Assembly: GCF_030915385.1 (NCBI RefSeq)
Contig: NZ_CP133268.1
Span: 4,004,001-4,068,000 of the forward strand
Source: Neobacillus sp. PS3-12
GTDB lineage: Bacteria; Bacillota; Bacilli; Bacillales; Cytobacillaceae
Direction: 5' to 3'
Length of the DNA stretch: 64,000 nt
Shown here one piece after another: positions 1 through 64,000 of this stretch. Under the pieces are notes generated by a model. It was not told the origin of the DNA. It did not search any database and worked only from the letters and a program-made list of their open reading frames with translations. The stretch's first letter is position 1. Each line of letters opens with the position of its first letter. The position numbers were made by a program, and so were the translations under genes.

Positions 1-1
1 A

Positions 2-964
2 TGCTTTATGTTTGGGTACAAATCCTTTGATCCAAAAGATCCGTCGTATAACCCAATTGCTGCAACCTTGATGACCATTGGCGGTGGTACAGCATTTAAG
101 CTGCTGGTTCCAGTTCTTGCTGGTTTCATCGCTCTCAGTATAGCAGACCGTCCAGGCTTTGCACCAGGTATGGTTGGCGGTATGATGGCTGCAAATGCCG
201 GAGCAGGTTTCCTTGGTGGGCTGATTGCCGGTTTCCTTGCTGGGTATATTGTGGTAATGCTTAAAAAGTTATTTGCAAACATGCCGAAGTCTTTAGAGGG
301 AATTAAAAGTATTTTAATTTATCCATTACTGGGAATTATGCTTACTGGCTTTATTATGAATTACGTTGTTGACAATCCAGTTGCTTGGCTAAATACGGAA
401 ATAAGCACTTTGTTAAAAGGTCTCGGATCTACAAACGCTATTTTTCTTGGTATTCTTTTAGGTTTAATGATGGCATTTGATATGGGAGGTCCAGTAAATA
501 AAGCAGCCTATGTATTTGGTACAGGTTTGTTAGCCAGTGGTGTATACGGGCCAATGGCTGCCATCATGGCCGCAGGTATGGTACCGCCTTTAGCTCTTGC
601 CATTGCAACAACGATCTTTAAAAATAAATTCAACCATGAAGATAGAGATGCTGGAAAAGCGTGTTATGTAATGGGGCTGTCATTTATTACCGAAGGTGCT
701 ATTCCATTTGCAGCAGCAGATCCTTTCCGGGTCATTCCGGCAAATATGATTGGTGCTGCTATTACCGGGGCACTAACAATGGCATTTGGAATTGGACTCC
801 GAGCACCGCACGGCGGAATATTTGTTGTACCGCTAGTGCAAGGTGGTGCCCTTAAATATGCTTTAGCAATTTTAATCGGGTCTGTCATATCCGCATTGTT
901 GATCGGATTCCTCAAAAAAACTGTAGAAGTAGAACAAAAACAGGGCACTGAACATGCAGCTTAA
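2..964 (+). CDS. PTS fructose-family EIIC component (5' partial)
   Basis: Membrane permease domain of a fructose-type phosphotransferase system, which carries sugar inward while EIIB phosphorylates it. The reading frame is open to the left edge, so the N-terminus lies outside the window; the first ATG at 8 is internal. Family signatures include VPVLAGFIALSIADRPGFAP early on, FITEGAIPFAAADPFR and APHGGIFVVP. About eight hydrophobic segments remain, and roughly the first 50 residues of a normal EIIC are missing. Whether EIIA/EIIB are fused or separate cannot be seen. It ends before a good terminator and is unrelated to the hydrogenase genes that follow. Substrate specificity within the fructose family is inference. 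Confidence 0.9.
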   Translation, partial: CFMFGYKSFDPKDPSYNPIAATLMTIGGGTAFKLLVPVLAGFIALSIADRPGFAPGMVGGMMAANAGAGFLGGLIAGFLAGYIVVMLKKLFANMPKSLEGIKSILIYPLLGIMLTGFIMNYVVDNPVAWLNTEISTLLKGLGSTNAIFLGILLGLMMAFDMGGPVNKAAYVFGTGLLASGVYGPMAAIMAAGMVPPLALAIATTIFKNKFNHEDRDAGKACYVMGLSFITEGAIPFAAADPFRVIPANMIGAAITGALTMAFGIGLRAPHGGIFVVPLVQGGALKYALAILIGSVISALLIGFLKKTVEVEQKQGTEHAA

Positions 965-987
965 CCATTCAAAATAAAATAAAGATA

Positions 988-1022
988 AAAGCTGGGGTCA
1001 ATATTTGCACCTCAGCTTTTTT
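988..1022 (+). terminator. Rho-independent terminator after EIIC
   Basis: Eleven-base arms, AAAGCTGGGGT and ACCTCAGCTTT, around a 10-nt loop, followed by a T run. It lies 23 nt after the EIIC stop and isolates the hydrogenase locus. Confidence 0.85.
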
Positions 1023-1191
1023 AATGTGGTTTTATGTTGTAGTTTCAAATGCATTTTTTTTCGGCCAACGATGGACTTAATATTTGAATTTTTTGTGGAA
1101 GTTCTGATTAAAGCCTTTAAACTATATCTCCATTAAAACTATAATATAAAATATTGTGAAATGTTGAGCAAATCTAAAAGGAGATCATGAT

Positions 1192-2078
1192 ATGTCGTCA
1201 TACAATTGGTTGGATGCAATTAATGTAACAGAAGAAATGCTAAAACAAACTGACACCCGCTTGCCTGTGATCTGGATCAGCGCATTGGATTGTACAGGGT
1301 GCAAAGAAGCTTTTACCCGTTCATCTGAGCCATCATCCCTGGATACCATTCTTAATTTTATTTCTTTAGAGTACAGTGAACTTCTTTCAACTGCCAGCGG
1401 ATACCAAGCGGAAGAGCATAAAGAAACCATCTTCGAAAAGTATAAGGGTCAATATGTTTTGGTGGTTGAGGGCGGAATCCCGGGAAGTGATGACTTTCTG
1501 ATGATTGCAGGGAAATCTGTCAGAGAAGAAATTATTCATGCGGCAGCACACGCAAAGACCGTTATTGCTGTTGGAAGCTGCTCTGCCTGGGGGGAATTCC
1601 TGGGGCTGGGTTAAACCCAACCAATTCAGTGGACCTAAGAACCGTTGTTCCAGAGGGGATCCCTGTTGCCCTTGTACCAGGATGTCCGCCAATACCAGAA
1701 GTGATCATTGGGACATTGCTGCACGTTCACTTTCATGACGAATTGCCAGAACTGGATAAAAAGCTTCGCCCTAAAATGTTTTATCAAATGACTGTACATA
1801 TGACCTGCCACAGAAAACCATTTTTTGATCAAAAACTGTATGCAGAGTCTTATGATGATGAAAATGCCAAAAAAGGCTACTGCTTGTTTAAATTGGGCTG
1901 CAAAGGTCCTACAGCCTTTAATTCCTGTGAAACATTGGGGATTGACCGCTGTATCGCTGCCGGATTTTGCTGTATTGCCTGTTCAGAAAAAGGCGTTTGG
2001 GATAAAGGATTTCTCCCTAAAAAGAAACCTGCAAGGGTTAAACCAGAACAGAAGCAGCCTGTGGTTGTAAGAAGATAA
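1192..2078 (+). pseudogene. hyaA: [NiFe] hydrogenase small subunit, frameshifted
   Basis: Electron-transfer subunit of a group 1-like [NiFe] hydrogenase, carrying three Fe-S clusters. The 5' frame (1192-1614) has the DCTGC motif and GSCSAWG; it then runs into a stop. The rest (PGCPP, TCHRK, GCKGPTAFNSC, CCIAC) continues in another frame to 2078. Adding one G to the G6 run at 1589-1594 restores GSCSAWGGIPG and a continuous protein of about 295 residues, normal for the family. No twin-arginine signal peptide is visible, so a cytoplasmic location is likely. An AAAAGGAG site precedes ATG 1192. As written the protein would lose its medial and distal cluster ligands. The indel is in a homopolymer, so sequencing error is possible. 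Confidence 0.9.
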
Positions 2079-2173
2079 GCCATCTCATAGTGCTAGAGCA
2101 ACTGCCAAAATCGCCGTTTGAGCAACTGGATAAGGAATACAAGAAATGAAAGACGATAAAAGAGGTGGAAATA

Positions 2174-3898
2174 ATGAGTGAAAGGATTGTTGTCGATCCA
2201 ATAACAAGGATCGAAGGACATCTTCGAGTAGAAGTAGATATTGATGAAAATGGAGTTATTAATGATGCATTTAGTTCCGGCACAGCCGTAAGAGGGCTGG
2301 AATTAATTGTTCGCGACCGTGACCCTCGTGAAGTTTGGGCATATGTGCAACGGATTTGCGGTGTGTGCACGACTGTCCATGCCCTTGCATCCATTCGCTC
2401 TGTTGAAGATGCGTTACAGATCAAAATTCCTAGAAATGCGCATTTAATCCGTGACATTATGAATGAAGCTTTATTTGTTCACGACCATGTTGTTCATTTC
2501 TATCATTTACATGCATTGGATTGGGTGGATGTAGTTAATTCCTTAAAAGCCGACCCAGCTGAAACATCGAGAATTGCCCAATCGATTTCAAACTGGCCTA
2601 AATCATCTGTCGGTTATTTCACTGACGTGCAAAACAAAATTAAAAAGCTCGTTGATTCCGGCCAGCTTGGAATTTTTGCAAATGGCTACTGGGGCCATAA
2701 AGCATATAAACTTCCTCCGGAAATCAATCTCCTTGCAGTTGCCCATTATCTGGAGGCATTAGATTGGCAAAAGGAAATAGTAAAAATTCATACGATCTTT
2801 GGCGGTAAAAACCCGCATCCCAATTATGTGGTGGGGGGAATGGCAACACCGCTGAATATTGATGGAGAAAACGGTGTGAATGCAGAGCGGTTATATCAGG
2901 TTTCTGATTTGATTGATCAAGCAAATGAGTTCGTTAACCAAGTATACATTCCGGATTTGCTGGCCATTGGTTCTTTTTATAAAGATTGGACATATGGCGG
3001 TGGCTTAAATAACTATTTGTGCTACGGCGATTTTTCAACAACCGATATTTATGATACGAAAAACTATCGGATGCCCCGCGGCATTATCTTAAATGGCAAT
3101 CTAAATGAAATTCATGATATTGATTTAAAAGATCCCGAACAAATTCAGGAATTTATTGATCGCTCCTGGTACACATATGATGGTAAAAAGTTTGAGGGAG
3201 ACGGAAAACATCCATTTTACGGTGAAACTGAATTCAATTATACTGGTCCGAAAGCTCCATATAAAACATTGGATACAGACAAGGAATACAGTTGGATCAA
3301 AGCACCACGCTGGCGGGAACAGCCGATGGAGACGGGGCCGTTAGCACGATTGATGGTTGGCTATGCTGCTGGAAAACAGGAAATTGTCGATATCGTGGAT
3401 GACACGTTGAAAAGACTTGCCCTGCCGTTATCAGCACTGCAATCTGCAATCGGTCGGACAATTGCGCGCGGCCTTGAAACCGTGTTAATTACCGACTGGA
3501 TGAGAAAGGACATGGATGAACTCTTCAAAAATATTAAGCTTGGTGATCAAGGAACGCTAAATCAGACGAATTGGGATCCTGAAAACTGGCCGAGTAAGGC
3601 TCAAGGTGTCGGCTGGATGGAAGCGCCGCGTGGGGCACTAGGTCATTGGATTGATATAGAAGACGGTAAAACGAAAAATTATCAAGCTGTCGTTCCTTCA
3701 ACATGGAATGCTTCGCCAAGGGATTATCAAAAGAAATTGGGTGCGTATGAAGCAGCATTGAAAGGTACGAAGCTGTTAAATAAAGAACAGCCATTGGAAA
3801 TCATGAGGATTATTCACTCCTTTGATCCATGTTTAGCTTGTGCCGTACACTTAACAGATTTAGAGACAAAAAATTCAACTGAAATCCGTTTGGGATAA
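2174..3898 (+). CDS. hyaB: [NiFe] hydrogenase large subunit
   Basis: Catalytic subunit that binds the NiFe(CN)2CO centre and oxidises or evolves H2. About 574 residues. The N-terminal ligand motif is RICGVCTTVHALAS and the C-terminal one DPCLACAVH; the 15 residues after that His form the tail normally removed by the maturation protease encoded next. Start chosen at ATG 2174 with AGAGGTGG upstream, rather than the GTG at 2165. It lies 95 nt after the small subunit. Sequence resembles group 1 (HyaB-like) enzymes; the subgroup cannot be fixed by eye. No cytochrome b subunit gene follows, which is unusual for membrane-bound group 1 enzymes. Confidence 0.95.
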   Translation: MSERIVVDPITRIEGHLRVEVDIDENGVINDAFSSGTAVRGLELIVRDRDPREVWAYVQRICGVCTTVHALASIRSVEDALQIKIPRNAHLIRDIMNEALFVHDHVVHFYHLHALDWVDVVNSLKADPAETSRIAQSISNWPKSSVGYFTDVQNKIKKLVDSGQLGIFANGYWGHKAYKLPPEINLLAVAHYLEALDWQKEIVKIHTIFGGKNPHPNYVVGGMATPLNIDGENGVNAERLYQVSDLIDQANEFVNQVYIPDLLAIGSFYKDWTYGGGLNNYLCYGDFSTTDIYDTKNYRMPRGIILNGNLNEIHDIDLKDPEQIQEFIDRSWYTYDGKKFEGDGKHPFYGETEFNYTGPKAPYKTLDTDKEYSWIKAPRWREQPMETGPLARLMVGYAAGKQEIVDIVDDTLKRLALPLSALQSAIGRTIARGLETVLITDWMRKDMDELFKNIKLGDQGTLNQTNWDPENWPSKAQGVGWMEAPRGALGHWIDIEDGKTKNYQAVVPSTWNASPRDYQKKLGAYEAALKGTKLLNKEQPLEIMRIIHSFDPCLACAVHLTDLETKNSTEIRLG

Positions 3899-3910
3899 GC
3901 TGGTGGAAAA

Positions 3911-4384
3911 ATGAATAGGAAAATTACCATATTAGGAATTGGCAACACCCTCTTTACAGATGAGGGTGTTGGCATTCACCTTTTGCCAATTTTAGAGGAA
4001 AAATTCAAAAATGATGAGGATATCGAAATCATTGAAGGTTTAACAGATGGAATGAAGCTCTTGGGTCCGGTCGAGGATGCGGAAAATTTAATCATCATTG
4101 ATGCTATCAATGCCGGAAAAGACCCAGGTACGATCATCTCGTTAAAGGGAGACGAAATTCCTGCTTACTTTGGAGTGAAAATGTCTATACATCAGATGGG
4201 ATTTCAGGAAGTTTTGTTGGCAGCAAAGCTGCGGGAACGCTATCCAAAACGAATTGCAATGTTCGGCTTGCAGCCTTCTTCCCTTGAACTGGGCCTTGAA
4301 CTTACAGAAACAATATCTGAAAAATTGTCGAAGCTTGCAGCAGCCGTTATCAATCAAGTCAAGGATTGGAGAAGTACAGACTGA
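3911..4384 (+). CDS. hyaD: Hydrogenase maturation endopeptidase (HyaD/HycI family)
   Basis: Nickel-dependent protease that removes the C-terminal tail of the large subunit once the NiFe centre is loaded. 157 residues, the usual size. It begins with the family pattern LGIGNTLFTDEGVG, containing the conserved Glu (in DEG), and has MSIHQMGFQEVL and MFGLQPSSLELG, with the expected acidic and His metal ligands (IIDAINAGKDPG, HQMG). Starts 12 nt after the large subunit, so cotranscribed and specific to it. A terminator-like hairpin follows directly, separating structural from hyp genes. Confidence 0.93.
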   Translation: MNRKITILGIGNTLFTDEGVGIHLLPILEEKFKNDEDIEIIEGLTDGMKLLGPVEDAENLIIIDAINAGKDPGTIISLKGDEIPAYFGVKMSIHQMGFQEVLLAAKLRERYPKRIAMFGLQPSSLELGLELTETISEKLSKLAAAVINQVKDWRSTD

Positions 4385-4387
4385 TTG

Positions 4388-4411
4388 AAAAACAATCTGG
4401 CAATTGTTTTT
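4388..4411 (+). terminator. Terminator/attenuator between hyaD and hypA
   Basis: Inverted repeat AAAAACAAT / ATTGTTTTT with a 6-nt loop, then more T. Four bases after the protease stop codon. It could end or attenuate the structural-gene transcript before hypA. Confidence 0.7.
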
Positions 4412-4493
4412 TTATTGTCACAACACTATAACGAACTGGGAAATGTTTTAAATTATAATGGTTTTTGAAGGAACAAAAAGCCAGGTGATATTT

Positions 4494-4868
4494 ATGCATG
4501 AAATGTCCTTAATGGGAGATATCCTCCAGCTTGTCCAAGAGGATGCTGCCCAACACGGAATAGATAAAATTAAAAAAGTTGAACTCATTGTCGGTGAGAT
4601 CTCTAACGCATTGCCTGATGCCCTCCAAATGGCATTTGCCATTTTTCGTGAGCAAAATTTGCATTTTTTTTCGGATGATGCACAATTAATCATTCATATC
4701 GAACAGGCAAAAGCGGAATGTGTGATTTGCGGGACAGAATACCACCCTACACAAAAAATTGCTTTATGCCCGAATTGCCAAATTCCTTCAGGAAGGATTT
4801 TGGCAGGGGAAACATTTCAGGTTTTATCCTATGAAGGGAGTAATCAACCGTCAACAACTCATGACTGA
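4494..4868 (+). CDS. hypA: Hydrogenase nickel-insertion protein HypA
   Basis: Zinc-containing nickel chaperone that works with HypB to load Ni into the hydrogenase large subunit. It starts MHEMSLMGDIL, where His2 is the family's Ni ligand, and has the zinc pairs CVIC and CPNC. Start chosen at ATG 4494 because HypA proteins begin MHE; the frame is open 36 nt further up. About 124 residues. The last codons (PSTTHD) and stop lie inside the right end of the TnpB element at 4847-6312. The likely original end was a TGA overlapping the hypB ATG, so the tail is altered but the functional domains are intact. Confidence 0.93.
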   Translation: MHEMSLMGDILQLVQEDAAQHGIDKIKKVELIVGEISNALPDALQMAFAIFREQNLHFFSDDAQLIIHIEQAKAECVICGTEYHPTQKIALCPNCQIPSGRILAGETFQVLSYEGSNQPSTTHD

Positions 4869-5040
4869 AGTCACGAGCTTGTCTCTGCCTACTTCGTAGG
4901 CAGTGCTTGCGCTTCACACCAGCCTTTTAGACTTATTCCGAACCAGTAGTACAAACGCACTTATTGGTGCTCCTACCTTAGTATGTTGGAATATAAGGAC
5001 GGTTGACTTCGCCCCTACCACAAGAGTCATACTCCTATGG
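4847..5040 (-). ncRNA. Putative omega RNA (reRNA) at the element right end
   Basis: TnpB nucleases use a guide RNA transcribed from the right end of their element, running past the tnpB stop into flanking DNA. This stretch follows tnpB on the minus strand and contains a perfect CTGCCTAC/GTAGGCAG hairpin (near 4887-4905) and the end hairpin at 4858-4878. The guide would be the first bases beyond the element, in the 3' end of hypA. Location follows from family knowledge plus hairpins; the exact ends are not known. Confidence 0.6.
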
Positions 5041-6148
5041 TAACTGTACCGATGTACTCAATTCCTTTGCGGTACAGATTCATTGCACCAATTCGGTCAT
5101 CATTAGACCGATAGTGACAGTTCTGACATTCAAAGGTGTGCATCTTTTTGTTTCGGTTCACTTTTTCAATGTGTCCACACTTTGGACAGGTTTGAGAGGT
5201 GTATTTAGGGTCTACTATAATCACGCGCTGTCCATTTAGTCGAGCTTTATATTCTAATATCTGGCGAAATTGGTAAAAGGCCCAAGAAACGGAAATATAA
5301 CGATGGCGAACACGAATTCTTTCTGTTGCTGAACGGATACCGCTTAAATCTTCTAAAACAAACACTGTGCCTTTCGGGTACTTGTCAACGAGTGCCTTTG
5401 TGACTTGATGGTTTATATCTGTCACATAACGGTTTTCTCTTGAGCCTATTTGTTTTAGCTTTTTGCGGGAAGAAGATGTTTGTTTCATTTGAAGTTGTTT
5501 GCGAAGAGCTTTGTATTGACCTCGTTTATGTTTTACGGTACGTCCTTTGTAAAAGAAAGTTTCATGTTGACTGTCGTATGCCGTGGCGAGAAAGTTAATT
5601 CCCAAGTCCACACCAACAATATTATTTACATGTACAAACTCTAATGCGGGAAATTCTTTTGTCATTGGAATGTGCAAGAACCATTTTTTGTGTTTGTGAA
5701 CAAGTTTGGCTGTTCCGAATTTCCAAGTGCCATCAAAATATTGTTTCATTCCCTGTTTTTCAAAGCGAAGTTTTAATCTTCCATTTAGGGTATTAACGGA
5801 AAAACAATTATCTGTTAGTGAATAATCCCTATTCCAGACTAAATCATACTCTGGAAGTTTAAAGGTGATTAAACTCCATTCATGCCCATTAGACTTAGCA
5901 GACTTGTAGCGAGCGATAACAGTTTTCATTACAGACTGTGCCATTTGGGATTTTAGACCGAATTGTTCTCGCAAATTTCTATAATATAAGTCAATGAGTC
6001 TGCCTTGGTTTAAAATTTTGGTTTCATATACCCAAATTGATAGCCAATTACATGCTTGACGATAGGAGTGTGCTGTCACAATCAAGTTATCTTGCTCTGT
6101 ATCTGAAACGTAAATTTGGATTTTTGCAGTAATAGTAGACACATGCAT
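5027..6148 (-). CDS. tnpB: RNA-guided endonuclease TnpB (IS200/IS605 family)
   Basis: RuvC-type nuclease that cuts DNA matching its omega RNA guide next to a short motif, helping the element persist. 373 residues, full-length. RuvC motifs are VGVDLGINFLA (Asp), FVLEDLSG (Glu) and SNDDRIGAMNL (Asp), with a four-Cys zinc finger (CPKCGHIEK, then CQNC) between the last two. All catalytic acids are present, so it looks active. No tnpA partner lies in the element, so movement would need a transposase from elsewhere. It is transcribed against the hydrogenase operon. Confidence 0.95.
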   Translation of the reverse strand: MHVSTITAKIQIYVSDTEQDNLIVTAHSYRQACNWLSIWVYETKILNQGRLIDLYYRNLREQFGLKSQMAQSVMKTVIARYKSAKSNGHEWSLITFKLPEYDLVWNRDYSLTDNCFSVNTLNGRLKLRFEKQGMKQYFDGTWKFGTAKLVHKHKKWFLHIPMTKEFPALEFVHVNNIVGVDLGINFLATAYDSQHETFFYKGRTVKHKRGQYKALRKQLQMKQTSSSRKKLKQIGSRENRYVTDINHQVTKALVDKYPKGTVFVLEDLSGIRSATERIRVRHRYISVSWAFYQFRQILEYKARLNGQRVIIVDPKYTSQTCPKCGHIEKVNRNKKMHTFECQNCHYRSNDDRIGAMNLYRKGIEYIGTVTIGV

Positions 6149-6208
6149 TCACCTCTTTTCACTAATTATAGTTTATTACATTATTAGTAAAATTGGAAAT
6201 ATACAAAA

Positions 6209-6222
6209 AAGGAGGGAGCATG
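6209..6222 (+). promoter_or_regulatory. Element-borne ribosome binding site for hypB
   Basis: AAGGAGG, 4 nt before ATG 6220, lies inside the TnpB element and is in frame with hypB. It appears to replace the native hypB translation start lost at the insertion. Confidence 0.75.
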
Positions 6223-6972
6223 GAGATAACGGCTTTCGAGCTGCCAATGGCAGCCCTCATGCCGAGCGCATTTCCTCACACGACTGAAGTCGCGTGTCTC
6301 CATGCGCAGTTGATGAAAGTAACGTTAAGAACAGATGTATTAACAAACAATAATATAGCAGCAGATTTTAACAGGAAGCTTTTCGAGAGTACAAAAACCC
6401 TTGTGATTAACCTGATGAGCTCACCAGGCGCAGGAAAAACAACGCTGCTCGAAGAAACGGTCAAGGAATTGTCCGGGAAATATCGGATTGCCGTGATTGA
6501 AGGGGACCTGGCGACGGAAAGAGATGCTGACAGAATTCGGGCGATGGGGGCAAAAGCTGTTCAAATTAACACCCATGGAGGCTGTCACTTAGATGCGCGA
6601 ATGATCGCTGCTTGTTTGGGAGAATTTGACCTGGATGAAGTAGATTTGCTCTTCATCGAAAATGTAGGCAACCTAGTGTGTCCTTCTGGCTATGATTTAG
6701 GACAGCATCATAAAGTTGCTGTTCTGAGTGTACCGGAAGGGAATGATAAAATTCCAAAATATCCCCAAATGTTTATGCGCACGGAGTTGGTACTTTTAAA
6801 TAAAATTGATTTGCTCCCATACCTTGATTTTAGTGTGGAAGAGGCGCAAAAGGATCTATCGGAAATCAACCCGCAGTCTAAAGTTATACCGCTTTCCGCT
6901 AGAACCTATGAGGGTCTCACGGAATGGTTTTCCTGGATCGAAGGGGCTTATCAACAATGTGTACAGCAGTAA
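6220..6972 (+). CDS. hypB: Hydrogenase nickel GTPase HypB with element-derived N-terminus
   Basis: GTPase that drives nickel release into the hydrogenase precursor with HypA. The Walker A motif is SSPGAGKTTL; IEGDLATERDADRI, INTHGGCHLD (metal-site Cys/His), ENVGNLVCP and LNKIDLLP follow. Family members of this type start MKVTLRTDVL, which corresponds to ATG 6313, the first base after the inferred element boundary. Upstream of it the frame stays open into the element to an ATG at 6220 with an excellent ribosome site, adding 31 residues that look non-homologous. I chose 6220 because no ribosome site is seen close to 6313. The 3' end overlaps hypF by 16 nt. Confidence 0.9.
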   Translation: MEITAFELPMAALMPSAFPHTTEVACLHAQLMKVTLRTDVLTNNNIAADFNRKLFESTKTLVINLMSSPGAGKTTLLEETVKELSGKYRIAVIEGDLATERDADRIRAMGAKAVQINTHGGCHLDARMIAACLGEFDLDEVDLLFIENVGNLVCPSGYDLGQHHKVAVLSVPEGNDKIPKYPQMFMRTELVLLNKIDLLPYLDFSVEEAQKDLSEINPQSKVIPLSARTYEGLTEWFSWIEGAYQQCVQQ

Positions 6973-9287
6973 ATATCGCTTTAAAAGGGCGGGTTCAGGG
7001 TGTTGGCTTTAGGCCGTTTGTTTTTCAATTGGCACAGGAATACCAATTAAATGGGACCGTCCAAAACAATATGGATGGGGTAAAGATCCACATTGAAGGC
7101 AAGTCAGAAAGATTGCAGGAGTTTATCCATGATTTGCGTGAAAAAGCACCAAGTCTTTCTAAAATTGTTGAGATTGTGGTCGAAGAAACTGAATTACGAA
7201 ACATGGAGCGATTTACGATCATTGAAAGTGAACGAACGGGAACATCAGAACTTGTCATTCCGATTGATTCGGCTGTTTGTGATGACTGCTTAAGGGAAAT
7301 GAACGATCCAACAAATTTTCGCTATCAGTATCCTTTTATCAATTGCACCCAATGCGGACCGCGTTACACGATTATTGAAGAGCTTCCATATGACAGGCCG
7401 TATACAACGATGAAAGAGTTTAAGATGTGCCCTGATTGTGAGAAGGAATATCATGATCCCGCCAATCGCCGTCATCATGCGCAGCCAATCGCCTGCCCGA
7501 AATGCGGGCCAAAAGTGAGGCTGTTAAATGCTAATGGACAGGAAATGGCCGCAGAAAATCCAATTCAGGAGACGATTGCTCTTTTAAAAGCAGGCAAAGT
7601 TATCGCAGTCAAAGGGATTGGCGGCTACCATCTTTGCTGTGATGCTGGAAATGATCAAGCAGTTGCTAATTTAAGAGCAAGAAAAAACCGCCCGAATCGG
7701 CCGCTCGCCATTATGGCTGCTGACATTTCTAAGGTTGAAGAAATAGCGGAAGTATCGGAAACGGAACGGGATTTGTTAAAAAGTCCGGAAGCGCCAATCA
7801 TGATTCTTCGAAAAAATGAATTTTATCATCTTTCAAAAGAAGTAGCGCCAGGTATGGAATCCATCGGTATCATGCTTCCATATTCACCGCTTCACCATCT
7901 TCTGCTGGCGGATCATGACCTGCCATTTCTCGTCATGACTAGTGCAAATCCATCGGGGCTGCCGATGCTGTTTCAGGATCGAGATGCTCTGCCCTATCTT
8001 AATGGGATCGCAGATTATTATTTAATTCATAATCGGGAGATTCTTCATCCGGTAGATGATTCAGTCATCCAAGTCACTGACGGGAAAATTGATTTTTTGA
8101 GACGTGCAAGGGGATTCGTACCTGATCCGTTTGTAACAAATCAAGATGTTTCAGGAATTGTTGCCTTTGGAGGGCAGCAGAAAACCACCTTTACAATAGG
8201 AAGGAATAAGCAAATTTTTGTTGGCCCTCATATTGGTGATCTGGGAAATATCGAGACAATCAACCATTATAAAAATGAATTGGAGCATCTATTAAAATGG
8301 ATTCAAACTCCTAAGTCCATTGCTGTGACAGATGCTCATCCTGGTTATTATACTCATAATCTTGTAAACGAATATGAATTTGAAAAAGTGATAGAGGTTC
8401 AACACCATCATGCCCATATGGCTGCATGCCTGGACGAGCATGGTGTCAAAAGCAAGGCCTATGGGATTATCCTGGATGGAACCGGTTTTGGACTCGATGG
8501 GAATATTTGGGGATTTGAAATCTTCTATGGGGATACCGAGAATTTTCAGCGGATAGGTCATTTACGATATACACCTCTACCAGGAAATGAAAAGTGCATT
8601 CAGGAACCATGGAGAAATGCGGCAGCAATGCTAATGTCACTACTTGGTGATGAAGGACGTGATTCAGCTAAACGAATTTTCGAAGACAAAGTCATGGGAA
8701 TTGATGTTTTAAAAAGAATGATAGAAAACAATGTGAATACCGTGCAGGCAGGAACTTGCGGAAGATTGTTTGATGCGGTTAGCGCAATCTGCGGAATTAC
8801 CAGGATTTCCAGCTATGATGGTGAAGCGGCAATCAAGCTGGCTGAGCTTGCTGATGAAAAAAAATCCTTTGAGCCATATCCTTATAGGCTTTTCGATGAC
8901 GGTGGATTGTTAGCATTTGATTTTTCCAAAATGCTCAAAGTAATTGCGTTGGATGTACTTTCCGGAGTAGAAGCTGCTTATATCAGCAGCAGGTTTCATG
9001 AGACGGTTGTTCAAGCTCTTGTTGATGGTATGTCGCAATTATTGAAGAAAGAACCGGAAACTGTAAAAACCGTTGTTTTATCAGGAGGAAGTATGCATAA
9101 CCGTTTTTTTCGAACTAGACTAGGACAAGGATTATCAGAACTTGGCTTTAAAGTGCTTTTGCCAGAAAGAGTTCCCTGTAATGATGGCGGTTTATCGTAC
9201 GGCCAGCTGGTTGTTGCGGCAGCAAAAAGGAGGAATAGTAATGTGTGTGGGAGTACCGGCAAAAGTAGTGGAAAAAATGGAATATAG
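6957..9287 (+). CDS. hypF: Carbamoyltransferase HypF
   Basis: Converts carbamoyl phosphate to a thiocarbamate on HypE, the source of the CN ligands of the NiFe site. About 776 residues, normal for the family. Domains in order: acylphosphatase-like (GRVQGVGFRPFV), a double zinc-finger region (CDDC...CTQCGP and CPDC...CPKCGP), YrdC-like domain, and a Kae1-like C-terminal half with the HHHAHMAAC metal motif. Start ATG 6957 overlaps hypB by 16 nt and has GAAGGGG upstream; the open frame begins earlier at 6924. The end overlaps hypC by 47 nt. The tight overlaps indicate translational coupling through hypBFCDE. Confidence 0.95.
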   Translation: MCTAVNIALKGRVQGVGFRPFVFQLAQEYQLNGTVQNNMDGVKIHIEGKSERLQEFIHDLREKAPSLSKIVEIVVEETELRNMERFTIIESERTGTSELVIPIDSAVCDDCLREMNDPTNFRYQYPFINCTQCGPRYTIIEELPYDRPYTTMKEFKMCPDCEKEYHDPANRRHHAQPIACPKCGPKVRLLNANGQEMAAENPIQETIALLKAGKVIAVKGIGGYHLCCDAGNDQAVANLRARKNRPNRPLAIMAADISKVEEIAEVSETERDLLKSPEAPIMILRKNEFYHLSKEVAPGMESIGIMLPYSPLHHLLLADHDLPFLVMTSANPSGLPMLFQDRDALPYLNGIADYYLIHNREILHPVDDSVIQVTDGKIDFLRRARGFVPDPFVTNQDVSGIVAFGGQQKTTFTIGRNKQIFVGPHIGDLGNIETINHYKNELEHLLKWIQTPKSIAVTDAHPGYYTHNLVNEYEFEKVIEVQHHHAHMAACLDEHGVKSKAYGIILDGTGFGLDGNIWGFEIFYGDTENFQRIGHLRYTPLPGNEKCIQEPWRNAAAMLMSLLGDEGRDSAKRIFEDKVMGIDVLKRMIENNVNTVQAGTCGRLFDAVSAICGITRISSYDGEAAIKLAELADEKKSFEPYPYRLFDDGGLLAFDFSKMLKVIALDVLSGVEAAYISSRFHETVVQALVDGMSQLLKKEPETVKTVVLSGGSMHNRFFRTRLGQGLSELGFKVLLPERVPCNDGGLSYGQLVVAAAKRRNSNVCGSTGKSSGKNGI

Positions 9288-9474
9288 CGCTGTTGTCGAT
9301 GTGATGGGATCCCAAACAACTGTTGGAACAATTTTTGTGCCGGAAGTTGAGCTTGGGGATTATGTAATTGTTCATGCTGGACAAGCAATGAGTATAGTGG
9401 ACGAAGATTATGCAAGGGAAAGTGTGGAAGAATGGAGGAAACTTATTGATGCTCGACATTCTGAAACAGTCTAA
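9241..9474 (+). CDS. hypC: Hydrogenase assembly chaperone HypC
   Basis: Small chaperone that carries the Fe(CN)2CO unit with HypD to the large subunit. 77 residues. It starts MCVGVPAKV, with the essential Cys2. AAAAGGAGG lies 8 nt before ATG 9241, which fixes the start inside the hypF 3' end. It overlaps hypD by 26 nt. Confidence 0.94.
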   Translation: MCVGVPAKVVEKMEYSAVVDVMGSQTTVGTIFVPEVELGDYVIVHAGQAMSIVDEDYARESVEEWRKLIDARHSETV

Positions 9475-10561
9475 CAACCCGAAAATTTGTAAGCTGCTTG
9501 TTGAATCCGTTATCGAGAAAGCCAAAGAGTTTCAGTTGAAATATGGCCGCAAACCCGCCTTCATGGAGGTTTGCGGTTCACACACGATGGCCTTAGCACG
9601 AACTGGTGTAAAGCAATCTCTGAGAGAGTATGTGGATTTGATTTCGGGGCCAGGCTGTCCTGTTTGTGTTACAGATCAAAGGTCCATTGATGCGATGATT
9701 GCCCTTGCAGAAGGAGAGCATCGAATTATTTGCACATTCGGCGATATGATGAGGGTTCCTGGTTCGAATAAAACACTAATGGATTCGAAAATTGCCGGGA
9801 AGGATATTCGTGTTTTGTATTCACCGGTTGATGCGGTGAAGGTGGCAGAGGAAAATCCCGATAAAGAAGTTATTTTTCTTGGTATTGGCTTTGAGACTAC
9901 AATACCAATATTGGCTCTTATGGTTGGTGAGGCCCAAAAAAGAGCCGTGAAAAACTTCTCGATCTGGATGGCAACAAAGCTTGTTGAGCCTGTTCTCCGC
10001 TATTTGCTTGAGAGCGGTGATGTTCATTTAGATGGGTTCTTACTGCCTGGCCATGTTTCGATTGTACTTGGGGAGAAATCATACCATTATCTAGTGGATG
10101 AATATCAAATTTCTGGTGTCATAACCGGCTTTGAAACAGCTGAATTACTTTCGGGAATCTACAAATTGATTGATTTGGGATTAAAAGGCCGAGTTTCAAT
10201 TGAGAATAATCATACTTCTGTTGTTAGCAAAACTGGTAACCTCGTTATTCAGGAGTGGATGAAGAAGTATTTAGTAGAATGCGATGAGGCCTGGCGTGGA
10301 ATTGGTGTGATCCCTAATAGCGGATTGGATTTGAAGCCGGAATATGATCAATATAATGCCAAAAAAAGATTTACCGTTGAGGTTGGTGAACCGAGAAAAA
10401 CAAAATGTCGCTGCGGGGAAGTCATTCGCGGACTTATATCCCCCGCTGAATGTCCGTTATTTGCCAAAGCATGCAAGCCAATGAATCCGATCGGACCATG
10501 CATGGTTTCAGCAGAGGGCAGCTGTGCGGCTTATTATCAATACTTGAGGGAGAGTTTTTAA
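9449..10561 (+). CDS. hypD: Hydrogenase iron-centre assembly protein HypD
   Basis: Fe-S protein that, with HypC and HypE, builds the Fe(CN)2CO moiety. 370 residues. Motifs are EVCGSHTMAL, SGPGCPVCVT and the Cys-rich C-terminus (CRCGEVIRG, SPAECPLFAKACKP, GPCMVS). Start chosen at ATG 9449, nine bases after GGAGG, rather than 9410. It overlaps hypC upstream and shares TAATG with hypE downstream. Confidence 0.95.
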   Translation: MLDILKQSNNPKICKLLVESVIEKAKEFQLKYGRKPAFMEVCGSHTMALARTGVKQSLREYVDLISGPGCPVCVTDQRSIDAMIALAEGEHRIICTFGDMMRVPGSNKTLMDSKIAGKDIRVLYSPVDAVKVAEENPDKEVIFLGIGFETTIPILALMVGEAQKRAVKNFSIWMATKLVEPVLRYLLESGDVHLDGFLLPGHVSIVLGEKSYHYLVDEYQISGVITGFETAELLSGIYKLIDLGLKGRVSIENNHTSVVSKTGNLVIQEWMKKYLVECDEAWRGIGVIPNSGLDLKPEYDQYNAKKRFTVEVGEPRKTKCRCGEVIRGLISPAECPLFAKACKPMNPIGPCMVSAEGSCAAYYQYLRESF

Positions 10562-11562
10562 TGGAGAAGTTTATCAGCTTGGCACATGGTGATGGCGGTG
10601 AACTAAGTCACCAGCTTATTTGTGATGTGTTTATTAAAGCGTTTGGTGATAACGAGGCAGCCTTGTTTGATGCAGCAACATTAACAATTCCAACAGGTAA
10701 AATAGCTGTTACAACAGATTCGTTTGTGGTTAAACCCATTTTTTTTCCCGGAGGTTCGATTGGGAAATTAGCTGTTGCCGGTACAGTCAATGATCTGACT
10801 GTTAGTGGGGCAACGCCTGTTTACTTAACCTGTGGCTTTGTCATAGAAGAAGGGTTTCCTGTTTCTGATTTAGAAAAAATTGTGACCGATATGGCATCGG
10901 AAGTAAAGAGGACGGGAGTACGTATTGTCGCAGGGGACACTAAAGTGGTCGAACGTGGGTGTGCAGACGGTGTATTTATCAATACAACAGGAATTGGCGT
11001 TTATGATGGTGATCATGGGTGCAGCCTGGCATTTGAAGAAGGAGATGCGATTATTGTTTCCGGTTCAATTGGAGACCACGGGGTCGCAATTCTTACCGCA
11101 AGAAATGAATTAGGAATTCAAAGTCCTGTTAAGAGTGACTGTGCTTCATTAAATGGAATGCTGGGTAAAGTATTAAAGAATACAAGCAAGGTACGGATCA
11201 TGAGAGATCCCACAAGAGGAGGTCTGGCCACAACTCTTGTTGAAATTGCTGAGGATTTTCACTTAACAATAAAAATTATAGAGTCAGATCTTCCAGTTAA
11301 AGAGGAAGTACGGGGTGTTTGTGATTTGCTAGGCTTTGATCCGCTTTATCTGGCAAACGAAGGAAAAGCAATTCTCATTGTTGCTTCCGAGGAAAAGAAT
11401 AAAGTAATCGATATTTTGCGAGAATTTCCTGAGGGCAGGGATGCTGCTTTAATTGGTTCTATTATTGGTAAAGAAAAAGGTCAGCTTTTATTAGAAACTC
11501 CGCTTGGATCAAAACGATTGCTTACGAGACTATCTGGTACTATGTTGCCGCGTATATGTTAA
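10561..11562 (+). CDS. hypE: Hydrogenase expression/formation protein HypE
   Basis: Dehydrates the thiocarbamate that HypF places on its C-terminal Cys, giving the cyanide ligand. 333 residues. The N-terminus has LAHGDGGELSHQLI, the centre RDPTRGGLATTL (ATP-binding, PurM-like fold), and the protein ends PRIC, the required C-terminal Cys. Start overlaps the hypD stop as TAATG with GAGGGAGAG upstream. Last gene of the hyp operon. Confidence 0.95.
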   Translation: MEKFISLAHGDGGELSHQLICDVFIKAFGDNEAALFDAATLTIPTGKIAVTTDSFVVKPIFFPGGSIGKLAVAGTVNDLTVSGATPVYLTCGFVIEEGFPVSDLEKIVTDMASEVKRTGVRIVAGDTKVVERGCADGVFINTTGIGVYDGDHGCSLAFEEGDAIIVSGSIGDHGVAILTARNELGIQSPVKSDCASLNGMLGKVLKNTSKVRIMRDPTRGGLATTLVEIAEDFHLTIKIIESDLPVKEEVRGVCDLLGFDPLYLANEGKAILIVASEEKNKVIDILREFPEGRDAALIGSIIGKEKGQLLLETPLGSKRLLTRLSGTMLPRIC

Positions 11563-11718
11563 GATGTTCAAGTTCAAAACATTAATCGTGGATTGTATTA
11601 AAAAAGCTAAAATAGTTTTCTAAATAGTAATACTGAAAAGTTACAAATAAATTAGGCAATAAGGCAGGCAGAAAGTGGGGTCTGTCTTTTCTGTAACTGC
11701 CCTTAAAGATGCTTGTGC

Positions 11719-11741
11719 ACCACAGTCGTCGTGGTTTTTTT
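11719..11741 (+). terminator. Possible terminator after hypE
   Basis: ACCAC/GTGGT stem, 7-nt loop and a run of seven T. It lies 157 nt after hypE in the 355-nt space before the next gene; nothing else recognisable is in that space. The stem is short, so moderate support. Confidence 0.5.
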
Positions 11742-11917
11742 GCAAGTAACGAGGCCTTTTTGAGTGTTGTTGATTCAATGATCACCCACCACTTTGAGTA
11801 GATATTAATATATTGGTTCTAGAAGTTTTTTTCATATACGTGAAATTTATCACAAAAACCAGAATGCATTTTCTAATATAATTGATCTGTTAGTAAAGAT
11901 TTTGGGAGGGATTTATT

Positions 11918-12289
11918 ATGATACCTGAAAAACTTTTAGAGGTATTAAGGTATGAGGGAGTAGCATCCATTGTAACCCAAGGGGGTGGGGAACCTCATTT
12001 GGTTTGTACCTGGAATAGTTATATTCAAGTTTTAGATAACGGAAAATTACTATATCCTGCGGGAGGAATGAATTCAACAGAAGGAAATCTTGAAAAAAAT
12101 AATAAAATCCAAATGGCAGTTGGAAGCAAAGAAGTAGATGGTTTCCATGGTCCAGGTACTGGGTTTCGAATTGAAGGAACTGCTACTTTTGTAAAATCAG
12201 GACCTGAATTCGAAGAAATCAAGCAGAAATTCCCTTGGTCAAGAGCTGCAGTTGAAATTACGGTTGATTCCATTACCCAAACTTTATAA
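11918..12289 (+). CDS. Pyridoxamine 5'-phosphate oxidase-family (split barrel) protein
   Basis: Small FMN-binding split-barrel protein of 123 residues; substrate unknown. The pattern EGVASIVTQG, HLVCTWNSYI, LYPAGGMNSTEGNLEKN and GTGFRIEGTA is typical of short flavin reductase/PNPOx-like proteins. GGGAGG precedes ATG 11918 by 8 nt. It is monocistronic, ending before the hairpin at 12373. It lies behind the hydrogenase operon but has its own leader. Function beyond fold is not inferable. Confidence 0.8.
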   Translation: MIPEKLLEVLRYEGVASIVTQGGGEPHLVCTWNSYIQVLDNGKLLYPAGGMNSTEGNLEKNNKIQMAVGSKEVDGFHGPGTGFRIEGTATFVKSGPEFEEIKQKFPWSRAAVEITVDSITQTL

Positions 12290-12372
12290 TTTTTTAAGAG
12301 TGGTTAATGTTTTTGATAAGGGCTCATTAAAAATAGTAAAAGAGATTGAAGGCTTTAATGAAGAATTAACTT

Positions 12373-12413
12373 AAAAGCGTCAGATCCTTTGGAGAAAAGG
12401 GTTTGACGCTTTT
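12373..12413. terminator. Bidirectional-looking terminator hairpin
   Basis: AAAAGCGTCA pairs with TGACGCTTTT around a 20-nt loop. It follows the PNPOx-like gene and precedes the region of gene remnants. Confidence 0.75.
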
Positions 12414-12595
12414 CCATATCTTTATTTTTCTCTAACGTCTCAGAAATAAGTAACCGTAAAACATTTAAAGAAAATCGGTAATAGCACGAGGACTTTGTGA
12501 GTTTTCAACAAAATGACGATTTAGGTTAATTCAATAAAGGTTCAAATTTTATTTTGGTAAAAACAGGTATTATTAAAGAAGAAAGGAGGAGGAGC

Positions 12596-12693
12596 TTGTT
12601 CCTAGTTTTGGAAACTAAACGATTTCTTATAGAGAATTAATAGAAATTGATCCTAAGGTGATTTTTTCTATATTATCTAATCCCCAAGTTTAA
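12596..12693 (+). pseudogene. Remnant of a GNAT acetyltransferase N-terminus
   Basis: A strong AAAGGAGGAGG site precedes TTG 12596, and the frame reads LETKRFLI before a stop. Shifting one base continues RELIEIDPKVIFSILSNPQV, the usual start of RimJ/RimL-type GNAT acetyltransferases. The rest is missing. So the piece is about 30 codons with a frameshift, then a stop, and no downstream GNAT domain. Confidence 0.6.
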
Positions 12694-12778
12694 GACACCC
12701 CATCTAATAGAAACCACTGGCATCCCATGTACAGTTTTATCTTTTATTATATTTTCTACCTTGTGGGTAGCGAAAGGA

Positions 12779-13447
12779 ATGATTCCTTGTATGAAAGGAA
12801 AATTCAAAATAGAAGTGGTACTGTCTACATTTTTTACATTTGCGATAGTTATTATTGCCCCAATGATCCTTGTTCACATTTCAAATGAAATAGTGAAAAT
12901 GATTACACGACCTTTGGCATATGTTTGACTTTTGGGAATGCCGTTTATCTTATGTAAGGTAATGAAAAATCCTATTGGTACATTAGGATTTAAGAAGAAG
13001 AAATTAGCAAAACAGGTATTCATAGGTGTAGGAGTTTTCGTGATGCTTGATTTAGTTATAACTATTGCTGTTTTAGCATTAGGAGATAATAAAGGCATAC
13101 TATTGCCTGCAAAAGAGAATAGAATTGGAATCATTATATATTCTGTAGTTTTTGATATGATTTGTGCAGGTATGGGAGAGGAAACGCTGTTTCGCGGTTA
13201 TTTTATGGAACGGTATCGAACTCTAACTAATTCGGATATTGGGGCAGTCGTTATACCTGCTCTTATGTTTGGTATTTGGCATTTTCCAAATAGTCAAGAC
13301 TTCTTACAAGTGATTCTTACAGCATTAATCGGACTAGTATTTGGATTAGTACGGCTAAAAATTAAAAACGCTTCAACATTATCGGTGGGCATTTCTCATG
13401 GCCTCCATGATGTTTATATATTGATATTAAGTTGTGCCTTGTTATAG
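12779..13447 (+). pseudogene. CPBP-family intramembrane protease, interrupted by TGA
   Basis: The downstream open part (12932-13447) has the CPBP motifs EETLFRGY, a His in FGIWHFPNS and the final HGLHD, with four membrane segments. The same frame extends upstream through another hydrophobic stretch (around 12800-12920) to an in-frame TGA at 12926-12928. The protein is either split by this nonsense codon or restarts at TTG 12932, which has no good ribosome site. CPBP proteases act on prenylated or other membrane substrates and often relate to bacteriocin immunity; the role here is unknown. TGA as selenocysteine is unlikely, as no CPBP selenoprotein family is known. Confidence 0.7.
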
Positions 13448-13588
13448 AAATTGCCCGTAAAACCACATGGGCTTGCCCCGTGGAGTAAGTCAGAGATTAA
13501 AATGTTCAATTATGGTAGTTAATAAGTACATGCATCTTTTTAGATTGGGAATAAACTGAATATGATAAGGGAGCAGGGAGGTGAACCC

Positions 13589-14158
13589 ATGAATAAACCA
13601 TGGTTAAACCAATCTTTAAATAAGGAACAAGAAATTCGATTAAGTAATGCTATGCGTATGGTTTGGGAACAACACGTGTACTGGACAAGAATGACAATCA
13701 ATAGCATTGCCTTTGATTTACCTGATATAGACGCAGTTACCGCACGGTTACTCCAAAACGCTACGGATATGGGCAATTTACTAAAGCCTTTCTATGGAAA
13801 TAGAATAGCAGCAAAGTTTAGCAATTTAATCAGAGAACATCTATTAATTGCTGCGGATCTTGTAAAAGCCGCAAAAGCGGGAAATCAAAAAGCTATAGCG
13901 GATGCAGAGAGAAGATGGTACGCAAATGGAGAAGAAATTGCTGAATTCTTAAGCAGGATAAATCCGATTATATCCAGAGTTGAATTCCAAGAAATGTTTC
14001 TCGAGCATCTGGCACTTACTACAAAGGAAGCATTATTTATACTCCAAAATAAATTTCAATCAAGTATTGCTGTGTTTAATAAGATTGAAGAGGAAGCTTT
14101 ACAAATGGCGGATACGATAACAAATGCAATTATAAAACAATTCCCCAGGATGTTTTAA
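13589..14158 (+). CDS. Conserved helical protein of unknown function
   Basis: 189 residues from ATG 13589, 7 nt after GGGAGGTG; the open frame reaches back to 13562. Predicted all-helical and soluble, with MVWEQHVYWTRMTINSIAF near the N-terminus, KPFYGNRIAAKFSNL in the middle and RRWYANGEEIAEFL. Similar proteins occur in many bacilli and clostridia, sometimes mislabelled acetylglutamate kinase; nothing kinase-like is visible. Monocistronic, with its own terminator at 14193. I do not assign a function. Confidence 0.75.
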   Translation: MNKPWLNQSLNKEQEIRLSNAMRMVWEQHVYWTRMTINSIAFDLPDIDAVTARLLQNATDMGNLLKPFYGNRIAAKFSNLIREHLLIAADLVKAAKAGNQKAIADAERRWYANGEEIAEFLSRINPIISRVEFQEMFLEHLALTTKEALFILQNKFQSSIAVFNKIEEEALQMADTITNAIIKQFPRMF

Positions 14159-14192
14159 TGATGAGAGTTACTTATAGCACCATAAGATAATT

Positions 14193-14218
14193 AAAGGCAC
14201 TAATATCAGTGCCTTTTT
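14193..14218 (+). terminator. Rho-independent terminator
   Basis: AAAGGCACT / AGTGCCTTT stem, 6-nt loop, T run, 34 nt after the preceding stop codon. Confidence 0.88.
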
Positions 14219-14392
14219 CATGTAGGTAGGTTTGTTATTAAAAAAAGACGGTGAACTAGATTTTAGTCCCATATTCCAATACCCAGGAATTTCTTTGAAA
14301 GTTAAAAAATTTACGTATCCAAAGTATCTCTGATAGAATGGGTAATATTTTAGAAAAGACCTTAAATTAAGATTGAATCGAGGGAGTAGACG

Positions 14393-15235
14393 ATGATAAA
14401 TGCGGGACTAGTGCTTGAAGGTGGCGGCATGCGCGGATTATATACGGCGGGAGTACTTGAATATTTTATGAGTCAAAATTTATATTTCCCCTACATAATT
14501 GGGGTATCTGCAGGAGCTTGTATGGGTGCTTCATATCTTTCAAGACAATCAGGACGAAACAAGAGGGTAAACCTTGGCTACATCGAGGATAAGCGTTATT
14601 TATCATTAGCGAATTTCATAAAAAAACGGGAACTGTTCGGAATGGACTTTATTTTTGATGAAATTCCAAATAAATTAGTACCCTTTGACATGGATACCTT
14701 TATCCAAAGTCCTGAGCAATTTGTAATTGTAGCAACAGATTGTGAAACAGGTGAGCCTGTTTATTTTGAAAAAGAGGATCACAGTGAACATATTGTCAAA
14801 CTATTGAGAGCATCAAGCTCACTGCCATTTGTTGCCTCGAGTGTTGAATACAATAACCGATACCTTTTAGACGGCGGGATTTCGGACCCGATACCTGTAA
14901 AAAAGGCGGAGAATGATGGTTATGAAAAAAATGTGATTATCTTAACGAAACCAAAGGGCTATTTTAAACGGCCAAGTAAAATGTCTTCAATTTTCAAATA
15001 TAAACGGCATCCTAAAATAAATGACCGGATAAAAGTGCGGTATAAGCACTATAATGAAACCCTGGAATATATTCATAGACAAGAAGAACTTGGAAACTTA
15101 TTTGTTTTAAGACCAAGCATTGAGATGCCGGTTGGAAGGGTCGAACGGAACAAGGAACGACTAGAAAACCTTTACGAATTGGGTTGGAATGACGCAAAGG
15201 AACAGTTTGATGAGTTAAAAAGCTTTCTAGTTTAA
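14393..15235 (+). CDS. Patatin-like phospholipase (RssA/NTE type)
   Basis: Predicted Ser-Asp dyad lipid acyl hydrolase, 280 residues, the common size for bacterial single-domain patatins. The oxyanion hole GGGMRGLYTAGVL is at residues 9-21, the nucleophile elbow GVSAGAC near 38-44, and the catalytic Asp in LDGGISDPIPV near 160. No signal peptide. Stands alone, preceded by CGAGGGAG. Substrate unknown. Confidence 0.9.
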   Translation: MINAGLVLEGGGMRGLYTAGVLEYFMSQNLYFPYIIGVSAGACMGASYLSRQSGRNKRVNLGYIEDKRYLSLANFIKKRELFGMDFIFDEIPNKLVPFDMDTFIQSPEQFVIVATDCETGEPVYFEKEDHSEHIVKLLRASSSLPFVASSVEYNNRYLLDGGISDPIPVKKAENDGYEKNVIILTKPKGYFKRPSKMSSIFKYKRHPKINDRIKVRYKHYNETLEYIHRQEELGNLFVLRPSIEMPVGRVERNKERLENLYELGWNDAKEQFDELKSFLV

Positions 15236-15296
15236 GAACTGATAAAATATTTAAAACGTCACAATCATATCATTGTTTGAAAAAAGGATGCGAATC

Positions 15297-15547
15297 ATGC
15301 CAATTAATTCTTTTGAAAACTACCCGATGAGCTGGAGGCCATCGATTGATAAAACGAAAAAGCCTATTTATCAAGCACTCGCAAGGCAGTTGGAACAGGA
15401 TATACTAAACGGAGTTTTGCTGCCGGCGGAGCTTTGTCGGGAATGATTGTGGCAGGCTCAAGTTATTCAACATTATCAATTGTTGGAGGGATTTTGTCCT
15501 TATTACTGATTCTAGTGGTGATATGGTCTCACAGAGGTGAAAAATAA
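15297..15547 (+). pseudogene. Deletion scar: MocR regulator start joined to MFS transporter end
   Basis: From ATG 15297, with AAAAAAGGATG upstream, the frame gives 42 residues typical of GntR/MocR regulators (PIYQALARQLEQDILNGVLL) and stops at 15444. From about 15422 another frame gives GALSGMIVAGSSYSTLSIVGG followed by a last membrane segment and stop at 15547, typical of the C-terminus of an MFS transporter. The two meet at about 15420-15426. MocR and MFS genes are commonly neighbours, so one deletion of roughly 2-2.5 kb would explain the junction. Neither piece can be functional. Confidence 0.75.
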
Positions 15548-15589
15548 GCCGGATTTGTTTTACGAAAACGAGAAATAAAGAATAAAATG

Positions 15590-15643
15590 AAAGAGCCTAA
15601 AATATGCAAGTCTTTATACACTACTTGCGTATTTGGCTCTTTT
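15590..15643. terminator. Bidirectional terminator
   Basis: AAAGAGCC/GGCTCTTT outer stem and TATGCAAG/CTTGCGTA inner stem. It serves the scar region on one side and the Big_2 membrane protein on the other. Confidence 0.8.
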
Positions 15644-15650
15644 AACTATT

Positions 15651-16325
15651 TTAATAGACTGTTACTTTACAGTTTGCCTTAAGGCTTTCATCACCTGGGA
15701 TTGTAGCTGAGATAGTCGCATCCCCAATTCCTAACGCATTAATTTCACCTTCATCAGTTACAGAAGCAATTGATTGATCACTTGATGACCATGTTACTTC
15801 TTTAGTGAAATCTTTCAATTCAATGTTTCCCAGTTTTACGAATGCATTTGTTGACTGCCCTTTTGGAAGTGTTATTTCTGATGGTATGTTGAGGCTGATG
15901 GTACTTGAATCGGTATCGGAAAAATTATCATTATCACTGTTAATTTTTCCTTGTACACTTTTTAAAAATGCTCCCCCGCCAAATCCACTTATTAAAGCAA
16001 CATATAGGAGTTCTAATGGATCATTACTTTTCAAAGGAAGGGCGCCAGCAAGACCAGCAATGGATCCTAGTAAAATATCAGATAGAAAACCTAGCGAAAA
16101 CCAATTGTTTTGTTCATCGTTACCTTTCCGTGGATAAATGATCTTATTGTCATGAAAATACAAAGCATGTGCAAACCCACCTATGCTTCCTGCTAATAAA
16201 ATTAAAGGTATTGTGTCGAGTGTAGCTTTATATTGGAATGATATATAGACAACTAACCCAATTAAAGTTATAGCTCCAATTAACCAAAACCAGATTAAAT
16301 CCTTTTTGAAATTATTATAATTCAT
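15651..16325 (-). CDS. Membrane protein with C-terminal Ig-like (Big_2) domain
   Basis: About 224 residues. Four hydrophobic segments in the N-terminal 125 residues (for example WFWLIGAITLIGLVVYI and LILLAGSIGGFAHALYF) are followed by a Ser/Asp-rich linker and a Big_2-like domain, with VTWSSSDQSIASVTDEG and GDATISATIPGD near the C-terminus. Start chosen at ATG 16325 with GGGGGAG 7 nt upstream; the open frame extends two codons earlier to a GTG. Big_2 domains are usually extracellular adhesion or structural modules. Monocistronic. Function unknown. Confidence 0.8.
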   Translation of the reverse strand: MNYNNFKKDLIWFWLIGAITLIGLVVYISFQYKATLDTIPLILLAGSIGGFAHALYFHDNKIIYPRKGNDEQNNWFSLGFLSDILLGSIAGLAGALPLKSNDPLELLYVALISGFGGGAFLKSVQGKINSDNDNFSDTDSSTISLNIPSEITLPKGQSTNAFVKLGNIELKDFTKEVTWSSSDQSIASVTDEGEINALGIGDATISATIPGDESLKANCKVTVY

Positions 16326-16532
16326 TAACACACTCCCCCAAGATTGTTTACATTATATATAGCGTCCAATTAGGGAAATATGTTTAAGCTGTTATGATTT
16401 TTTTAGTGAGTTGAGGGCATATAAACACAAGACTAATTACCTAAGTGTCTTTTTGCGGTGTCACTATTTAATAAGATTGGATAAACATTGTATAATTGAA
16501 CGGCAAAGTGTTTCAAAAGGGGAGAATGCATC

Positions 16533-17828
16533 TTGTTTAAACTCAAGGGTTACATAACAACCATGATTGCTGGTTTCCAGTGGCTAAGTTTTTTATTTGT
16601 GAATACAGTTGTTATTCCGTTATCGGTAGGGGAAGCTTTCCATTTGTCATCTTTACAAATAAGCGGCAATATGGCCCGATCTTTTATTCTCACGGGAATT
16701 GCTTGCCTTATCCAAGCTTTAATCGGTCATCGTCTCCCGCTAATGGAGGGGCAAACAGGACAATGGTGGGGGATGATCCTAAGCATTGCTTCCATTGGAA
16801 TATCTTCAGGTAAGTCAATTGGTGAGGTAGGAGGTAGTCTCTCTGTCGGAATTATGATTGGTGGGGCTGTTGTGATTCTATTCGGGGTATCGGGACTTCA
16901 TAAAATTCTTAATCGATTATTTACACCAATTGTAATGGCAGTTCTATTACTCTTGTTAGCGTCACAATTAATTGATATTTTCTTTGCGGGAATGATGGGA
17001 ATTACGAGCACCGGTAAAGTGCAAGGTCCAGTCGCACTGTTGTCTATTGTCCTTGTTATTGTGGTCTCTGTTTTAACGATTGCAGGAAGGGGAATGTTGA
17101 GTAACTTTTCGATTCTTATTGGAATTATTGTTGGCTGGATCTTGTATGCATTTTTATTTGGAACCTCAACACGAGTAGTGGTTCCGCATTTTCACGATAT
17201 CGCTGAAATATTTGTTTGGGGTAAACCATCCTTTGATGTAGGCATTATTATCGCAGGTATATGCACAGCCGTGATCAACACATCCAACGCTATCGCAACA
17301 TTTAGAGCAGCAGAACCCCTGTTAGGCATTTCAATGAAGGATGGGGCATATCGAAGATCATTTGTTTTGTCAGGAATTTATACGGTGTTATCAGGAATAT
17401 TTTCGACTGTTCCTTATGCGCCCTATACATCATCCATTGGTTTTCTGCAGACAACAAGATTGTTTAATCGAGCACCCTTTATCATCGGTTCCGTTTTACT
17501 CATTGTACTTGGTTGTGTACCACAGCTGGCGAGTTTCTTTTCTACACTGCCAATAAGTGTCGGAGATGCAGTACTATTTGTAGCCTATTTACAGTTATTC
17601 GGATCGGCGTTGCGCAATATTGAGGGTATGCAATTTAATTTTAAGAGCATTTTTCGAATAGCCCTGCCAACACTTGTTGGACTAGCTATTCTTGCAACCC
17701 CGAGTAGCAGCTTTTCGAGCATTCACGGGTTTATGCACGCGATCCTTTCGAATGGACTGTTAGTAGGTATATTGTTAGCTATCATTCTTGAAAATGCAAT
17801 TCCTTGGTCTCGACTGGAATCCCGATAG
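16533..17828 (+). CDS. Purine/pyrimidine permease (xanthine/uracil, NCS2 family)
   Basis: Predicted nucleobase permease of 431 residues with about 12 membrane segments. Family landmarks are MARSFILTGIACLIQALIGHRLPLMEGQTG near the N-terminus and the QTTR- and NTSNA-containing core (VINTSNAIATFRAAEP). Start is TTG 16533, with GGGGAG 9 nt upstream; the nearer ATG is out of frame. It ends just before a strong shared terminator. The exact base transported cannot be told. Confidence 0.85.
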   Translation: MFKLKGYITTMIAGFQWLSFLFVNTVVIPLSVGEAFHLSSLQISGNMARSFILTGIACLIQALIGHRLPLMEGQTGQWWGMILSIASIGISSGKSIGEVGGSLSVGIMIGGAVVILFGVSGLHKILNRLFTPIVMAVLLLLLASQLIDIFFAGMMGITSTGKVQGPVALLSIVLVIVVSVLTIAGRGMLSNFSILIGIIVGWILYAFLFGTSTRVVVPHFHDIAEIFVWGKPSFDVGIIIAGICTAVINTSNAIATFRAAEPLLGISMKDGAYRRSFVLSGIYTVLSGIFSTVPYAPYTSSIGFLQTTRLFNRAPFIIGSVLLIVLGCVPQLASFFSTLPISVGDAVLFVAYLQLFGSALRNIEGMQFNFKSIFRIALPTLVGLAILATPSSSFSSIHGFMHAILSNGLLVGILLAIILENAIPWSRLESR

Positions 17829-17836
17829 CAACAAAA

Positions 17837-17870
17837 AAAGCACACGAGATTATTTTAACTCGTGTGCTTT
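17837..17870. terminator. Shared convergent terminator
   Basis: Perfect 12-bp stem AAAGCACACGAG / CTCGTGTGCTTT between the convergent permease and symporter genes. A and T runs on both sides let it work both ways. Confidence 0.92.
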
Positions 17871-17887
17871 CCTTAATATCATAATTA

Positions 17888-19387
17888 TTAACTGATTTTT
17901 TGTTGTGAACTTTGTTTAGACCCTTTTTTGCCAAACAATGTTTCGATAACTGGGTTTGTTCTTTCTTGTGCTTTTTTGGCAAACATAGGATTTAAAACAA
18001 CAAGAACCGCAATGTTAACTAAAAGCCCCCAGAATCCTTCATATGCACCAAATGATTGATGGGTTGCATAAAGGAAAGCGATTACGGCCATCCCGGCAAT
18101 AAAACCAGATAGGGCTGCTTCTTTTGAAAGTTTTCTCCAGAAAAGGCTGAAGACAACAGCCGGGAAGATTTGCACGATACCTGATACACCCATTAACTGT
18201 AATGAAATAAGTGCGTTAGGGAAAAGCAAACCAAACAATAGTGCAAGTCCGATAACCACAAATACCATATAACGTGTAACCATTGTCATTGTAGCTCCTG
18301 ATGCTTTTGGATTAATGACATCACGAAAGATATTGTTTGCAAACAGACTTGACGCTCCGATTGCCATGATGGAACATGGTACCAATGATGCTAATGCAAT
18401 GGTAGCATAAGCAAATCCTTGCGTTGTACCACCATATGACATATGGATTAATTCTAGGAAAGCAAAACGCGGGTCAGTTCCTTTTGGAATAACTAAGAAT
18501 GCTGTAATTCCTAAGAAAGTAACAAGCATTAAAACAATGTTATAAAAAGGCAAGACAATCGCATTTTTTCTTAAAGAATTCCCGCTTTTTGAACTAAATA
18601 CACCTGTAGCTGTATGCGGCCACATAAATAGTGCCATCGCAGAGATCAACGCAGCAGTTGAGAACCATAACATCCCTTTCGGACCAGAGGTTGGCAATGT
18701 AAGCATATGTGGTGCTTTTGCAACAGTTGTATGCATCATATTGCCCCAGCTGCCAAAGTGAATGATTGGAATGGAAACAACCATGTACAACATGATAATC
18801 CAAACTAAAATATCTTTAAAAATAGCAGTATAGGTTGGTGCTTTAATTCCAGCAAAGAATGTATAAAACGCAACAAGTAAGAATGATACAACAACAACAA
18901 ATGTGATATTAATATAACCTGTTCCGGCTACTCGTAATGTATCCTGGATTCCGCTTAATTGTAAGTCAATATACGGAATCAACATCAGTACACCGTTTAT
19001 CGCAATTAAGACAGAGAATAATTTACTGTCAAATCGGCCTTTAATATAATCGGCCAATGTTGTAAAATTATGTTCCTTACCGACCTTCCAAATCTTTGGT
19101 AAAAAGAAATATGCGAGCGGGTAAGCCAATACAACATATGGCGTTGCAAAAAAGGCAACACTTCCGCCTGTAAAAGCAGAACTGGTCAGGCCTAAAAATG
19201 TATAAGCAGTATATACGTCAGCCCCGATCAGAAACCAAACAAACAAGCTTCCTAGTCGCCTACCACCAACAGACCATTCTTCAACAGAACTGCGTGACTC
19301 TTTGCTTCGGCCTGCATAGAAACCAATTCCAATAACAATTAGCACAATGATTGAAGTAACAATGAGAGCGGTTAAATTTCCTTTCAT
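17888..19387 (-). CDS. Sodium:solute symporter (monocarboxylate/pantothenate type)
   Basis: SSS-family Na+-coupled transporter, 499 residues, about 13 membrane segments. Features are the start GRSKESRSSVEEWSVGGRRL, typical of the family, and SMAIGASSLFANN. It resembles B. subtilis YhjB and monocarboxylate permeases; pyruvate or related acids are plausible substrates. Its ATG overlaps the stop of the DUF3311 gene as ATGA, so the pair is translationally coupled. It follows a LytST-type two-component system on the same strand, and the operon leader has a cre site. Substrate is inference from context. Confidence 0.88.
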   Translation of the reverse strand: MKGNLTALIVTSIIVLIVIGIGFYAGRSKESRSSVEEWSVGGRRLGSLFVWFLIGADVYTAYTFLGLTSSAFTGGSVAFFATPYVVLAYPLAYFFLPKIWKVGKEHNFTTLADYIKGRFDSKLFSVLIAINGVLMLIPYIDLQLSGIQDTLRVAGTGYINITFVVVVSFLLVAFYTFFAGIKAPTYTAIFKDILVWIIMLYMVVSIPIIHFGSWGNMMHTTVAKAPHMLTLPTSGPKGMLWFSTAALISAMALFMWPHTATGVFSSKSGNSLRKNAIVLPFYNIVLMLVTFLGITAFLVIPKGTDPRFAFLELIHMSYGGTTQGFAYATIALASLVPCSIMAIGASSLFANNIFRDVINPKASGATMTMVTRYMVFVVIGLALLFGLLFPNALISLQLMGVSGIVQIFPAVVFSLFWRKLSKEAALSGFIAGMAVIAFLYATHQSFGAYEGFWGLLVNIAVLVVLNPMFAKKAQERTNPVIETLFGKKGSKQSSQQKIS

Positions 19388-19584
19388 TCTTCAATTTCCC
19401 CCCTGGACTTCTGAATTTTGTATACAGCCCATGTAAATATTGGTGTAAGGATCATCCAAATGAGCAACCAAAAGTGAAACAATGGAAATCCCAATATAAA
19501 CGGATTTATTTTATTCACTAATGGCAACGCTACCAATTGTGCAAGAAAAGGAATAAGTACCAATATAAAAATTAATGGCTTCAA
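19384..19584 (-). CDS. DUF3311 small membrane protein (symporter partner)
   Basis: 66 residues with two membrane segments and PFLAQLVALPLVNKINPFI, as in B. subtilis YhjC. DUF3311 proteins are nearly always encoded just before an SSS symporter and probably act as an accessory subunit. The start is TTG 19584, 6 nt after AGGGGGT. The 4-nt overlap with the symporter supports complex formation. Confidence 0.85.
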   Translation of the reverse strand: MKPLIFILVLIPFLAQLVALPLVNKINPFILGFPLFHFWLLIWMILTPIFTWAVYKIQKSRGEIEE

Positions 19585-19598
19585 GTTAATACCCCCTA

Positions 19599-19612
19599 TG
19601 AATGCGTTTTCA
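19599..19612 (+). promoter_or_regulatory. cre site (CcpA) in the symporter operon leader
   Basis: TGAATGCGTTTTCA matches the cre consensus TGWAANCGNTNWCA at 13 of 14 positions. It sits between the operon's TATAAT (19625-19630, minus strand) and the start codon, a typical place for CcpA repression when glucose is present. Confidence 0.7.
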
Positions 19613-19624
19613 CTTTACGAATTG

Positions 19625-19630
19625 ATTATA
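19625..19630 (-). promoter_or_regulatory. -10 box of the symporter operon
   Basis: TATAAT on the minus strand, 40 nt before the DUF3311 start. No recognisable -35 lies 17 nt upstream (CCCCGA instead), as expected if the adjacent LytTR regulator activates it. Confidence 0.55.
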
Positions 19631-19691
19631 TCAAGTACTTTTTGAAATCGGGGTTTCTCATCCTATCATGTTGAAAACGTATACTAAGATG

Positions 19692-20420
19692 TCATAATTC
19701 AATCTTATTGCGTAAGTCTTTGACATAATTTCGACTCACTGGTACTTCAGATTGTTTTGTGTCCTCCATGATCAAATTATAAGAGCCGCTAAACCATGTT
19801 CGTAACTCTTTTATATGATCTAGATTGACTAAGTAGCTTTTATGCGTTCGGAAAAACGAAAACACTTCAAGTTTCTCAAAAAGGTCATTAAGGGTAAAGG
19901 TGGCCTTTATTTGTTCCGTTCTTGTGTGAATAATGACTTCACGCCCCTGTTTCTCGATAAAATAAATTTCTTTTGGTGATAAATAGGTTATCCCATTTTC
20001 GCTTTCAATTGCTAATTTATTTCTTGAGTGATCAGTTTTTAGTTGGTTTTCCTGTAACAAATTTCTAAATGCATCGAGTACCTCGACAAGGTCTTCCAAA
20101 TCGTAAGGCTTTAATAGGTAATGAAAGGCACGAAGCTTAAATGCTTCAATTGCATATTGGTCATATGCGGTGAGGAAAACAATCTGAATCGAAAAATCAA
20201 ATTCTTTTAAAAGCTCAGCAACCTGCAATCCAGATAAATCGGGGAGCCCAATATCAAGAAACAGAAGTTCCGGCTTTAGTTCTTTCGCTTTCTTTACAGC
20301 TTCCATCCCAGTGGCTACTTCACCAAGCAGCTCAATGCCATTTATTTCACCAAGCATATAGGCCAACTCCTCACGAGCAGGCTTTTCATCGTCAACAATC
20401 AATACTCGAATTGTCATCAT
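19692..20420 (-). CDS. LytTR-family response regulator
   Basis: About 242 residues: an N-terminal receiver (VLIVDDEKPAREELAYM, phospho-acceptor Asp in LFLDIGLPDLSG, Lys in LLKPYD) and a C-terminal LytTR DNA-binding domain (FFRTHKSYLVNLDHIKEL). Start uncertain among close ATGs at 20417-20426; 20420 has the best spacing to AAGAG. It lies 30 nt after its kinase and 107 nt before the symporter operon, which it probably activates. Paralogue of the regulator at 40789. Confidence 0.9.
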   Translation of the reverse strand: MMTIRVLIVDDEKPAREELAYMLGEINGIELLGEVATGMEAVKKAKELKPELLFLDIGLPDLSGLQVAELLKEFDFSIQIVFLTAYDQYAIEAFKLRAFHYLLKPYDLEDLVEVLDAFRNLLQENQLKTDHSRNKLAIESENGITYLSPKEIYFIEKQGREVIIHTRTEQIKATFTLNDLFEKLEVFSFFRTHKSYLVNLDHIKELRTWFSGSYNLIMEDTKQSEVPVSRNYVKDLRNKIEL

Positions 20421-20450
20421 TATCATCTCTTAACATATTTTTTGTAAAAC

Positions 20451-22064
20451 CTAACGGAGAGCTTCGTCATTAGGACGAATAAATGCTACTAACGTTCCTT
20501 TTCCGATTTGGGACTCGATTGTAAAATGAGCTTTATCACCAAAATGATAAAAAAGGCGCTCCTGGATATTTTTTAATGCAAATCCCATATGTTCTTCGCT
20601 ATCTTCCTTAACAATATTCGTTTCCATTCCTTTTCCATTGTCTAAAACAGAAATTTTGACCCCATTTGTGATGTTCAATACGCTGATTTTAATCGAACCA
20701 TTACTGCTAAGTTCCTTAATTCCATGTACAATGGCATTTTCGACAAGAGGTTGGATGGTTAAGGAGGGAATTGTATAGTCAAGGCAGTTTTCATCTAACA
20801 TCCATTCAACTTGTAAACGATCTCCCATTCTTGCCTTTACCAAACTTAAGTAGATCTTTACATGCTCTAATTCCTCTTTGATGGTAATAAGATCTTGATG
20901 TACACTCTGCATATTTTTTCGTAAATATTTGGCCAACTGGGTAATCATCTTTCTTGATTCTTCAGGTGAAGTCCTAATCAAGGATTTAATGGTGTTTAGC
21001 ACATTAAATAAAAAATGAGGATCCATTTGCGCCTGCAGTGCTTTAATTTCCGCATTCGTCACCAAATGTGCCTGCCTCTCTGCTTCTGCCAAAGCATACT
21101 GCTGGCTGAACAATTGACCTAATCCATTTAAAATAGCTTTCATTTCAGCGGTTTGAAGATCTTGCTTCCTCTTGTAAAAAAGCTGGAAGGCGCCTATTTT
21201 GTATGAACGATACTCGATTGGCAACTGTGCTTTATATGAGGTCAGCTCACCTTGTTGAAAAAGAATGTTATCTTTTTGTTGAAAGATTATGCCAATTGCT
21301 CCAGTTTCACGAAGCAATGCCTGCCCAATTTCCGTTACAGCATTTTTAAGTGGCTTTCGCCAATACGATAGGGTGCTTTCAGCAATTTTTAGTGCTTTTT
21401 GAGCATAAAAGGCTCCTATTCTCTCCTCTTCAAACGTTACTTGGATGAGAATGACAAAAAAGGAAGCAACGCCTAAGCTATTTGCTAATATTTGTGGAAT
21501 TCCAATTAGTTGAACAAGGGATAGTGCTCGATCAAAAGGGTGGGCCAGTAGTAAAATGACTGCCATTTGTACAGTTTCAGAGAGAAAGCCTACCAAAAAG
21601 GACATAAGTATGGAAGATTTTTGCCGATATCGCTTTTTAAGCGAATTTTTCATCAGTCCAGCTAAAATACCTTCAAGGATAGATGCAATTAAGCAGGGAA
21701 ATGCAACAAATCCTCCTAAAGAATAACGATGTATTCCGGCAATCAATCCTGTACATATCCCAGCTCGGACCCCGCCGAACAAACCGGCAATGACAATACC
21801 AATTGTCCTAGCTGTAGCAATTGCTTCCCAGCCTGAAATTTTGTAAATCAAGGGAGTTTCCCGATACCCGATGCCCGTTACTGGTAAACCAGAATAGGTG
21901 CCTAAAATGGCAAAAAAACTAAACAATAATATAAAAAGCCAAATATTTTTATTTTCTTCCTGATAATGCATAAAATGGCGCAGCTTTTGCATCCTGGAAA
22001 ATAAAAACGCCATCGCAATTAAAAAGCCAACACGCTCAAATTGTTCAACTAAAAGCAAGAGCAT
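20451..22064 (-). CDS. LytS-family sensor histidine kinase
   Basis: 537 residues. The N-terminus is a multi-helix 5TM_5TMR_LYT sensor (GLPVTGIGYRE, GLFGGVRAGICTGLIAGIHR), then a GAF-like domain, the phospho-acceptor region with MDPHFLFNVLNTI, and an HATPase domain (PLVENAIVHGIKE, DNGKGM). Start at ATG 22064 with AGGAGGA upstream; the frame is open to 22178 without a good start. This architecture is shared with B. subtilis LytS and E. coli BtsS, which respond to extracellular pyruvate. The neighbouring symporter makes a similar role likely here. Confidence 0.92.
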   Translation of the reverse strand: MLLLLVEQFERVGFLIAMAFLFSRMQKLRHFMHYQEENKNIWLFILLFSFFAILGTYSGLPVTGIGYRETPLIYKISGWEAIATARTIGIVIAGLFGGVRAGICTGLIAGIHRYSLGGFVAFPCLIASILEGILAGLMKNSLKKRYRQKSSILMSFLVGFLSETVQMAVILLLAHPFDRALSLVQLIGIPQILANSLGVASFFVILIQVTFEEERIGAFYAQKALKIAESTLSYWRKPLKNAVTEIGQALLRETGAIGIIFQQKDNILFQQGELTSYKAQLPIEYRSYKIGAFQLFYKRKQDLQTAEMKAILNGLGQLFSQQYALAEAERQAHLVTNAEIKALQAQMDPHFLFNVLNTIKSLIRTSPEESRKMITQLAKYLRKNMQSVHQDLITIKEELEHVKIYLSLVKARMGDRLQVEWMLDENCLDYTIPSLTIQPLVENAIVHGIKELSSNGSIKISVLNITNGVKISVLDNGKGMETNIVKEDSEEHMGFALKNIQERLFYHFGDKAHFTIESQIGKGTLVAFIRPNDEALR

Positions 22065-22377
22065 GATCCTATCCTCCTGTGAAAAATTAAAACTATGTCC
22101 AATTGCCGTTTTAATTTTACAGTTTTTTTTGAAACATAATAAGCAGAAAACATGCATGAAATGAATAAACACATGCATATTTTCTGCTTATTATTAATTG
22201 TTAATACTTAACATAATATCACATCTGCGAAGTTTCCTCTCAACACTTGTTTTTCATACTGATTTGTACATAAGAAGGATGCCATAGTGGCCGTTCGATT
22301 ATTATCTTGCTTTCCTTAAAAGACGAGAGATGATTGCGCCTATTTTTGTTAAAGGGCCTTTTTGCTGAAGAAAAATG

Positions 22378-22719
22378 TTAAGAAAATTTATCTATATTTC
22401 CAGCGTTTTTCCTTTGAAAATTCTTTTGTGCCCATACGTCTAATTTTTTTACTTGTTTTTTACCAATTGTGGCTCCGTAAAGAATTAGCAGGATGATAAC
22501 CAATGTAAATATATCTAATTCTCTTTTTATAATAAAATTTATGATACCCATTAGCACTTGAGGGATGACGCCGGTAATCGCAAATAAAACCATCCCAACT
22601 TTAAACCAAAATTTCGATTGAAGCCTGTATCTAGCATAAAATAAGAAGAATGTGGAAGTCCAAGCCAATACTTCCAAGCCAATTAAAATAAACCATTTAT
22701 ATTCCACTAAAAATGTCAT
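22378..22719 (-). CDS. Small membrane protein under ykkC riboswitch control
   Basis: 113 residues from ATG 22719 (AAGGAG 10 nt upstream); the longer open frame to 22818 runs through the riboswitch terminator and is not real. Three membrane segments, about residues 8-27, 40-62 and 68-86, then a basic soluble tail (KKQVKKLDVWAQKNFQRKN). It is not an SMR pump: it lacks the SMR start and conserved Glu pattern. Because a guanidine-I type riboswitch sits directly upstream, a role in guanidine export or handling is inferred. I do not recognise the family. Confidence 0.75.
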   Translation of the reverse strand: MTFLVEYKWFILIGLEVLAWTSTFFLFYARYRLQSKFWFKVGMVLFAITGVIPQVLMGIINFIIKRELDIFTLVIILLILYGATIGKKQVKKLDVWAQKNFQRKNAGNIDKFS

Positions 22720-22751
22720 AAGGTGAAACTCCTTATTAAAAGTTTTTATTA

Positions 22752-22801
22752 ACAAAAAAAGCCTGAGAAAGACATCAATGTGATATCTCTCCCAGGCTTT
22801 T
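22752..22801 (-). terminator. Riboswitch expression-platform terminator
   Basis: On the minus strand, AAAGCCTGGGAGA pairs with TCTCAGGCTTT followed by more T. The 5' arm overlaps the conserved 3' end of the ykkC aptamer, so ligand binding should block the terminator and switch the gene on. Confidence 0.85.
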
Positions 22802-22881
22802 ATCCCTCCGTGTGACACTGCGTTTTACCGTAGTGTGGTTTTCTCTCGGACCAGTCTGATCAATGATCACGGAACCCTAGA
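22786..22881 (-). ncRNA. ykkC (guanidine-I type) riboswitch aptamer
   Basis: Minus-strand leader with all ykkC landmarks in order: TCTAGGGTTCCG, ACTGGTCCGAGAGAAAACC, a variable stem, then CACGGAGGGATAAAAGCC and GGGAGA. ykkC subtype 1 binds guanidine; subtype 2 variants bind ppGpp, PRPP and others. The sequence looks like subtype 1, but the subtype needs an alignment. It precedes a small membrane protein gene rather than the usual ykkCD pump or urea carboxylase genes. Confidence 0.93.
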
Positions 22882-22940
22882 AAACATTAATATTATTTTA
22901 TATCCATTATCTTTCTTGGTCAAATAGGGGGTGATATTCT

Positions 22941-23492
22941 TTAAGATTTTAACGGTGTTCCTGGAGCATAATAGTATGGAGGCACTTTTAACCATCCCCG
23001 TCTTTTCACCAGTTCTTTCATGGTTGCTCCAAATGTCATATATTCCTGTAAATATTCTAGCCAAATCAAGGTAACATCATTGCGATTGGATTGAATGATT
23101 GCATTTGCACAAAAGGAAATTAAAACAACTATTTTTATATTAAGGCTGTTTGCAAGTTCATCATCCGTCAGCTTGACACCCAATGGAACATCGCTTGGAT
23201 TAGACTGTGGTTTGGACTCACTTACGGGTGGAATGGGAACTCCCTCTGATAACATAAAGGTAATCATTCGTTCTTTCTGGGATTTGAACATCTCTACGGC
23301 TTCATGAAATGCTTTACTTAATTCAGGCTCCGATGTACTATTAACCCCTGCTTCGGAATGAACTTGTTCATCTGCTAATTCAGAAAGATAGGTCCAGCAG
23401 GACATGACTTCACCCACATGTAAGGGTGGTTTGGGTTCATCATCAACAAATGATTGAATTACTTTATTAACAGCCTTTAACACATCCGGCAT
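22941..23492 (-). CDS. DUF3231-family protein, copy 2
   Basis: 183 residues from ATG 23492 (GTGAGGTG upstream). Helical, CotF/ferritin-like family of bacilli, of unknown function, often linked to spore-coat-type proteins. Landmarks are ESKPQSNPSDVPLGVKLTD in the middle and RGWLKVPPYYYAPG at the end. It lies 9 nt after its paralogue, so they form an operon. The two proteins align along their whole length with the same motif order. Confidence 0.88.
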   Translation of the reverse strand: MPDVLKAVNKVIQSFVDDEPKPPLHVGEVMSCWTYLSELADEQVHSEAGVNSTSEPELSKAFHEAVEMFKSQKERMITFMLSEGVPIPPVSESKPQSNPSDVPLGVKLTDDELANSLNIKIVVLISFCANAIIQSNRNDVTLIWLEYLQEYMTFGATMKELVKRRGWLKVPPYYYAPGTPLKS

Positions 23493-23501
23493 ATGTACAC
23501 C

Positions 23502-24056
23502 TCACTTTTCTGTTTGCTGCAAGCCCGGAGGATAATATGGTGGCGGCACTTTGAGCCAGCCCCGTTTTCGCATCAATGATTTAAATGTTGTTAAAAAAGT
23601 GATATGTTCTTGTAAAAACTCGGCCCAAATCAGACTAACATCACTGCGGATCGATTGACCTGACGTGTCCGAACATTTTGTAATTGCCATCGTTATTTTT
23701 TTCTTAAGGCTATTTGCAAGCTCGTTATCTGTCAGCTTAACACCTAATGGAACACTATTCGGGTCAGAGATTGGCTTCGATTCACTAAGAGGTGGCAATG
23801 GAATACCTTCTGAACGCATAAATGCTGAAATTCGCTCTTTTTCCGATTTGAGCATATTCACTGCTTCTTGCAGGGCTTTTCTCAATTCAGGGTCCGTTGT
23901 ACTGTTAATTCCAACTTCCGTCTGTACTTGTGTCTCACCAACTAATGCTAAAAATATCCAGAATCCCATAGCCTCTCCAATGTGAAGAGGGGTTTCGTTC
24001 TCATCCTTAATAAAAGATTGAACCACACTTTTCAAGGCTTGTAAAAGATCAGGCAA
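23502..24056 (-). CDS. DUF3231-family protein, copy 1
   Basis: 184 residues, first gene of the tandem pair. Start chosen at TTG 24056, 8 nt after GGAAGG, because it then begins PDLLQALKSVVQSF, matching PDVLKAVNKVIQSF in the second copy; the GTG at 24065 is too close to the ribosome site. Shares ESKPISDPNSVPLGVKLTD and RGWLKVPPPYYPPG with copy 2. Function unknown. Confidence 0.88.
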   Translation of the reverse strand: MPDLLQALKSVVQSFIKDENETPLHIGEAMGFWIFLALVGETQVQTEVGINSTTDPELRKALQEAVNMLKSEKERISAFMRSEGIPLPPLSESKPISDPNSVPLGVKLTDNELANSLKKKITMAITKCSDTSGQSIRSDVSLIWAEFLQEHITFLTTFKSLMRKRGWLKVPPPYYPPGLQQTEK

Positions 24057-24247
24057 AAATTCCACCTTCCTCTCTTTTTGTTAATTTTCCCTGAAGGATA
24101 TTTTTTAATTCAACAGATGAAGGCAAAATATATTATAATAAAACAAAAATAAATAAATACATATTCAGAAGCAAGCGCACTTAGGATTGTTCTTTTATAT
24201 TGAGATAGGTAATGAGTTTTAAAATTAAGCTGAAATGAGGATGAGTT

Positions 24248-25183
24248 ATGGGCTATCAGGCAAGACAAAATCGTTATCAAGATATGCATTACAATCGTTG
24301 TGGGAATTCGGGATTGAAGCTTCCTGCGATTTCTTTAGGCTTATGGCATAATTTCGGAAGTGTTTATTCCTATGAAAATATGAAAAACCTCATCTTTCAT
24401 TCTTTTGATTTCGGAATTACACACTTTGACTTAGCCAATAACTATGGCCCTGTCCCAGGTTCAGCCGAGGAGAATTTTGGTAAAATCCTTCAACAAGAAA
24501 TGAAAAGTTACCGTGATGAAATGATTATTTCTACCAATGCTGGTTATAAAATGTGGGAGGGCCCCTATGGGGATTGGGGGTCAAAAAAATATTTGGTTAG
24601 CAGTTTAGATCAAAGCTTAAAACGAATGGGTTTGGACTATGTAGACATTTTTTATCATCATCGTCCAGACCCAGAAACTCCTTTGGAAGAAACAATGGCA
24701 GCTTTGGACTTGATTGTTCGGCAAGGGAAAGCGTTGTATGTAGGGATCTCTAATTATTCTGCAGAACAAACGGCGCAAGCGTTAGAAATTTTGAATAAGC
24801 TGGGTACGCCTCTTCTAATTCATCAACCTAGATACAGTATGTTTGAGCGATGGATTGAAGATGGATTGCAGGGTGTATTGGAAAAATCAGGCGTAGGTTC
24901 GATTGCTTTTTCACCACTGGCACAGGGAATGTTAACCGAACGCTATTTAGATGGAATTCCGACTGATTCTAGAGCAGGTAAGCCAAATACCTTTTTGCCA
25001 AAAGATCGGGTAACAGTTGATGTATTAAAAAAAGTGAAGGCATTGAATCGGATTGCAGTTGAACGAGGACAAACTCTTGCACAAATGGCTTTAGCCTGGG
25101 TACTACGTGAAGGGAAAGTGACCTCGGCACTGATTGGTGCAAGTCGTGTCAGTCAAATCGAAGAAAATGTAAATGCATTGTAA
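24248..25183 (+). CDS. Aldo/keto reductase, C-terminally truncated by a stop codon
   Basis: NADPH-dependent reductase of the YghZ (L-glyceraldehyde 3-phosphate reductase-like) group. 311 residues as written. Catalytic residues are visible: Asp/Tyr in FDLANNYGP, Lys in NAGYKMW, His in FYHHRPD. It ends SRVSQIEENVNAL at TAA 25181. Directly after it the same frame continues NCEFTKDELNLIEEILHG to TAA at 25240, the normal family C-terminus, so a premature stop removes about 18 residues. The loss affects only the last helix and the enzyme may still work. AKRs here are cytosolic; the substrate is unknown. Confidence 0.88.
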   Translation: MGYQARQNRYQDMHYNRCGNSGLKLPAISLGLWHNFGSVYSYENMKNLIFHSFDFGITHFDLANNYGPVPGSAEENFGKILQQEMKSYRDEMIISTNAGYKMWEGPYGDWGSKKYLVSSLDQSLKRMGLDYVDIFYHHRPDPETPLEETMAALDLIVRQGKALYVGISNYSAEQTAQALEILNKLGTPLLIHQPRYSMFERWIEDGLQGVLEKSGVGSIAFSPLAQGMLTERYLDGIPTDSRAGKPNTFLPKDRVTVDVLKKVKALNRIAVERGQTLAQMALAWVLREGKVTSALIGASRVSQIEENVNAL

Positions 25184-25268
25184 AACTGTGAATTTACAAA
25201 AGATGAATTAAATTTAATTGAAGAGATTCTGCATGGATAAGGTAGAGCTGAAATGATATGTTTTTTCG

Positions 25269-25303
25269 AAATGAGGGTGCAAAAATTGGCACCTTCATTT
25301 TTT
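25269..25303 (+). terminator. Rho-independent terminator after the aldo/keto reductase
   Basis: AAATGAGGGTGC pairs with GCACCTTCATTT (one mismatch), followed by a T run. It ends the reductase transcript before galR. Confidence 0.85.
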
Positions 25304-25361
25304 TTGGAGGAAGGAACGAACGTCTTTGCTATCCCCATTTTAAATAAGGAATTAAGTAAAA

Positions 25362-25403
25362 TTTTAGTAAAAAATTGACCGTACTTTCATGTTATATTAA
25401 GAT
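25362..25403 (+). promoter_or_regulatory. galR promoter with candidate GalR operator
   Basis: The palindrome-like TTTTAGTAAAA (25362-25372) lies just before a -35 box TTGACC (25375-25380) and a -10 TAAGAT 17 nt further on. The same arrangement, TTTTACTAAAA then TTGACT, precedes galK, so both are probably bound by the LacI-family regulator. Confidence 0.6.
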
Positions 25404-25411
25404 GTTCTTAA

Positions 25412-26443
<1,032 letters not shown>

Positions 26444-26498
26444 TGATCAATAGGGAGTAATTAACAGTGTGCTTTTTTTTTGTTTTTTTTACTTAAGT

Positions 26499-26541
26499 TT
26501 TTACTAAAATAATTGACTGGATTTTACTTGATCTTTAAAAT
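26499..26541 (+). promoter_or_regulatory. galK promoter with candidate GalR operator
   Basis: TTTTACTAAAA (26499-26509), then -35 TTGACT (26513-26518), 17-nt spacer and -10 TAAAAT (26536-26541). Mirrors the galR promoter layout. Confidence 0.65.
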
Positions 26542-26599
26542 AAAACTATAGTGGTTTGAAGTAATATTATCATTACTAAAAGAAAGTTGGAGAGGCCCT

Positions 26600-27790
26600 A
26601 TGGAAACGAACTTACTGATAACAAAATTTGAAGAAATATTTCCAAGTAACGAAAGTCAAAAAATTCGTTTGTTTTTTTCTCCAGGAAGAATCAATTTAAT
26701 TGGTGAGCATACCGACTACAACGGAGGCCATGTTTTCCCATGTGCAATCACATATGGAACGTATGGAGTTGTCAGAAAAAGAGAGGATCGAACCATTAGG
26801 ATGTATTCTTTGAATTTTGAAGACAAGGGAGTCATTGAATTTCACCTTGATCATCTAGAATATGACCCAGTCCATAATTGGGCGAACTATCCGAAGGGGA
26901 TGATTCGTTATATTCAAGAAAAAGAGGGGTTATTGCCGTACGGTATGGATGTCCTTATTTACGGAAATATTCCAAATGGAGCGGGACTTTCTTCTTCAGC
27001 CTCATTGGAAGTGCTTACAGGAGTGATGGTCAATGAACTTCTTGATCTCCGTATTGCGCGGTTGGATTTAGTGAAACTCGGGAAGAAAGTTGAAAATGAA
27101 TTTATCGGTGTAAACAGTGGGATCATGGATCAATTTGCCGTTGGGATGGGAAAAGAAAACTGCGGGATTCTGCTTGACTGCAATACATTGAAATATGAAT
27201 ATGCACCTTTAAAATTAAGCGGATATAAAATCATAATAATGAACACGAACAAAAGAAGAGAGCTTGCGGATTCGAAATATAATGAAAGAAGAAGTGAGTG
27301 TGAAACAGCACTGGAACTGCTTCAACAGGTTAAAGAGATTTCCAGTTTGGGTGATTTAACCGAGGAAGAGTTTGAGTCAATCAAAGGTCACATTCATAAT
27401 GATGTTTTAACAAAAAGAGCAAAGCATGCAGTCTATGAAAATCAAAGGACATTAAAAGCTTTAGCTGCCTTAAGAAATGGTGATTTGAACGAGTTTGGAC
27501 TTTTAATGAATAGCTCCCATATTTCTTTGAGGGACGATTATGAAGTAACCGGGGCAGAACTGGATACCCTTGTTGAAGCTGCCTGGAATCAGGAAGGGAC
27601 TATAGGTGCGCGGATGACAGGCGCTGGATTTGGCGGATGTGCGATTGCGATTGTCAAAGAAGAATCGGTAAATAAATTTATGGCAGAAGTAAGCAAAGAA
27701 TATCTAACGAAGATTGGCTATGAGGCGTCTTTCTATGTTGCCAGCATTGGGGACGGAGCAAAGGAAATCGAATTGAATGCATGTCATTAA
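26600..27790 (+). CDS. galK: Galactokinase
   Basis: ATP-dependent phosphorylation of galactose to galactose 1-phosphate, first Leloir step. 396 residues, full-length. GHMP-kinase motifs: FFSPGRINLIGEHTDYNGG (galactokinase signature), IPNGAGLSSSASLEV (ATP-binding) and GARMTGAGFGGCAIAIV. Good TTGGAGAGG site. Followed by galT and galM in an operon lacking galE, which must be elsewhere. Confidence 0.96.
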   Translation: METNLLITKFEEIFPSNESQKIRLFFSPGRINLIGEHTDYNGGHVFPCAITYGTYGVVRKREDRTIRMYSLNFEDKGVIEFHLDHLEYDPVHNWANYPKGMIRYIQEKEGLLPYGMDVLIYGNIPNGAGLSSSASLEVLTGVMVNELLDLRIARLDLVKLGKKVENEFIGVNSGIMDQFAVGMGKENCGILLDCNTLKYEYAPLKLSGYKIIIMNTNKRRELADSKYNERRSECETALELLQQVKEISSLGDLTEEEFESIKGHIHNDVLTKRAKHAVYENQRTLKALAALRNGDLNEFGLLMNSSHISLRDDYEVTGAELDTLVEAAWNQEGTIGARMTGAGFGGCAIAIVKEESVNKFMAEVSKEYLTKIGYEASFYVASIGDGAKEIELNACH

Positions 27791-27875
27791 ATAAACAAGC
27801 GATTAGGTTTTTCAGGATGCGTGGAATTTGCACCAATCAAATGAAGACGTATATTCGAAGCAGGGAGCGAAAACG

Positions 27876-29399
27876 ATGAACGTATACATTGCATTAGAAA
27901 GGCTGGTTCAGCATCTTGCTACGTTAGAAATGATTCAAGCGGAAGATAGTATCTATGCAAGAAATCAGGTTATGTCCCTCTTAGGGCTTCTTGATTTTCC
28001 TAATAGTTTAGTAATGGAAGAAGGAATTGAGCAGGAAATTCCTGACCTATTAGAAGAATTAGTGCAGTTTGCTGTTGAAGAGGGCATAATCGAAGATTTG
28101 CTTGATGAGAAAGAAATTTTAAGCAGTAAAATCATGAATGTTTTTATGCCAAAGCCTTCTGATGTCAATCAGGCATTCTATGAAAAATGGAAAGAAAGCC
28201 CTGGTAAGGCGACAGAATATTTTTATAAACTTAGTAGGGATAGCAATTACATTCAGACGAAAAGAATTGGAAAAAACATCAACTATAAATCGGAAACCCC
28301 TTATGGAGAATTAGATATTACCATTAATTTGTCAAAGCCGAGAAAGACCCTAAAGAGATTGCCAGGGAAAAGGAAAGAAAAACGGTTTCTTCCGAATATC
28401 CGAAATGTTTGCTTTGCATAGAAAATGAGGGGTATGCCAGGCAGAATAGGCCATCCAGCGCGGTCAAATCACAGGATGATCAGGCTGGAGTTAACAGATG
28501 AGCCTTGGTTTTTTCAATATTCCCCATATGTATATTATAACGAGCATTGTATTGTATTATCCGCTAAACATCGGGACATGTTGATTGATCGAGGAACGTT
28601 TGAAAGATTATTAGAATTTGTCGGGAAATTCCCACATTATTTTGCAGGATCAAATGCAGATTTGCCAATTGTCGGCGGTTCCATTTTGACACATGACCAT
28701 TATCAAGGCGGAAACTATGAGTTTACAATGGCAAAAGCGGTGGATGAAATCAATTTTAACCTAAATGGCTTTCCGAACCTGAAAGCATCTACTGTAAAAT
28801 GGCCGATGTCGGTTATTCGTTTACGTGGTAATCATAAGGCTGAGTTAATCAATGCATGTGCGTATATTTTGGAGAAATGGAAGAACTATACTGATAAAAA
28901 TGCAGAAATTTTAGCATATACAGGAGAAACCAGGCACAACACAATTACACCGATAGCACGAATGCGGAACGACGAATTTGAAGTTGATCTTGTTTTGCGA
29001 AATAATCGCACGAGTGATGAACACCCCTTGGGGATTTTCCATCCTCATGCTGATGTACATCATATTAAAAAAGAAAATATTGGCTTGATCGAAGTGATGG
29101 GACTTGCAGTTTTACCAGCACGCCTCAAAACAGAGCTCGAAGAGGTACAAAACTATTTATTAGAACAGCCAAATAGAATAGAATCTTACCACATTCCATG
29201 GGCAGATGAATTAAAAATAAAATATAACAATCAACTTTCAAGCTCTCATGTAAACGAAATTGTCCATAAAGAAGTAGGCATCAAATTTTTACGCGTACTT
29301 GAAGACGCAGGGGTATTTAAGCGGGATGAAAAAGGGCAAAAAGCATTCAAGAAGTTTATTACAGAGTCTCTAAATGCAGAGCTGGAAAGCATAGATTAA
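27876..29399 (+). pseudogene. galT: Galactose-1-phosphate uridylyltransferase, disrupted by two compensating indels
   Basis: UDP-glucose:galactose 1-phosphate uridylyltransferase of the Firmicutes type (about 507 residues). The N-terminal part runs from ATG 27876 to about 28338 and the C-terminal part from 28440 to 29399 in the same frame. Between them the correct protein ([28 protein letters not shown]) lies in another frame: one base is missing near 28338-28340 and one extra base is present at 28439. Read straight, a TAG at 28419 ends translation. Downstream [17 protein letters not shown] and [13 protein letters not shown] (active-site region) are intact. Either galT is inactive or these are base-call errors. 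Confidence 0.9.
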
Positions 29400-29470
29400 A
29401 TAGGATCTTCCCAGACTTTTTCCCGAGTAGTAAGAAATGATGTATTTATCTGATGAAAGGCTGATTAATA

Positions 29471-30532
29471 ATGAAAATAATCCAGAAAACATTTGGAGAA
29501 GTCAATAATCGATTGATAAACCAATATACAATGGTTAATGATAACGGTATTGAAGTGACTTGCATTAATTATGGATGTATTATTACCAAAATCATAACAC
29601 CAGATAAAGAGGGAAACTTCGAAAATATTGTTCTTGGTTATGACGCGATAAATGATTATATAACTAATCATTATTATTTTGGAGCCATTGTTGGCAGAGT
29701 TGCAGGAAGAATTAAAGGGGCAGCTTTTGAGCTTGATGGAGAAACATACGAATTAGTTAAAAACGAAAATAACAATCATCTGCATGGCGGAATGACAGGG
29801 TTTGACAAAGTCATTTGGGATGCTGCTGTAATCGAAAATGACCAAGAAGTAGCTGTTAAATTCTCCTACCATAGTCCTGACGGTGAAGAAGGATACCCAG
29901 GCAATTTAGATATAAGTGTAATCTATTCTCTTAATCAACAAAATGAGCTATCAATCCAATATACTGGCCATACTGACAAAAAAACATTGTTGAACATGAC
30001 AAGCCATTCCTATTTTAATTTAAGTGGAAATTTTAAAAGAGATATTTTAAATCACGCTTTAAAAATAAAAAGTGAAAAGTATTTGGAATTAAATGAAGAA
30101 AATATTCCAACGGGGGATTTGCTGGATGTGACGGGTACTCCTTTTGACTTTACTTCCGAAAGTATGATTAAAACAGGGGTTGAATCAGAACACCCACATA
30201 ACATACTTGTTGGTAAAGGATATGATCATCCGTTTCTTTTACAAACAAACCATGATAATGAGATCATTTTAATGGAAAAAGAGAGTGGACGTACTTTAAC
30301 AGTGGAGACGGATGAGGTTGGGGTTGTTGTTTATTCAGGTAACTTTATAGAAAATGGTGGATACATTCAAGGTGTTCCATCCCGTAAATACTTGGGGATT
30401 TGCCTGGAAACACAGGGACTTCCAGATGCGATTCACCATCCTCATTTCCCGTCATGGGTTTTAGAAAAAGGGGAGGAGTATTCATCTGTTACAAAGTATA
30501 AGTTTGGAATAATGAATACAAATACTAATTAA
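29471..30532 (+). CDS. galM: Aldose 1-epimerase (mutarotase)
   Basis: Interconverts alpha and beta galactose, feeding alpha-galactose to GalK. 353 residues. Motifs are NHLHGGMTGFDKVIWDA (catalytic His), NMTSHSYFNLSG (second catalytic His) and PGNLDISVIYSL, with the catalytic Glu expected in GICLETQGLPDAIHHPHF. Last gene of the gal operon; ends 10 nt before a strong hairpin shared with the convergent selenoprotein operon. Confidence 0.95.
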   Translation: MKIIQKTFGEVNNRLINQYTMVNDNGIEVTCINYGCIITKIITPDKEGNFENIVLGYDAINDYITNHYYFGAIVGRVAGRIKGAAFELDGETYELVKNENNNHLHGGMTGFDKVIWDAAVIENDQEVAVKFSYHSPDGEEGYPGNLDISVIYSLNQQNELSIQYTGHTDKKTLLNMTSHSYFNLSGNFKRDILNHALKIKSEKYLELNEENIPTGDLLDVTGTPFDFTSESMIKTGVESEHPHNILVGKGYDHPFLLQTNHDNEIILMEKESGRTLTVETDEVGVVVYSGNFIENGGYIQGVPSRKYLGICLETQGLPDAIHHPHFPSWVLEKGEEYSSVTKYKFGIMNTNTN

Positions 30533-30541
30533 ATCTAAAGG

Positions 30542-30570
30542 GAAGGGATGGCAATCTGCCATCCCTTTCT
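30542..30570. terminator. Shared convergent terminator (galM / grdB-like)
   Basis: AGGGATGGCA / TGCCATCCCT perfect 10-bp stem with a 3-nt loop, ending in TTTCT. It lies between galM and the end of the minus-strand selenoprotein gene. Confidence 0.85.
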
Positions 30571-31278
30571 CTAGCTATTAATAAGTTGGAAAATCCACAT
30601 CATGAATGTGCCCGGCTCCTGATGTTCATTGAGCTCGGCTAGTGCTGCCTTTAATACATTCATTTGTGTTGTTTTATCATGTGGCTTTCCTAATGAATGG
30701 CCAAAAACGAACCCTACTGGATGAATAGCCCGTGGAGGCCTCATCAAGCTGGATTGTTCAACGTCCAACGTAATTAAAGTTGTTGGAATTCCTTGTGATT
30801 CAATGCCGCGCTGCACTGTAACTACAGTGCGATGACAGAGCGGTCAGCCAGCAGTTAAAATGACTGCGTCCGCTTTGGAACGAACCACTTCTTTTACAAG
30901 TGCAGGAATCGTTTCATTATTAATTTTGTTCAATCTCATGGAATAGCCCATCATAGTTAGATGCTTCTCTGCTACTCCCCCGAGGTCTCCATCATCCACC
31001 ATTTCTCTTAATCGGTCGATGGGGAACACACAGTTAATATCCTCTTTGGGTGCATCTGTATTATAATGCTCCTTTGGGGCTGCATGGGTGACCGTTAAAT
31101 CTTTTGCATCCACTTCTCCTGGAATGATACGGAAGGTGGCATCACCTTGTGAGGGGTCCGTGTTAAAAGGCTCCTGATCCTTCAAGTGAACGCCAGAGGT
31201 AGAAACAATCATGATGGTCATTTCATGCAACGGCTTATTGCTAGGTGTATATGGGATAGCTTTTCTTGAGAGTTCCAT
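30571..31278 (-). CDS. GrdB-like selenoprotein (glycine/betaine reductase selenoprotein B family)
   Basis: 235 residues when TGA 30844-30846 is read as selenocysteine at residue 145. The motif is then LTAGUPLCHRTV, a UxxC redox pair at the position where selenoprotein B relatives carry Sec. Both flanking segments are in one frame and are conserved-looking (ADAVILTAG before, RGIESQGIPTTLITLD after). Sixteen bases from the T of TGA begins a perfect GCACTGT/ACAGTGC hairpin, matching bacterial SECIS placement. Start ATG 31278 is 6 nt after AAGGAGG; the ATG at 31284 is too close. It follows the peroxiredoxin selenoprotein by 38 nt. An isolated GrdB-like protein without the glycine reductase complex is probably a thiol-type reductase; the substrate is unknown. 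Confidence 0.85.
30813..30830 (-). promoter_or_regulatory. Candidate SECIS hairpin of the GrdB-like gene
   Basis: Perfect 7-bp stem GCACTGT / ACAGTGC with loop AGTT, starting 16 nt from the T of UGA on the minus strand. Size and distance fit bacterial SECIS elements bound by SelB. Confidence 0.65.
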
Positions 31279-31316
31279 ACACATCCTCCTTATTTTCTAC
31301 AACCTAAATTATCTGC

Positions 31317-31817
31317 TTAAAGTTTTCTCAATACGTCAAACAACTCTTCATTATCAGGTTGCTTACCAATTGGATGAACATCAATCCACTGAACGATTCC
31401 TTGTTTATCAATGATAAACAGGGCTCGCTCTGAAGCTCCATATGCCGCTTCCCCTTTGTTTTTGCGAAGGACGCCATATTTTTCCGATACTTCTCCATGC
31501 GGATAGAAATCAGAACAAAGCGGATAGGATATTCCTCCGATTGATTTTGCCCATGCATCATGACTTGGAACGCTGTCAACTGAGATACCCAAGACCTGGG
31601 TATCGAACTCTTCAAAACGAGAAAGATCATCCTCGTAAGAAGGCATTTGCGCGCCTCAAACTGGGGTCCAATCTAGGGGATAAAAACAAAGAAATACATT
31701 TTTTGTGCCGCGGTATTCGCTTAATGTAATTCTGCGATCGCCATGGGCTCCCAAGGTGAAATCAGGTGCCTGATCACCAACTTTTAAGGTGCTTGTTTCA
31801 GTAGCTCCTTGTGGCAT
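31317..31817 (-). CDS. Peroxiredoxin selenoprotein (AhpC/TSA-like)
   Basis: 166 residues when TGA 31656-31658 is read as selenocysteine at residue 54. Normal peroxiredoxins read PLDWTPVC here; this one reads PLDWTPVU, so Sec replaces the peroxidatic Cys exactly. The same frame continues after TGA with GAQMPSYEDDLSRF and the rest of the thioredoxin fold (LGISVDSVPSHDAWA, ERALFIIDKQGIVQW). A Cys in YPLCSDFYP might resolve the selenenic acid. ATG 31817 has AGGAGAG upstream. It probably reduces hydrogen peroxide or organic peroxides. Standard gene callers would split it in two. Confidence 0.88.
31617..31636 (-). promoter_or_regulatory. Candidate SECIS hairpin of the peroxiredoxin gene
   Basis: ACGAG / CTCGT stem with a 10-nt loop that can pair further, starting 22 nt from the T of UGA. 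Weaker than the other two SECIS candidates in this window. Confidence 0.45.
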
Positions 31818-32087
31818 GTAAAACTCTCCTTTCTTGTGTTTAATCAAACAACAATTTTTATTATTCCCTTGATCAATATGCTTAAACATAAAAAATGTTT
31901 GAGAAAAATTTTAATGGCAAGTTGAGAAACTCCTTCAATTGGATGTCTAATAATTAATAGAGTTGTGATAAAATCTAATAGAAAAATGAAAAAATTTTGA
32001 AATATAAATTTAGATGTTTAAGGATTTATATAATATTCAACCTTGCAAAAATTTTTTATTAAATGCTTTTGAAAATGGAGGATGTAT

Positions 32088-32849
32088 ATGAGTACTTTAA
32101 AAATTAAAAACCTGATAGTAGGGGAAGGAACGCCGAAAATTATCGTTCCACTTATCGGAAAAACAAAAGAACAAATTATAGATGAAGCTGAACTTGTAAA
32201 GGAGCTTCGGCCTGATGTAGTGGAATGGCGTGTTGATTTTTATGAAGAAGTAGAAAATTTAGCTGCTGTAAAAGAGTTACTCGTAGATTTACGAAATTTA
32301 TTTGCAGATGAATTGCTTCTGTTTACGTTTCGCACTCATAAAGAAGGCGGAAATAAGGAAATTAGTAATGAAACATATGTTGAGTTGAATCAGACAGCTA
32401 TTCTCACCAAAAATATCGACCTCGTGGATGTTGAGTTATTTACAGGGGATAATGAGGTTCAGGCAATCGTTTCAAAGGCCAAGGAAAACGGAGTCTTTGT
32501 GATCATGTCCAATCATGATTTCTTTAAAACACCGCCAAAAGAGGAAATTGTTTCTCGTCTGCGGAAAATGCAGGAGTATGGTGCTGATATTCCAAAAATC
32601 GCCGTAATGCCAACTAATGCTGAGGACGTTCTAACACTGCTCGATGCAACAAATACAATGAAGAAACAATATGCAGATCGTCCAATCATTACCATGTCAA
32701 TGGGAGGCACAGGTGTGATTAGCCGTTTATCATGCGAGGTCTTTGGATCAGCGTTTACTTTTGGTGCAGGTAAAAGTGCATCCGCACCTGGTCAAATACC
32801 TGTTGCTGAATTAAGAAACGTTCTAGAAATATTACATAAAAGTATGTAA
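32088..32849 (+). CDS. aroD: Type I 3-dehydroquinate dehydratase
   Basis: Third step of the shikimate pathway, by a Schiff-base mechanism. 253 residues from ATG 32088 (TGGAGG 6 nt upstream; the ATG at 32082 is too close). Catalytic His is in MSNHDFFKTP and the Schiff-base Lys in IPKIAVMPTNAED; MSMGGTGVISRLSCEVFGSA is the family C-terminal region. Stand-alone, with its own terminator. Confidence 0.95.
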   Translation: MSTLKIKNLIVGEGTPKIIVPLIGKTKEQIIDEAELVKELRPDVVEWRVDFYEEVENLAAVKELLVDLRNLFADELLLFTFRTHKEGGNKEISNETYVELNQTAILTKNIDLVDVELFTGDNEVQAIVSKAKENGVFVIMSNHDFFKTPPKEEIVSRLRKMQEYGADIPKIAVMPTNAEDVLTLLDATNTMKKQYADRPIITMSMGGTGVISRLSCEVFGSAFTFGAGKSASAPGQIPVAELRNVLEILHKSM

Positions 32850-32887
32850 TTCATATACAAATGGTACATGTTAGGAGAATTTACGAT

Positions 32888-32922
32888 AAGCCTCAAAGAG
32901 ATTACCTAATCTTTGAGGCTTT
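32888..32922 (+). terminator. Terminator after aroD
   Basis: AAGCCTCAAAGA / TCTTTGAGGCTT stem with a short loop, 39 nt after the aroD stop, followed by TATTTG. Confidence 0.85.
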
Positions 32923-33030
32923 ATTTGCAAATAAATAATACAGGATGTGGCCTCATTCACATAATTTTTCATTATAAATAAATATAATAAGTTATAATTG
33001 ACAATATCTGAATTAAAGGGACGTTGGATA

Positions 33031-33837
33031 ATGAATAAATTTACTCATGTATTGCTTTCAATGCTGCTTCTTCTACTAGTAGTATCAGGTTGCTCAGAGA
33101 ATGTAAAAAATACTAACTCAGAAAAAAAACAAGGTGATCAGGTTAAAAGTGTAGAATTAACAATTTCTGCTGCAGCAAGTTTGCAGGATGCCTTAACTGA
33201 CATAAAAACAACCTTTGAGAAGGAACATTCAAATGTAAAAATAACCTATAATTTCGGAGCCTCAGGTGCATTGCAGCAGCAAATCTCTCAGGGAGCACCA
33301 GTCGATATATTCTTTTCTGCTGCTGAGGATAAATTTCAGAAATTAGAACAAGGAGGATTGATCGAAAAGAAAAACGGAACAGATTTACTTGGAAATGATC
33401 TTGTCTTGATCGTTCCAAAAGATTCTAGTAAAGGGATCAAATCCTTTGAAAAACTAACGAAGGCAGACAAAATAGCACTTGGTTCTCCTGAGTCTGTACC
33501 AGCGGGACAATATGGGAAAGAAACATTGGGGAATTTAAATATTTTGTCTGCTGTTGAAGGGAAAGTCGTTTATGCAAAGGATGTACGACAAGTGCTTACA
33601 TATGTTGAAACTGAGAATGTTGATGCAGGAATTGTTTATAAAACAGATGCTTTAACGTCATCAAAAGTAAAGATTGCGGCAACGGCTGCAGAAAATACAC
33701 ACACACCAATTATTTATCCGATTGGTGTAATAAAAAACAGTTCACATCCAAAAGAAGCAGCGCTTTTTTATGAGTACCTTCAAAATCAAAAATCGATGAA
33801 GATTTTTAAAAAATACGGATTTAAAGGTCTGAAATAA
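33031..33837 (+). CDS. modA: Molybdate ABC transporter substrate-binding lipoprotein
   Basis: Captures molybdate outside the cell for import. 268 residues. Signal peptide with lipobox-like VVSGC near residue 21, then ASLQDALTDI, NFGASGALQQQI and APVDIFFSAAEDKF, the ModA fingerprint. Start ATG 33031 gives the short lipoprotein signal; the frame is open to 32998. Five bases before modB. No modC ATPase gene follows, so the ATPase must come from elsewhere. Confidence 0.94.
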   Translation: MNKFTHVLLSMLLLLLVVSGCSENVKNTNSEKKQGDQVKSVELTISAAASLQDALTDIKTTFEKEHSNVKITYNFGASGALQQQISQGAPVDIFFSAAEDKFQKLEQGGLIEKKNGTDLLGNDLVLIVPKDSSKGIKSFEKLTKADKIALGSPESVPAGQYGKETLGNLNILSAVEGKVVYAKDVRQVLTYVETENVDAGIVYKTDALTSSKVKIAATAAENTHTPIIYPIGVIKNSSHPKEAALFYEYLQNQKSMKIFKKYGFKGLK

Positions 33838-33842
33838 TTCAA

Positions 33843-34498
33843 ATGTCAGCAGATTTTTGGTCACCAGTTAAGTTATCGATAGAAATCGCACTTGTTTCGG
33901 GAATATTAGCATCCATTTTCGGCCTGTTTTTTGGCAAGTTAATGGCCAATAAAAAATTTAGCGGAAAAGCGATCATTGAAACCGGGTTTCTTCTGCCATT
34001 AGTATTACCTCCTACAGTAATAGGATTCTTGTTAATTATTATTTTTGGAAGGAATAGTCCAATCGGTCAATTGATAGAATGGCTCTTTAAGCAGCCTGTT
34101 ATCTTTACTTGGTGGGCTGCTGTCATTGCTGCTACTGTCGTAGCTTTTCCTCTCATGTATCAATCTGCTATGACAGGATTTGAAGCAATTGATCCGGATA
34201 TTGAGGGTGCAGCTCGGATAGATGGAGCGAGTGAATTCAAAGTATTTATTCTTATTTCCATTCCACTCGCACGAGGAGCAATTATGTCCGGGTCCATTTT
34301 GAGCTTTGCAAGAGCCCTGGGGGAGTTTGGAGCAACATTGATGTTTGCTGGTAACATACGGGGAAAACTCAAACCATACCAACGGCTATTTACATGGCAC
34401 TTGATGCGGGCAATATGGAATTGGCTTGGTTATGGGTATTAAGCATTATTGGCATTTCACTCATTATGCTAATGTGTGTACGCAAAATCCAATCCTAA
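33843..34498 (+). pseudogene. modB: Molybdate ABC permease, frameshifted near the 3' end
   Basis: Membrane permease of the molybdate importer, with the EAA-type loop EGAARIDGASEFKVF and ALGEFGATLMFAGNI. As written the frame ends at 34442 with an unrelated tail. Adding one A to the A4 run at 34364-34367 restores GKTQTIPTAIYMALDAGN and the final membrane segment (LSIIGISLIMLMCV), ending at 34498, about 218 residues in total. The last membrane helix would be lost without the repair. Homopolymer indel, so sequencing error is possible. Confidence 0.9.
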
Positions 34499-34555
34499 TC
34501 TAATCGTTTATATGAACGTTCTTTTTAAACTGACGTAGAAAAAAGTAATTTTCTA

Positions 34556-34584
34556 GGGGCAAAAACAATATCTGTTTTTGCCCC
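34556..34584 (+). terminator. Strong inverted repeat after modB
   Basis: GGGGCAAAAAC / GTTTTTGCCCC perfect 11-bp stem with a 7-nt loop. The tail is only weakly T-rich (TGTACTTTAC), so it may be a terminator or processing hairpin. Confidence 0.6.
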
Positions 34585-34665
34585 TGTACTTTACTTCTTT
34601 GATCAAAGGAAAAGAAGTAAAATTAATGTAGGGGAGAATTCATTCACTCTAGAGGGATGTTCAAA

Positions 34666-35289
34666 ATGAAAAATAAGAAAATTTCTTCTATTATATTGTC
34701 TGCTGGTTTTTCCTCAAGAATGGGGAGCTTTAAACCGCTTTTGAAATTCGGTGATTATACAGCAATTGAAACCATTATCAAAGCACATTTAAATTCAGGG
34801 ATTGATGACATTGTTGTGGTTATTGGGCACCGAGGAGATGAAGTAAGAGAAGCTCTAGAAGACTACAAAGTCAAATTTGTGAAAAATGAAAACTATGCTC
34901 AGGGAATGTTTTCTTCAGTAGTAAGCGGTTTACAAGCAATTGAAAGGGAAGCTGGAGCATTTTTGGTGCAACCTGTTGATATCCCGCTAGTAAAAGAAAA
35001 TACAATAAAGTCTTTAAAAAGTCAGTACATTCATTCTAATAAGGGTATTATCTATCCAACTTTCTGTGGTAGAAAGGGGCATCCTCCACTTATTGACTGT
35101 AAATATAAACAGGAAATACTAGACAGCAATGGTGACGGAGGACTAAAGAGAATACTAGAAAAATATAAAGATGATGCTGAATTTTACCCAACCTTTGATG
35201 AGGCAGTTTTAAAAGATATGGATACTCCAGAAGCTTATGAAATTTTATTAGCCTATTATTTTTCCGAGGAGCCAACCAGGAATGAATGA
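34666..35289 (+). CDS. MocA/MobA-like NTP transferase (molybdenum cofactor nucleotidyltransferase family)
   Basis: 207 residues. It begins with the nucleotidyltransferase signature ILSAGFSSRMGSFKPLL, then AQGMFSSVVSGLQ and QPVDIPLV and GRKGHPPLI, as in MocA cytidylyltransferases that make molybdopterin cytosine dinucleotide. Start ATG 34666 is 9 nt after GAGGG; ATG 34657 is too close. Location next to modAB supports a molybdenum cofactor role, for example for a xanthine dehydrogenase-type enzyme not in this window. Confidence 0.82.
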   Translation: MKNKKISSIILSAGFSSRMGSFKPLLKFGDYTAIETIIKAHLNSGIDDIVVVIGHRGDEVREALEDYKVKFVKNENYAQGMFSSVVSGLQAIEREAGAFLVQPVDIPLVKENTIKSLKSQYIHSNKGIIYPTFCGRKGHPPLIDCKYKQEILDSNGDGGLKRILEKYKDDAEFYPTFDEAVLKDMDTPEAYEILLAYYFSEEPTRNE

Positions 35290-35482
35290 GAACGTATTCT
35301 AAGCATATATAATTTGTGGATCACATCATAATAATCCTCCTAATTCTGTCCAAAACTAAATAAATCTTAACAAAACGGTACGATAAGTAATGAATGTTAC
35401 TGCGAAAGAGTAAATAATAGATTATAATTTTATAAAAAAGTAGATTTTGGGATTGATTATAAAAAACGTGGTGAGGAGATTC

Positions 35483-37054
35483 GTGTCACTTCAAACAGAT
35501 ACTCTATTGCAGGAGCAACAGCAAAAAATATTACATCAATTTTTAAGCATTGCATTAGGTGGAAATTCATTTTTGCATCCTTATATTGAGGATTATTATC
35601 GGAAGAATGAGTGGGAATTTCATGAAGCGTACCAAAAGAGTGGGTTGAAAGGAAATCCACTATTTTTAAGGTACTCTACAAATAGTGAAGACAAAATCAG
35701 GAAAGTAGCTGGGATGATAGCGTGGTGTAATCAAAACCAACAGTTTGCATTACTTGATCAACTAATTAAAAAAGGGTACAAATTTGCTTACCAATATTTA
35801 CAGCAAAGTACCCAAATTGATTTTGACCATTTTATGCGCAGCTACGCACAAAGGCAAAAAAGCAAAATCGTTAAAGAAATAGAGTTGCTTTACCAAAATA
35901 TTGTTCTCTGGTATCTATGCGTTCGCGAAGACAAACCATTTAATACAATGAATATTGCCTGGAAGTCTTTTCAAAATGTATTATACTCATCCATAAACGA
36001 AATTCAATTAGAAAAGGAATTTTTCTCAAAAAAGATGTTTAGAAAGCATCAGGAGGAAATTGTTGATCTATATCGGGAATACAACATTCCAAAAAATCCT
36101 CGTTTTGATTCGTTAGGCAGTTTTATTGAGTTTATAATCAGTGAAAACTTTAAACAAATCTCTCAAACAAACCTTTATGCTGACACGGAAAGTATTGAAC
36201 AAAAGGTATTCCAGGAATCACCTTCAAAATATATTGGGGCTTTAGGCGGCTGGCTAAAAATTCTTAAGATTCATGAACTGGATGCAACCGAAAAAGTACC
36301 ATTTACAAAAACGGATCTTGATACTGTTTTTTTAGAGATCTTGTATGTCCAAAAGTACAATTACATAAGCAAAGCGGACCAAGATTTGTTTTTTATAGCA
36401 TGCTTGTATCTTAAATGCCTCAGTTCTCTTTATCGGGAATCGAAACAATTGTATTTGGACTCAACGAAGCAAGATTTTTATCTAGAAATGAAATCCAAAG
36501 AGACACAAATAAGGAAGCAGGAAGCGGATCTTTTAAGAAGGAAGCAGACATGGGAGTTTACCCATAAAAGACAGCAGAAAGAAATTGAAGGTTTAACAGA
36601 AGAACTTCGAGAGGCAAATACAAAAATGCGGCAACTTGAACAGCAAATCAGGAATATGGAGGATTATGCTGAAGAGGTGCATGCACTCAGAAATTATGCC
36701 TATAAAGAGGAACGGGATGATCGTAATATTGACAATGCTCCATCTATAAACACGATGGCAGAGTTTATCCAGTCGAAGCGGATTGTCATTTTTGGCGGAT
36801 CTCCGAATTGGCGGCAAAAATTAAAGGAATGCTTGCCTGCTGTGGAATTTGTTGATGTTGAGGATAAGAATCGGGATATTTCAAAAATCCAAAGAGTCGA
36901 TGCGGTGTTTATCAATACAACCGTATTTGCCCATGCTTTTTATAAGAAAATTATCAAGGAATTGAGCAATAGTAAAACTCCGCTTTACTATTTAAACGGG
37001 CAAAGTAATACCGAAAAGAATATTTCAGAAATCTATGAATGGTTAACTGAATAA
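35483..37054 (+). CDS. DUF2325-containing coiled-coil protein
   Basis: 523 residues from GTG 35483, 5-6 nt after GAGGAGA; the frame is open from 35447 without a ribosome site. An N-terminal helical region of about 330 residues without recognised motifs, a long coiled coil (roughly 355-420, rich in K/E/Q/R) and a C-terminal DUF2325 domain (IVIFGGSPNWRQKLKE, DAVFINTTVFAHAFY). DUF2325 is a Rossmann-like domain of unknown function. Monocistronic. Confidence 0.75.
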   Translation: MSLQTDTLLQEQQQKILHQFLSIALGGNSFLHPYIEDYYRKNEWEFHEAYQKSGLKGNPLFLRYSTNSEDKIRKVAGMIAWCNQNQQFALLDQLIKKGYKFAYQYLQQSTQIDFDHFMRSYAQRQKSKIVKEIELLYQNIVLWYLCVREDKPFNTMNIAWKSFQNVLYSSINEIQLEKEFFSKKMFRKHQEEIVDLYREYNIPKNPRFDSLGSFIEFIISENFKQISQTNLYADTESIEQKVFQESPSKYIGALGGWLKILKIHELDATEKVPFTKTDLDTVFLEILYVQKYNYISKADQDLFFIACLYLKCLSSLYRESKQLYLDSTKQDFYLEMKSKETQIRKQEADLLRRKQTWEFTHKRQQKEIEGLTEELREANTKMRQLEQQIRNMEDYAEEVHALRNYAYKEERDDRNIDNAPSINTMAEFIQSKRIVIFGGSPNWRQKLKECLPAVEFVDVEDKNRDISKIQRVDAVFINTTVFAHAFYKKIIKELSNSKTPLYYLNGQSNTEKNISEIYEWLTE

Positions 37055-37091
37055 GTAGAATCAGTACACTATATACATTACTAAATTAGTG

Positions 37092-37136
37092 AGGGACGGT
37101 ACTCCCATTTCCTTAGTGGAAACTGGGTACCGTCCC
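37092..37136. terminator. Large inverted repeat between convergent genes
   Basis: GGGACGGTAC...CCCA and TGGG...TACCGTCCC arms, 9-13 bp with one bulge. It lies between the DUF2325 gene and the convergent aldehyde dehydrogenase. Probably a shared terminator, though T runs are poor. Confidence 0.55.
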
Positions 37137-37143
37137 ATTGCTT

Positions 37144-38626
37144 TTACTGCATCGAAATCCAGACGCTCTTTACTTCAGTATAGTTATTTAGGGCATAGGA
37201 ACCCATTTCACGTCCCATACCTGATTGTTTAAATCCGCCAAATGGGGAAGCTGCATCGAATGTATTGTAGCAGTTTACCCATACCGTTCCAGCACGAAGC
37301 TTACTTGAAATATAATGCGCTTTCGCTACATCACGTGTCCACACACCTGCTGCCAGTCCGTATTCACTATTGTTGGCACGATTAATTAATTCATCCAAAT
37401 CGTCATATGGCATAGCAGAAATAACAGGCCCAAAGATTTCTTCCTTGGCAATTGTCATTTCATCCCGTACGTCTGCAAAAATAGTCGGAGAAACAAAGTA
37501 ACCTTGTTCCTGAGGCTTATCGCCGCCTGCAACAAGCTCAGCACCCTCATTTATTCCTTTTTGAATATACCCAAGGACACGCTTTTGCTGCTCAATGGAA
37601 ACAAGTGGCCCGATTTCCGTGTCTGCAAATATACCTGCTCCTTGTTTAATCTTCTTAGCATGGTCAACCATATCAGCGACAACGTTATCGAATTGCTTCT
37701 TTTGAATAAATGCGCAAACCGGCACAGCATACCTGTCCCTGGTTGAACATAACACCGTTCAATGCACCTGGAATCGCTTTTGTTAAATCAGCATCTGGAA
37801 GGATGATGTTCGGTGATTTTCCGCCAAGCTCAAGTGTTACGCGCTTCAATGTTTTAGAGGCTTTTGACATGATCATCTTTCCAACCTCAGTGGAACCAGT
37901 AAAGGCGATTTTATCAACTAAAGGATGGTCCACAAGGGGCTGACCAGCAGTTTCGCCAAAACCAGGAACAATGTTTACAACACCAGCAGGGAAGCCTGCT
38001 TCTTGAATTAACTCGGCTAAGTACAGCGCTGAAAGAGGCGTCTGCTCAGCTGGTTTTAAAACGACAGTACAACCAGTTGCCAGGGCAGCTCCCAGCTTCC
38101 ACATGGCCATAAGAAGAGGGAAGTTCCAAGGGATAATTTGTCCTACTACTCCTACAGCTTCATGACGAGTATAGTTGAAAAATGGCCCGTTAACAGGAAT
38201 GGTTTGTCCAACAATCTTCGTAGACCACCCTGCATAATACTGCATATGATCAATTGCTAAAGGAATGTCAGCACTAGTTGTCTCACGAATTGGCTTACCA
38301 TTATCCAATGTCTCTAACTGTGCTAATTCTTCCTTATTTTTTTCCATTAGGTCAGCAAGTTTGTACATAAGTCGGCTTCGTTCAGAAGCACTCATTTTTG
38401 ACCATGGCCCTTCATCGAATGCCTTACGAGCCGCTTTAACAGCCAGATCAATATCTTCTTTACCAGCTTCATAGACATGTGCCAACACTTCACCTGTGGC
38501 AGGATTGTATGTTTCAAAAGTTTTTTGAGATTTGCTTTCTACAAATTCTCCATTAATAAATAGCTTTTTCTTTCCACTCAAAAACATTTCTACCTTTTCT
38601 TTTAAAACGACTGTTAGTTGACTCAT
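37144..38626 (-). pseudogene. NAD-dependent aldehyde dehydrogenase, frameshifted
   Basis: Oxidises aldehydes to acids. The upstream frame (from ATG 38626, GAGGAGG upstream) covers [25 protein letters not shown] and [12 protein letters not shown], with the catalytic Cys in GQVCCAG. At about 37710 the protein shifts to the frame that continues [20 protein letters not shown] and the C-terminal SPFGGFKQSGMGRE. Joined, it is about 494 residues, the family norm. The shift equals one inserted or two missing bases right after the catalytic Cys, so the product as written is inactive. The closest relatives are DhaS/AldA-type enzymes. Confidence 0.9.
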
Positions 38627-39035
38627 ACAATTCCTCCTCTATTTTAAGTTGGCTATGTAAGTCCAGGTGTGTTGATAGTCTTGCTGAAAAAAAACTATTA
38701 AAACTTACATAGAAAATGTTAACACTTTGAAAAATATAATTTCAATATAAAAATAACTAAATATTCCGATAATAAACTACAAAAAACCTTTCACTTTTAC
38801 TTTATTCTACTAGTTGCAACAAAACTAAATAAAAATAAACAGAACTTAACATAAATCAACAATATTATAAGTTGGTAACGTGAGAATTAGAAAATTTGTT
38901 AGAAAATGTACATTCTAATCCGCAGATTTTTATTATAGTGAAAAGAGGTATGATATCAATCTATTGAATAACCGAAACCTTTCTATCAATCAAGTTCAGG
39001 TTGGATAAACTAAAAAACCGAAAGAAGGGAAAATA
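38627..39035. other. 409-nt intergenic region, divergent promoters expected
   Basis: Very AT-rich spacer between the divergently transcribed aldehyde dehydrogenase and the second LytST-type system. A palindrome-like TTAGAA-N8-TTCTAA sits near 38897. No small gene, RNA or clear promoter pair could be identified. Confidence 0.5.
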
Positions 39036-40814
39036 ATGCTTGCTTTATTACCTCTAATGCTTGAACGAGTGGGGCTTCTGATCATTGTGGCATTTCTTCT
39101 ATCACGGATGAGGTCATTTCGTCTGGTGATTCATAATGAACATGGATTAACAGCGAAAGTGACGATGATCGTCATTTTTGGCCTTTTCGGCATTATAAGC
39201 AACTATACGGGTGTGGCAATTGGCCATGGTGTGATTACATCTCAAAACTGGGTAACAGATATTTATCGGACGAATGCGATTGCGAATACGAGGATTATGG
39301 GTGTTGCGATTGGCGGGCTTCTTGGCGGTCCAATCGTAGGAATCGGAGTTGGCTTAATTGCCGGTCTTCACCGATTATATTTAGGTGGATTTACCGCAAC
39401 TGCGTGTGCTTTTTCTACCATTTTGGCCGGAATTGTGACTGGATTTTTAGGAAGAAAGTTTAAAATCCAAGAGGAAAATGCCCATTGGAAAGCCGTTATG
39501 ATTGGAATTCTGATGGAATGTGCCCAGATGGGGATTATCTTAGTAGTAGCCAAACCATATCAGGAAGCGCTTCACCTTGTTGAACTCATTGCTGTGCCAA
39601 TGATTGTGATTAACGCATTTGGTACATTAATATTTTTAATGATTATCCAGGGGATTTTTTTAGAAGAAGAGCGGACTCGAGCACTACAAACCCACAAGGC
39701 GCTTTATATTGCCCAACAGACGTTGCCGTTTTTTCGTCAAGGTCTAAAGGTAGACTCCTGCACGAAAGCAGCAGAAATCATTTTGAAATGGACGAATGCC
39801 GATGCCATTTCGATCACGGACAAGCATAAAGTGCTTGCCCATGTTGGTGCAGGCTCAGACCATCATGTACCGCTGGGAAATATGGCGACTCAATTAACAA
39901 AAAATGTTTTGGAACAAGGTAGAGTTGTGATCGCAAAAAATGCTGAAGAAATTAAATGCTGGAAAGATCATTGCCCGCTCCATGCAGCCATTGTTCTGCC
40001 GTTAAAGGTACATTCACAAACCGTAGGGGTGTTAAAACTTTATTTTAGGAATGAAAGTAGACTTAATCAGGTGGAGCAGGAGTTGGCAGAAGGACTTGGA
40101 AAGCTTTTTTCAGACCAATTGGAAGTGGCAGAAGCTGAGGCTCAAAGGAGATTATTAAAGGATGCTGAAATCAAAGCATTACAAGCTCAAGTCCATCCGC
40201 ATTTCTTATTTAACGCTATTAATACGATATCAAGTTTGATTCGAACAGATGCCGATAGTGCACGGAAGCTGTTAATCAAATTAAGTACTTTTTTTCGAAG
40301 CAATTTGCAGGGAGCCCGTCAGATGCTGATTCCACTGGAAAAAGAATTGGAGCATGTTGAAGCCTATTTGTCGTTAGAACAAGCGCGCTTTCCTGATCGC
40401 TATAATGTGGAAATAAACATTTTGCCGCCACTGGAAAAGGTTTTAATACCGCCATTCACCTTGCAGCCGCTCGTCGAAAATGCGATCCGTTATGCTTTTC
40501 CAAAAAATAAAAAAGGCACTGTTAAAATCAGTGCATTTGAAAAGGACGGCAAAATGATTCTATTAACGGAGGATAATGGAAATGGAATTCCTCTTGAGCG
40601 GCTCGAGATATTAGGAAATCAAACGGTTGAATCGTCTGAAGGGACAGGCACTGCTTTGTGGAATATCAAAACAAGAATCGAAGAAATTTATGGACAAGAG
40701 GCTATTTTTCAAATCATTAGCAATCCGAAAAACGGAACCAAAGTATTGATAGAAATGCCATTAAGAGACAGCTATTGGGGGGAAGAGGATGTTAAGAGCG
40801 TTTATTGTGGATGA
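39036..40814 (+). CDS. LytS-family sensor histidine kinase (second copy)
   Basis: 592 residues. Same layout as the kinase at 20451: multi-helix LYT sensor (ISNYTGVAIGHG, GGLLGGPIVGIGVGLIAGLH), GAF domain, phospho-acceptor VHPHFLFNAINTISSL and HATPase (PLVENAIRYAFPK, EDNGNGI). AAGGGAAAA precedes ATG 39036. It overlaps its regulator by 26 nt and lies upstream of cstA. By analogy with E. coli BtsSR and B. subtilis LytST it should sense pyruvate or a related carbon signal. Confidence 0.93.
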   Translation: MLALLPLMLERVGLLIIVAFLLSRMRSFRLVIHNEHGLTAKVTMIVIFGLFGIISNYTGVAIGHGVITSQNWVTDIYRTNAIANTRIMGVAIGGLLGGPIVGIGVGLIAGLHRLYLGGFTATACAFSTILAGIVTGFLGRKFKIQEENAHWKAVMIGILMECAQMGIILVVAKPYQEALHLVELIAVPMIVINAFGTLIFLMIIQGIFLEEERTRALQTHKALYIAQQTLPFFRQGLKVDSCTKAAEIILKWTNADAISITDKHKVLAHVGAGSDHHVPLGNMATQLTKNVLEQGRVVIAKNAEEIKCWKDHCPLHAAIVLPLKVHSQTVGVLKLYFRNESRLNQVEQELAEGLGKLFSDQLEVAEAEAQRRLLKDAEIKALQAQVHPHFLFNAINTISSLIRTDADSARKLLIKLSTFFRSNLQGARQMLIPLEKELEHVEAYLSLEQARFPDRYNVEINILPPLEKVLIPPFTLQPLVENAIRYAFPKNKKGTVKISAFEKDGKMILLTEDNGNGIPLERLEILGNQTVESSEGTGTALWNIKTRIEEIYGQEAIFQIISNPKNGTKVLIEMPLRDSYWGEEDVKSVYCG

Positions 40815-41529
40815 TGAACCATTAGCAAGAGATGAATTAGCCTATCTATTAAGACGAAGTAAGCAGGTGGATATTGTTGGTCAGGCAGAGAGTATTGAAA
40901 CAGCGTTGTATACCTTACAAAGTGTTGATATCGATGCTGTCTTTTTAGATATACAGCTTGGGGACGAATGTGGAATGGAAATTGCTAATAAGCTTAATGG
41001 GCTTGAATATCCTCCTCTTATTGTGTTTGCAACTGCTTATGATGAATACGCTTTAAAGGCTTTTGAGTTGAATGCAGCTGATTATTTATTAAAGCCTTTT
41101 GAGGAAAGCAGGGTCCAGCATACAGTTGAAAAATTAACAAAATTATGTCATTCACATGAACCAACGATCTCATTAGGTTCAAAAAAATATCTTTCTGACC
41201 GTACCGAAAAGCTTGCGATTACAGTTGATGAAAAAATTGTTCTTGTAAAGGTAAATGATATTCTTTATATTGAAGCAAACGAGGGAAAGACGACGATTGC
41301 TGCCAAAAAACAAAAGTATGTGGTAACCGAATCATTAGTAGCTTTTGAACGGAAATTACAGGGGTCTTCGATCATTCGGGTCCATCGTTCTTTTTTAGTG
41401 AATATGAATGCGATCGAAGAATTGGAGCCATGGTTTAATTCTACTTATAATCTTATAATGCCCAATGGAGAAAAGGTCCCGTTAAGTCGGACCTATATAA
41501 AAGAACTCAAACAGCTGCTTGGACTTTAA
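40789..41529 (+). CDS. LytTR-family response regulator (second copy)
   Basis: 246 residues: receiver (AFIVDDEPLARDELAYLL, Asp in VFLDIQLGDE, Lys in LLKPFEE) and LytTR domain (IIRVHRSFLVNMNAIEEL, VPLSRTYIKELKQLL). GGGGGGAAGAGG precedes the start. It overlaps the kinase and lies 177 nt before cstA, whose leader carries a TTGCATTT(C/T)A direct repeat with 21-nt period, the form of a LytTR site. Confidence 0.93.
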   Translation: MLRAFIVDDEPLARDELAYLLRRSKQVDIVGQAESIETALYTLQSVDIDAVFLDIQLGDECGMEIANKLNGLEYPPLIVFATAYDEYALKAFELNAADYLLKPFEESRVQHTVEKLTKLCHSHEPTISLGSKKYLSDRTEKLAITVDEKIVLVKVNDILYIEANEGKTTIAAKKQKYVVTESLVAFERKLQGSSIIRVHRSFLVNMNAIEELEPWFNSTYNLIMPNGEKVPLSRTYIKELKQLLGL

Positions 41530-41598
41530 GTAGCTGTTTTTTATTTACGAATAAAAGCCCTGAGCTGTTTATTAACCTTGAATTTCATTTATACTTTT

Positions 41599-41648
41599 TT
41601 GCATTTCAATTCCCTGTTCTTGCATTTTAGCGTGAAAACCCTATGTTG
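41599..41648 (+). promoter_or_regulatory. cstA promoter with LytTR-type direct repeat
   Basis: Direct repeats TTGCATTTCA (41599-41608) and TTGCATTTTA (41620-41629), starts 21 nt apart, about two helical turns. The second repeat also provides a -35-like TTGCAT, 17 nt before TATGTT (41643-41648). Paired same-face repeats are how LytTR regulators bind. Confidence 0.55.
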
Positions 41649-41657
41649 CCGCTTTCA
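41644..41657 (-). promoter_or_regulatory. cre site (CcpA) at the cstA promoter
   Basis: On the minus strand TGAAAGCGGCAACA matches TGWAANCGNTNWCA at 13 of 14 positions. It overlaps the -10 box, fitting glucose repression of cstA. Confidence 0.6.
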
Positions 41658-41706
41658 TCTTGTATCATGAAACCATACCAAACATTGATGAGGAGGTTTA
41701 TCGATC

Positions 41707-43500
41707 ATGAATGCAATGACAATTGTAATAGGAACAATATGTATTTTAATTATTGCGTACCGTCTTTACGGAACATTTATGGCTACAAAGGTCATGAAAT
41801 TGGATGACTCCAAGATTACGCCGGCACACGAATTAAACGACGGTAAAGATTATATTCCAACAAATAAATGGGTGACCTTTGGGCATCACTTCGCAGCAAT
41901 TGCTGCAGCTGGTCCACTGGTTGGACCGATTCTGGCAGCACAATTTGGGTATTTACCAGGATTATTATGGCTCTTGATTGGTGCAGTAATTGGAGGAGCT
42001 GTTCATGATGCAGTTGTCCTTTATGCTTCGATGCTGAGAAAAGGAAAGTCACTCTCTGAAGTTGCTAAAGAGGAACTAGGCCCGATTGCAGGTTTTTGTA
42101 CAGGACTAGCCATGCTCTTTATCATCACGATTACGATGGCTGGACTTTGTATCGTTGTAGTCAATGCACTCTCAAATAATCCATGGGGAACATTTGCAGT
42201 TGGAATGACAATTCCGATTGCCATGGGAGTAGGAATTGCTTATAAGAAAACAGGTAATTTAAAACTAACATCGACAATCGGTTTTATCCTGATTATGGTT
42301 TGCGTTTTTGTCGGACCATTTATTAAAGATTCTGCACTTGGGCATTTGCTGACGCTTGATCCAAAGACATTATCGATTATTTTACCAGCTTACGCTTTTA
42401 TCGCAGCAGCATTGCCGGTTTGGCTGTTATTAGCTCCACGAGATTATTTAAGTACTTTTATGAAAGTCGGAGTATTTGCTGTATTAATCGTTGGAGTGCT
42501 AATCGTAAATCCGCATATTAATATGCCGACGGTTACAAAATTTGTTCATGGCGGCGGCCCAGTTATTGCCGGTCCAGTTTGGCCGTTTATTTCGATTACG
42601 ATTGCTTGTGGTGCGATCTCTGGTTTCCATGCTTTCATTGGATCTGGAACCACACCAAAAATGCTTGACCGCTGGACAGATATCAAAGCTGTCGGCTTTG
42701 GTTCGATGCTAATGGAATGTGTAGTTGGTGTCATGGCACTAATTGCTGCAACCGCACTTCAGCCTGCTGACTATTTTGCGATTAATTCAAATCCTGAGGT
42801 GTTTAAAACATTAGGAATGCATATGGATCAATTACCGGCCCTTTCCAAACAAATTGGCCTCAACCTTGCAGGAAGAACAGACGGTGCTGTTACACTTGCA
42901 GTAGGTATGACCTATGTATTTAGACATATTGGCTGGTTTGCAAAATTAGCACCATATTTCTTCCAGTTCGTGATTATGTTTGAAGCTGTGTTTATCTTAA
43001 CAGCAATTGATGCAGGAACTCGTACAGCACGTTATTTAATTCAAGACTTCTTCGGCGATCTTTATAAGCCATTAAAAGATGTAAACTGGATGCCAGGTTC
43101 ACTATTTGCAGCAGCTCTTTCTAGTGTTATGTGGGGATACCTCTTGTTTACCGGAAATATCAGCTCTGTGTGGGCCCTTTTCGGGGTATCCAACCAGCTT
43201 ATGGCATCAATTGGTTTGATTATCGGAGCGACTGTTATTCTTCGTGTAGCTGATAAACGTCGCTATATGTTAACTTGCTTAGTTCCACTTTCCTATCTCT
43301 ATGTGACTGTCAACATGGCAGGATATTGGATGGTTAAAAATGTGTATCTTAACCCACTTTCAAAAGGTTACAATCTATTAAACGGTTCAGTATCGATTAT
43401 CATGCTTGTACTTGGTGTGGTGATCATGGTTACAGCAATAAGAACTTGGATTAAAATGTGGAACTCCCCAAGGGTTCAACTAGATTCAAAAGCAGCATAA
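41707..43500 (+). CDS. cstA: Carbon starvation protein A (pyruvate/peptide transporter)
   Basis: CstA/BtsT-family membrane transporter, 597 residues, about 16 membrane segments. Signatures include FGHHFAAIAAAGPLVGPILA near the N-terminus and SGFHAFIGSGTTPKML and DAGTRTARYLIQDFFG. In E. coli BtsT and CstA import pyruvate and BtsT is controlled by a LytTR system; the same pairing occurs here. AGGAGG precedes ATG 41707. Control by the upstream regulator and CcpA is inferred from the leader motifs. Confidence 0.94.
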   Translation: MNAMTIVIGTICILIIAYRLYGTFMATKVMKLDDSKITPAHELNDGKDYIPTNKWVTFGHHFAAIAAAGPLVGPILAAQFGYLPGLLWLLIGAVIGGAVHDAVVLYASMLRKGKSLSEVAKEELGPIAGFCTGLAMLFIITITMAGLCIVVVNALSNNPWGTFAVGMTIPIAMGVGIAYKKTGNLKLTSTIGFILIMVCVFVGPFIKDSALGHLLTLDPKTLSIILPAYAFIAAALPVWLLLAPRDYLSTFMKVGVFAVLIVGVLIVNPHINMPTVTKFVHGGGPVIAGPVWPFISITIACGAISGFHAFIGSGTTPKMLDRWTDIKAVGFGSMLMECVVGVMALIAATALQPADYFAINSNPEVFKTLGMHMDQLPALSKQIGLNLAGRTDGAVTLAVGMTYVFRHIGWFAKLAPYFFQFVIMFEAVFILTAIDAGTRTARYLIQDFFGDLYKPLKDVNWMPGSLFAAALSSVMWGYLLFTGNISSVWALFGVSNQLMASIGLIIGATVILRVADKRRYMLTCLVPLSYLYVTVNMAGYWMVKNVYLNPLSKGYNLLNGSVSIIMLVLGVVIMVTAIRTWIKMWNSPRVQLDSKAA

Positions 43501-43518
43501 TATAGTCTTCGAAAAAAA

Positions 43519-43550
43519 GTCTTGGTAACATTTGTTATCAAGGCTTTTCC
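43519..43550 (+). terminator. Terminator after cstA
   Basis: GTCTTGGTAAC pairs with GTTATCAAGGC (G-T wobbles), followed by TTTTCC, 18 nt after the cstA stop. Confidence 0.75.
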
Positions 43551-43631
43551 ATGTATATAGGGCTTTTTCATTTTCTTAATAGTAAAAACCAAGTAAGATA
43601 AAAAGTGAACGATAGGAAGGGAGTAAGGAAA

Positions 43632-43910
43632 ATGAATATCACCGATCAGGCACGTGATGTATTAAAACAATTGTTCCAAGAACAAGCTGCAAAAAACATT
43701 CGCGTTTATTTTGCAGGCTATGGCTGAGGCGGTCCAAATATGGGACTGGCTCTGGATGAGCCAGATAAAAATGATGTAGTAGTAACTATCAATGAAATAC
43801 AGGTTGCAATCGACCCTGATGTAGAACCATACACTGAAGGCCTTACGCTTGATTATGATCAAGAAAACAATGGGCTTATGTTAGTGGGTAACGAAAGCAA
43901 CTGTTGTTAA
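43632..43910 (+). CDS. HesB-like selenoprotein
   Basis: 92 residues when TGA 43725-43727 is read as selenocysteine at residue 32, giving FAGYGUGGPNMGLAL, the known HesB/IscA-like selenoprotein motif. Reading on in frame gives a complete HesB-type domain (PYTEGLTLDYDQENNG) ending ESNCC. A perfect CTGGCTC/GAGCCAG hairpin starts 19 nt after the UGA. Start ATG 43632 is preceded by AAGGAAA. It is flanked by terminators on both sides, so monocistronic. HesB-like proteins bind Fe-S or metal; the role of Sec is not established. Confidence 0.9.
43746..43764 (+). promoter_or_regulatory. Candidate SECIS hairpin of the HesB-like gene
   Basis: Perfect 7-bp stem CTGGCTC / GAGCCAG with loop TGGAT, starting 19 nt after UGA; size, loop and distance fit bacterial SECIS elements. 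Confidence 0.7.
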
Positions 43911-43917
43911 GCTATTG

Positions 43918-43954
43918 AAAAAGGTAGTTAGTCAACTGGACTAACTACCTTTTT
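43918..43954 (+). terminator. Strong terminator after the HesB-like gene
   Basis: AAAAAGGTAGTTAGTC / GACTAACTACCTTTTT perfect 16-bp stem, 5-nt loop. Confidence 0.95.
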
Positions 43955-44137
43955 CAGTATATATTACGTTTTCGACAGAAAACCGGAGTAGTACTTTTTT
44001 CATTCGACTATTTGTTTAATTCTTCTACATAATATTACAAATATATTACATTGGTGCTAGTCGCATTGTATTTAGTAGACTTGGAATTTAAACTAGATAA
44101 TAGTGATTAATTAAAGGTATGAAAAGGTGATTTTGTA

Positions 44138-45340
44138 ATGAATGGAAAAAAATTCAAATATTCAGTATCGGTTGCAGTATTATCCACTATGATTCTAGCA
44201 ACCCCTACTTTTGCAAGCCCAGAAAATTCTAAAGTGACACAAACACAAATTAATCAGACACAAGGACAAATCAATGACTTTGAAACAAAGATGCAACAAT
44301 TAGACAATCAAATATCAGTTGGAATGGATAAAAGTCAAAAACTTAACGATGATATCAAAATACAACAATGGAAAATTGAAGCAGCAAAAGCAGAAATCGA
44401 AAAGGCCAAAAAGGATTTAGATGCCCATAAAAAGATTTATTCCGAAAGATTAAGAGGTTATCAATCTCAAGGACAACAGCCGTTTATCACCTACGCCGAA
44501 ATTTTGCTCTCATCTGATAACATATCTGAGTTTTTAACTCGGTCTACTGCTATTTCACAATTTCTTCAAAGCGATTCTGACCTACTAAACGGGTTAATTA
44601 AAAAACAACAAGATTTAGAAAATGCCCAAGCACAACTACATAATGAGTTAGAAAAATTAAAATCGGTTCAGGATGAATTAGCTGCAGAGCAAAAGAAGAT
44701 TGAAGAAGATAAACAAACAGTTCAAAAAGAACTAGCAGATTCGAAAAACAATTTACACCTACAACAGGATCAATTGGCACAACAACAAGCAGAAGAACTG
44801 GCACAACAAAAGGCACTGCAGCAAGCAGCGGAATTAGCACGACAACAAGCAGCACAACAAGCAGCACAACAAGCAGCACAACAAGCTGCACAAAAAGCAG
44901 CAACACAGCAACAAGCTCAACAGGCTTCATCTGGCACCAACACTTCAGCACCAACTACATCGACTGACAATAGTAATCTGACAAATTCTGATAAAGCAAG
45001 TAAAGTGATTGCCTATGCTGAACAATTTTTGGGTGTTCCATACGTTTGGGGCGGATCCTCACCAAGCGGATTTGATTGTTCAGGATTAATGCAATATGTG
45101 TTCCATTCTGTTGGCGTGAGCCTTCCAAGGATTGCCTCAGCTCAGCAAAATGCCGGTGCGAGAATTTCAACTAGTGCAGTACAACCAGGAGACCTAGTAT
45201 TTCAGGGTGATCCTGCTTACCATGTAGGTATGTACATCGGAGGCGGAAAATGGATACAAGCTCCTGAAACTGGTGATGTTGTCAAAATTTCAATTTACAA
45301 TCCATCAAAATTCTCAAGTGCTGCCAGGGTATTGAGGTAA
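44138..45340 (+). CDS. Secreted NlpC/P60 peptidoglycan endopeptidase with coiled coil (CwlO-like)
   Basis: 400 residues. A signal peptide ends near ATPTFAS (residue 27), then a long coiled coil to about 230, a low-complexity Gln/Ala linker with repeated AAQQ units, a Ser/Thr spacer and a C-terminal NlpC/P60 domain. Catalytic residues are Cys in GFDCSGLMQYVF and His in AYHVGMYIGGG. CwlO-type DL-endopeptidases cut gamma-D-Glu-meso-Dap links during wall growth and are controlled through the coiled coil by FtsEX. AGGTGAT precedes ATG 44138. Confidence 0.92.
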   Translation: MNGKKFKYSVSVAVLSTMILATPTFASPENSKVTQTQINQTQGQINDFETKMQQLDNQISVGMDKSQKLNDDIKIQQWKIEAAKAEIEKAKKDLDAHKKIYSERLRGYQSQGQQPFITYAEILLSSDNISEFLTRSTAISQFLQSDSDLLNGLIKKQQDLENAQAQLHNELEKLKSVQDELAAEQKKIEEDKQTVQKELADSKNNLHLQQDQLAQQQAEELAQQKALQQAAELARQQAAQQAAQQAAQQAAQKAATQQQAQQASSGTNTSAPTTSTDNSNLTNSDKASKVIAYAEQFLGVPYVWGGSSPSGFDCSGLMQYVFHSVGVSLPRIASAQQNAGARISTSAVQPGDLVFQGDPAYHVGMYIGGGKWIQAPETGDVVKISIYNPSKFSSAARVLR

Positions 45341-45475
45341 TAGTTTAAAGCAGTTTTCGATAAAAACGATAGAATTAGATATTCGTAGTTTAATACCTTC
45401 CTTCATTCGTCAACAGGTCCTAAATTTTTTCGTGTTATTGGCTTGTTGTATAATAGGCAAAAAGGAGGAAGAAAA

Positions 45476-46201
45476 GTGGAAACAAATCGAGCCTTAGCGG
45501 AAATGATTCAGGCATCCCAAAAACTTGTGTTTTTAACCAGGGCCGGAATCAGTACGGAATCGGGCATTCCTGATTTTCGTTCATCTGGCGGCATTTATGC
45601 AAATGGTAATGTTGAACACTATATCTCGCGCTATTTTTATAATAAAAGTCCCAAGGATTTTTGGAAGCATTTCAAAGAAATTTTCCAGTTGAAAATGTTG
45701 GGCAATTATGAACCAAATAACGGACACCTATTTATCAAAGAGTTGGAGGATATGGGGAAAGAGGTGACGGTCCTGACACAAAACATTGACGGACTCCACC
45801 AAAAAGCAGGAAGTAAACATGTCCTTGAACTCCATGGAACACTTAGGACAGCACATTGTCCTAAGTGCAAACGGGTGTATAATTTGGAATATACGTTAAG
45901 AAATGATGTTCCCCGCTGTGAACAAGATGATTTTATTCTGGATACTGATGTTGTCCTATTCGGTGATGCAATCAAACATTTCGAAGAAGCCATAGATGCT
46001 ATTGAAACTTGTGATTTATTGATTGTGATGGGGTCCTCACTGAATGTAACGCCAGTAAACAGTTTTCCGGAATATGCAAAGCAATCCTGGAATACAAAAC
46101 TTGCGATTATTAACAAAGAAGAAACAATCAAAGACTGCTATTTTGATGTCGTGATTCATGACAAGATAGGAGATGCGGTCATAAACCTATCCAAGTGGTG
46201 A
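45476..46201 (+). CDS. Sirtuin-family NAD-dependent deacylase with altered motifs
   Basis: 241 residues from GTG 45476, 6 nt after AAAGGAGGAAG. Family motifs QNIDGLHQKAG (catalytic-core), LELHGTLR (catalytic His) and GSSLNVTPVN are intact. Two departures are visible. The NAD-binding motif normally TGAGIS reads TRAGIST (AGG where GGG would encode Gly). The second zinc pair normally CxxC reads CEQD, so only three of four zinc Cys remain (CPKC and PRC). It may be inactive, or have a non-deacylase NAD-dependent role. Monocistronic. Confidence 0.88.
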   Translation: METNRALAEMIQASQKLVFLTRAGISTESGIPDFRSSGGIYANGNVEHYISRYFYNKSPKDFWKHFKEIFQLKMLGNYEPNNGHLFIKELEDMGKEVTVLTQNIDGLHQKAGSKHVLELHGTLRTAHCPKCKRVYNLEYTLRNDVPRCEQDDFILDTDVVLFGDAIKHFEEAIDAIETCDLLIVMGSSLNVTPVNSFPEYAKQSWNTKLAIINKEETIKDCYFDVVIHDKIGDAVINLSKW

Positions 46202-46315
46202 ACATTATTCAACCAACCCTCCACAAATTTATTCTTACGATTAATATTAGTCCTTCTGTAAATGGATAAGGGCAAATATAGTGTACAGAGGTAAAAAATG
46301 AAATGGAGGGGAAAC

Positions 46316-46516
46316 ATGGGTAATCAAATTAAGATTATTAATAATGGCCCGCTTGTAGTTAGTGGAGATTTTCAATTAAGTGATTCTCAAGGTAATGAAT
46401 TTAGCAAACGAGAAAAGATCTTCCTTTGTCGTTGTGGTCACTCCAATAACAAACCATTTTGCGATGGCTCTCATAAAAAAGCTGGCTTTGAGAGCAGCCC
46501 CAAATTTTCAAGTTAA
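46316..46516 (+). CDS. CDGSH iron-sulfur domain protein
   Basis: 66 residues from ATG 46316, after TGGAGGGG. The [2Fe-2S] motif CRCGHSNNKPFCDGSHKK gives three Cys and one His ligands. Small cytosolic CDGSH protein, role in redox or Fe-S handling unknown. Has its own terminator. Confidence 0.9.
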   Translation: MGNQIKIINNGPLVVSGDFQLSDSQGNEFSKREKIFLCRCGHSNNKPFCDGSHKKAGFESSPKFSS

Positions 46517-46559
46517 TACAGTGTTCTTCTGACGATGGAAGAGAATAAATCTATCAAAA

Positions 46560-46593
46560 AAATGCACTTCTATTCATATAGAGGTGCATTTCT
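46560..46593 (+). terminator. Terminator between CDGSH and DUF1259 genes
   Basis: AAATGCAC...ATAGA and TCTAT...GTGCATTT arms make a stem of about 13 bp with one mismatch; convergent genes on both sides. Confidence 0.8.
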
Positions 46594-46604
46594 TTGTGCA
46601 TGCT

Positions 46605-47114
46605 TTAAAATAACCCGGCTTCTAGTGCTGCAGCATAACTGTCTTGAGCGAATTTGGTCGGGCTGCTGACTTGTTCCCAGTGCATATACATTAAACGGGG
46701 ATTGTCAAACAACCAGTGATTGTGGATGGCAGTAACCGTAATTCCTCTTTTTCGAAGTGCAGTCAAAAAACGATTGATTTCACTTTGAAGGATAACCGTT
46801 TCTCCAAGATTTAGTGTTCGGCCGTTAATATTATTTTCGAAGGATAAAGCAAATGGAAGTGCTAAAGGAGAACGTGTTTTGCGGCCTAGGATCGTAGCAT
46901 TAATATCACGCAGACGTTGAACGACACAAACAGGCGATGAGGTGATTACCTCGCCGCCTATGATTTTGGCAAGCTGCTGGCAACTAGTCATTACAGGTCG
47001 TCTCGAGCTGGATGTTGTGGGCTTGTACCTGCTAGAACTAGAACATCTGGATCTAGAACTGGAGCTGGAACTGGAACTGGAACTTCTGGAGCTGGAACTT
47101 CTGTAGTAAGACAT
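46605..47114 (-). CDS. DUF1259 protein with Ser/Arg low-complexity N-terminus
   Basis: 169 residues. The first 40 are almost all Ser and Arg, encoded by hexamer-like repeats around 47040-47105. The rest is a DUF1259 domain (LppY/LpqO-like): CQQLAKIIGGEV, RSPLALPFALSFEN and ITVTAIHNHWLFDNPRLMYM. AGGGAGGG precedes ATG 47114. Function unknown; such basic Ser-rich leaders may bind nucleic acids or spore surfaces, but that is speculation. Confidence 0.8.
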   Translation of the reverse strand: MSYYRSSSSRSSSSSSSSSSRSRCSSSSRYKPTTSSSRRPVMTSCQQLAKIIGGEVITSSPVCVVQRLRDINATILGRKTRSPLALPFALSFENNINGRTLNLGETVILQSEINRFLTALRKRGITVTAIHNHWLFDNPRLMYMHWEQVSSPTKFAQDSYAAALEAGLF

Positions 47115-47285
47115 TTAAGATCCCTCCCTTCTATTAACATGTCATAGTATATTCAGAAGGTCGAGGGCTTGTATAGGTATGTATAATAAGTTACTTTTTA
47201 AAAGAACAATATTTGTCCAAATTGGAGTTCAGCCCAATTTTGTAACCTAACTTGTACATGATTTGCTCCCAATTACTAATCCTAA

Positions 47286-47299
47286 TGAAACCGGTTTAA
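47286..47299 (+). promoter_or_regulatory. cre-like site before the PRD regulator
   Basis: TGAAACCGGTTTAA matches the cre consensus TGWAANCGNTNWCA except at position 13. It lies 29 nt before the regulator's start codon, suggesting CcpA control. Confidence 0.55.
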
Positions 47300-47327
47300 T
47301 ATATGATATTTACAGGAGGACTAGCAA

Positions 47328-49385
47328 ATGATGATTGAAAAGCGTCCTGCGCTTTTATTGGATTCCCTTCTTAAAGTAAAAAATGTCACCATGAATCAGC
47401 TCATTGATATCATGCAATTAACTAAACGGCAAATATCGTATGATCTGGATAAAGTAAATCAATGGTTGAAGGAAAAAAATCTTCCAGCCATACAATACAA
47501 GGGTATTCCGTATATTATAGTCCCGCAAGAAGTTGAAGCATATCTTCGTGACCAGCAAACAAATCAGCAAGAACGAGATTTTGTTTTAACCGAAGGGGAA
47601 CGCTTGGCAGTTATCTATCTTTATTTGTTTATTCGAAGTGAATCGATTTCCTCCTATCATTTAACACAGCTTTTACAAGTCAGTAAGAACACCGTTATTT
47701 CCGATTTGAAAAAAGCAAATGAAGTCAATAGCTCATTCTTGGTAGAGATTCGATATTCCAGGCAGAAGGGCTACCATCTCGAGGGAACTGAGCTGGACAA
47801 AAGAGTGCTGGTGATGGACTACCTATCCCGGCTGATTCATGTTCCTTATTTTGAAAAATTAATTGAATATCTATTAAGGGAAAAAAAGGGGGGCATTTAC
47901 TATAAAGATACCCTTCGTGCGCTTAAAGAAATTGAAAGACAGTTTGCTCTTTATTTTGTAGAGGAACGTTTACATCAATTTGCCTTTTTTCTGATTTTCT
48001 ATTATTACCGGGAACAAGAAAAAAAGTTTGTCCAATTTCACTCGGATGAAGCGGCATTATTAAGAGAAGACCCCATGAATGAGGCTGCTATAAAGTTACG
48101 CCAATTACTTCAGCTTGAGGATGAGGTATCTGAGACATGCTACATAACGATACAATTACTTGGCTTGTCTTTTGGGAAAAGTGTTATTCAAAACAATGAC
48201 CAGGACCTTCTGTTTAAACTATGTGAACAACTTGTCTTTGATTTCGAGGCTAAGGCTTGCATTGTCTTTGAAAAAAAAGATGAGGTAATCCAACGATTGT
48301 ACCAGCATTTGAACCCTGCTTATTTTCGGATGAAATATCGGATTCCGATTATCAATCCGCTCCTGCAACAAATTAAGAGTGAGCATAAGGAGCTTTATAT
48401 GATTGTTAAGGAGTTGCTTCATCCAATCGGCTCATTGTTAAGAATAACGATTCCAGAAGAGGAAATCGGTTTTATCACGATGCATTTTGGGGCCTTGCTA
48501 GAAAAACCAAAACAAGTGATGCCTGAAAAGAAGAAAGCCATTGTGGTTTGTCCCAGCGGCATAAGCTCATCCTTAATGGTAAAGCACCAATTGGAATCCC
48601 TTTTCTCTGAAATAACTGTCGATCAAACATTGTCGTTACGAGAATTTCAAGAGGGAGAATACGATCACTATGATTTAGTATTTTCGACAGTAAGGCTAAA
48701 AACCAGTCTTCCCTGTTTTTATGTAAAGCCAATTATGACGCCAAATGAAAAGCATAATCTTGTGAATGAAGTTTACCCATTTCTTTTTGGTATTCAATAT
48801 CATGATGTATCTTTAAAAGAATTAGTTCAAACCATTAGCAAGTTTGCAAGCATCCATGATGAAGAAGGGTTAAAGAAGACATTAAGTCAATTTACGTTTC
48901 TTCAAAATATAAACGTTCAGAGTGAAAAACATATCGTGTTAAAAGATTTATTAAAAGAAGAGACAATCCAAGTCATGGATGGGTTTAATGATTGGAAGGA
49001 AGCTATAAAAATAGCAGCCGAACCTCTTCTAATGAAAGAAATTATTGAACCTTCCTATATTGATGCCATGATTGAAAATGTCGAAACATTAGGTCCGTAT
49101 GTAGTAATTGGTCCTGAAGTGGCGATTCCCCATGCTCGCCCTGAAAAGGGAGCAAAAAAGGTGGGGATAAGCTTTTTAAAACTGAGGCAGCCTGTGAATT
49201 TTTTGAATAATGAAATGTATCCTGTCCGATTGCTGTTTTGCATTGCAGCAATTGATAATACAACCCATCTTAAGGCCCTTTCACAGCTAACTACATTACT
49301 GAATGAAAAGCTTGAGTTTTTGAAAGAGATGGAATCAATTGAAGAAATTATGAGGTTATTTAGTCAATATTCCAATGTTGAATAA
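47328..49385 (+). CDS. PRD-containing transcriptional regulator with PTS EIIB and EIIA domains
   Basis: 685 residues in the MtlR/ManR style: N-terminal helix-turn-helix (TMNQLIDIMQLTKRQISYDL), second HTH/Mga region, two PRDs, a GatB-like EIIB domain (AIVVCPSGISSSLMVKHQL, with Cys as phosphoryl site) and a C-terminal EIIA domain with GPEVAIPHARPEKG (His). Activity is set by phosphorylation from HPr and EII proteins. AGGAGGA precedes the start. It lies directly upstream of HPr, enzyme I and aldolase genes, which is its likely regulatory context. Confidence 0.9.
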   Translation: MMIEKRPALLLDSLLKVKNVTMNQLIDIMQLTKRQISYDLDKVNQWLKEKNLPAIQYKGIPYIIVPQEVEAYLRDQQTNQQERDFVLTEGERLAVIYLYLFIRSESISSYHLTQLLQVSKNTVISDLKKANEVNSSFLVEIRYSRQKGYHLEGTELDKRVLVMDYLSRLIHVPYFEKLIEYLLREKKGGIYYKDTLRALKEIERQFALYFVEERLHQFAFFLIFYYYREQEKKFVQFHSDEAALLREDPMNEAAIKLRQLLQLEDEVSETCYITIQLLGLSFGKSVIQNNDQDLLFKLCEQLVFDFEAKACIVFEKKDEVIQRLYQHLNPAYFRMKYRIPIINPLLQQIKSEHKELYMIVKELLHPIGSLLRITIPEEEIGFITMHFGALLEKPKQVMPEKKKAIVVCPSGISSSLMVKHQLESLFSEITVDQTLSLREFQEGEYDHYDLVFSTVRLKTSLPCFYVKPIMTPNEKHNLVNEVYPFLFGIQYHDVSLKELVQTISKFASIHDEEGLKKTLSQFTFLQNINVQSEKHIVLKDLLKEETIQVMDGFNDWKEAIKIAAEPLLMKEIIEPSYIDAMIENVETLGPYVVIGPEVAIPHARPEKGAKKVGISFLKLRQPVNFLNNEMYPVRLLFCIAAIDNTTHLKALSQLTTLLNEKLEFLKEMESIEEIMRLFSQYSNVE

Positions 49386-49470
49386 GTGTATTTATTACTG
49401 CGAAAAACCGTTTGTAAGCGGAATTATATATGAACATACTATTTAAGTAAAAATTAGGAGTTGGATTATA

Positions 49471-49737
49471 ATGGTTGAAAAACAATTTAAAGTAATCGAA
49501 GAAACAGGAATTCATGCCCGCCCGGCAACAGTAATCGTACAAAAGGCTGGTAAATTTAATTCAGATATTCAAATCGAATATAAAGGAAAAAAAGTCAATT
49601 TAAAATCAATCATGGGCGTTATGTCCCTTGGAATCAGCTTTGGGTCAGATATTAAAATTATTGCCGAAGGCAGTGATGAGCAAGAAGCATTGCAAGGAAT
49701 TGAAGAAACTTTAACGAAGGAAGGTTTAGCAGAGTAA
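49471..49737 (+). CDS. ptsH: Phosphocarrier protein HPr
   Basis: Carries phosphate from enzyme I to EIIA domains. 88 residues. [15 protein letters not shown] contains the active His15; the HPr-kinase site Ser lies in [11 protein letters not shown]. The stop overlaps the ptsI start as TAATG. Ribosome site is TAGGAG. Confidence 0.94.
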
Positions 49738-51467
49738 TGAGTTTTTTAAGCGGTATTGCAGCATCAAGTGGAATTGCTATTGCAAAAGCCTATCGTTTAG
49801 TAGAACCAGATCTTTCATTTAGTAAGACAAATGTTGATAATGCAGATAAAGAAATAGGCCGTTTTCAAACAGCCCTTTCACGGGCAAAACAAGAGCTTGA
49901 GGAAATTCGTGATCGGGCAAAAAGTGAATTAGGTGCTGATAAGGCTGCTATTTTTGAGGCACATCTGCTTGTTTTAAGTGACCCTGAATTAGTAAGCCCG
50001 ATAGAAGATCAAATTAAAACAGAAAAAGTGAATGCAGAATTCGCCCTAAACAATACAGCAGATATGTTTATCACTATGTTTGAACAAATGGATAATGAAT
50101 ATATGAAGGAACGTGCTGCGGATATTCGCGATGTAACGAAACGTGTTCTTTCTCATTTACTTGGTGTCCAGATTGTTAATCTTAGTATGATTTCTGAAGA
50201 AACAATCATTGTGGCTGAGGATTTAACTCCATCTGATACAGCCCAATTAAACCGTAAATATGTTAAAGCTTTCACAACTAATATTGGCGGTCGTACTTCA
50301 CACTCAGCTATAATGGCACGTTCAATGGAGATTCCTGCTGTCGTTGGAACAAAGACAGCTACAGCCGAAATTAAAAATGGTGATGTCATCATTGTTGACG
50401 GCTTAAAAGGGGAAGTTCACATCAATCCTTCCCAAGAGGTGATTGAACAGTACTTGCAGGAACAAAAACGTTACGAACAACAAAAAGCTGAATGGGCAAA
50501 ACTTGTAAATGAAAGGACCGTCTCAGTTGATGGTCTTCATGTTGAACTAGCCGCCAATATTGGAACTCCTAAAGATTTAGAGGGAGTTATCAATAATGGA
50601 GGAGAAGCAGTAGGTTTGTATCGAACTGAATTCCTCTACATGGGAAGAAATGAACTTCCTTCAGAAGAAGAACAATTTGAATCCTACAAAGCAGTTCTTG
50701 AAGGCATGAATGGAAAACCTGTTGTCGTTAGAACGCTGGATATCGGCGGAGATAAAGAACTTCCTTACTTAGACTTACCGAAGGAAATGAATCCATTTCT
50801 TGGATTCCGTGCGATCCGTCTTTGCCTTGAAGAACAGGGGATCTTTAGAACCCAGCTCCGTGCATTATTGCGTGCGAGTTCTTTTGGAAATCTAAAAATT
50901 ATGTTCCCGATGATTGCTACATTGGATGAATTCCGTGCCGCAAAATCTTTGTTAGAAGAAGAAAAGCAAAAGTTAATGGGTGAAGGAATTGCAGTTTCAG
51001 ATAAAATTGAACTGGGAATCATGGTTGAAATTCCTTCAACAGCTGTTTTAGCTGACCAATTTGCAAAAGAAGTTGACTTCTTTAGCATTGGAACAAACGA
51101 TTTAATCCAATACACAATGGCCGCAGATCGTATGAACCAACGTGTGTCCTATTTGTATCAACCATATAGCCCATCTATTTTGAGGTTGGTTAAGATGGTG
51201 ATTGATGCAGCACATAAAGAGGGGAAATGGGCTGGAATGTGCGGCGAAATGGCCGGAGATGAAACAGCCATTCCATTGCTATTGGGACTAGGTTTAGATG
51301 AATTCTCAATGAGTGCGACATCCATCTTAAAAGCACGCTCTCAAATACTAAGACTTTCTAAAAAGGAAATGGAAGACTTAGCTGAAAAAGCATTGCAGAT
51401 GAGTACAACATCACAAGTCGTCGAGCTAGTTAAGGCAGCTACAGAAAAAAATCTTTTAACGGTGTAA
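49737..51467 (+). CDS. ptsI: PTS enzyme I (phosphoenolpyruvate-protein phosphotransferase)
   Basis: Transfers phosphate from PEP to HPr. 576 residues, the usual size. [20 protein letters not shown] contains the phosphorylated His; the C-terminal PEP-binding part has [36 protein letters not shown] and GMCGEMAGD. Translationally coupled to HPr. The pair may be the main ptsHI set or a second copy tied to the PRD regulator; the window cannot decide. Confidence 0.95.
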
Positions 51468-51501
51468 AAAGAATTTCTTATTTTTTAGAGGAGGTAATAT
51501 C

Positions 51502-52362
51502 ATGGCATTAGTATCAATGAAAGAAATGTTAAATAAGGGATTAAAAGAAGGGTATGCAGTTGGGCAGTTTAACATCAATAACCTTGAATGGACACAAGCA
51601 ATTTTAGCAGCTGCAGAGGAGGAAAAATCTCCAGTAATCCTTGGAGTTTCTGAAGGGGCAGCACGTCATATGGGTGGCTTTTCCGTGATTACAGCAATGG
51701 TAAAAGCGCTGATGGGCGAAATGAATATCACTGTTCCGGTAGCGATTCACTTGGATCATGGTTCAAGTTTCGAAAAATGTAAAGCAGCTATCGATGCTGG
51801 ATTTACCTCTGTTATGATTGATGCTTCTCATCATCCGTTTGAAGAAAACGTAGATATTACAAAACAAGTAGTTGAATACGCTCATGAACGTGGTATCTCA
51901 GTTGAAGCTGAATTAGGAACAGTAGGCGGACAAGAAGACGATGTAATCGCTGATGGTGTCATCTATGCTGATCCAAATGAATGTAAGGAACTAGTTACAC
52001 GTACAGGTATTGACTGTCTTGCTCCAGCATTAGGCTCAGTTCATGGTCCATACAAAGGAGAGCCAAACTTAGGCTTCAAGGAAATGGAAGAGATTTGCCA
52101 AACTATTGAAATGCCATTAGTATTACATGGCGGTACTGGTATCCCAACCGATCAAATCAAAAAATCCATTTCACTGGGAACTGCAAAAATTAATGTAAAT
52201 ACTGAAAACCAAATCGAGTTTACGAAAACGGTACGTGAAGTCTTAAATGCTAATCCGGACGTTTATGATCCACGCAAGTACATGGGTCCAGGCAGAGAAG
52301 CTATTAAACAAACGGTAATCGGAAAAATTCGTGAATTTGGTTCTGCTGGTAAAGCAATTTAA
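51502..52362 (+). CDS. Class II fructose-bisphosphate aldolase family protein
   Basis: Zinc-dependent aldolase, 286 residues. The zinc and catalytic region is [12 protein letters not shown] and [10 protein letters not shown]; a further zinc His is in [10 protein letters not shown] and [11 protein letters not shown], and the phosphate-binding end has [16 protein letters not shown] precedes ATG. It lies 34 nt after ptsI, so probably in the same operon. It may be FbaA or a tagatose/other ketose bisphosphate aldolase such as GatY; specificity cannot be read with confidence. Confidence 0.9.
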
Positions 52363-52407
52363 TAGGGGAAAAGAAATTATTTCACCCGAATCGTAATTAT
52401 AAAAATG

Positions 52408-52440
52408 CCCTTGATAATATTGCTTATCAAGGGTTTTTTG
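52408..52440 (+). terminator. Terminator after the PTS/aldolase operon
   Basis: CCCTTGATAA / TTATCAAGGG perfect 10-bp stem, 6-nt loop, TTTTTT. Confidence 0.95.
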
Positions 52441-52460
52441 TTGTAACGGGAAACGTAACG

Positions 52461-52988
52461 TTACATTTCTGTATAAACAGCAATCAAAACAACTGCGGTT
52501 TCATCCCCGATATTTTTCACAAAATGGGGGACGCTTGCACACCAGCTAAAGGTATCGCCTTCTTCGAGTATAATGGAATCTTCTCCTTGCTCTGCTAAGA
52601 TTTTTCCTTTCAGTACTAAATGACATTCCTCGCCTTCATGAGCCTTTTTTTCTCCTGTAGAGGCACCCGGCGGGAAATCAACCGTTCTCAAGCTTAATCC
52701 TGCTCGGGATGCTAAATGCTCTACTTTTAAATCGGATCCTGTTGAGATTGTATATTCCCTCTCATTTTTTCGAATAACACTCATTTGTTGATCTTTTTCT
52801 AATAGTAAATATGGTAAAGGAACTTTTAAAAAATTGGCGATCGTTTGTAATGTACTAATGGAAGGGGAAGTATTGTTGTTTTCAACATTACTGATAAATC
52901 CTTTGGAAAGGCCAGTCCCTTCACACATTTGCGCAATGGTTATTTGTTTTCTATTTCTAATTGCACGAATTTTAGAGCCGATATCCAT
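52461..52988 (-). CDS. XRE-family regulator with C-terminal cupin domain
   Basis: 175 residues from ATG 52988 (GAGGTGAAG upstream; the frame is open to 53108 without a good start). N-terminal helix-turn-helix (TIAQMCEGTGLSKGFISNVE), C-terminal cupin (HEGEECHLVLKG, LEEGDTFSWCASVPHFV) likely to bind a small effector. Divergent from the esterase/dioxygenase pair at 53179, which it may regulate. Confidence 0.9.
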   Translation of the reverse strand: MDIGSKIRAIRNRKQITIAQMCEGTGLSKGFISNVENNNTSPSISTLQTIANFLKVPLPYLLLEKDQQMSVIRKNEREYTISTGSDLKVEHLASRAGLSLRTVDFPPGASTGEKKAHEGEECHLVLKGKILAEQGEDSIILEEGDTFSWCASVPHFVKNIGDETAVVLIAVYTEM

Positions 52989-53178
52989 GCTCTTCACCTC
53001 AAATGTTTTCTTATATAGAACATATTTACATATTAGCAAAAAAACGATTGACGCGCCAACCCTTTTAGAGATATCATATAAGAAACAAATATTCATATCA
53101 AAAAACACATGGTTTGTTTCTAAATATAAAAAAATAATTAGCTAAAAATATAAATTGAATGTTAAGGAGGATTACGAT

Positions 53179-53826
53179 ATGGAGACTTCAATGATCTATG
53201 AGCTTCGACGTCCGAAGAATATCATACCTGATAAGAAATATCCTGCATTGTTTGTGATGCATGGTATAGGAAGCAATGAGGAAAATATGCTTTCGTTGGT
53301 AGAGGGGCTGGAAGAATCTTTTTACATCTTTAGTATCAGGGGACACCTCTCACAAGGACCAGGATTTGCATTTTTTACAATTGAGGGTTATGGCAAACCT
53401 CATCGGGAAGTATTCGATGATGGAATTCAACGCTTATCAAACTTTATTGATTATGCATGTGAAAATTATTCGCTGGATTTAAGTAAATTATACTTATTAG
53501 GATTTAGTCAGGGTGCGATTCTTTCAATGACATTAGCACTAACGCTTGGGAAAATTAAGGGGATTGTGGCTTTAAGCGGCTATATACCACAGTTTGTAAA
53601 AGAAGAATACGAGATAAACCCTGGGGGCGACTTAGCTGTATTTATCTCTCATGGTGAGTTTGATCAAGTTCTCCCATTTGAATGGGGCAAGGAAAATGCA
53701 GAGTATTTTACCAAATTAGGTATTCCAGTTACATTTAAAACATATCCAGAAGGTCATACAGTGTCTCTCGATAACTTTCAAGACTTCCGAACTTGGATTT
53801 TAAATGATTTAAAAAGGGGGATTTAA
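53179..53826 (+). CDS. Alpha/beta hydrolase (carboxylesterase/phospholipase type)
   Basis: 215 residues from ATG 53179, 7 nt after AAGGAGGA. Catalytic triad candidates: Ser in LGFSQGAI, Asp in HGEFDQVLPF, His in PEGHTVS. Resembles B. subtilis MhqD-type hydrolases, which act in the response to quinones and catechols. The next gene, 3 nt downstream, is an extradiol dioxygenase, which fits aromatic or quinone detoxification. Confidence 0.86.
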   Translation: METSMIYELRRPKNIIPDKKYPALFVMHGIGSNEENMLSLVEGLEESFYIFSIRGHLSQGPGFAFFTIEGYGKPHREVFDDGIQRLSNFIDYACENYSLDLSKLYLLGFSQGAILSMTLALTLGKIKGIVALSGYIPQFVKEEYEINPGGDLAVFISHGEFDQVLPFEWGKENAEYFTKLGIPVTFKTYPEGHTVSLDNFQDFRTWILNDLKRGI

Positions 53827-53828
53827 CA

Positions 53829-54608
53829 ATGCTTCCATCTTTATTTATTGCCCATGGCTCACCGATGCTTGCCATAGAGAATAATGAGTATACACAATTT
53901 TTAAATCAGCTCGGCCAAACATTGCCTCGTCCTAAAGCAATTGTCTTATTCACAGCTCATTGGGAGTCGCATACTCAAAAGGTAAGTGAAGTCGATCAAT
54001 ATAGTATGATTTATGATTTTGGTGGATTTGATCAAGCGCTTAACAGCATTCAATATCCAGCCAAGGGCAATCTAGAAATTGCCAGCGAAATAGAGGCTTT
54101 ATTTTCAAAAAGCGGAATCCCATTTCAAGTGGAAACACGGCGCGGGTTAGACCACGGTGCATGGGTAGTCCTTCGGCTCTTGTATCCAAATGCCGATATT
54201 CCGGTCATCGCTATGTCGGTGAATCAGGACCTTCCGCCAGAAGAACATTATAAAATTGGGAAAGCTTTATCAGCATTAAGGGCTAATGATGTACTGGTCA
54301 TTGGCAGTGGAGGAACCGTTCATAATCTTAGGGTATTGAATTGGCGTGATAATGGGGCCACCGATCAATGGGCACTCGAATTTGATGACTGGTTAGCCCA
54401 TCATGTGCAAAACTGGGATTTACCATCATTATTTAAATATGAAACACTTGCACCAAATGCTGTCAATGCAGTTCCGCCATATGGGAAAGAACACTTTATT
54501 CCACTTTTTTATGCCATGGGTGCAGCGGATGACAACCAAACAGCAACATTACTTCACCGCAGTTTCCGATATGGAAGCCTAAGTCATAGTGTTTGGCAGT
54601 TTGGGTGA
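53829..54608 (+). CDS. Class III extradiol ring-cleavage dioxygenase (DODA/YgiD type)
   Basis: 259 residues. Metal-binding His residues lie in FIAHGSPML, FTAHWESHT and GLDHGAWVVL; the fourth conserved region is GSGGTVHNL. Members cleave catechol-type rings, for example 4,5-DOPA dioxygenase. AAAGGGGG precedes ATG 53829. Cotranscribed with the hydrolase before it. Likely role: removal of toxic catechols or quinones; substrate unknown. Confidence 0.9.
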   Translation: MLPSLFIAHGSPMLAIENNEYTQFLNQLGQTLPRPKAIVLFTAHWESHTQKVSEVDQYSMIYDFGGFDQALNSIQYPAKGNLEIASEIEALFSKSGIPFQVETRRGLDHGAWVVLRLLYPNADIPVIAMSVNQDLPPEEHYKIGKALSALRANDVLVIGSGGTVHNLRVLNWRDNGATDQWALEFDDWLAHHVQNWDLPSLFKYETLAPNAVNAVPPYGKEHFIPLFYAMGAADDNQTATLLHRSFRYGSLSHSVWQFG

Positions 54609-54696
54609 TAATTTAATAATGGGGTCTTCATTTAAAACAACGGCATACCCGTTGTTTTTTTTATACATTTTGTGAACTTTAAGAAATGGGCTTTAC

Positions 54697-54715
54697 ATAG
54701 GGTAGGGGGGTATGG
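54697..54715 (+). promoter_or_regulatory. Candidate CsoR operator upstream of csoR
   Basis: ATAGGGTAGGGGGGTATGG resembles the G-rich pseudo-palindromic sites bound by copper-sensing CsoR; it lies 28 nt before the start codon. Confidence 0.5.
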
Positions 54716-54742
54716 TTAAATAGAGTTGAAGGAGGGAGATTG

Positions 54743-55090
54743 ATGGAGAATCACGAATCGTCAAATCCTAATCCTCCATGTGAGAATCATTGCGATTCGA
54801 TCACGTCGGAGCGAAAAAGCCACCATTCGGAAAATACAAAAAAGAATCTTATTACAAGATTAAATCGTGTTGAAGGGCAAATTCGTGGCATAAAAGGTCT
54901 GATTGAAAAAGATACGTATTGCGATGATGTCATCACACAAATTGCAGCAACCCAGGCAGCATTAAACAGCGTGGCCAAAATCCTTTTAGAAGGGCATTTG
55001 AAAAGCTGTGTGGTTGAACGAATTCAAGAGGGAGACCATGAAGTTGTCGATGAGCTGCTTACTACCATTCAAAGGCTTATGAAAAAATAA
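54743..55090 (+). CDS. csoR: Copper-sensing repressor CsoR
   Basis: 115 residues from ATG 54743 after GGAGGG. Cu(I) ligands of the family are visible: Cys in DTYCDDVI, then His and Cys in LEGHLKSCV. The core reads TRLNRVEGQIRGIKGLIEKD. An N-terminal tail rich in Cys/His (PPCENHCDS) may add metal contacts. Represses the copZ-copA genes downstream until copper binds. Confidence 0.94.
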   Translation: MENHESSNPNPPCENHCDSITSERKSHHSENTKKNLITRLNRVEGQIRGIKGLIEKDTYCDDVITQIAATQAALNSVAKILLEGHLKSCVVERIQEGDHEVVDELLTTIQRLMKK

Positions 55091-55115
55091 GCTACAAATA
55101 GGAGGGAATTTTAAG

Positions 55116-55322
55116 ATGGAAAAAGTAACATTAAACGTTCAAGGAATGTCTTGCGGTCACTGTGTTAAAGCTGTTGAAGGCAGTGTTGGTGCTCTTAGTG
55201 GTGTTAGCTTAGTAAAAGTTGATTTAAAAGCAGCTAAAGTAGATGTTGAGTTTAATCCGCAAGAAGTTTCATTAGATAAAATTAAAGACACAATCGATGA
55301 CCAAGGTTACGACGTTCAATAA
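55116..55322 (+). CDS. copZ: Copper chaperone CopZ
   Basis: 68-residue HMA-domain protein with the metal-binding MSCGHC motif at residues 10-15. Hands Cu(I) to CopA. AGGAGGG precedes ATG. Sits between csoR and copA, followed by a hairpin at 55334 that may reduce read-through into copA. Confidence 0.94.
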   Translation: MEKVTLNVQGMSCGHCVKAVEGSVGALSGVSLVKVDLKAAKVDVEFNPQEVSLDKIKDTIDDQGYDVQ

Positions 55323-55333
55323 TAGAGACTACA

Positions 55334-55360
55334 AACGTGCTAGCTCCTAGCACGTTCTTT
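55334..55360 (+). terminator. Terminator between copZ and copA
   Basis: AACGTGCTAG / CTAGCACGTT perfect 10-bp stem, 3-nt loop, TCTTTT tail. Confidence 0.88.
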
Positions 55361-55372
55361 TCAAAAACAATA

Positions 55373-55391
55373 TATACCTATATAGGGTATA
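55373..55391 (+). promoter_or_regulatory. CsoR-type operator before copA
   Basis: TATACC and GGTATA arms form a perfect inverted repeat around TATATAG, 14 nt before the copA start. Indicates a second CsoR-controlled promoter for copA, consistent with the terminator just upstream. Confidence 0.6.
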
Positions 55392-55405
55392 AGGAGACGG
55401 TTTTA

Positions 55406-57817
55406 ATGAGTCACACCTTGAAAGAAACCAATTTGCAAATATCCGGGATGACTTGTGCAGCTTGTGCCACCCGTATTGAAAAAGGTCTTAATAAATTAGA
55501 AGGTGTCGAGACAGCAAATGTCAACCTGGCCTTAGAAAAATCCGCAATCAAGTTTGATCCTGCAAAGATCAACATCGTTGATATTCAAAAAAAGATACAG
55601 GATTTAGGATATGATGTTGTAACAGAAAAATTAGAGCTTGATATTACGGGGATGACCTGTGCAGCTTGTTCGGCGCGAATTGAAAAAGGCTTGAATAAGC
55701 TTGATGGGATTATGAAGGCAAATGTCAATTTAGCACTTGAAAAAGCAACAGTTGAATATATCGGAGCAGTGGTCATTCAAAGCGACATTATTAAAAAAGT
55801 TGAGAACCTTGGCTATGGTGCAGCTGTAAAAGAAGATGCAAAAGAAGCGGTGGACCATCGCCAAAAAGAAATTGAAAAACAAACGCAGAAATTTATTTTT
55901 TCCGGAATTCTTTCCTTGCCATTACTTTGGGCAATGGTTGGCCATTTTTCATTTACTTCTTTTATTTGGGTTCCGAAAATGTTTATGAATCCATGGGTGC
56001 AATTTGCTCTGGCAACACCCGTTCAGTTTTTTATAGGCAAGCAATTTTATGTCGGCGCCTATAAAGCCTTAAAAAATAAAAGCGCCAATATGGATGTGCT
56101 TGTTGCTTTAGGTACATCTGCAGCCTATTTTTATAGTGTTTATCTTTCATTCATGTCTTTAGCCAGCAATGCAACAGTCGAGCTATATTATGAAACAAGT
56201 TCGATCCTCATTACGTTAATTATTCTAGGAAAGCTTTTTGAAGCAAAAGCAAAAGGACGTTCATCCGAAGCAATCAAAAAATTGATGGGACTTCAAGCCA
56301 AGACTGCCACAGTTGAAAGGGCAGGGGCCGAACAAGAGATTCCGATCGAAGAAGTGGTGGTTGGGGATATTCTTTCTATCAAACCAGGCGAAAAGATCCC
56401 CGTAGATGGAAAAATTATAGAAGGATATTCAGCCATTGATGAGTCAATGCTTACAGGCGAAAGTGTTCCCGTTGATAAAGGGATCGGTGCTGAAGTCATT
56501 GGGGCCACTATCAATAAAAATGGGTTTATCAAAATAGAAGCAACTAAGGTTGGCCGCGATACCGCTCTTGCTCAAATTATCAAGGTAGTTGAAGAAGCGC
56601 AGGGCTCAAAAGCACCCATTCAACGGCTCGCCGATCAGATTTCTGGTGTATTCGTACCAATTGTTGTTACCCTTGCAGTAATTGCCTTTATTGTTTGGTA
56701 TTTTTGGGCAGTCCCTGGTGATTTTTCAAGTGCTCTAGGGAAGATGATCGCTGTCCTTGTTATCGCCTGTCCATGTGCGCTGGGTTTGGCAACACCTACT
56801 TCAATTATGGCTGGTTCTGGCCGTGCCGCCGAATTTGGAATTTTGTTTAAGGGCGGAGAACATTTGGAAATGACTCATAAGATTTCCGCTGTCGTCTTAG
56901 ATAAGACTGGAACTGTAACAAATGGGACACCTGTTTTAACAGATATTTTTACTGTAGAAGGAATGAAAGAGAACGAGCTTTTAACCTTAATCGGTTCAGC
57001 GGAAAACAGGTCCGAACACCCACTGGCACAAGCCATTGTTCAAGGTGTCAAAGATAAGGGAATTTCATTGGTTGAAGTAACTGAATTTGAAGCCATTCCT
57101 GGTTATGGAATTAAAGCCACTGTTTATGAGAAAGAAATTTTGGTGGGTACAAGAAAATTAATGAATCAGTATAACATTGCTGTTTCTGATGCTATTGTAC
57201 GGATGGAAGAGCTCGAAAAGATGGGGAAAACAGCAATGCTTGCTTCGATAAATGGCGAATTCGCCGGGATTGTGGCTGTTGCCGATACAATGAAAGAAAC
57301 CTCGAAGAACGCGATTAGCCGTCTAAAAAATATGGGACTTGAGGTTATTATGATTACGGGTGATAACAGGCAAACTGCTGAGGCGATTGCTGCCCAGGCA
57401 GGTATAGATCAGGTCATTGCCGAGGTTCTTCCTGAAGGGAAAGCCGATGAAATAAAGAAACTGCAGGAGCAGGGGAAAAAAGTAGCAATGGTCGGAGATG
57501 GGATCAATGATGCACCAGCCTTGGCAATTGCTGATATTGGTATGGCAATTGGAACTGGTACAGATGTAGCGATGGAAGCAGCTGATATCACCCTTATTCG
57601 CGGGGATTTAAACAGTATTGCCGATGCCATTTTCATGAGTAAAAAAACCATAAGCAATATCAAGCAAAATTTATTCTGGGCCCTTGCTTATAATACGATC
57701 GGCATTCCAATTGCAGCCCTTGGATTCCTTGCACCATGGCTTGCAGGGACAGCAATGGCATTTAGTTCTGTATCCGTTGTTCTTAACGCCTTACGACTCC
57801 AAAAAGTAAAATTGTAG
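55406..57817 (+). CDS. copA: Cu(I)-exporting P1B-type ATPase CopA
   Basis: Pumps Cu(I) out of the cytoplasm. 803 residues from ATG 55406 (AAGGAG upstream; frame open to 55337). Two N-terminal HMA domains with GMTCAAC motifs, eight membrane segments, the CPC motif in IACPCALGLATP, phosphorylation site DKTGTVTNG, HP motif in SEHPLAQA and hinge GDGINDAPAL. Full-length and intact. Confidence 0.96.
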   Translation: MSHTLKETNLQISGMTCAACATRIEKGLNKLEGVETANVNLALEKSAIKFDPAKINIVDIQKKIQDLGYDVVTEKLELDITGMTCAACSARIEKGLNKLDGIMKANVNLALEKATVEYIGAVVIQSDIIKKVENLGYGAAVKEDAKEAVDHRQKEIEKQTQKFIFSGILSLPLLWAMVGHFSFTSFIWVPKMFMNPWVQFALATPVQFFIGKQFYVGAYKALKNKSANMDVLVALGTSAAYFYSVYLSFMSLASNATVELYYETSSILITLIILGKLFEAKAKGRSSEAIKKLMGLQAKTATVERAGAEQEIPIEEVVVGDILSIKPGEKIPVDGKIIEGYSAIDESMLTGESVPVDKGIGAEVIGATINKNGFIKIEATKVGRDTALAQIIKVVEEAQGSKAPIQRLADQISGVFVPIVVTLAVIAFIVWYFWAVPGDFSSALGKMIAVLVIACPCALGLATPTSIMAGSGRAAEFGILFKGGEHLEMTHKISAVVLDKTGTVTNGTPVLTDIFTVEGMKENELLTLIGSAENRSEHPLAQAIVQGVKDKGISLVEVTEFEAIPGYGIKATVYEKEILVGTRKLMNQYNIAVSDAIVRMEELEKMGKTAMLASINGEFAGIVAVADTMKETSKNAISRLKNMGLEVIMITGDNRQTAEAIAAQAGIDQVIAEVLPEGKADEIKKLQEQGKKVAMVGDGINDAPALAIADIGMAIGTGTDVAMEAADITLIRGDLNSIADAIFMSKKTISNIKQNLFWALAYNTIGIPIAALGFLAPWLAGTAMAFSSVSVVLNALRLQKVKL

Positions 57818-57856
57818 GATTAAAGGAACATTAATAGTTGTAAAAATAGACATAAA

Positions 57857-57893
57857 AAAGGCGTGCGCCACAAAATGGTTAGCACGCTTTATT
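57857..57893 (+). terminator. Terminator after copA
   Basis: AAAGGCGTGC pairs with GCACGCTTT (one bulged G), then ATTATT. About 40 nt after the copA stop. Confidence 0.7.
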
Positions 57894-57988
57894 ATTCAAT
57901 TGTAAGCCGTTAATTAAATGTTAAGGAACATATGATATGTTGGAAGAAAAAGTATAATAGCTTAAAATATATTCGGGAGGAAGGGTGT

Positions 57989-58882
57989 ATGGGAGAAATA
58001 AAGTCAAAAAAAAGAGTATACATAACGGTATCTTTGATTATTTTTCTGCTTATTGTAGGCGGATTCTATTTCTATCATTCTATTTCAAATCAAGCATTCA
58101 AACCTTTTAACCTCAAGCAAAGCGGGAGCGAACAGTTAAATATCAAATATGGCAAGAGTAAAAATCAAGCATTAGACCTATATACACCTAAGCTTCAGAA
58201 TGGGAAAAAGATGCCGGTTATCATTTATGTACATGGTGGTGGATGGTCCGGTGGGACAAAGAGTAATGTAGATGATAAGCCTGCTTTTTTTGTGAATAAA
58301 GGCTATGTGTTTGTTTCTGTTGAACATCGTTTTTCACCACATGTTAAATATCAACAGATGGCAGATGATATTTCATCAGCGGTTAAATGGGTTTATAGCC
58401 ATGCTGCTGATTATCAAATTGACACTAATAGAATCAATTTGATGGGCCACTCTTCAGGAGGTCACTTGGTTATGTTAATCGCTACCAATCCAAAGTACTT
58501 GAATGCAGTAGGGCTTTCACCAAGTTCGATCAGTTCAGTTGTCAGCCTAGAGGGACCTATTAATCTGACGGATTTTCTTCAGAGAATGGGAACCTATAAA
58601 AAAGTATTTGGGAATAATAAAAAAGTGTGGGAAGAGGCATCTCCAGAAACATATGCTGAAAATAAAAATTTACCGCCGATGCTGTTGGTAACCCGCAGGA
58701 AAAGCTCCATTACTGCTTTTATGGAAAAAGCGAAAAAGGATGGCAATAAAGTTAGTTACTTTGAATGCGGTTCACTCTCACATAGTGATGTAACCAATTT
58801 GCTAGGCTCCAATAAGGGCTCGGCTGAAGCAAAAAATATGACTATGGCTATTGAAAAATTTTTAACAAAATATAACTTTTAA
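57989..58882 (+). CDS. Membrane-anchored alpha/beta hydrolase (HSL/carboxylesterase type)
   Basis: 297 residues from ATG 57989 after GGGAGGAAGGG. One N-terminal membrane segment (VSLIIFLLIVGGFYFY) suggests an outside-facing enzyme. Oxyanion motif YVHGGGWSGG and nucleophile GHSSGGH; a late His is in LSHSDVTN. Esterase or lipase of unknown substrate, monocistronic. Confidence 0.86.
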   Translation: MGEIKSKKRVYITVSLIIFLLIVGGFYFYHSISNQAFKPFNLKQSGSEQLNIKYGKSKNQALDLYTPKLQNGKKMPVIIYVHGGGWSGGTKSNVDDKPAFFVNKGYVFVSVEHRFSPHVKYQQMADDISSAVKWVYSHAADYQIDTNRINLMGHSSGGHLVMLIATNPKYLNAVGLSPSSISSVVSLEGPINLTDFLQRMGTYKKVFGNNKKVWEEASPETYAENKNLPPMLLVTRRKSSITAFMEKAKKDGNKVSYFECGSLSHSDVTNLLGSNKGSAEAKNMTMAIEKFLTKYNF

Positions 58883-58885
58883 AAT

Positions 58886-58928
58886 AAAATCCCCCTTGTT
58901 AAGATGTGTTCTCAAAACAAGGGGGATT
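58886..58928. terminator. Shared terminator
   Basis: AATCCCCCTTGTT / AACAAGGGGGATT perfect 13-bp stem with a 16-nt loop between convergent genes. Confidence 0.9.
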
Positions 58929-58984
58929 AGTAATTATGAACTTGGTGTAGAATCATTTCATCAACCTGCCATTAACTAATTTTT

Positions 58985-59188
58985 TTAAACCAGGACTTCA
59001 TCTCTTTTTACGTTTAGTATTTCTTTTTCGGGAATCTCTTCCCAGCGATTACCGCGTGAGGTTAGTTGATAGGTAAGTAAATCACTAGAAAGACCGTTTA
59101 AATGTGACATGATTAAATCCTCAAATACACTTTCCATCTCCCACTCATTGCAGATCATATAAATATCTTCAAAATCAGCAAGTGACAT
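58985..59188 (-). CDS. Small hypothetical protein
   Basis: 67 residues from ATG 59188, 8 nt after GGGGAGG, a convincing ribosome site. Acidic, mostly helical, no Cys pair or membrane segment; begins SLADFEDIYMICNEWEM. I do not recognise the family. Shares a terminator with the convergent hydrolase gene. Confidence 0.6.
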   Translation of the reverse strand: MSLADFEDIYMICNEWEMESVFEDLIMSHLNGLSSDLLTYQLTSRGNRWEEIPEKEILNVKRDEVLV

Positions 59189-59321
59189 GACCGTCACCTC
59201 CCCTCAGAGGAAGCTTTTAACTACTTCCCTTTGCTTTAATTATATGTCCTTATCCAAAAATTAAAGGTCTTGTTTTTGACAGATTTTTGAATATTTCAAC
59301 AAAAGGAAGGACAAGGATGGT

Positions 59322-59575
59322 TTATGTGACCGAACAGGAGCAAAAGCGGAGAGCAAGGTAACATTGAGGATCTATGTGACCGAACAGGAGCAAAAGCAGA
59401 GAGCAAGGTAACACAGAGCGGTTCTATGTGACCGAACAGGAGCAAAAGCAGAGAGCAAGGTAACATAGAGCGGTTCTATGTGACCGAACGGAAGAAAAAG
59501 CAGAGAGCAAAGTAACATAGAGGATCTATGTGACCGAACGTTAGCAAAAGTAGAGAGCAAAGTAACATAGAGTGT
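59322..59575. repeat. Five tandem hairpin-forming repeats of 50-52 bp
   Basis: Units start at 59323, 59373, 59425, 59477 and 59527 (steps 50, 52, 52, 50). Each begins CTATGTGACCGAAC and ends GGTAACATAGAG or AGTAACATAGAG, so its ends are near-perfect inverted repeats (CTATGTGACC versus GGTAACATAG) that fold each unit into a hairpin. Linkers alternate between GGATC and GCGGTTC. Intergenic, downstream of serC and upstream of the 67-residue gene. Not a CRISPR: there are no unique spacers. Confidence 0.9.
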
Positions 59576-59601
59576 AGATGGAGGGGGTTCTGCCAAAAAA
59601 G

Positions 59602-59634
59602 GTAAGACCGCCAATCACTGATTGGCGGTCTTAC
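59602..59634. terminator. Strong terminator after serC
   Basis: GTAAGACCGCCAATCA / TGATTGGCGGTCTTAC, near-perfect 14-16 bp stem, 13 nt after the serC stop (minus strand). Confidence 0.92.
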
Positions 59635-59646
59635 TTATTTCTACTA

Positions 59647-60741
59647 TTAGCCATTTACCTTTTGGAATTGAAGCATAAATTCACTGAATGCTTTACAAGC
59701 TTCGTATGGAACTGCATTGTAGACCGATGCACGGCAGCCCCCTACAGAACGATGTCCATTCACACCGATGAAGCCTTCTTGTTTAGCTTCTGCAAGGAAT
59801 TTCTTCTCTAATTCTTCGCCTTTTACGCGGAAAGTGATATTCATAAGGGAACGGCTATCCGTTTCAGCATGTCCAATATAGAAGCCATTGCTTTCATCAA
59901 TTGCATCATAAATTAATTTAGCTTTTTCTTCGTTCCGTTTTGCAATTTCAGTAACTCCGCCGATGCCTTTTACCCAATTTAATACTTCACCAAGCATATA
60001 AATACCAAAGGTTGGCGGTGTATTATATAAGGAATTATTTTTCGCAAAAGTGCTGTATTTTAACATGGTTGGAACATTTTGATTTTCTTTTTCGATTAGA
60101 TCCTTACGAATAATGACAACCGTCACTCCAGAAGGTCCAAGGTTTTTCTGAGCACCGGCATAGATCAAGTCAAACTTGCTGACATCAACTGGTTTTGAAA
60201 GAATATCACTAGACATATCCGCAAATAATGGTACATCAACAGTAGGGAACTCTTTCCATCCTGTTCCAAAAATAGTATTGTTGGAAGTTAAATGTAAATA
60301 AGCATCATCTGCATTGTGCTGGATTTCATTAAGCTTTGGAATTCTGCTGTAATTGCTGTCCTTTGTGCTTACCAATTGATAAGGATTTCCGAATAACTTA
60401 GCCTCTTTAAAGGCCTTTTCTGACCAAGAACCGGTCATGATATATCCAGCCTTTTGCTCAGGCTGTAAGAAATTCATTGGAATCATCGAAAACTGTAAAC
60501 TTGCTCCCCCTTGAACAAATAAAACTTCATAATCATCAGGAACAGAAAGCAATTCTTTTAAATTGGCAATTGCTTGATTGTGTACTACTTCATAATCTTT
60601 GCTGCGGTGGCTTAATTCCATAACAGACATTCCGGTACCGCGAAAATCTACTAGCTCTTGTTGTGCCTTTTCCAATACTTCTAATGGAAGGGCGGATGGT
60701 CCAGCATTAAAATTGTAAGCACGTTTAACTTGTAAATTCAT
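59647..60741 (-). CDS. serC: Phosphoserine aminotransferase
   Basis: PLP enzyme making 3-phosphoserine from 3-phosphohydroxypyruvate in serine synthesis. 364 residues from ATG 60741 (TAGGAG 8 nt upstream). Family start YNFNAGPSALPLEVLEKAQ; PLP Lys in YAGAQKNLGPSG; VQGGASLQFSMIPMNFL binds phosphate. Stand-alone, divergent from a LysR gene. Confidence 0.96.
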   Translation of the reverse strand: MNLQVKRAYNFNAGPSALPLEVLEKAQQELVDFRGTGMSVMELSHRSKDYEVVHNQAIANLKELLSVPDDYEVLFVQGGASLQFSMIPMNFLQPEQKAGYIMTGSWSEKAFKEAKLFGNPYQLVSTKDSNYSRIPKLNEIQHNADDAYLHLTSNNTIFGTGWKEFPTVDVPLFADMSSDILSKPVDVSKFDLIYAGAQKNLGPSGVTVVIIRKDLIEKENQNVPTMLKYSTFAKNNSLYNTPPTFGIYMLGEVLNWVKGIGGVTEIAKRNEEKAKLIYDAIDESNGFYIGHAETDSRSLMNITFRVKGEELEKKFLAEAKQEGFIGVNGHRSVGGCRASVYNAVPYEACKAFSEFMLQFQKVNG

Positions 60742-61043
60742 TTCATTCACTCCTATATTTACGCTTTACTCTATTTACATCATATTACATTATAGAGAAA
60801 AAGCACATTTTAAATATTTAAAATTTTACTATTTAATAAATATATTCTGAATACAAAGTGTTTACAGGGTTTTCTATTGATAGGTACTCAGAAAAAATAT
60901 TAATAGGGATTTTTCAGCAATAATATTAATCAGAAAATTTATATTTTTGGGATGTCTCTATTTTTACATGAATTAACGTATAATTCAAATATAACTATTG
61001 TTATGTAATCATAACAAATTCATTATATATAGAGGGGAACACT
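60742..61043. other. 302-nt divergent intergenic region
   Basis: AT-rich spacer between serC and lysR-type genes. Holds two copies of AATATTAAT (60896 and 60922), a TATAAT at 60979-60984 for the rightward gene and the palindrome described at 60998. No leader RNA or T-box for serC was recognised. Confidence 0.6.
60998..61017 (+). promoter_or_regulatory. Candidate LysR-type operator
   Basis: Perfect inverted repeat TTGTTATG-TAAT-CATAACAA, 13 nt after TATAAT and 26 nt before the LysR start. It contains the T-N11-A core of LysR-type sites, so probably autoregulatory. Confidence 0.65.
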
Positions 61044-61856
61044 ATGAATACAAAGCATTTAGCCTTATTTGAGCAGGTCGTAAAAACAGGGAACATTACA
61101 CAAGTAGCGAAAAATTTGCATGTTAGTCAGCCTGCCATTTCGATGCAGCTTAAACGTTTGGAACAAGAGGTAGGGGTTCGGTTGTTTACTATTGTTGGCA
61201 GAAATATTTCCGTCACAGATGCCGGGCATACCTTTTTAGAATACGTGGAATCCATTCTATCTCTAGAAGGGCAAATCTTTCGATCGATGGAAGAATTTCG
61301 TCTTGGAAATCGTGGCAGAATTGTGGTCGGAGCCTCGCCAGTTGCCGGGACTTATTTACTTCCTAAACTATTACTTTCCTTTACGAAGGCTTACCCAGAT
61401 ATTACAGTGGAGATTGAAACAAGCACGGATGTGGAAATTGAAAGATCCGTTCGAATGGGGAGTATTGATGTAGGACTGACTCTAAAAGAACCTGATGATC
61501 AACTGGCTTTCCGAGTTACAGGATATTCCCAAGAAAGGCTCATCGGTATCCAGCCATCACCTTCATTTAATAGCAGGACAATCCTCTTGTCGGGTGATGT
61601 GTTGATCCCCTTAAATGATGATCTGGATTTGGATATTATGAGACTTGATTCGACCGAGGCTGTGAAACAATTTGTAATGGAAGGTATCGGTTATGGAGTT
61701 GTATTGGAATCAGCTGCCAAATTGGAAGTCTCTAATGGAAAGCTTTTTTATTGGAGAGACTATTCCCCATATCCAGTTGTAGCAAATGTAATTACAAGAC
61801 CTGCGGAACGTTTATCAAAAAGTGTATGGTTTTTCCTAAACCATTTAGGAAAGTAA
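61044..61856 (+). CDS. LysR-family transcriptional regulator
   Basis: 270 residues, slightly short for the family. N-terminal helix-turn-helix (VVKTGNITQVAKNLHVSQPAISMQLKRLE) followed by a LysR substrate-binding domain (VVGASPVAGTYLLPKLL, EGIGYGVVLESAA). GAGGGG precedes ATG 61044. Divergent from serC. Regulated genes unknown; CysL/YwfK-type regulators are the nearest look-alike. Confidence 0.9.
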   Translation: MNTKHLALFEQVVKTGNITQVAKNLHVSQPAISMQLKRLEQEVGVRLFTIVGRNISVTDAGHTFLEYVESILSLEGQIFRSMEEFRLGNRGRIVVGASPVAGTYLLPKLLLSFTKAYPDITVEIETSTDVEIERSVRMGSIDVGLTLKEPDDQLAFRVTGYSQERLIGIQPSPSFNSRTILLSGDVLIPLNDDLDLDIMRLDSTEAVKQFVMEGIGYGVVLESAAKLEVSNGKLFYWRDYSPYPVVANVITRPAERLSKSVWFFLNHLGK

Positions 61857-61933
61857 TGAATATAGTCATGAACTTTTCTGTATTGTTATTGGTCTATTCC
61901 TAGGTAAGAAAAAATGGGTTAGGAAGGTAGTCT

Positions 61934-62521
61934 ATGTCGCATTTCATTCAATCTGTTTTTACATTATTATCACATCTTGGTTATATGGGAATTGCTTTAG
62001 GATTAATGGTAGAGGTAATTCCAAGTGAAATTGTTTTAGCTTATGGAGGTTTTTTAATTTCCAAGGGGGAAATCGCTTGGGTAGGCGCCGTAATTGCTGG
62101 AACAATCGGGGGGATCATTGCCCAATGGTTTTTATATTGGCTGGGAAGATATGGGGGCAGGCCGATTTTAGATAAGTATGGAAAATACATTCTTATTCAG
62201 CCGCATCATATTGATGTTGCCCAACAATGGTTTAGTCGATATGGTGCAGGTGTTATATTTACAGCAAGGTTTATACCTGTCGTGAGACATGCCATTTCCA
62301 TCCCTGCAGGTATTGCTAAAATGTCATTTTCTAAATTCACCTTATATACGATTTGTGCCATTATTCCTTGGTCAATTTTATTTCTTTATTTAGGATATAC
62401 CTTAGGGTCAAATTATGAGATGATCAATCAGGCGGCACAGCCATATGTACGTCCAGCAATTGTTGTTGCTGTCATCTTAACAATCGTTTACCTCCTTTTT
62501 AAATGGAAAAAGAAAAAATAA
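61934..62521 (+). CDS. DedA-family membrane protein
   Basis: 195 residues. DedA/SNARE-associated fold with VEVIPSEIVLAYGGFL near the N-terminus, WLGRYGGRPILDKYGK and FTARFIPVVRHAISIPAG, the conserved Arg-containing core. Recently linked to lipid flipping (undecaprenyl phosphate or phospholipids) and membrane stress resistance. GGAAGG precedes ATG. Confidence 0.92.
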   Translation: MSHFIQSVFTLLSHLGYMGIALGLMVEVIPSEIVLAYGGFLISKGEIAWVGAVIAGTIGGIIAQWFLYWLGRYGGRPILDKYGKYILIQPHHIDVAQQWFSRYGAGVIFTARFIPVVRHAISIPAGIAKMSFSKFTLYTICAIIPWSILFLYLGYTLGSNYEMINQAAQPYVRPAIVVAVILTIVYLLFKWKKKK

Positions 62522-62535
62522 CTTATGTAAGATAA

Positions 62536-62561
62536 GAAGCGCCCATGTTGGTGCTTTTTTC
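62536..62561 (+). terminator. Weak terminator after the DedA gene
   Basis: AAGCGCC / GGTGCTT with a short loop and a run of T. Confidence 0.6.
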
Positions 62562-62614
62562 TTTTTTCCTGATAATGGTATTATTTTGTAAAGGTTTAAA
62601 GAGGAGGAAGTAGC

Positions 62615-63503
62615 GTGAAAAAAGTTAAATGGTTATTTTTACTTATCGGAATGATGATCATTTTAGGCTCATGTACACAAACCGAGCCTAAAAAGCAGAC
62701 TTCTCCCGTTAAAACAGTAACAAGGCAAATAGAAAAGGTAAGTCTTCCGAAAATTGACCATATTATCATTGTTGTTGAAGAGAATCACTCTCAAAGTCAA
62801 ATTACCAATCATCCTTCTGCTCCATATATGAATTTACTTATGAAAGAAGGAGCAAATTTTACCAATTTTCATGCGATTGAACATCCAAGCCAGCCCAATT
62901 ATTTAGATTTATTTTCTGGGTCCAATCAGGGTGTAACAAATGACCGCCTGCCACTATCAAAATTTTCTTCAGCTAATTTCAGCCGGTGAATTAATCGAAA
63001 AAAATTATTCGTTTACGGGATATTCAGAAGGGCTGCCATCAGTAGATTTTAATGGAGAATCAGCAGGAAAAAGTGGTTATGCACGTAAACATAATCCATG
63101 GGTCAATTTTACGAATATACCAAAAGAGGCTAATCAGCCACTAACCAATTTCCCGAAGGATTTTGAGAAACTGCCGACTGTTTCTTTTGTCATTCCTACA
63201 TTGCAAAATGATATGCATGATGGGACCATTCAGGAAGCAGACCAATGGTTAAAAGCTCATTTAAACCCATATGTCCAATGGGCAAACACACATAATAGTT
63301 TGTTAATTGTTACATGGGATGAAGATGAGGGCTCACAAAATAATACCATTCCAACTCTTTTTGTAGGACCAATGGTAAAATCGGGGCAATATAGTGATAA
63401 CCTAAATCATTTTAACTTATTAAGAACCATTGAAGATATTTACGGATTGTCACATGCAGGTGCAGCTGGGAACAGCTCACCGATCGTTGGGATTTGGAGA
63501 TAG
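62615..63503 (+). pseudogene. Phosphoesterase-family lipoprotein, frameshifted
   Basis: Extracytoplasmic phosphoesterase of the AcpA/phospholipase C-like family. The 5' frame from GTG 62615 (GAGGAGGA upstream) has a lipoprotein signal with ILGSC and then HIIIVVEENHSQSQI, AIEHPSQPNYLDLFSG (metal-binding region). It ends at 62989. Family sequence resumes in another frame near 62975 with SAGELIEKNYSFTGYSEGLPS and VTWDEDEGSQNNTIPTLFVG to 63503. Joined, it is about 295 residues. The shift equals one inserted or two missing bases around 62970-62985. The product as written lacks the second half of its active site. Confidence 0.88.
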
Positions 63504-63839
63504 TTCTGGGAGCAGATGTTTTGACGTTGTTCGGACTCAAATCATGGCCAAAGATCCAACATTTTTGAATTTAAAGCCAGAGTAATGAATGAGTCCAAAC
63601 AACTTTTAACCCAGCAGCATTTTGCTGATGGAAGGAAAACAACTCTCCAGCGGATTAAAAGGGGAGTGTTTTAACACGATTAACAGTTTAACCTTTTTTA
63701 GTAAAAAAACAACGACAAAATTATTAAAAATTTATTAAAAAAATTTCAAATGTTAGATGGTACAAATTTTAAGAAAAAGTTAAGCAAGTTTTGTTATCCT
63801 ATAACCAATTTCGATTGATATGAAATGGGGTAGGTTGTG
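63504..63839 (+). other. 336-nt intergenic region with inverted repeats
   Basis: Arms GTTGTTCGGACTC (63526-63538) and GAGTCCAAACAAC (63591-63603) pair over 13 bases with one mismatch and enclose 52 nt. A second hairpin, ACTCTCC/GGGGAGT flanked by A and T runs (about 63641-63676), looks like a terminator. No open frame fits. A structured RNA is possible but not recognised. Confidence 0.45.
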
Positions 63840-64000
63840 ATGCTAAAAAAAGTTTCAATTGGCAAGGGCGTCAGCATAGTTTTAGTTATTTCAATGTTTG
63901 GAATGGGAGCGCCCTCCTTACCTTCTGTGTATGCCTCTGATAATACCGCTCAAGTGTCAGACCAAAATGAACAGATGGCACCCGTGAATGTGTTATCAAA
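63840..64000 (+). CDS. Secreted protein N-terminus (3' partial)
   Basis: 53 codons to the window edge. Signal peptide: basic start MLKKVSIGKG, a hydrophobic stretch (SIVLVISMFGMGAP) and a cleavage site probably after VYA. The mature part begins SDNTAQVSDQNEQMAPVN and is not enough to name a family. GGGTAGG precedes ATG 63840. Confidence 0.7.
   Translation, partial: MLKKVSIGKGVSIVLVISMFGMGAPSLPSVYASDNTAQVSDQNEQMAPVNVLS

Follow-up and report, generated by a model that had tools for sequence, protein, structure and literature searches.

TnpB-only elements of the IS200/IS605 type (which we take to be the group named IS1341) encode a TnpB with RuvC and Zn-ribbon motifs, lie 3' of a fixed pentanucleotide without duplicating their target, and combine a subterminal hairpin with a conserved right end that gives way to a variable guide. 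In ISDra2/TnpB, as Karvelis et al. 2021 (PMC8612924) describe it, the motif 5' of the insertion (TTGAT) is at the same time the TAM, the guide derives from the right end, and the element brings its own TnpA. IStrons (PMC4227781) are insertion elements that soften their effect on the host gene by RNA splicing. Here, we describe a TnpB-only, IS200/IS605-like element in Neobacillus sp. PS3-12 (the window, i.e. the whole analysed stretch, measures 64,000 nucleotides) that follows TTCAT and carries no TnpA; its target motif presumably acts as TAM and its right end presumably supplies the guide. Any softening of its effect would come from a new start codon; an Rfam search of positions 4400-6500 returned 0 matches at E<=1 (neither a reRNA family nor a group I intron).

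The most probable account is that this element, presumably mobilised by a TnpA acting in trans, entered 3' of the TTCAT that is complementary to the hypB start (ATGAA). As a result, 1463 bp now separate the ribosome site of hypB from its ATG, and the hypA stop no longer overlaps the hypB start. Because the target is oriented, it is the left end that faces hypB; its own architecture includes AAGGAGG and an ATG pointing outwards, and by happenstance these agree in frame with hypB in this copy. Thus, HypB is probably made today with 31 extra N-terminal residues, with hypF probably still coupled to it.

The element and its insertion site

The TnpB protein (Table 1) matches Pfam PF07282 and PF01385, TIGR01766 (IS200/IS605 TnpB-related) and, above cut-off, the wide NCBIfam model NF040570, and it has relatives in the PDB; its scores stay below the very high cut-offs of two narrow, exception-type NCBIfam models (NF038281, IS200 TnpB: 77 bits vs 425; IS607 TnpB: 66 bits vs 350). 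The RuvC residues D181, E266 and D350/351 (in GVDLGI 179, VLEDLSG 264 and NDDRIGAMN 349) and all Zn-ribbon cysteines (321/324/341/344) are kept, consistent with a presumed role as reRNA-guided nuclease. Among the ORFs of >=80 aa, only tnpB lies wholly inside the element (no tnpA), and the search of the genome for an intact Y1 transposase returned two fragments, neither of full length. The element is present in a single full copy, other genomic matches being a 34-bp right-end match (C1:3167186) and a TnpB relative (29%) that contains a stop (C1:149840).

Table 1. Features of the hypA-hypB-hypF locus, in window coordinates.
Feature	Position	Strand	Remarks
hypA	4494..4868	+	ORF now extends 5 residues into the element (SNQPSTTHD, then stop)
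Presumed guide, GGTTGATTACTCCCTTCATA	4830..4849	-	flank adjoining the right end
Native hypB ribosome site, AAGGGAG	4834..4840	+	ATG now a 1463-bp element away
Whole TnpB-only element, 1463 bp	4850..6312	-	right end 4850, left end 6312; left end after TTCAT, as in relatives
Presumed reRNA scaffold (right end), final letters GAGTTGTTGAC	4850..5026	-	common to 10 relatives
tnpB, 373 aa, RNA-guided endonuclease TnpB (putative)	5027..6148	-	between hypA and hypB
Left end: subterminal hairpins and tnpB promoter region	6149..6312	-	DNA fold, family alignment
Substitute ribosome site, AAGGAGG	6209..6215	+	inside the left end
Substitute ATG (6220-6222) and 31 extra codons, MEITAFELPMAALMPSAFPHTTEVACLHAQL	6220..6312	+
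hypB as now predicted, 250 aa	6220..6972	+	N-terminus MEITAFEL...
Target motif TTCAT, complement of native hypB start ATGAA	6313..6317	-
Native hypB, 219 aa	6313..6972	+	TIGR00073 on native part; N-terminus MKVTLRTD
hypF, sole full-length copy in genome	6957..9287	+	start inside the end of hypB

An earlier note on this DNA, made from the letters alone, had placed the element at 4847-6313; the element itself stands, and its ends have moved inwards. Conservation with 10 relatives runs to GTTGAC (GTTGAT in L013) and gives way to divergence beyond, which sets the boundary at 4850 rather than 4847. Hence, the empty site is corrected from AGTAATCA to AGTAATCAACC, in both cases followed by ATGAAAG, and the junction of an element-free strain is predicted to read AGTAATCAACCATGAAAG. 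In this reconstruction the hypA TGA overlaps the hypB ATG (HypA ending in SNQP), and the AGT-to-ATG distance is 11 nt, a value shared by the genome's other hypAB copy (AGTAACGAACA before ATG) and by the ortholog L130 (AGTAATCGGCA before ATG). The paralogue and the relatives share this layout (an AAGGGAG-type site, 8-9 nt, ATGAA, no extension), which bears out, together with the anatomy, the note's placing of the insertion between the ribosome site and the ATG of hypB. From 30 element-free hypB loci (the best-matching 29 from relatives and the paralogue) our script read 28, including L154, which it took at the wrong place; the start was ATGAA in 26/28, and a ribosome site stood just upstream in 27/28.

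The presumed guide is antisense to the end of hypA and the old hypB ribosome site, and differs from the paralogous hypAB site at guide positions 1, 5, 6 and 18. At the opposite end, the subterminal hairpin stands out in the DNA fold (z=-3.5 in the window element, -2.9 in L014), and the substitute ATG is located in a left-end stem, GCATGGAG/CTCCATGC. BLAST for related left ends (2 candidates scored per genome) gave mostly short matches, in 12 of the 397 genomes from the order (the host's own among them) and in 10 of the 394 from the P96 (Paenibacillus) family. The viral contigs yielded 1 pattern match and 0 relatives of the element; 8 plasmid records matched at 60-80% identity, 0 of them spanning 80% of its length.

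Target motif, start codons and outward signals in the family

The earlier note had also read the native ATGAA as the TTCAT target on the other strand, and the family agrees: the left end is preceded by TTCAT in 56 of the 58 assigned junctions (window included) and by GTCAT in 2. As the assignment searched NTCAT before the left-end motif, the first base alone is tested independently among these junctions; P96 left ends found by BLAST without the motif adjoin ATGAA in 12/12 cases. The 23 of 81 elements left out of the count were truncated, had no motif found by the pattern or were not entered, and at least six of them (L026, L046, L049, L055, L064, L066) have TTCAT at the left end by eye. Judging from these junctions, insertion in this family takes place 3' of one short fixed motif, TTCAT (ATGAA on the other strand), with no target duplication. 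Our literature search found no work linking TnpB, a TTCAT target and start codons; in PMC4438569 and PMC3118320, TTCAT stands in primer sequences.

Because TTCAT holds a start codon on the opposite strand, relatives often sit at start codons. Of 51 classified insertions, 13 split a ribosome site from the ATG of its gene (12 of 50 if the window element is set aside), vs 45 of 866 control ATGAA sites, and insertions at start sites show no depletion relative to intergenic ones, in contrast to the depleted gene interiors. ORF length alone gave no start-site enrichment (17/58 vs 207/897, p=0.18); it appears when a ribosome site is required (15/52 vs 70/897, p=1.7e-5), weakens at a looser ribosome-site threshold (p=0.0013) and is also visible with the interior and intergenic classes. 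Two of the 15 (L056 and L075) are interior by class-based sorting; the Pfam search places the L056 insertion within a GntP permease and gave no match for L075, nor for L067. At L078 and L024 long ORFs begin at the insertion without an upstream ribosome site.

Among the 66 elements examined, 5 offer an in-frame start together with a ribosome site, and 1 of 17 start-site insertions gives an in-frame fusion. The frame agreement at hypB is thus, taken alone, within chance, and the rescue looks like luck; given these rates, we do not claim a selected hypB fusion. P96 elements at other places show this same pair of outward signals, ribosome site and ATG, mostly in a different frame. By this comparison the two signals belong to a subgroup of the elements and were not made for hypB, so that any reading of the element as fitted to this gene is unsupported; both may be by-products of left-end structure. 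In 7 of 12 P96 copies a 31-codon ORF closes in the TGA of the target ATGAA, and it meets an early stop in L011, L155 and three P96 copies (L023, L101, L108); L157 lacks any start that has a ribosome site. We considered selection for the 31-codon peptide and rejected it in view of these interrupted copies and of the changes relative to five P96 copies, which are mostly non-synonymous (7-9 vs 2-4), so the peptide is not conserved.

Whether the outward AAGGAGG is there for translation at all seems to us evenly balanced. It could equally be complementary to a patch, CCTCCTTT, able to pair with the tnpB ribosome site in transcripts arriving from outside, such that only transcripts from the element's own promoter translate tnpB; the ATG would then be part of the GCATGGAG/CTCCATGC stem, where the DNA fold does place it, and its use by hypB a side effect. 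In other insertion sequences, read-through transcripts are likewise kept from translating the transposon gene. In 35 of 39 representatives (4 having no site by the pattern), the tnpB ribosome site is predicted to be less accessible in read-through RNA (mean unpaired 0.20) than in native RNA (0.43) or with shuffled upstream sequence (0.30; Wilcoxon p=3.6e-4), although these 35 are related and not independent. An alignment of 20 left ends, in which CTCCTTT and ACTTTCACTAA...TTAGTGAAAGG are conserved around the promoter, and the lack of peptide conservation point the same way. Singly, however, 7/35 reach p<=0.1 against shuffles (combined p=0.02), with p=0.48 for the window element, and the left ends whose match exceeds shuffles (p<=0.1) number 18/39 for the outward strand vs 14/39 for the other, which does not decide the direction of the ribosome-site match. 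Such a role concerns why the signals exist and is compatible with an extended HypB.

Predicted translation of hypB after the insertion

The substitute ATG opens a frame that is uninterrupted and in phase with the native ATG, and it adds exactly the 31 codons that had been counted in the earlier note; the hypB, hypF and tnpB ORFs are all intact. The substitute ribosome site is a strong match (duplex energy -12.7). Crude initiation energies amount to +10.3 to +13.9 kcal/mol for the stranded old ATG and -5.0 to +3.5 kcal/mol for the new one, which is thereby favoured by 6.8 to 17.6 kcal/mol. In the empty-site reconstruction the old ATG gives 0.9 to 1.4 kcal/mol, and under the widest fold it does somewhat better (+1.4) than the new ATG does now (+3.5). 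In a 301-nt read-through RNA fold both new signals are predicted to be paired, but the native signals of the empty site are largely paired too, so this fold does not separate the cases; in a 136-nt fold only the new ATG is paired.

The claim that the element broke and re-created translation stands for its first half, the native ribosome site being lost, and for the offer of a substitute; use of the new start would depend on a transcript over the left end, starting either upstream or at a promoter-like sequence within tnpB. The latter (5192-5221, + strand, oriented to hypB) matches at 11/12 positions and is weak, as 8 such sites were found vs 5.2 expected. A message from the operon promoter would have an untranslated leader of about 1.3 kb antisense to tnpB, which counts against the extended-HypB explanation.

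We consider it rather unlikely that the insertion silenced hypB instead, with the left-end signals buried or too little transcribed, HypB supplied by the second operon and the present operon decaying. The predicted pairing of the new signals (both in the 301-nt fold, the ATG alone in the 136-nt fold) would fit such an outcome, yet the native site of the reconstructed empty site is predicted to be largely paired too, and the local energies favour the new start. Likewise, a second intact hypAB pair is encoded elsewhere (hypB at C1:4761433), which also leaves the note's description of hypB as essential unsupported, though the only full hypF lies directly downstream of the interrupted copy, and both hypF and the hypB frame are still open. 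Upstream, the hydrogenase small subunit has a frameshift in a stretch of six G, consistent with decay, and the shift could be a sequencing error. That the extension of hypB predates the element can be practically dismissed within the sampled family: the check that the note had proposed found no such sequence upstream of the 27 correctly read element-free loci (26 relatives and the paralogue; printed upstream translations), the whole extension falls within sequence that has homologues in left ends inserted at unrelated sites, and our search for support of a pre-existing extension found none.

Comparison with known systems

The hypB insertion offers a concrete case, and the family a countable pattern, of a TnpB target that is a start codon on the opposite strand. 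Start-site insertions, each of which parts a ribosome site from its gene, form a natural test set for two questions, namely how genes survive the loss of their translation signals and whether the ends of transposons are moulded so as to cushion insertion, and they advise caution in annotation, as N-terminal extensions may be transposon ends. More speculatively, and in our view improbably, TTCAT-targeting TnpB elements could be start-codon specialists: with an oriented target, the left end always comes to lie against the ATG, and in some lineages it might hand translation to that ATG by an in-frame fusion (as at hypB) or by a short outward ORF that closes in the TGA of ATGAA. A landing on a start codon would then do almost no harm, and this would account for insertions shunning gene interiors but not start sites.

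With typical TnpB-only IS200/IS605 elements the window element shares all the traits named at the outset, and it differs from them in its target, TTCAT, and in a left end that offers a start codon to the neighbouring gene. Loss of the nuclease (RuvC) residues is a defining trait of TldR. The window TnpB keeps these catalytic residues and its presumed guide matches its own insertion site, and it is in the match of a guide to a host gene region that it resembles these TnpB-related guided repressors (PMC13418256).

Boundaries of the element and of the empty site

The TnpB encoded by the element retains its RuvC and zinc-ribbon residues (as judged from Pfam domains, structural relatives and a residue check), and a search of the 5.6 Mb genome found no full copy besides the window element. 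The remaining matches were a 34-bp right-end-like stretch at C1:3167186 (C1 being the host contig) and a TnpB relative at C1:149840, 29% identical and carrying a stop. The former, situated in L006 (C1:3164000-3170000) and 88% like the element right end (GTCAACAAC...), looks like the remnant of a related element, and the TnpB search of the genome gave no match near it. Since no intact Y1 transposase was found in the genome (two fragments were), the element is presumably stranded there.

Features of the hypB region and of the TnpB element in the window
Feature	Position	Strand	Remarks
Hydrogenase operon			Small subunit, large subunit, maturation protease, hypA, then hypB, hypF (Pfam/NCBIfam and ORFs); more hyp genes judged by eye
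Small subunit gene	1192-2078		Frameshift at six consecutive G (1589-1594)
Presumed guide	4830-4849		
Element	4850-6312	-	TnpB-only
tnpB	5027-6148	-	373 aa, between hypA and hypB (Pfam TnpB domains)
Promoter-like sequence	5192-5221	+	Inside tnpB, 11/12 matches
Substitute AAGGAGG	6209-6215		In left end
Substitute ATG	6220		In left end; 93 nt to native hypB ATG, no stop between
Native hypB ATG	6313		
hypF start	6957		Inside hypB end

In an alignment of the window element with 10 relatives, the right end was conserved up to GTTGAC (GTTGAT in L013) and divergent beyond it, which places the right end of the window element at 4850; among 21 printed right ends inspected by eye, 20 closed in TTGAC and one in TTGAT. 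Hence, the empty site reads AGTAATCAACC|ATGAAAG. This is three bases longer than the version in the earlier note. Reconstructed thus, the stop codon of hypA (TGA) and the hypB ATG overlap; so do those of the genome's other hypAB pair (L005) and, at identical spacing, those of the ortholog L130. The presumed guide has mismatches to the hypA-hypB junction of the paralogous operon at positions 1, 5, 6 and 18, so that the second operon offers TTCAT and a near-match, and no exact target.

Junctions were assigned in 58 of 81 elements (the window element and 80 fetched relatives, the best of 88) by NTCAT before a left-end motif (L013 by hand); 23 were dropped, several of which likewise have TTCAT at a left end. 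TTCAT was present in 56/58 and GTCAT in 2/58, four of the five bases being preset by the pattern, and for this reason the better test of the target is a BLAST search with one left end from Paenibacillus sp. P96 in that genome, where ATGAA adjoins 12/12 left ends. These (L014 and other P96 loci, G002) are copies of one element subgroup, some of them partial matches.

A probable new start for hypB

As the earlier note had proposed, the left end holds AAGGAGG and an ATG in frame with hypB. This outward ribosome site and ATG are shared by the P96 elements, the nearest relatives by left end, which makes the feature older than the landing at hypB. Among the 11 of 12 P96 left ends analysed, seven carry a 31-codon ORF whose stop is the TGA supplied by the target ATGAA (end +4), in three the ORF closes 23-24 nt short of the target, and one lacks such a start. 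The window copy has one extra base at its tip, and by this base the stop-start overlap becomes a fusion. The 31-codon peptide is not conserved (codon comparison), and the substitute ATG lies within the left-end stem GCATGGAG/CTCCATGC (DNA fold).

HypB-like matches were found in 112/193 genomes of the family; the 29 best-matching loci outside this genome, together with the paralogue, gave 30 loci without the element, 28 of which were parsed (L152 and L153 missing, L154 parsed at the wrong place). hypB starts with ATGAA in 26/28 (L150 with GTGAA), a ribosome site lies directly upstream in 27/28 (duplex energy <= -6), and the hypA stop overlaps the hypB ATG in 16/28 by a strict pattern. Open frames upstream of hypB in several loci (at most 52 codons among those correctly parsed) are presumably hypA sequence in another frame. 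None of the upstream translations viewed resembled the 31-residue extension, which thus belongs to the element, in line with the earlier claim.

By our own crude estimate of initiation energy (three sizes of folded RNA), the values were 11.0, 13.9 and 10.3 kcal/mol for the stranded native ATG, -5.0, -3.7 and +3.5 for the new ATG, and 1.4, 0.9 and 1.4 for the native ATG when placed in the reconstructed empty site. The new start is predicted to be better than the old one with local structure and somewhat worse with the long-range stem. Base-pair probabilities have the new ribosome site and ATG both paired in a 301-nt read-through RNA (the ATG alone in a 136-nt fold), and the native signals largely paired in the empty site, though not in the paralogue. 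Transcripts toward hypB might start at the operon promoter or at the promoter-like sequence inside tnpB, but 8 such sites were found in the region against 5.2 expected. The explanation that hypB is now read from the new start gains slightly from this promoter-like sequence and from the native site being largely paired; the motif-biased junction count and the miss of the narrow TnpB model weigh slightly against it.

The supposition that hypB is essential is not supported, as a second intact hypB is encoded at C1:4761433. It lies in a second hydrogenase operon (L005, C1:4757000-4770000) that also has hypA and, as judged by eye, hypD, hypE and a cytochrome b-like gene; of hypF it holds no more than a match to the first 63 residues, within an 80-residue open frame, and the window has the genome's one full-length hypF. 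Judging from the overlap, translation of this hypF may be coupled to hypB, in which case no hydrogenase in the cell could be matured properly without regard to whether hypB stays translated. The small subunit frameshift, which counts against a healthy operon, may be a real loss or a sequencing error.

Origin of the outward signals and insertion at gene starts

Other insertion sequences hide a ribosome site in read-through transcripts. In an RNA fold of 6150-6226 the new ribosome site pairs with the antisense of tnpB's own, whence the rival idea, to which we give an even chance, that the outward site is a by-product of such hiding. The mean openness of the tnpB ribosome site was 0.20 in read-through RNA, against 0.43 in native RNA and 0.30 with shuffled upstream sequence (35/39 representatives; p=3.6e-4), but only 7/35 single elements were less open at p<=0.1, the window's own not among them, and ribosome-site matches beat shuffles on the outward strand in 18/39 left ends and on the other strand in 14/39. 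Just upstream of tnpB, the left ends of relatives (20 aligned) have an inverted repeat ACTTTCACTAA...TTAGTGAAAGG conserved around the tnpB -10 box and preceded by a CTCCTTT patch, together resembling an operator or a read-through hairpin.

Of the 52 elements for which both ends could be assigned, 15 had inserted at an ATGAA that, in the empty site, follows a ribosome site and opens an ORF of 100 codons or more, against 70/897 flank ATGAA sites (p=1.7e-5). With the flanks rejoined, a simple ORF caller classed 51 elements (7/58 were excluded, six for lack of a right-end assignment and one for a short flank) as 13 start, including the window element that prompted the test, 25 intergenic and 13 interior; control sites numbered 45, 154 and 667 (start versus interior, odds ratio 14.8, p=5e-9; start versus intergenic, 1.8, p=0.10). 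Pfam backs several of these as true gene starts, with matches beginning, for instance, at residue 3 for a response regulator (L013), at residue 9 for DUF350 (L011), at residue 10 for Amj (L047) and at residue 14 for a GntR regulator (L155, an element in another genome with a P96-like left end). The target motif and the avoidance of gene interiors suffice for the start-site habit. It is odd that separating a gene from its ribosome site seems no less tolerable than landing between genes. Element-borne rescue is no general explanation of this tolerance, since 17 hand-picked start-site insertions (of which L024 and L078 lack a native ribosome site, and L107 and L155 were classed from one flank) include one in-frame fusion, at hypB, and three long stop-start overlaps (L014, L024, L107), with a 3-codon ORF that has a weak site and ends at the ATG in L079.

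The literature searched, mostly outside subscription journals, yielded no title or passage on start-site targeting by TnpB or IS605 elements; TAM, reRNA and right-end guide are known from ISDra2 (PMC8612924).
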